From NCBI GenBank assembly GCA_002311635.1, contig DBZJ01000140.1, forward strand, positions 1 to 12,157: a DNA stretch of 12,157 nucleotides. The letters are read 5' to 3'. This stretch comes from Syntrophaceae bacterium UBA1163 (GTDB lineage Bacteria; Desulfobacterota; BSN033; UBA1163). Both the position numbers and the translations under genes were made by a program. The notes beneath the pieces are model-generated. The model did no database searches and had not been told where the DNA came from. It saw nothing but the letters and a program-made list of their open reading frames with translations. Numbering within the stretch: the stretch's first letter is position 1; every line of letters starts with the position of its first letter. Below are positions 1 through 12,157 of the stretch, piece after piece.

Positions 1-19
1 CAGCGACGTCATCGAATAA
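1..19 (+). CDS. tuf: probable C-terminal end of elongation factor Tu (partial)
   Basis: Only the last five codons and a TAA stop (17-19) are visible, reading S-D-V-I-E. A short acidic ending of this kind (…V-I-E or …I-I-E) is common at the C-terminus of EF-Tu, and tuf is the usual gene before rpmG, tRNA-Trp and secE-nusG in many bacteria. The assignment therefore rests mainly on gene order. Too little sequence is present to exclude another gene. Confidence 0.5.
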
Positions 20-53
20 AGGAGAGGGGATACTTCCTGATTAGGAGTATTTG

Positions 54-203
54 ATGAGAAATATTTTAACGTTATCCTGTACAGAATGTAAGCGGAGGAA
101 TTATTCTACGACCAAGAATAAGCGCACCACTCCGGATAAGCTGGAGTTCAAGAAATATTGCCGGTTCTGTCGTAAACATACCGCTCATCGAGAGACAAAA
201 TGA
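54..203 (+). CDS. rpmG: 50S ribosomal protein L33, zinc-ribbon type
   Basis: This 49-residue protein of the large ribosomal subunit begins M-R-N-I-L-T-L-S-C. It carries two CxxC pairs, C9/C12 and C36/C39, the zinc-binding (C+) form of L33. The middle [16 protein letters not shown] is characteristic of the family, and the length is normal. ATG at 54 is preceded by AGGAG at 43-47 with a 6-base spacer. It lies 34 bases after the probable tuf stop and 47 bases before tRNA-Trp, the usual arrangement upstream of secE-nusG. It was identified by reading the frame directly, because it is a small gene that is easily missed. Confidence 0.95.
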
Positions 204-250
204 CCGTAGAAAGTGCAGATTGTACCTTCAGCTCTCCACGCACCGGATAC

Positions 251-327
251 AGGCCAGTAGCTCTAACGGATAGAGCACCGGACTCCAAATCCGGGTGATG
301 GGGGTTCAAATCCCTCCTGGCCTGCCA
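251..327 (+). tRNA. trnW: tRNA-Trp (anticodon CCA)
   Basis: A complete cloverleaf can be folded by hand. The 7-bp acceptor stem pairs 251-257 with 317-323, the D stem is GCTC/GAGC (260-263 and 273-276), and the anticodon stem pairs 278-282 with 290-294. The 7-base anticodon loop CTCCAAA (283-289) puts CCA at 285-287. The T stem is 300-304 with 312-316 (one G-T pair) and its loop is TTCAAAT. Discriminator G is at 324 and the terminal CCA (325-327) is encoded. tRNA-Trp between rpmG and secE is a recurrent bacterial arrangement, so it is probably processed from the same transcript. Confidence 0.97.
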
Positions 328-350
328 TATACCGCGATGAAGATATATGG
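325..350 (+). promoter_or_regulatory. hairpin directly after tRNA-Trp
   Basis: CCATATA (325-331) and TATATGG (344-350) form a 7-bp inverted repeat around a 12-base loop. The left arm begins with the CCA end of the tRNA. No T-run follows, so it does not look like an intrinsic terminator. It could mark the 3' trailer used in tRNA processing or be chance. An 8-base direct repeat CTGCCATA (322-329 and 352-359) overlaps the element. Confidence 0.3.
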
Positions 351-402
351 TCTGCCATAACTGGATGGTGGAAGGGTGAGGGCTGAGGGCGGAGAAAATA
401 AA

Positions 403-621
403 ATGGAATTTTCAGTTAAAGCGAAATTTGACGTCGCCATACAATTTTTGAGAGAGGTGAGGACGGAGCTCAAAAAGGTGACCTGGCCTTCGAGAAAGGA
501 TACCCTTTCCGGCACCCTCGTGGTTTTGGTGGCTGTTTTTATCATCGCCACCTTCTTGGGAATTGTTGATTCCGGGCTGTCAAGTCTTGTCAGGCAATTA
601 TTGAGGAGGGCAGTGAGTTAA
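403..621 (+). CDS. secE: preprotein translocase subunit SecE
   Basis: This is the small SecE subunit of the SecYEG translocon in the inner membrane, 72 residues with a single transmembrane segment, the short bacterial form. The cytoplasmic amphipathic part (about 10-33) contains the family signature [17 protein letters not shown]. It is followed by a hydrophobic stretch at about 36-57 and a short basic tail. ATG at 403 is preferred because GGAG lies at 391-394, 8 bases upstream. A GTG at 376 in the same frame would add nine residues (with glycines and charges) that are not typical of SecE. The gene is followed by nusG after 47 bases, the standard secE-nusG pair. Confidence 0.95.
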
Positions 622-647
622 AGAGGGACGTGGAACGGACTCCCTCT
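622..647 (+). promoter_or_regulatory. hairpin candidate between secE and nusG
   Basis: AGAGGGA (622-628) and TCCCTCT (641-647) form a perfect 7-bp inverted repeat with a 12-base loop, starting right after the secE stop. A pyrimidine-rich tract continues to 654. There is no T-run, so termination is unlikely. It could affect nusG translation or mRNA stability. Function is unknown. Confidence 0.35.
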
Positions 648-668
648 CTCCTCCAGACGGTAAACATT

Positions 669-1199
669 ATGGCGCAACAGTGGTATGTGGTCCACACCTA
701 TTCGGGTTTCGAAAACAGGGCCAGACAGAATTTAGAAGAACGGATTAAGAACCTCGGCAAGGGAGAGTTTTTCTCCCACATTTTAGTCCCCACGGAAACT
801 GTGGTGGAGCTGGTGAAGGGAAAGAGAAAGACCTCCCAGAGGAAGATTTTCCCCGGCTATATATTGGTGAAGATGGAGTTGAACGAGGAGACCTGGCATA
901 TCGTCAAGGACACGCCGAAAATCACGGGCTTTGCCGGCGATGGTACAAAACCCGTTCCCATCTCGGAAGGAGAGGTGGAAGAGATTCTGTCTCAAATGAA
1001 AGAAGGTGTCTCGAAGGCAAAACCCAAAGTTTCTTTGGGAGTCGGAGACAGCGTTCGGGTCATCGACGGGCCTTTCGTCAACTTTATCGGAACGATTGAA
1101 GAGGTCAAACCGGAGAAGAGGAAATTGAAAGTTTTAGTCTCTATCTTTGGAAGGGCAACTCCAGTAGAACTGGATTTTATACAAGTAGAAAAGAATTGA
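669..1199 (+). CDS. nusG: transcription termination/antitermination factor NusG
   Basis: NusG binds the RNA polymerase clamp, suppresses pausing, acts with Rho, and can link polymerase to ribosomal S10. At 176 residues it has the standard length. The N-terminal NGN domain opens [11 protein letters not shown] (5-15) and includes the motif F-P-G-Y-I-L-V (61-67). The KOW domain lies at about 124-176, with [11 protein letters not shown] and the ending [12 protein letters not shown] at 669 is chosen because it places the conserved W-Y-V-V-H at the N-terminus; a GTG at 630 would add 13 unrelated residues. The Shine-Dalgarno sequence before 669 is weak. It sits in the usual place between secE and rplK. 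Confidence 0.95.
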
Positions 1200-1203
1200 C
1201 GGT

Positions 1204-1215
1204 CCTCATTCGAGG
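1204..1215 (+). promoter_or_regulatory. small hairpin covering the rplK ribosome binding site
   Basis: CCTC (1204-1207), loop ATTC and GAGG (1212-1215) form a short stem that can be extended by a T-G pair. The 3' arm is part of the purine-rich Shine-Dalgarno sequence of rplK (about 1212-1220). In E. coli, L1 represses the L11-L1 operon by binding mRNA near the rplK start, so a structure here is in the right place. I cannot show that it resembles the L1 site. Confidence 0.3.
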
Positions 1216-1223
1216 GGTGGATC

Positions 1224-1646
1224 ATGGCGAAAAAAGTGGCGGCAATGGTGAAGCTTCAGATTCAAGCAGGACAGGCGAACCCTTCCCCTCCGGTCGGACC
1301 GGCCCTGGGACAGCATGGGGTTAACATCATGGAGTTCTGTAAGGCCTTCAACGCTCGGACTCAGGGGCAGGAAGGGATGATCATCCCGGTGGTGATCACC
1401 ATTTATTCCGATCGATCCTTTAGCTTTGTGACCAAAACCCCGCCCGCTTCCGTTCTTTTGAAGAAGGCGGCAAAGATTGTGAAAGGCTCTGGGGAGCCCA
1501 ATCGCAACAAAGTGGGGAAAGTGACCGGAGACCAGATCCGGGAGATCGCACAAATCAAGTTCAAAGATCTCAACGCGGTGGACATGGAGGGTGCGATCCG
1601 TACGATCGAGGGGACGGCACGGAGCATGGGTTTGGAGATCGGCTAA
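1224..1646 (+). CDS. rplK: 50S ribosomal protein L11
   Basis: L11 is part of the GTPase-associated centre of the large subunit and binds 23S rRNA helices 43/44. The 140-residue protein has the normal length. Its N-terminal domain (about 1-70) carries the proline-rich [13 protein letters not shown] (20-32), the segment linked to thiostrepton and factor binding. The C-terminal RNA-binding domain (about 75-140) contains T-G-D-Q-I-R-E-I-A and ends G-T-A-R-S-M-G-L. It starts 24 bases after nusG with a GAGGGGTGG ribosome binding site, and rplA follows after only 9 bases. The two are presumably co-translated. Confidence 0.97.
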
Positions 1647-1655
1647 GAGAAGACT

Positions 1656-2363
1656 ATGGCAACGAGAGGGAAAAAATATTTAGAGGCAAGAGGCAAGGTG
1701 GATCGAAGCAAACGGTACGAACTGGAGGAGGGCGTCAAACTCCTTCTGGAGACGGTCTTCGCTAAATTCGATGAGGGAGTGGACCTCGCCATTCGTCTGG
1801 GGGTGGATCCTAAGAAATCAGATCAAATGGTCCGGGGAACCGTCGTCCTCCCTCACGGAACGGGCAAGAAGGTCCGGGTGTTGGTGTTTGCAAAAGGTCA
1901 GAAAGAAAAAGAGGCGCTCGATGCGGGTGCCGATTTCGTCGGAGGAGAAGACCTCGTCGAGAAAGTTTCAAAAGGATGGCTGGACTTTGACAAAGCGATT
2001 GCCACACCGGACATGATGGGATTGGTCAGCAAACTAGGGAAGATTTTAGGACCTCGTGGGTTGATGCCTAACCCCAAAGTAGGAACCGTCACCTTCGATT
2101 TGGAAAGAGCCGTCAAAGAGATCAAGGCGGGCAAAGTGGAGTTTAGGGTTGAAAAGGCTGGGGTGGTTCATGTCCCTGTTGGGAAGGTTTCTTTTGGGTA
2201 TGATCGCTTGTTGGAAAACGCCAAAACCCTCCTCGAGGTGATCCTCCGGGTAAAGCCGCCCACCAGCAAAGGGATCTATTTGCGGAGCATTGCCCTGTCC
2301 ACGACCATGGGGCCTGGAATCAAGATCGATCCACTTTATGTCAGAGGTGCTTTGAAGTCCTGA
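1656..2363 (+). CDS. rplA: 50S ribosomal protein L1
   Basis: L1 forms the mobile L1 stalk at the ribosomal E site and, in studied bacteria, represses its own L11-L1 mRNA. The 235-residue protein is full length. Domain I is built from the N-terminal part (about 1-68) and the C-terminal part (about 160-235, with [15 protein letters not shown]). Domain II (about 69-159) is inserted between them and contains G-A-D-F-V-G-G, G-W-L-D-F-D, A-T-P-D-M-M and the conserved [15 protein letters not shown] (132-146). Residues 75-156 (1878-2123) have a clear paralogous copy inside RpoB in this same window. The ATG lies 9 bases after rplK, with a modest AGAGAAG upstream. Confidence 0.97.
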
Positions 2364-2383
2364 GAAAGGCGAAGGACTTCTTT

Positions 2384-2392
2384 GGAGGAGGT
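2384..2392 (+). promoter_or_regulatory. strong ribosome binding site that fixes the TTG start of rplJ
   Basis: GGAGGAGGT lies 8 bases before TTG at 2401. There is no in-frame ATG near the expected L10 N-terminus, so this strong site decides the start. Confidence 0.8.
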
Positions 2393-2400
2393 AAAAGTCA

Positions 2401-2949
2401 TTGAATCGGAAAGAGAAGGCACAGGTCATCTCAGATCTTGGTGAAAGGGTGAAGGAGTTTCAGGCCGTCGTCCTGACGAATTACCGAGGTCTTAATGTGG
2501 AACAATTGAGCCAGCTGAGACAAAAATTGAGGGAGGAGAAAATCTCCTATCACGTGGTCAAGAATACGTTGATGAAACTGGCTTCCAAAGGGACAGATTT
2601 GGAGAAATTGGATGGCTATTTTGAAGGACCGACGGCTATGGCAATCTCATACGGAGATCCGGTCCTTCTGGTAAAGATTCTATCCGAATTCACCAAAGCC
2701 CAGCCCTCTCTTGAGATTAAAGTCGGCCTTATCCAGGGGAAGGTGGCTTCTCCCGAAGAGGTTAAAGCTCTGGCGACGATGCCCCCGCGTGAGGTACTTT
2801 TTGGCCAGCTACTCGGGGGGATCCAGGGGACAGCCAGTCAGCTTGGAGCCGTTCTTTATAATGCCATCCGACAGGTGCTTGGAATCCTTCAGGCACGTGT
2901 GGATCAACTGGAGAAAGTGGAGAGTGGAAAGTCAATCAGTAATTTTTGA
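2401..2949 (+). CDS. rplJ: 50S ribosomal protein L10 (TTG start)
   Basis: L10 anchors L7/L12 dimers to the 23S rRNA stalk base and, with L12, autoregulates the L10 operon in studied bacteria. The 182-residue product begins M-N-R-K-E-K-A-Q-V-I, a typical L10 start, from a TTG codon supported by the strong site at 2384-2392. The globular N-terminal domain (about 1-130) includes V-V-L-T-N-Y-R-G-L (23-31) and the conserved V-V-K-N-T-L. The C-terminal helix (about 145-176) is the expected docking site for L12 N-terminal domains. The gap from rplA is 37 bases, short for an independent L10 leader with its own promoter. Confidence 0.95.
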   Translation: MNRKEKAQVISDLGERVKEFQAVVLTNYRGLNVEQLSQLRQKLREEKISYHVVKNTLMKLASKGTDLEKLDGYFEGPTAMAISYGDPVLLVKILSEFTKAQPSLEIKVGLIQGKVASPEEVKALATMPPREVLFGQLLGGIQGTASQLGAVLYNAIRQVLGILQARVDQLEKVESGKSISNF

Positions 2950-3003
2950 AACCGCATTCCACCTTCCGCCATCTAATAATTTTGAGATAGGAGGATTTTT
3001 CAA

Positions 3004-3393
3004 ATGTCAGATATCCAAAAAATTGCCGAGGAGATCAGTGGTTTAAGTTTGTTGGAGGCACGCGATTTGGTGAAGGCCTTGGAGGAAAAACTGGGAATCA
3101 AGGCTGCCGCGCCGATGGCGATGGCGGCGATGCCGGTTGGCGGCGCCGTAGCGGGAGGAGAGGCTGCGCCTGCTGAAGAGAAGACGGAATTTGACGTCGT
3201 CCTCACGGGTTTTGGCGATAAGAAGATCCAGGTGATCAAAGTCGTCAGAGAACTGACCGGACTGGGTTTGAAAGAAGCCAAGGATCTCGTCGAGGGTGTC
3301 CCCAAGCCGGTTAAAGAAGGGGTCTCAAAAGAAGATGCCGCAACGATGAAGAAAAAGCTTGAAGATGCCGGCGGCACGGTCGAAGTCAAGTAG
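3004..3393 (+). CDS. rplL: 50S ribosomal protein L7/L12
   Basis: L7/L12 is the multicopy acidic stalk protein that recruits and stimulates translation GTPases. The 129-residue protein shows the three expected parts. A helical dimerisation domain occupies about 1-32, an Ala/Gly/Met/Pro-rich flexible hinge about 33-59, and a compact C-terminal domain about 60-129 with [28 protein letters not shown] and the ending G-G-T-V-E-V-K. ATG at 3004 follows AGGAGG (2989-2994) by 9 bases. The gene is 54 bases downstream of rplJ. Confidence 0.98.
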
Positions 3394-3432
3394 GAAACAT
3401 CAGACAGAAAGATACAGGCGCCCGGAGGTTGG

Positions 3433-3455
3433 ATTGTTGCCAAACCGGCAATAAT
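3433..3455 (+). promoter_or_regulatory. hairpin, candidate attenuator or processing site
   Basis: ATTGTTGCC (3433-3441) pairs with GGCAATAAT (3447-3455) through 9 bp, one of them G-T, around the 5-base loop AAACC. It is followed by AAGTTTCTTGT, a weak U-containing tract, so it could be an inefficient terminator or an RNase target 40 bases after rplL. Confidence 0.45.
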
Positions 3456-3500
3456 AAGTTTCTTGTACTAAGCGAAGCACCAGAATACGAATGAGCTCCA

Positions 3501-3516
3501 CCCAAAGATATTTGGG
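3501..3516 (+). promoter_or_regulatory. hairpin in the rplL-rpoB spacer
   Basis: CCCAAA and TTTGGG form a perfect 6-bp stem with the loop GATA. No T-run follows it directly. It is a possible secondary structure in the rpoB leader. Confidence 0.35.
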
Positions 3517-3681
3517 ATTGAAAGTTGGCATTCATTTGGAGTTTGTGATTTTAAACTGTGTTAGGTTCTCCGGCGGAGCCGGGGGCAAGGAATATCGTGG
3601 TCTCTTCCCGGGAGGACAAGACAAATGTCAGGTGATCGTCCGAGAGGGAGGAGACTTTCTGTTTAAGGGAGAGGAGTGACT

Positions 3682-6600
3682 ATGGCCAGCGTTGTCCCGG
3701 TCTATCGAAGGTATCGGAAGAACTTTTCAAAAATTAAGGAAGTCTTGGAAATCTCCAATCTGATCGACGTTCAGAAAAGATCCTACGAGCAGTTTCTACA
3801 AGCCAGTGGAGATCCGGACAAACGGGAACCCACTGGACTTCAGGCCGTCTTTAGAACCGTCTTTCCGATCAAGGATTTTTACGAAACCGCTTCTCTTGAA
3901 TTCGTCAACTATCGTCTCACCGAGCCGAAATATGACGTGGAAGAATGCCTGCTCAGAGGGATGACCTATGCGGCACCCGTTAAGGTGACGGTCCGTTTAG
4001 TGGTCTGGGATGTGAATGAAGAGACCAAGGCCAAGAGCATCAAAGCCGTAAAAGAGCAAGAAGTCTATTTTGGCGAAATCCCCCTGATGACCGAAAACGG
4101 AACGTTTATTGTGAACGGGACCGAAAGGGTGATTGTCAGCCAACTCCATCGCTCCCCCGGCGTCTTTTTCGATCAGGATCAGGTCAAACCCCACAGCGGC
4201 GGGAAGGTCTTCTACTATGGGCGGATTATCCCCTACCGGGGCTCTTGGATTGATTTCGAGTTTGATCAGAAAGATCTTCTCCATGTTCGGATCGACCGAC
4301 GTCGAAAGATTCCTGTCACCGTCCTCCTTCGAGCTCTCAAGTACACCGGACAGGAGCTTTTGGACTACTTCTATCATAAGGAAACGGTCCTGATTCGAAG
4401 AGGGAAGTTCCAAAAGGAGATTTCAGAAGAGGTGCTGGTGGGTCAAAAGGCGACCTCTGACATTTTGGACCCCAAAACCCACAAGATCATCCTCAAAAAA
4501 CATCGCCGCATTACGGAAGACGCTTTCAAGAAATTGGAATTGGCCAAGATCAACACCATTTCGGTAGAAGTCCAAGACCTGATCGGTCGATACCTGGCGA
4601 AGGATGTGGTCGACCCCGAAACAGGAGAAGTCGTTGCCGAATGTAATGACCAGGTGACCGAAAAGCTTCTCAACGAGATGAAAGAGAGAAAGATCGAATC
4701 CTTCGAGATCCTGTTCATCGATAACATCAATGTCAGCTCTTCGTTGCGAGATACGCTGGTGGCGGATAAGATTGGCCTGACCCGAGAGGAAAGGGAGAAG
4801 TTACCCGCTGTGGAGCCGGGTAAATCCCTTCGAGAGAAGGAGTCCGAGAGGGCCCTCCTGGACATCTACAAAAGACTTCGCCCCGGGGATCCTCCCACCA
4901 TTGAGACAGCCAGCGGCCTCTTCTACAATCTTTTCTTCAACCCCGAACGCTACGACCTCTCTAAAGTGGGAAGGATGAAGTTGAACCATAAACTCGGTCT
5001 CAAGGGGAATCCCCCTAAGGTGTTGGTTTTCACCGAGAGATTGAAGAAAGAGGCGTTAGCGGCCGGAGCGACCTATGCAGGGGGAAGAGAGCTGGTCGAT
5101 CGCATCTCGGAGGGATGGCTTGATTTTGACGAAGCGATTGCCACTCCGGAGATGGCTGAGGAGATTCAACGGATCGCCAAGATCCTTCATCCGATTGGAC
5201 TGATGCCTTCGCTGAAGGAGGGAACCATCACGGATGATGTCCGAGGAAGGATTCGAAAGATCTCGGAAGATGAGAAGACAACCTTGAGAAGGAGAGACAT
5301 TCTGGAGGTCGTCCAATACTTGATCAAACTCAAGGATGGTCAGGGTGCGGTCGACGATATTGACCACTTGGGAAACCGGCGGGTGAGGACCGTTGGGGAG
5401 CTCTTGGAAAACCAGTATCACATCGGGTTGGTGAGAATTGAAAGGGCGATCAAAGAGCGGATGAGCCTTCAAGACATAGAGACGTTGATGCCCCATGATC
5501 TCATCAACTCAAAACCCCTGTCGGCGGTGATCAAGGAGTTTTTCGGATCGAGTCAACTTTCCCAGTTTATGGATCAGACCAACCCACTGTCAGAGATCAC
5601 GCACAAGCGTCGCCTCTCTGCCCTGGGTCCCGGAGGGCTCACTCGGGAGAGGGCGGGATTCGAGGTCAGGGACGTCCATCCCACCCACTATGGGCGAATC
5701 TGTCCCATTGAAACCCCGGAGGGGCCGAACATCGGCCTGATCACTTCTCTCAGCACCTATGCCCGTGTCAATGATTATGGTTTTATTGAGACGCCTTATC
5801 GGGAAGTGATCAACGGAAAGGTCACGAATAACATCCGATATCTTTTTGCCCTGGATGAGGAAGAAGAGATCGACGGTCACAAACCCGCCATCGCTCAGGC
5901 CAATGCTCCCTTGGATAGAGAAGGGAGGTTTACCGTCCCGCTCATTTCGGCCCGAAGAGGGGGCGAATTTGTGATGGTGAGACCTGAGGAAATTCGGTAT
6001 ATGGATGTTTCTCCAAAACAGTTGGTAAGTGTGGCCACCTCTCTCGTTCCCTTCTTGGAGAACGATGATGCCAACCGTGCCCTGATGGGATCGAATATGC
6101 AACGCCAGGCCGTTCCCCTTCTCAAAACGGATGCCCCGCTGATTGGAACGGGGATGGAAGCCATTGTGGCCAGAGATTCCGGGGTGACAGTGGTGGCCAA
6201 GAGGAGCGGGGTCGTGGAAGATGTGGATGCTTCTCGAATCGTCATCCGTGCCGATGAGGACGGTCAGAAAGAGGATGATCCGGGAGTCGACATTTATACG
6301 TTAATCAAATACAAACGATCCAACCAGAACACCTGTATTAATCAGAGGCCGATTGTCCGTATCGGTGAGCGGGTCAAAAAGGGTGAGGTGATTGCCGACG
6401 GGCCTGCCACCCATATGGGAGAGCTGGCGCTAGGGAAGAATGTCCTGGTAGGGTTCATGCCCTGGGGAGGGTACAACTTTGAGGACTCCATCCTCATCAG
6501 TGAAAAGCTATTGAAAGAAGATACCTACACCTCGATCCATATCGAGGAATTGGAGTGTGTGGCTCGCGATACGAAACTGGGCAAAGAGGAGATCACCTGT

Positions 6601-8142
6601 GATATCCCTAACGCCGGGGAAGAGGCCCTGAAGGATCTCGATCAGAGCGGAATCATTCGGGTTGGAGCCGAGGTGAACCCCGGCGACATTCTGGTTGGAA
6701 AAGTGACCCCGAAGGGAGAAACCCAACTCTCTCCGGAGGAAAAACTCCTTCGAGCTGTCTTTGGTGAAAAAGCAGGAGATGTTCGAGATACCTCGTTGAG
6801 GGTCCCTCACGGGATCGAAGGAATTGTCATCGATGCCAAAGTTTTTTCACGCAAGGGGCAGGAGAGGGATGAGAGGACAAAAACCATCGAGGACCAAGAG
6901 AAGGCGCGGCTGCTGAAAAACCAGGCGGATGAGATCCGGATCATCCAGAACAGTACGCGGAGAAAGATCGGGAAATATCTCATCGACAAAAAAGCCGCCC
7001 ATAAGATAGGGGATGAGAAGAAAGGCCGCGTCTATCTGGAGGCGAAAGAGCGGCTCAAGGAAGAACATCTCTTTGCGATCCCCTTCGATCGACTCAAGGA
7101 GATTGATGTGATCGAGGGGAAGAGAGTTCTTCCCGACGTTCAACGTTTTCTCGACCATGCAGAACTCCAGATCAATGTGGTGAAGGGAGTCTTTGGAGAT
7201 AAGCTGGCCAAACTGAAGAGAGGAGACGAACTGGCTCCGGGCGTCATCAAGACGGTCAAAGTCTACATCGCCATGAAGCGAAAGCTTTCTGTCGGGGATA
7301 AAATGTCCGGACGTCATGGGAACAAAGGGATCATTTCCAGAATTCTCCCCGAGGAAGACATGCCGTATTTAGAGGATGGGACCCCGGTCGAAATCATCCT
7401 CAATCCATTAGGCGTCCCCTCACGAATGAATGTGGGCCAAATTCTTGAGACCCACCTGGGATGGGCTGCGAAGGGCCTGGGATGGAAGATTGAGGAATAT
7501 TTGGAGAAACACTTCAACCCCAAATTGCTTCGAAGAAGAATTAAGGAAATCTATTCCTCAAAAGAGGTGAATGAATACCTGGAGCAGGCGACCGATGACG
7601 AGATTGTCGAGCTGGCCCGGAAGCTGGGTGAAGGAATTTTCGTCTCGGTCCCTGTGTTCGACGGAGCTTCGGAGGAAGAGATCAAGGATCTCTTGAAGAG
7701 AGCCGGACTTCCGACCACTGGGCAAACGATTCTCTATGACGGGAGGACGGGGGAACCTTTCCACCAGAAGGTGACCATAGGCTATATGTACCTCCTCAAA
7801 TTGCACCACCTCGTAGACGACAAGATCCATGCCCGATCCATCGGCCCTTATTCTTTGGTGACCCAACAGCCCTTGGGTGGAAAAGCTCAGTTCGGAGGGC
7901 AACGGTTAGGGGAGATGGAGGTGTGGGCCTTGGAGGCCTATGGAGCGGCCCATTCCTTGCAGGAATTCTTGACGGTTAAGTCGGACGATGTCGCGGGAAG
8001 GACTCGAGTCTATGAGGCGATCGTCAAAGGAGAGCACACGCTGGAGCCTGGATTGCCCGAGTCGTTTAACGTGCTGGTCAAAGAATTACAGAGCCTTTGT
8101 TTGGATACCGAATTGATCGAAGAAAAGAGAGAAGAAATTTAA
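3682..8142 (+). CDS. rpoB: RNA polymerase beta subunit with an embedded L1-like domain
   Basis: This is the beta subunit of RNA polymerase, 1486 residues against 1342 in E. coli. ATG at 3682 is chosen over a GTG two codons upstream because GGAG ends 6 bases before it. Conserved parts run in order: N-terminal protrusion and lobe (with I-I-P-Y-R-G-S-W), the fork/rifampicin region S-S-Q-L-S-Q-F-M-D (623-631), the block [24 protein letters not shown] region, and [12 protein letters not shown], with K1207 and K1215 matching E. coli K1065 and K1073. D631, H641 and S646 match E. coli D516, H526 and S531, so the rifampicin pocket looks wild type. Lineage inserts of the proteobacterial type are present in the lobe and near 1050-1180. 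Two further oddities are a charged segment at 360-391 and an L1 domain II-like insert at about 447-527. The frame is open throughout. Confidence 0.97.
5020..5262 (+). other. ribosomal protein L1 domain II-like insert inside RpoB
   Basis: RpoB residues 447-527 align with L1 residues 75-156 from the same window. After a shared V-L-V-F and a one-residue gap, 72 aligned residues have 38 identities, including K-E-A-L, A-G-A, G-W-L-D-F-D, A-I-A-T-P, K-I-L, G-L-M-P and G-T. The insert lies between the beta segment [12 protein letters not shown] and the beta segment R-R-R-D-I-L-E-V-V, replacing a loop of about 13 residues in E. coli (about positions 405-417). L1 domain II is itself an inserted domain in L1, with termini close together, so it is well suited to insertion in a loop. 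L1 domain I, the main RNA-binding part in studied L1 proteins, is absent. What the insert does is unknown. Confidence 0.9.
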
Positions 8143-8145
8143 TAT

Positions 8146-8213
8146 CGCAAAGCGCAGAGCGCAAAGCGCATAGCGAAGTTCTTTGCTATGCGCCATGCTC
8201 TATGCGCTATGCT
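8146..8213 (+). repeat. heptad-repeat palindrome between rpoB and rpoC
   Basis: The left arm is four 7-base units (CGCAAAG, CGCAGAG, CGCAAAG, CGCATAG). The centre is CGAAG-TT-CTTTG. The right arm is four units of the opposite orientation (CTATGCG, CCATGCT, CTATGCG, CTATGCT). The arms are 33 bases each around TT. The inner 13 bp (8166-8178 with 8181-8193) pair with one G-T, and outer units pair imperfectly. It starts 3 bases after the rpoB stop and ends 7 bases before the rpoC ribosome binding site. No T-run follows. It may be a dispersed intergenic repeat and/or an RNA structure that tunes rpoC. Confidence 0.85.
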
Positions 8214-8220
8214 TTCTAAA

Positions 8221-8226
8221 AGGAGG
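8221..8226 (+). promoter_or_regulatory. ribosome binding site that fixes the TTG start of rpoC
   Basis: A perfect AGGAGG lies 5 bases before TTG at 8232. No ATG occurs near the conserved N-terminus in that frame, so this site decides the start. Confidence 0.85.
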
Positions 8227-8231
8227 CAACC

Positions 8232-11200
8232 TTGGAAGATTATTTATCATTCTTTGAGAAGGGGAAAAGTCCGATTAATTATAATGCCATTCGGATCTCG
8301 ATTGCCTCTCCGGAAAAGATCGAATCCTGGTCCCACGGAGAGGTAAAAAAGCCAGAGACCATTAACTATCGGACGTTCAAACCGGAAAAGGACGGGCTCT
8401 TCTGTGCCAAGATCTTTGGCCCCACCAAAGACTATGAGTGCAATTGCGGCAAATACAAACGGATGAAGCACCGGGGCATTGTCTGCGAAAAATGCGGCGT
8501 GGAGGTCATTCAATCCAAGGTCCGCAGGGAAAGGATGGGCCATATCCGGTTGGCCACCCCGGTCGCGCACATCTGGTTCCTCAAGAGCATCCCGAGTAAA
8601 ATTGGGATCCTCTCGGATATGACGCTCAGAGAATTAGAGCGGATTCTCTACTTTGAGGCCTACCTCGTCCTCGACGGGAAGAAGACGCCCGTCAAGAAAG
8701 GAGAGATTCTTTCGGAAGATCGATACCGGGAGGCGAGGGAGAAATACAAAGATGATTTTGTGGCCGCTCAAGGAGCGGATGCGATTCGGGAGCTGTTGAG
8801 AAACACGAACGTGAAGGAACTTTCTCAGAAGCTTCGGACCGAAATGAAGGAAACGGCCTCGGAAGCCAAGAAAAAGAGGCTGGCCAAACGGTTAAAGATT
8901 ATTGAGTCCTTCTTGGAATCGGGAAACAAACCGGAGTGGATGATTTTGGAAGTGATTCCCGTCATCCCGCCCGACCTTCGCCCTCTTGTCCCCTTGGATG
9001 GAGGCCGGTTTGCCACCTCTGATCTGAATGACCTTTACCGAAGAGTGATCAATCGGAACAACCGCCTCAAACGGCTTCTCGAATTGAACGCGCCGGAGAT
9101 CATCATCCGTAACGAAAAGCGGATGCTGCAGGAAGCCGTCGATGCCCTTTTCGACAACGGGAAGAGAGGAAGGACGATCTTAGGGGCGAATAAGAAACCT
9201 CTTAAATCATTGAGCGATATGCTCCGGGGCAAACAGGGCCGTTTCCGACAGAACCTTCTAGGGAAACGGGTGGACTATTCCGGCCGTTCGGTGATCGTCG
9301 TCGGCCCCGAGCTGAAGTTGCATCAGTGCGGCCTTCCCAAGAAGATGGCCCTTGAACTGTTCAAACCTTTCATCTACCACCGTTTGGAAGAGAAGGGTTT
9401 GGTGACCACGATCAAGAGTGCCAAGAAGATGTTGGAGAAAGAGAGGCCCGAGGTCTGGGACGTTCTGGATGAAGTGATCCGTGAACATCCGGTGATGCTC
9501 AATCGTGCGCCGACCCTTCACCGTTTAGGGATTCAGGCCTTTGAGCCCGTATTGATCGAGGGCAAAGCCATCCAGCTCCACCCGTTGGTCTGCGCTGCCT
9601 TTAACGCTGATTTTGACGGAGACCAGATGGCTGTCCATGTTCCCCTTTCTGTGGAGGCTCAGGCGGAGGCAAGGATACTGATGATGTCCACCAATAACAT
9701 CCTTTCCCCGGCGAATGGGAAACCCATCATTATTCCCACCCAAGACATCGTCCTTGGAATTTATTACATGACCCGGGAGCGCCCTTACGTCAGAGGGGAG
9801 GGAAAAGCCTTTTCAAACCCGGAGGAGGTCCGAATCGCTTACGATGCGAATGAGGTCGACCTTCATGCCCGAATCAAGGTCCGATTAGATGGGGAACTCG
9901 TCGAGACCACTGTGGGCAGAGTCCTCCTGAAGGAAATTCTCCCTGAGGAGATCCCGTTTCGATTGATCAACAAGGTCATGAAGAAGAGCGAGCTCGCCAA
10001 TCTCATCGACTATTGCTACCGGTATGGGGGAGATAAGAAAACGGTCCTTCTCTCTGATCGGTTGAAGGGTTTGGGTTATTATTACGCGACCTTGGCCGGG
10101 ATTTCCATTTCCCTTGATGACATGCTGATTCCTTCCAACAAGGAAAAACTCCTTCGAGAAGCCCAACAGGAGATCGAGAGGGTTCAAGAACAATATACGG
10201 AGGGATTGATTACAGATGGAGAGCGATACAATAAAGTCATCGACATCTGGGCTCAGGTCACTGAAAACATTGCGGGGGTGATGTTGAAGGAACTGGGGAG
10301 CGAAGAGGTGGTGGCCCCTTCCGGAGAGAAACAAACTACAGAGAGTTTAAACCCTATTTACATCATGGCCGACTCCGGAGCTCGAGGCAGCGCCCAACAG
10401 GTGCGACAATTAGCCGGGATGCGGGGTTTGATGGCCAAACCTTCCGGAGAGATCATCGAAACGCCCATCACCGCGAACTTTCGGGAAGGGCTGTCGGTTC
10501 TGCAATACTTCATCTCCACCCACGGCGCCCGAAAGGGGCTGGCCGATACCGCTTTGAAGACAGCCAATGCCGGATATCTCACCCGGCGATTAGTAGATGT
10601 CGCTCAGGACGTTGTGATCAGGGAGCATGACTGCGGCACCCTGGATGGGATCGAAGTCGAATCGCTCGTCGAGGGAGGGGAGATCATCGAATCGATGAAA
10701 GAAAGAATTCTGGGCCGCGTGGCCCTGGAAGAAATCCGGGATCCTTTTTCCAATGAGGTGGTCGCCAAAGGGAATGAAGAAATCGACGAGACCCTGGCTG
10801 ATCGCATTGAAGATATTGGAATTGACAAGGTCAAGATTCGATCCGTGCTTACCTGCAAATCGAAACAAGGTGTCTGTGCCCTCTGTTACGGAAGGGATTT
10901 GGCCCGAGGGAGACTGGTCGGTGTGGGGGAGGCCATCGGCATCATCGCTGCCCAGTCCATTGGCGAGCCGGGAACCCAGCTCACGATGAGGACATTCCAC
11001 ATCGGTGGGACCGCCAGCCGGCGGGCAGAACAGACGACATTGGAATGCCGGATTGACGGGAAGGTGAAATTTCTCAATCTCAAGAGCGTCAAAAACCGCG
11101 AAGGAAACCTGATCGTCATGAACCGAAATGGAGAGATTGCCATTTTGGATGAAAACGGAAGAGAACGGAGGAGGTATTCCGTGATTTACGGCGCCAAACT

Positions 11201-12157
11201 GAGGGTCAAGGATGGGCAGAAGGTGAACGAAGGAGAGATCCTGGCAGAATGGGATCCTTACTCCATCCCTGTCTTGACGGAGGTCTCAGGGAGGGTGAAG
11301 TTTGGGGACATCATTGAAGGGGCGACCATGCAGGAGCAAGTGGATGAGTTTACCGGCCTTTCGAGAAAAGTGATCACTGAATCGAAAGACGCGGAGCTTC
11401 GGCCAAGGATCTCCATGAAGGATGAGAAAGGCAGGACCATGAATCTTCCTGGGTCTGCTTCCCAGGCTCGGTATCTCCTTCCGGTCGGAGCGAACATTTT
11501 TATCTCCGAAGGAGATATGGTGGAAGCCGGGGATGTCATCGTGAAGATCCCGCGGGAGACGACTAAGACAAAGGACATCACAGGAGGTCTTCCTCGAGTG
11601 GCTGAGCTTTTTGAAGCCAGAAAGCCCAAAGAGTATGCGTTGATCAGCGATATCGATGGGGCGGTTGAATTTGGAAAGGACCTCAAAGGGAAGAGGAAGG
11701 TGGTCATTCGACCCGATGTGGGCGAGTCCAAAGAATATATGATTCCCAAGGGAAAACATGTCAGCGTCCATGAAGGTGATTTTGTAAAAGCGGGGGAGGC
11801 CCTGATGGATGGTCCCTCCAATCCTCATGATATTTTGAGAGTGTTGGGGGACAAGGCCCTGGCCCGGTATTTAGTCGATGAAATTCAGGAGGTCTATAAA
11901 CTCCAAGGGGTCAAGATTAACGATAAACATATCGAAGTCATCGTTCGCCAGATGCTCAAGAGGGTGAAAATCAAAGAAGTGGGAGATACGCACTTCTTGG
12001 TAGACGACCAAGTGGAAAAATTTGTATTTGAGGAAGAGAACGCCCGCGTCATGAAGGAAGGAGGAAAACCCGCTGTGGGAGAGCCTCTGTTCCTGGGAAT
12101 CACGAAGGCGTCTCTTATCACAGATAGTTTTATCTCCGCCGCCTCCTTCCAGGAGAC
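8232..12157 (+). CDS. rpoC: RNA polymerase beta' subunit (TTG start, 3' end cut by window)
   Basis: This is the catalytic beta' subunit; 1308 codons are present and the C-terminus runs off the window (E. coli has 1407 residues). It begins [10 protein letters not shown] from TTG. The N-terminal zinc finger has C70, C72, C85 and C88. The active-site motif N-A-D-F-D-G-D-Q-M places the Mg-binding aspartates at D460, D462 and D464, the same numbers as in E. coli. The second zinc site is C801, C875, C882 and C885. The trigger-loop region M-R-T-F-H-I-G-G contains M919 and H923. A long insert of the proteobacterial SI3 type follows. The last visible part, [20 protein letters not shown], is the conserved C-terminal block. 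All these motifs share one uninterrupted frame, so no frameshift is seen. Confidence 0.97.

What the first reader, a model, noticed from the sequence alone, without database searches (positions are those of the whole stretch)
5020..5262. A complete L1 domain II is embedded in the RNA polymerase beta subunit
Seen directly: RpoB 447-527 aligns with L1 75-156 (rplA in this window) with 38 identities in 72 gap-free positions plus V-L-V-F, while both flanks are ordinary beta sequence in the same frame. Established: L1 (Pfam Ribosomal_L1, PF00687) has a two-part domain I and an inserted domain II spanning about residues 68-159. The copied segment matches that domain boundary, so it looks like transfer of a folding unit. 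Inference: this is a ribosome-polymerase chimera of a universal essential protein, which I do not recognise as a described beta insert. By E. coli numbering it falls near position 411, in the lobe/protrusion part of beta, and is probably on the surface, where it could bind ribosomal or transcription factors or act as a structural spacer.
Basis: partly seen in the sequence, partly recalled or inferred. Interest (0 to 1): 0.93.

Follow-up and report, generated by a model that had tools for sequence, protein, structure and literature searches.

The report
Ribosomal L1 domain inside RNA polymerase
In one family of uncultured bacteria the essential RNA polymerase beta subunit carries, in its lobe, a copy of one folding domain of ribosomal protein L1, the protein encoded three genes upstream in the same gene cluster, and it has been kept under selection across that family.

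Summary
RpoB (3676-8142) contains an 87-residue in-frame segment (aa 445-531, nt 5008-5268) where a sister family has 3 residues. It aligns to domain II of this window's own L1 (aa 73-156; 38 of 72 gap-free identities). PF00687 hits it at 2.2e-16; L1 scores 70-82 bits against 16 of 16 insert-bearing RpoBs and nothing significant against 3 empty ones. Its model, of modest confidence, matches L1 domain II best. It is not an assembly artefact: 16 of 16 family genomes with a detectable rpoB have it, 132 database proteins have it, one on a 1.2-Mb contig. Three of 3 sister-family rpoBs lack it, and 135 other phylum genomes with an L1 match show none inside a long reading frame. It has one origin and evolves under purifying selection (omega about 0.11), but its net charge turned negative. 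The donor is an L1 gene; the neighbouring rplA is likely, not proven. It lacks L1 domain I, which binds rRNA, so I favour a protein-docking or stabilising lobe module, like beta-i4; function is inferred. It is a new variant of a known kind (lineage-specific beta inserts); my searches found no description.

The parts
5008..5268 (+). L1-domain-II-like insert in RpoB, aa 445-531 (87 aa), defined against the empty site of sister families
   Evidence: 87 aa in 16 of 16 family genomes, 3 aa at the same place in L064
5014..5262 (+). core aligned to L1 73-156 (RpoB aa 447-529)
   Evidence: alignment; 38 of 72 identical in the gap-free part
3676..8142 (+). rpoB, RNA polymerase beta subunit (1488 aa from GTG; 1486 from the ATG at 3682)
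   Evidence: TIGR02013 1841.6 bits; full-length database relatives are mostly 1486 aa
1656..2363 (+). rplA, intact ribosomal protein L1 (235 aa)
   Evidence: PF00687 234.4 bits, TIGR01169 339.5 bits
1872..2123 (+). rplA segment for L1 aa 73-156 (domain II), homologous to the insert
   Evidence: domain II = residues 68-159 in PMC4592705 (passage)
4984..5007 (+). 5' junction, RpoB NHKLGLKG (aa 437-444), ordinary beta sequence shared with the empty site
   Evidence: NYKLGLKG in L064
5269..5298 (+). 3' junction, Rpo[11 protein letters not shown] (aa 532-541), ordinary beta sequence
   Evidence: DQTVLRRED in L064

Best explanation
In the ancestor of one bacterial family (relatives carry the labels Syntrophaceae, Deltaproteobacteria, Desulfobacterota or Thermodesulfobacteriota) a stretch of a gene for ribosomal protein L1 coding for domain II was copied in frame into a loop of the lobe of RNA polymerase beta, replacing about three residues (shown: homology, clean junctions, single origin). 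Domain II is itself an insertion within L1 domain I (established, PMC10931766), so its two ends adjoin and it is a natural plug-in module (inferred). The likely source is rplA of the same operon, about 3 kb upstream (inferred, not resolved). The domain probably kept its fold and is maintained by purifying selection (shown, within limits), but its net charge became negative and the L1 GPRG motif became HPIG. It most likely works as other lineage-specific beta inserts are thought to: a module that docks a protein partner or stabilises the lobe, without RNA binding, because RNA binding belongs to L1 domain I, which was not copied (inferred).
For: Homology. Control: L1 scores 70-82 bits against 16 of 16 insert RpoBs; of 3 empty RpoBs two are unreported and one scores -0.5 bits; PF00687 is not among the Pfam matches up to E 1 of the two empty RpoBs scanned. 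Empty site: 3 of 3 sister-family rpoBs found. Retention: 16 of 17 family genomes have it, and the 17th (G016) gave no match for rpoB or L1. Breadth: 128 proteins (120 listed) and 118, 132 distinct among those listed, each listed with PF00687 and Rpb2 domains; P0017 lies on a contig of 1.24 Mb. These overlap with the 16 genomes. Phylum: of 148 genomes 141 have an L1-like match; it lies in an ORF over 1400 aa in 6, all of this family, and in ORFs of at most 499 aa in the other 135. One origin: insert clade 100/100 in a 68-row tree. Constraint: 87 aa in 16 of 16 genomes and in 128 of 130 segmentable database proteins; omega about 0.11 over 69 of 120 pairs. Net charge -3.6 (sd 1.0, n=128) against +0.9 (sd 1.2, n=44) for L1 domain II. 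Precedent: beta-i4 in the same beta2 domain is acidic and needed for normal growth in vivo (PMC2939025, section read).
Against: The neighbouring-rplA origin is not shown: in the free tree the insert joins next to an L1 of another family (L019), and holding it with the family's own L1s costs 7.7 lnL (p-AU 0.34, not rejected; with the class L1s added, 10.7 lnL, p 0.143). The closest L1s by raw similarity are two of sister family f2, not f1. Nothing here shows a partner or a function. The insert evolves faster than L1 domain II (77.9 against 91.8% mean identity) and than the C-side of RpoB (94.9%), which fits weaker constraint. The insert model has mean pLDDT 61.8 and the model with the insert in context failed (pLDDT 43.6), so surface exposure and orientation are inferred from sequence position alone.
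Confidence: 0.72

Rival explanations
1. The insert is a tolerated passenger: it folds, so it does no harm, and purifying selection only reflects the need to fold and not to disturb an essential enzyme.
For: It evolves about 4-fold faster than L1 domain II by omega (0.108 against 0.025) and about as fast as the N-side of RpoB (77.9 against 82.8% identity). Several fixed positions (W481, F484, D485, G508, P511) are the same residues as in L1 and look like fold determinants.
Against: No family genome with a detectable rpoB lacks it (16 of 16), its length is 87 aa in 128 of 130 segmentable proteins, its net charge changed in the whole set, and 10 columns are at least 90% fixed to one residue in the insert and to another in L1 (16 insert and 44 L1 rows).
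Confidence: 0.3
2. The insert acts as an L1 mimic: it binds something that L1 domain II binds on the ribosome, coupling polymerase and ribosome or sensing free L1 partners.
For: 24 of 89 alignment columns are fixed (90% or more) to the same residue in insert and L1.
Against: The conserved L1 motif GPRG is HPIG here and mean net charge went from +0.9 to -3.6. RNA binding of L1 resides in domain I (PMC10931766, passage), which is absent. I recall no role of the L1 stalk in polymerase-ribosome contact; I did not search for one.
Confidence: 0.08
3. The insert contacts nucleic acid (downstream or non-template DNA) and tunes open complexes or pausing.
For: Position only: it lies between two conserved beta elements, one of which leads to the [10 protein letters not shown] segment, which I recall as lying near the transcription bubble.
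Against: Negative net charge, mean -3.6; the other lobe insert, beta-i4, is acidic and was modelled with a gap of about 15 A to the DNA (PMC2939025).
Confidence: 0.1
4. Artefact: mis-assembly or chimeric contig, or chance similarity.
For: The window genome is a 248-contig draft.
Against: 16 family assemblies and 132 listed database proteins (overlapping sets), one on a 1.24-Mb contig; 44.8% identity with L1 is too divergent for an assembly join; shuffles reach at most 62 against 230.
Confidence: 0.01

Closest known systems
Ribosomal protein uL1, domain II (part of PF00687; residues 68-159)
   Same: Sequence (38 of 72 identical to this genome's L1), best fold matches of the model are L1
   Different: Sits in RpoB without domain I; GPRG is HPIG; negative instead of slightly positive net charge
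beta-i4 (SI1, dispensable region I), the BEAN-type lineage-specific insert of E. coli beta (PMC2939025, PMC11515920)
   Same: Lineage-specific domain inserted into the same beta2/beta-uD2 lobe; negatively charged
   Different: beta-i4 is a BBM2/BEAN fold at about E. coli 225-345; this one is L1-like and follows the residue aligned with E. coli 409. This RpoB also seems to have a beta-i4-like part (RpoB 271-345 resembles RpoC, E 2.9e-4; the assignment to beta-i4 is mine)
BEAN domain shared by bacterial RNAP and archaeal ribosomal protein uL10 (PMC11515920)
   Same: An insertional domain shared between RNA polymerase and a ribosomal protein of the same kind of gene neighbourhood
   Different: There the shared domain is BEAN and its source is unknown; here the domain is a regular part of L1 and new only in RpoB, so the direction L1 to RpoB is clear

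Membership tests
Ribosomal_L1 domain II (PF00687) | Significant profile match over domain II | tested here: met
   60.4 bits, cut-off 32.2, E 2.2e-16; TIGR01169 444-529 E 1.3e-22
Ribosomal_L1 domain II (PF00687) | Domain II fold | tested here: met
Ribosomal protein uL1 (whole) | Domain I, which binds rRNA and mRNA | tested here: not met
   Best stretch covers profile positions 22-138 of 198 only, and both flanks are RpoB; so it is not an L1 protein
RNA polymerase beta subunit (TIGR02013) | Full-length match over cut-off | tested here: met
   1841.6 bits, cut-off 801.15, residues 12-1479
Lineage-specific RNAP beta insert | Large insertion between shared regions, present in one lineage and absent in others | tested here: met
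   87 aa in 16 of 16 family rpoBs, absent in 3 of 3 sister rpoBs
BEAN domain (CATH 3.90.105.10) | BEAN sequence or fold | tested here: inconclusive
   No BEAN profile was run on the insert; the best sequence and fold matches are L1

The most novel reading that the evidence does not exclude
A universal enzyme acquired a ready-made domain from a neighbouring gene of its own operon, and the captured ribosomal domain gave RNA polymerase a new partner, possibly one shared with the ribosome, so that the polymerase of this family is wired to translation through an L1 domain.
Probability: 0.08. Interest if true: 0.95.

Novelty: new variant of a known kind. Interest (0 to 1): 0.76.

Why it matters
[quoted passage not shown] Here donor family, empty site, insert and an intact copy of the donor gene close by are all visible, and the event is confined to one family as far as sampled. 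That makes the neighbourhood idea testable. It also shows a folding unit moved from one universal machine to another and kept.

Tried and rejected
Structure of RpoB 1-695 with the insert in place: mean pLDDT 43.6, unusable; no statement about orientation rests on it. A shallow alignment is the likely cause (23 sequences, 84-94% identical to the first).

Donor by tree: unresolved; 87 columns are too few. Rows not used or dropped: L025 (pattern not found); L075, L081, L088, L089, L093 (duplicates); L068-L071 and L073 (repeat loci of family L1s); three insert rows that came out empty (P0119, P0128, P0110). Only 12 of the family's L1s were used. The 29 phylum L1s are those with loci from the best-scoring matches, not an even draw, and only two L1s came from other phyla.

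Recombination seed at the 5' junction: RpoB 415-443 resembles L1 44-72 in register (score 28; 1 of 299,322 other 29-residue pairs scores as high; empty-site f3 21, f2 1), but the DNA shows little (35.6% identity; 6.5% of in-frame background windows as high). The stretch was chosen after seeing the alignment, so I do not build on it.

Omega values rest on near-saturated synonymous sites (mean pS 0.64-0.75); only the ranking is used.

Papers: searches found no paper with their terms. Searches listed RNA polymerase papers; from these I opened PMC11515920 (abstract and outline, passages, sections 2.1, 2.2, 2.6, 3.2 and Methods) and PMC2939025 (passages and the beta-i4 section). From the L1 search I saw passages of PMC10931766 and PMC4592705. 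None of what I saw names an L1 domain in RpoB. The library is open-access only; the survey of inserts by Lane and colleagues that PMC2939025 cites was not in my listings and I did not look it up by id. The precomputed Pfam column already lists PF00687 in these RpoBs, so databases show it without comment.

Full report
What is there. The window is a tRNA-Trp, secE, nusG, rplK, rplA, rplJ, rplL, rpoB, rpoC cluster (rplA and rpoB are named by profile, the other proteins by my reading of their sequence and order). PF00687 gives 60.4 bits and TIGR01169 matches 444-529 at 1.3e-22. The whole genome has two PF00687 matches, rplA and this one.

Boundaries. Sister families of the same class show the empty site. 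L064 reads KLGLKG-VPE-DQTVLRRED where the window reads KLGLKG-[87 aa][10 protein letters not shown]. The insert is 87 aa in 16 of 16 family genomes. Of 132 database proteins 130 could be cut out by pattern; in 128 of them it is 87 aa and in two 91. The aligned L1 block is 73-156. The hinge glycines published as 67, 69 and 159 (PMC4592705, passage) are G68, G70 and G159 here, all outside that block, so the segment is domain II without the hinge. Domain II is described as an insertion in domain I that can be deleted, with RNA binding in domain I and domain II stabilising the complex (PMC10931766, passage).

Controls. L1 finds 16 of 16 insert-bearing RpoBs at 70-82 bits; of 3 empty RpoBs one is reported at -0.5 bits and two not at all. 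PF00687 is not among the Pfam matches up to E 1 of two empty RpoBs. In the three alignments to solved beta chains that I saw, RpoB matches up to residue 440-442 and again from 529-536, with the insert left out; the insert alone finds 44 distinct solved sequences, named as L1 proteins.

Distribution. Of 59 relatives, 17 are in the family; 16 have the insert, and the one without (G016) has neither an L1 nor an rpoB match. Of 6 other genomes of the class, rpoB was found in 3 and all 3 lack it. In 148 genomes drawn from the phylum, 141 have an L1-like match; it lies inside an ORF over 1400 aa only in the 6 family members, and in ORFs of at most 499 aa in the other 135. I did not look at rpoB itself in those. 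In 5.8 billion proteins, one search found 128 (120 listed, identity to the query 72% or more) and search 2, from a divergent member, found 118 (all listed, 62% or more, weakest E 4.1e-32); 132 are distinct among those listed. One search has no tail of weak hits. Both searches need shared 5-residue words, so an independent capture elsewhere could be missed. In genome contigs 99 stretches matched and 5 loci were confirmed: Syntrophaceae bacterium UBA2188, L.E.D.11_1 and L.E.D.62, Deltaproteobacteria bacterium CROMO_BS_46_3, and one uncultured bin. Their insert regions are identical in the printed stretch to L004, L006, L011, L009 and L005, so they are probably among the 16 genomes and not extra cases.

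Evolution. The direction is L1 to RpoB: L1 is found over the cut-off in 14 of 14 control genomes, domain II is its regular part (the fold matches include archaeal and eukaryotic L1), and the RpoB copy is known from one family. The inserts form one clade (100/100) on a long stem. Which L1 was the donor is not resolved: holding inserts with the family's own L1s is not rejected (p-AU 0.339), nor with the class L1s added (0.143), and the free tree prefers neither; the highest raw scores are with two L1s of sister family f2. The neighbouring rplA, 2.9 kb upstream, is the economical source, and a published suggestion is that such neighbours (uL1, uL11, NusG) may have influenced inserts (PMC11515920 section 3.2), but this is inference.

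Selection and change. Mean pairwise identity over 12 genomes, 66 pairs: insert 77.9%, 250 aa of RpoB before it 82.8%, 250 aa after it 94.9%, L1 domain II 91.8%. Omega over 69 of 120 pairs (those with insert pS below 0.70): 0.108 for the insert, 0.014 for the C-flank, 0.025 for L1 domain II, with synonymous sites near saturation. So it is constrained, less than L1 itself. Of 89 alignment columns (16 insert and 44 L1 rows), 24 are at least 90% fixed to the same residue in both sets and 11 are fixed but different, one of these a gap in the insert. The L1 consensus [10 protein letters not shown] reads HPIGMMPSLK in the insert. Mean net charge is -3.6 (128 sequences) against +0.9 for L1 domain II (44); where on the surface the charge sits was not tested.

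How it most likely works. Shown: a conserved L1 domain II with negative net charge in the lobe, in one family. Inferred: it stands on the surface and docks a protein or steadies the lobe, as suggested for beta-i4, whose deletion is mild in vitro but impairs growth in vivo (PMC2939025). RNA binding is unlikely because domain I is missing and the charge is negative. A passenger that is merely kept foldable is the main rival. My odds for function alone: docking or stabilising 0.5, passenger 0.3, nucleic acid 0.1, L1 mimic 0.08; identity and single origin 0.97. The 0.72 given for the best explanation is for the account as a whole, in which the function is marked as inferred.

Novelty. Lineage-specific beta inserts are a known kind. 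The 2024 survey assigns most beta inserts to BEAN and lists no L1 domain in the parts I read; it used a limited set of proteomes and left out insertions under 50 residues. My searches of print showed no description of this one. I call it a new variant of a known kind.

Noticed in passing
window 4918-5004 and 1785-1871: RpoB 415-443 resembles L1 44-72 in the same register just upstream of the insert (score 28, reached by 1 of 299,322 other pairs), mostly in residues native to beta; little DNA similarity.
   Followed up: partly
P0130 and P0132: Two database RpoBs have four extra residues inside the insert, after the ATPE motif.
   Followed up: no
window 8143-8231: The rpoB-rpoC spacer is built of near-repeats of GCGCAAAGCGCA/TATGCGC type, which looks unusual to me between these two genes.
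   Followed up: no
window 8232: rpoC appears to start at TTG behind AAGGAGG.
   Followed up: no
window RpoB about 366-390: About 20 residues (around [18 protein letters not shown]) have no counterpart in the three solved beta chains aligned, so there may be a second small insert in the lobe.
   Followed up: no
G016: The only family genome without the insert has neither an rpoB nor an L1 match, although listed as 87% complete.
   Followed up: partly
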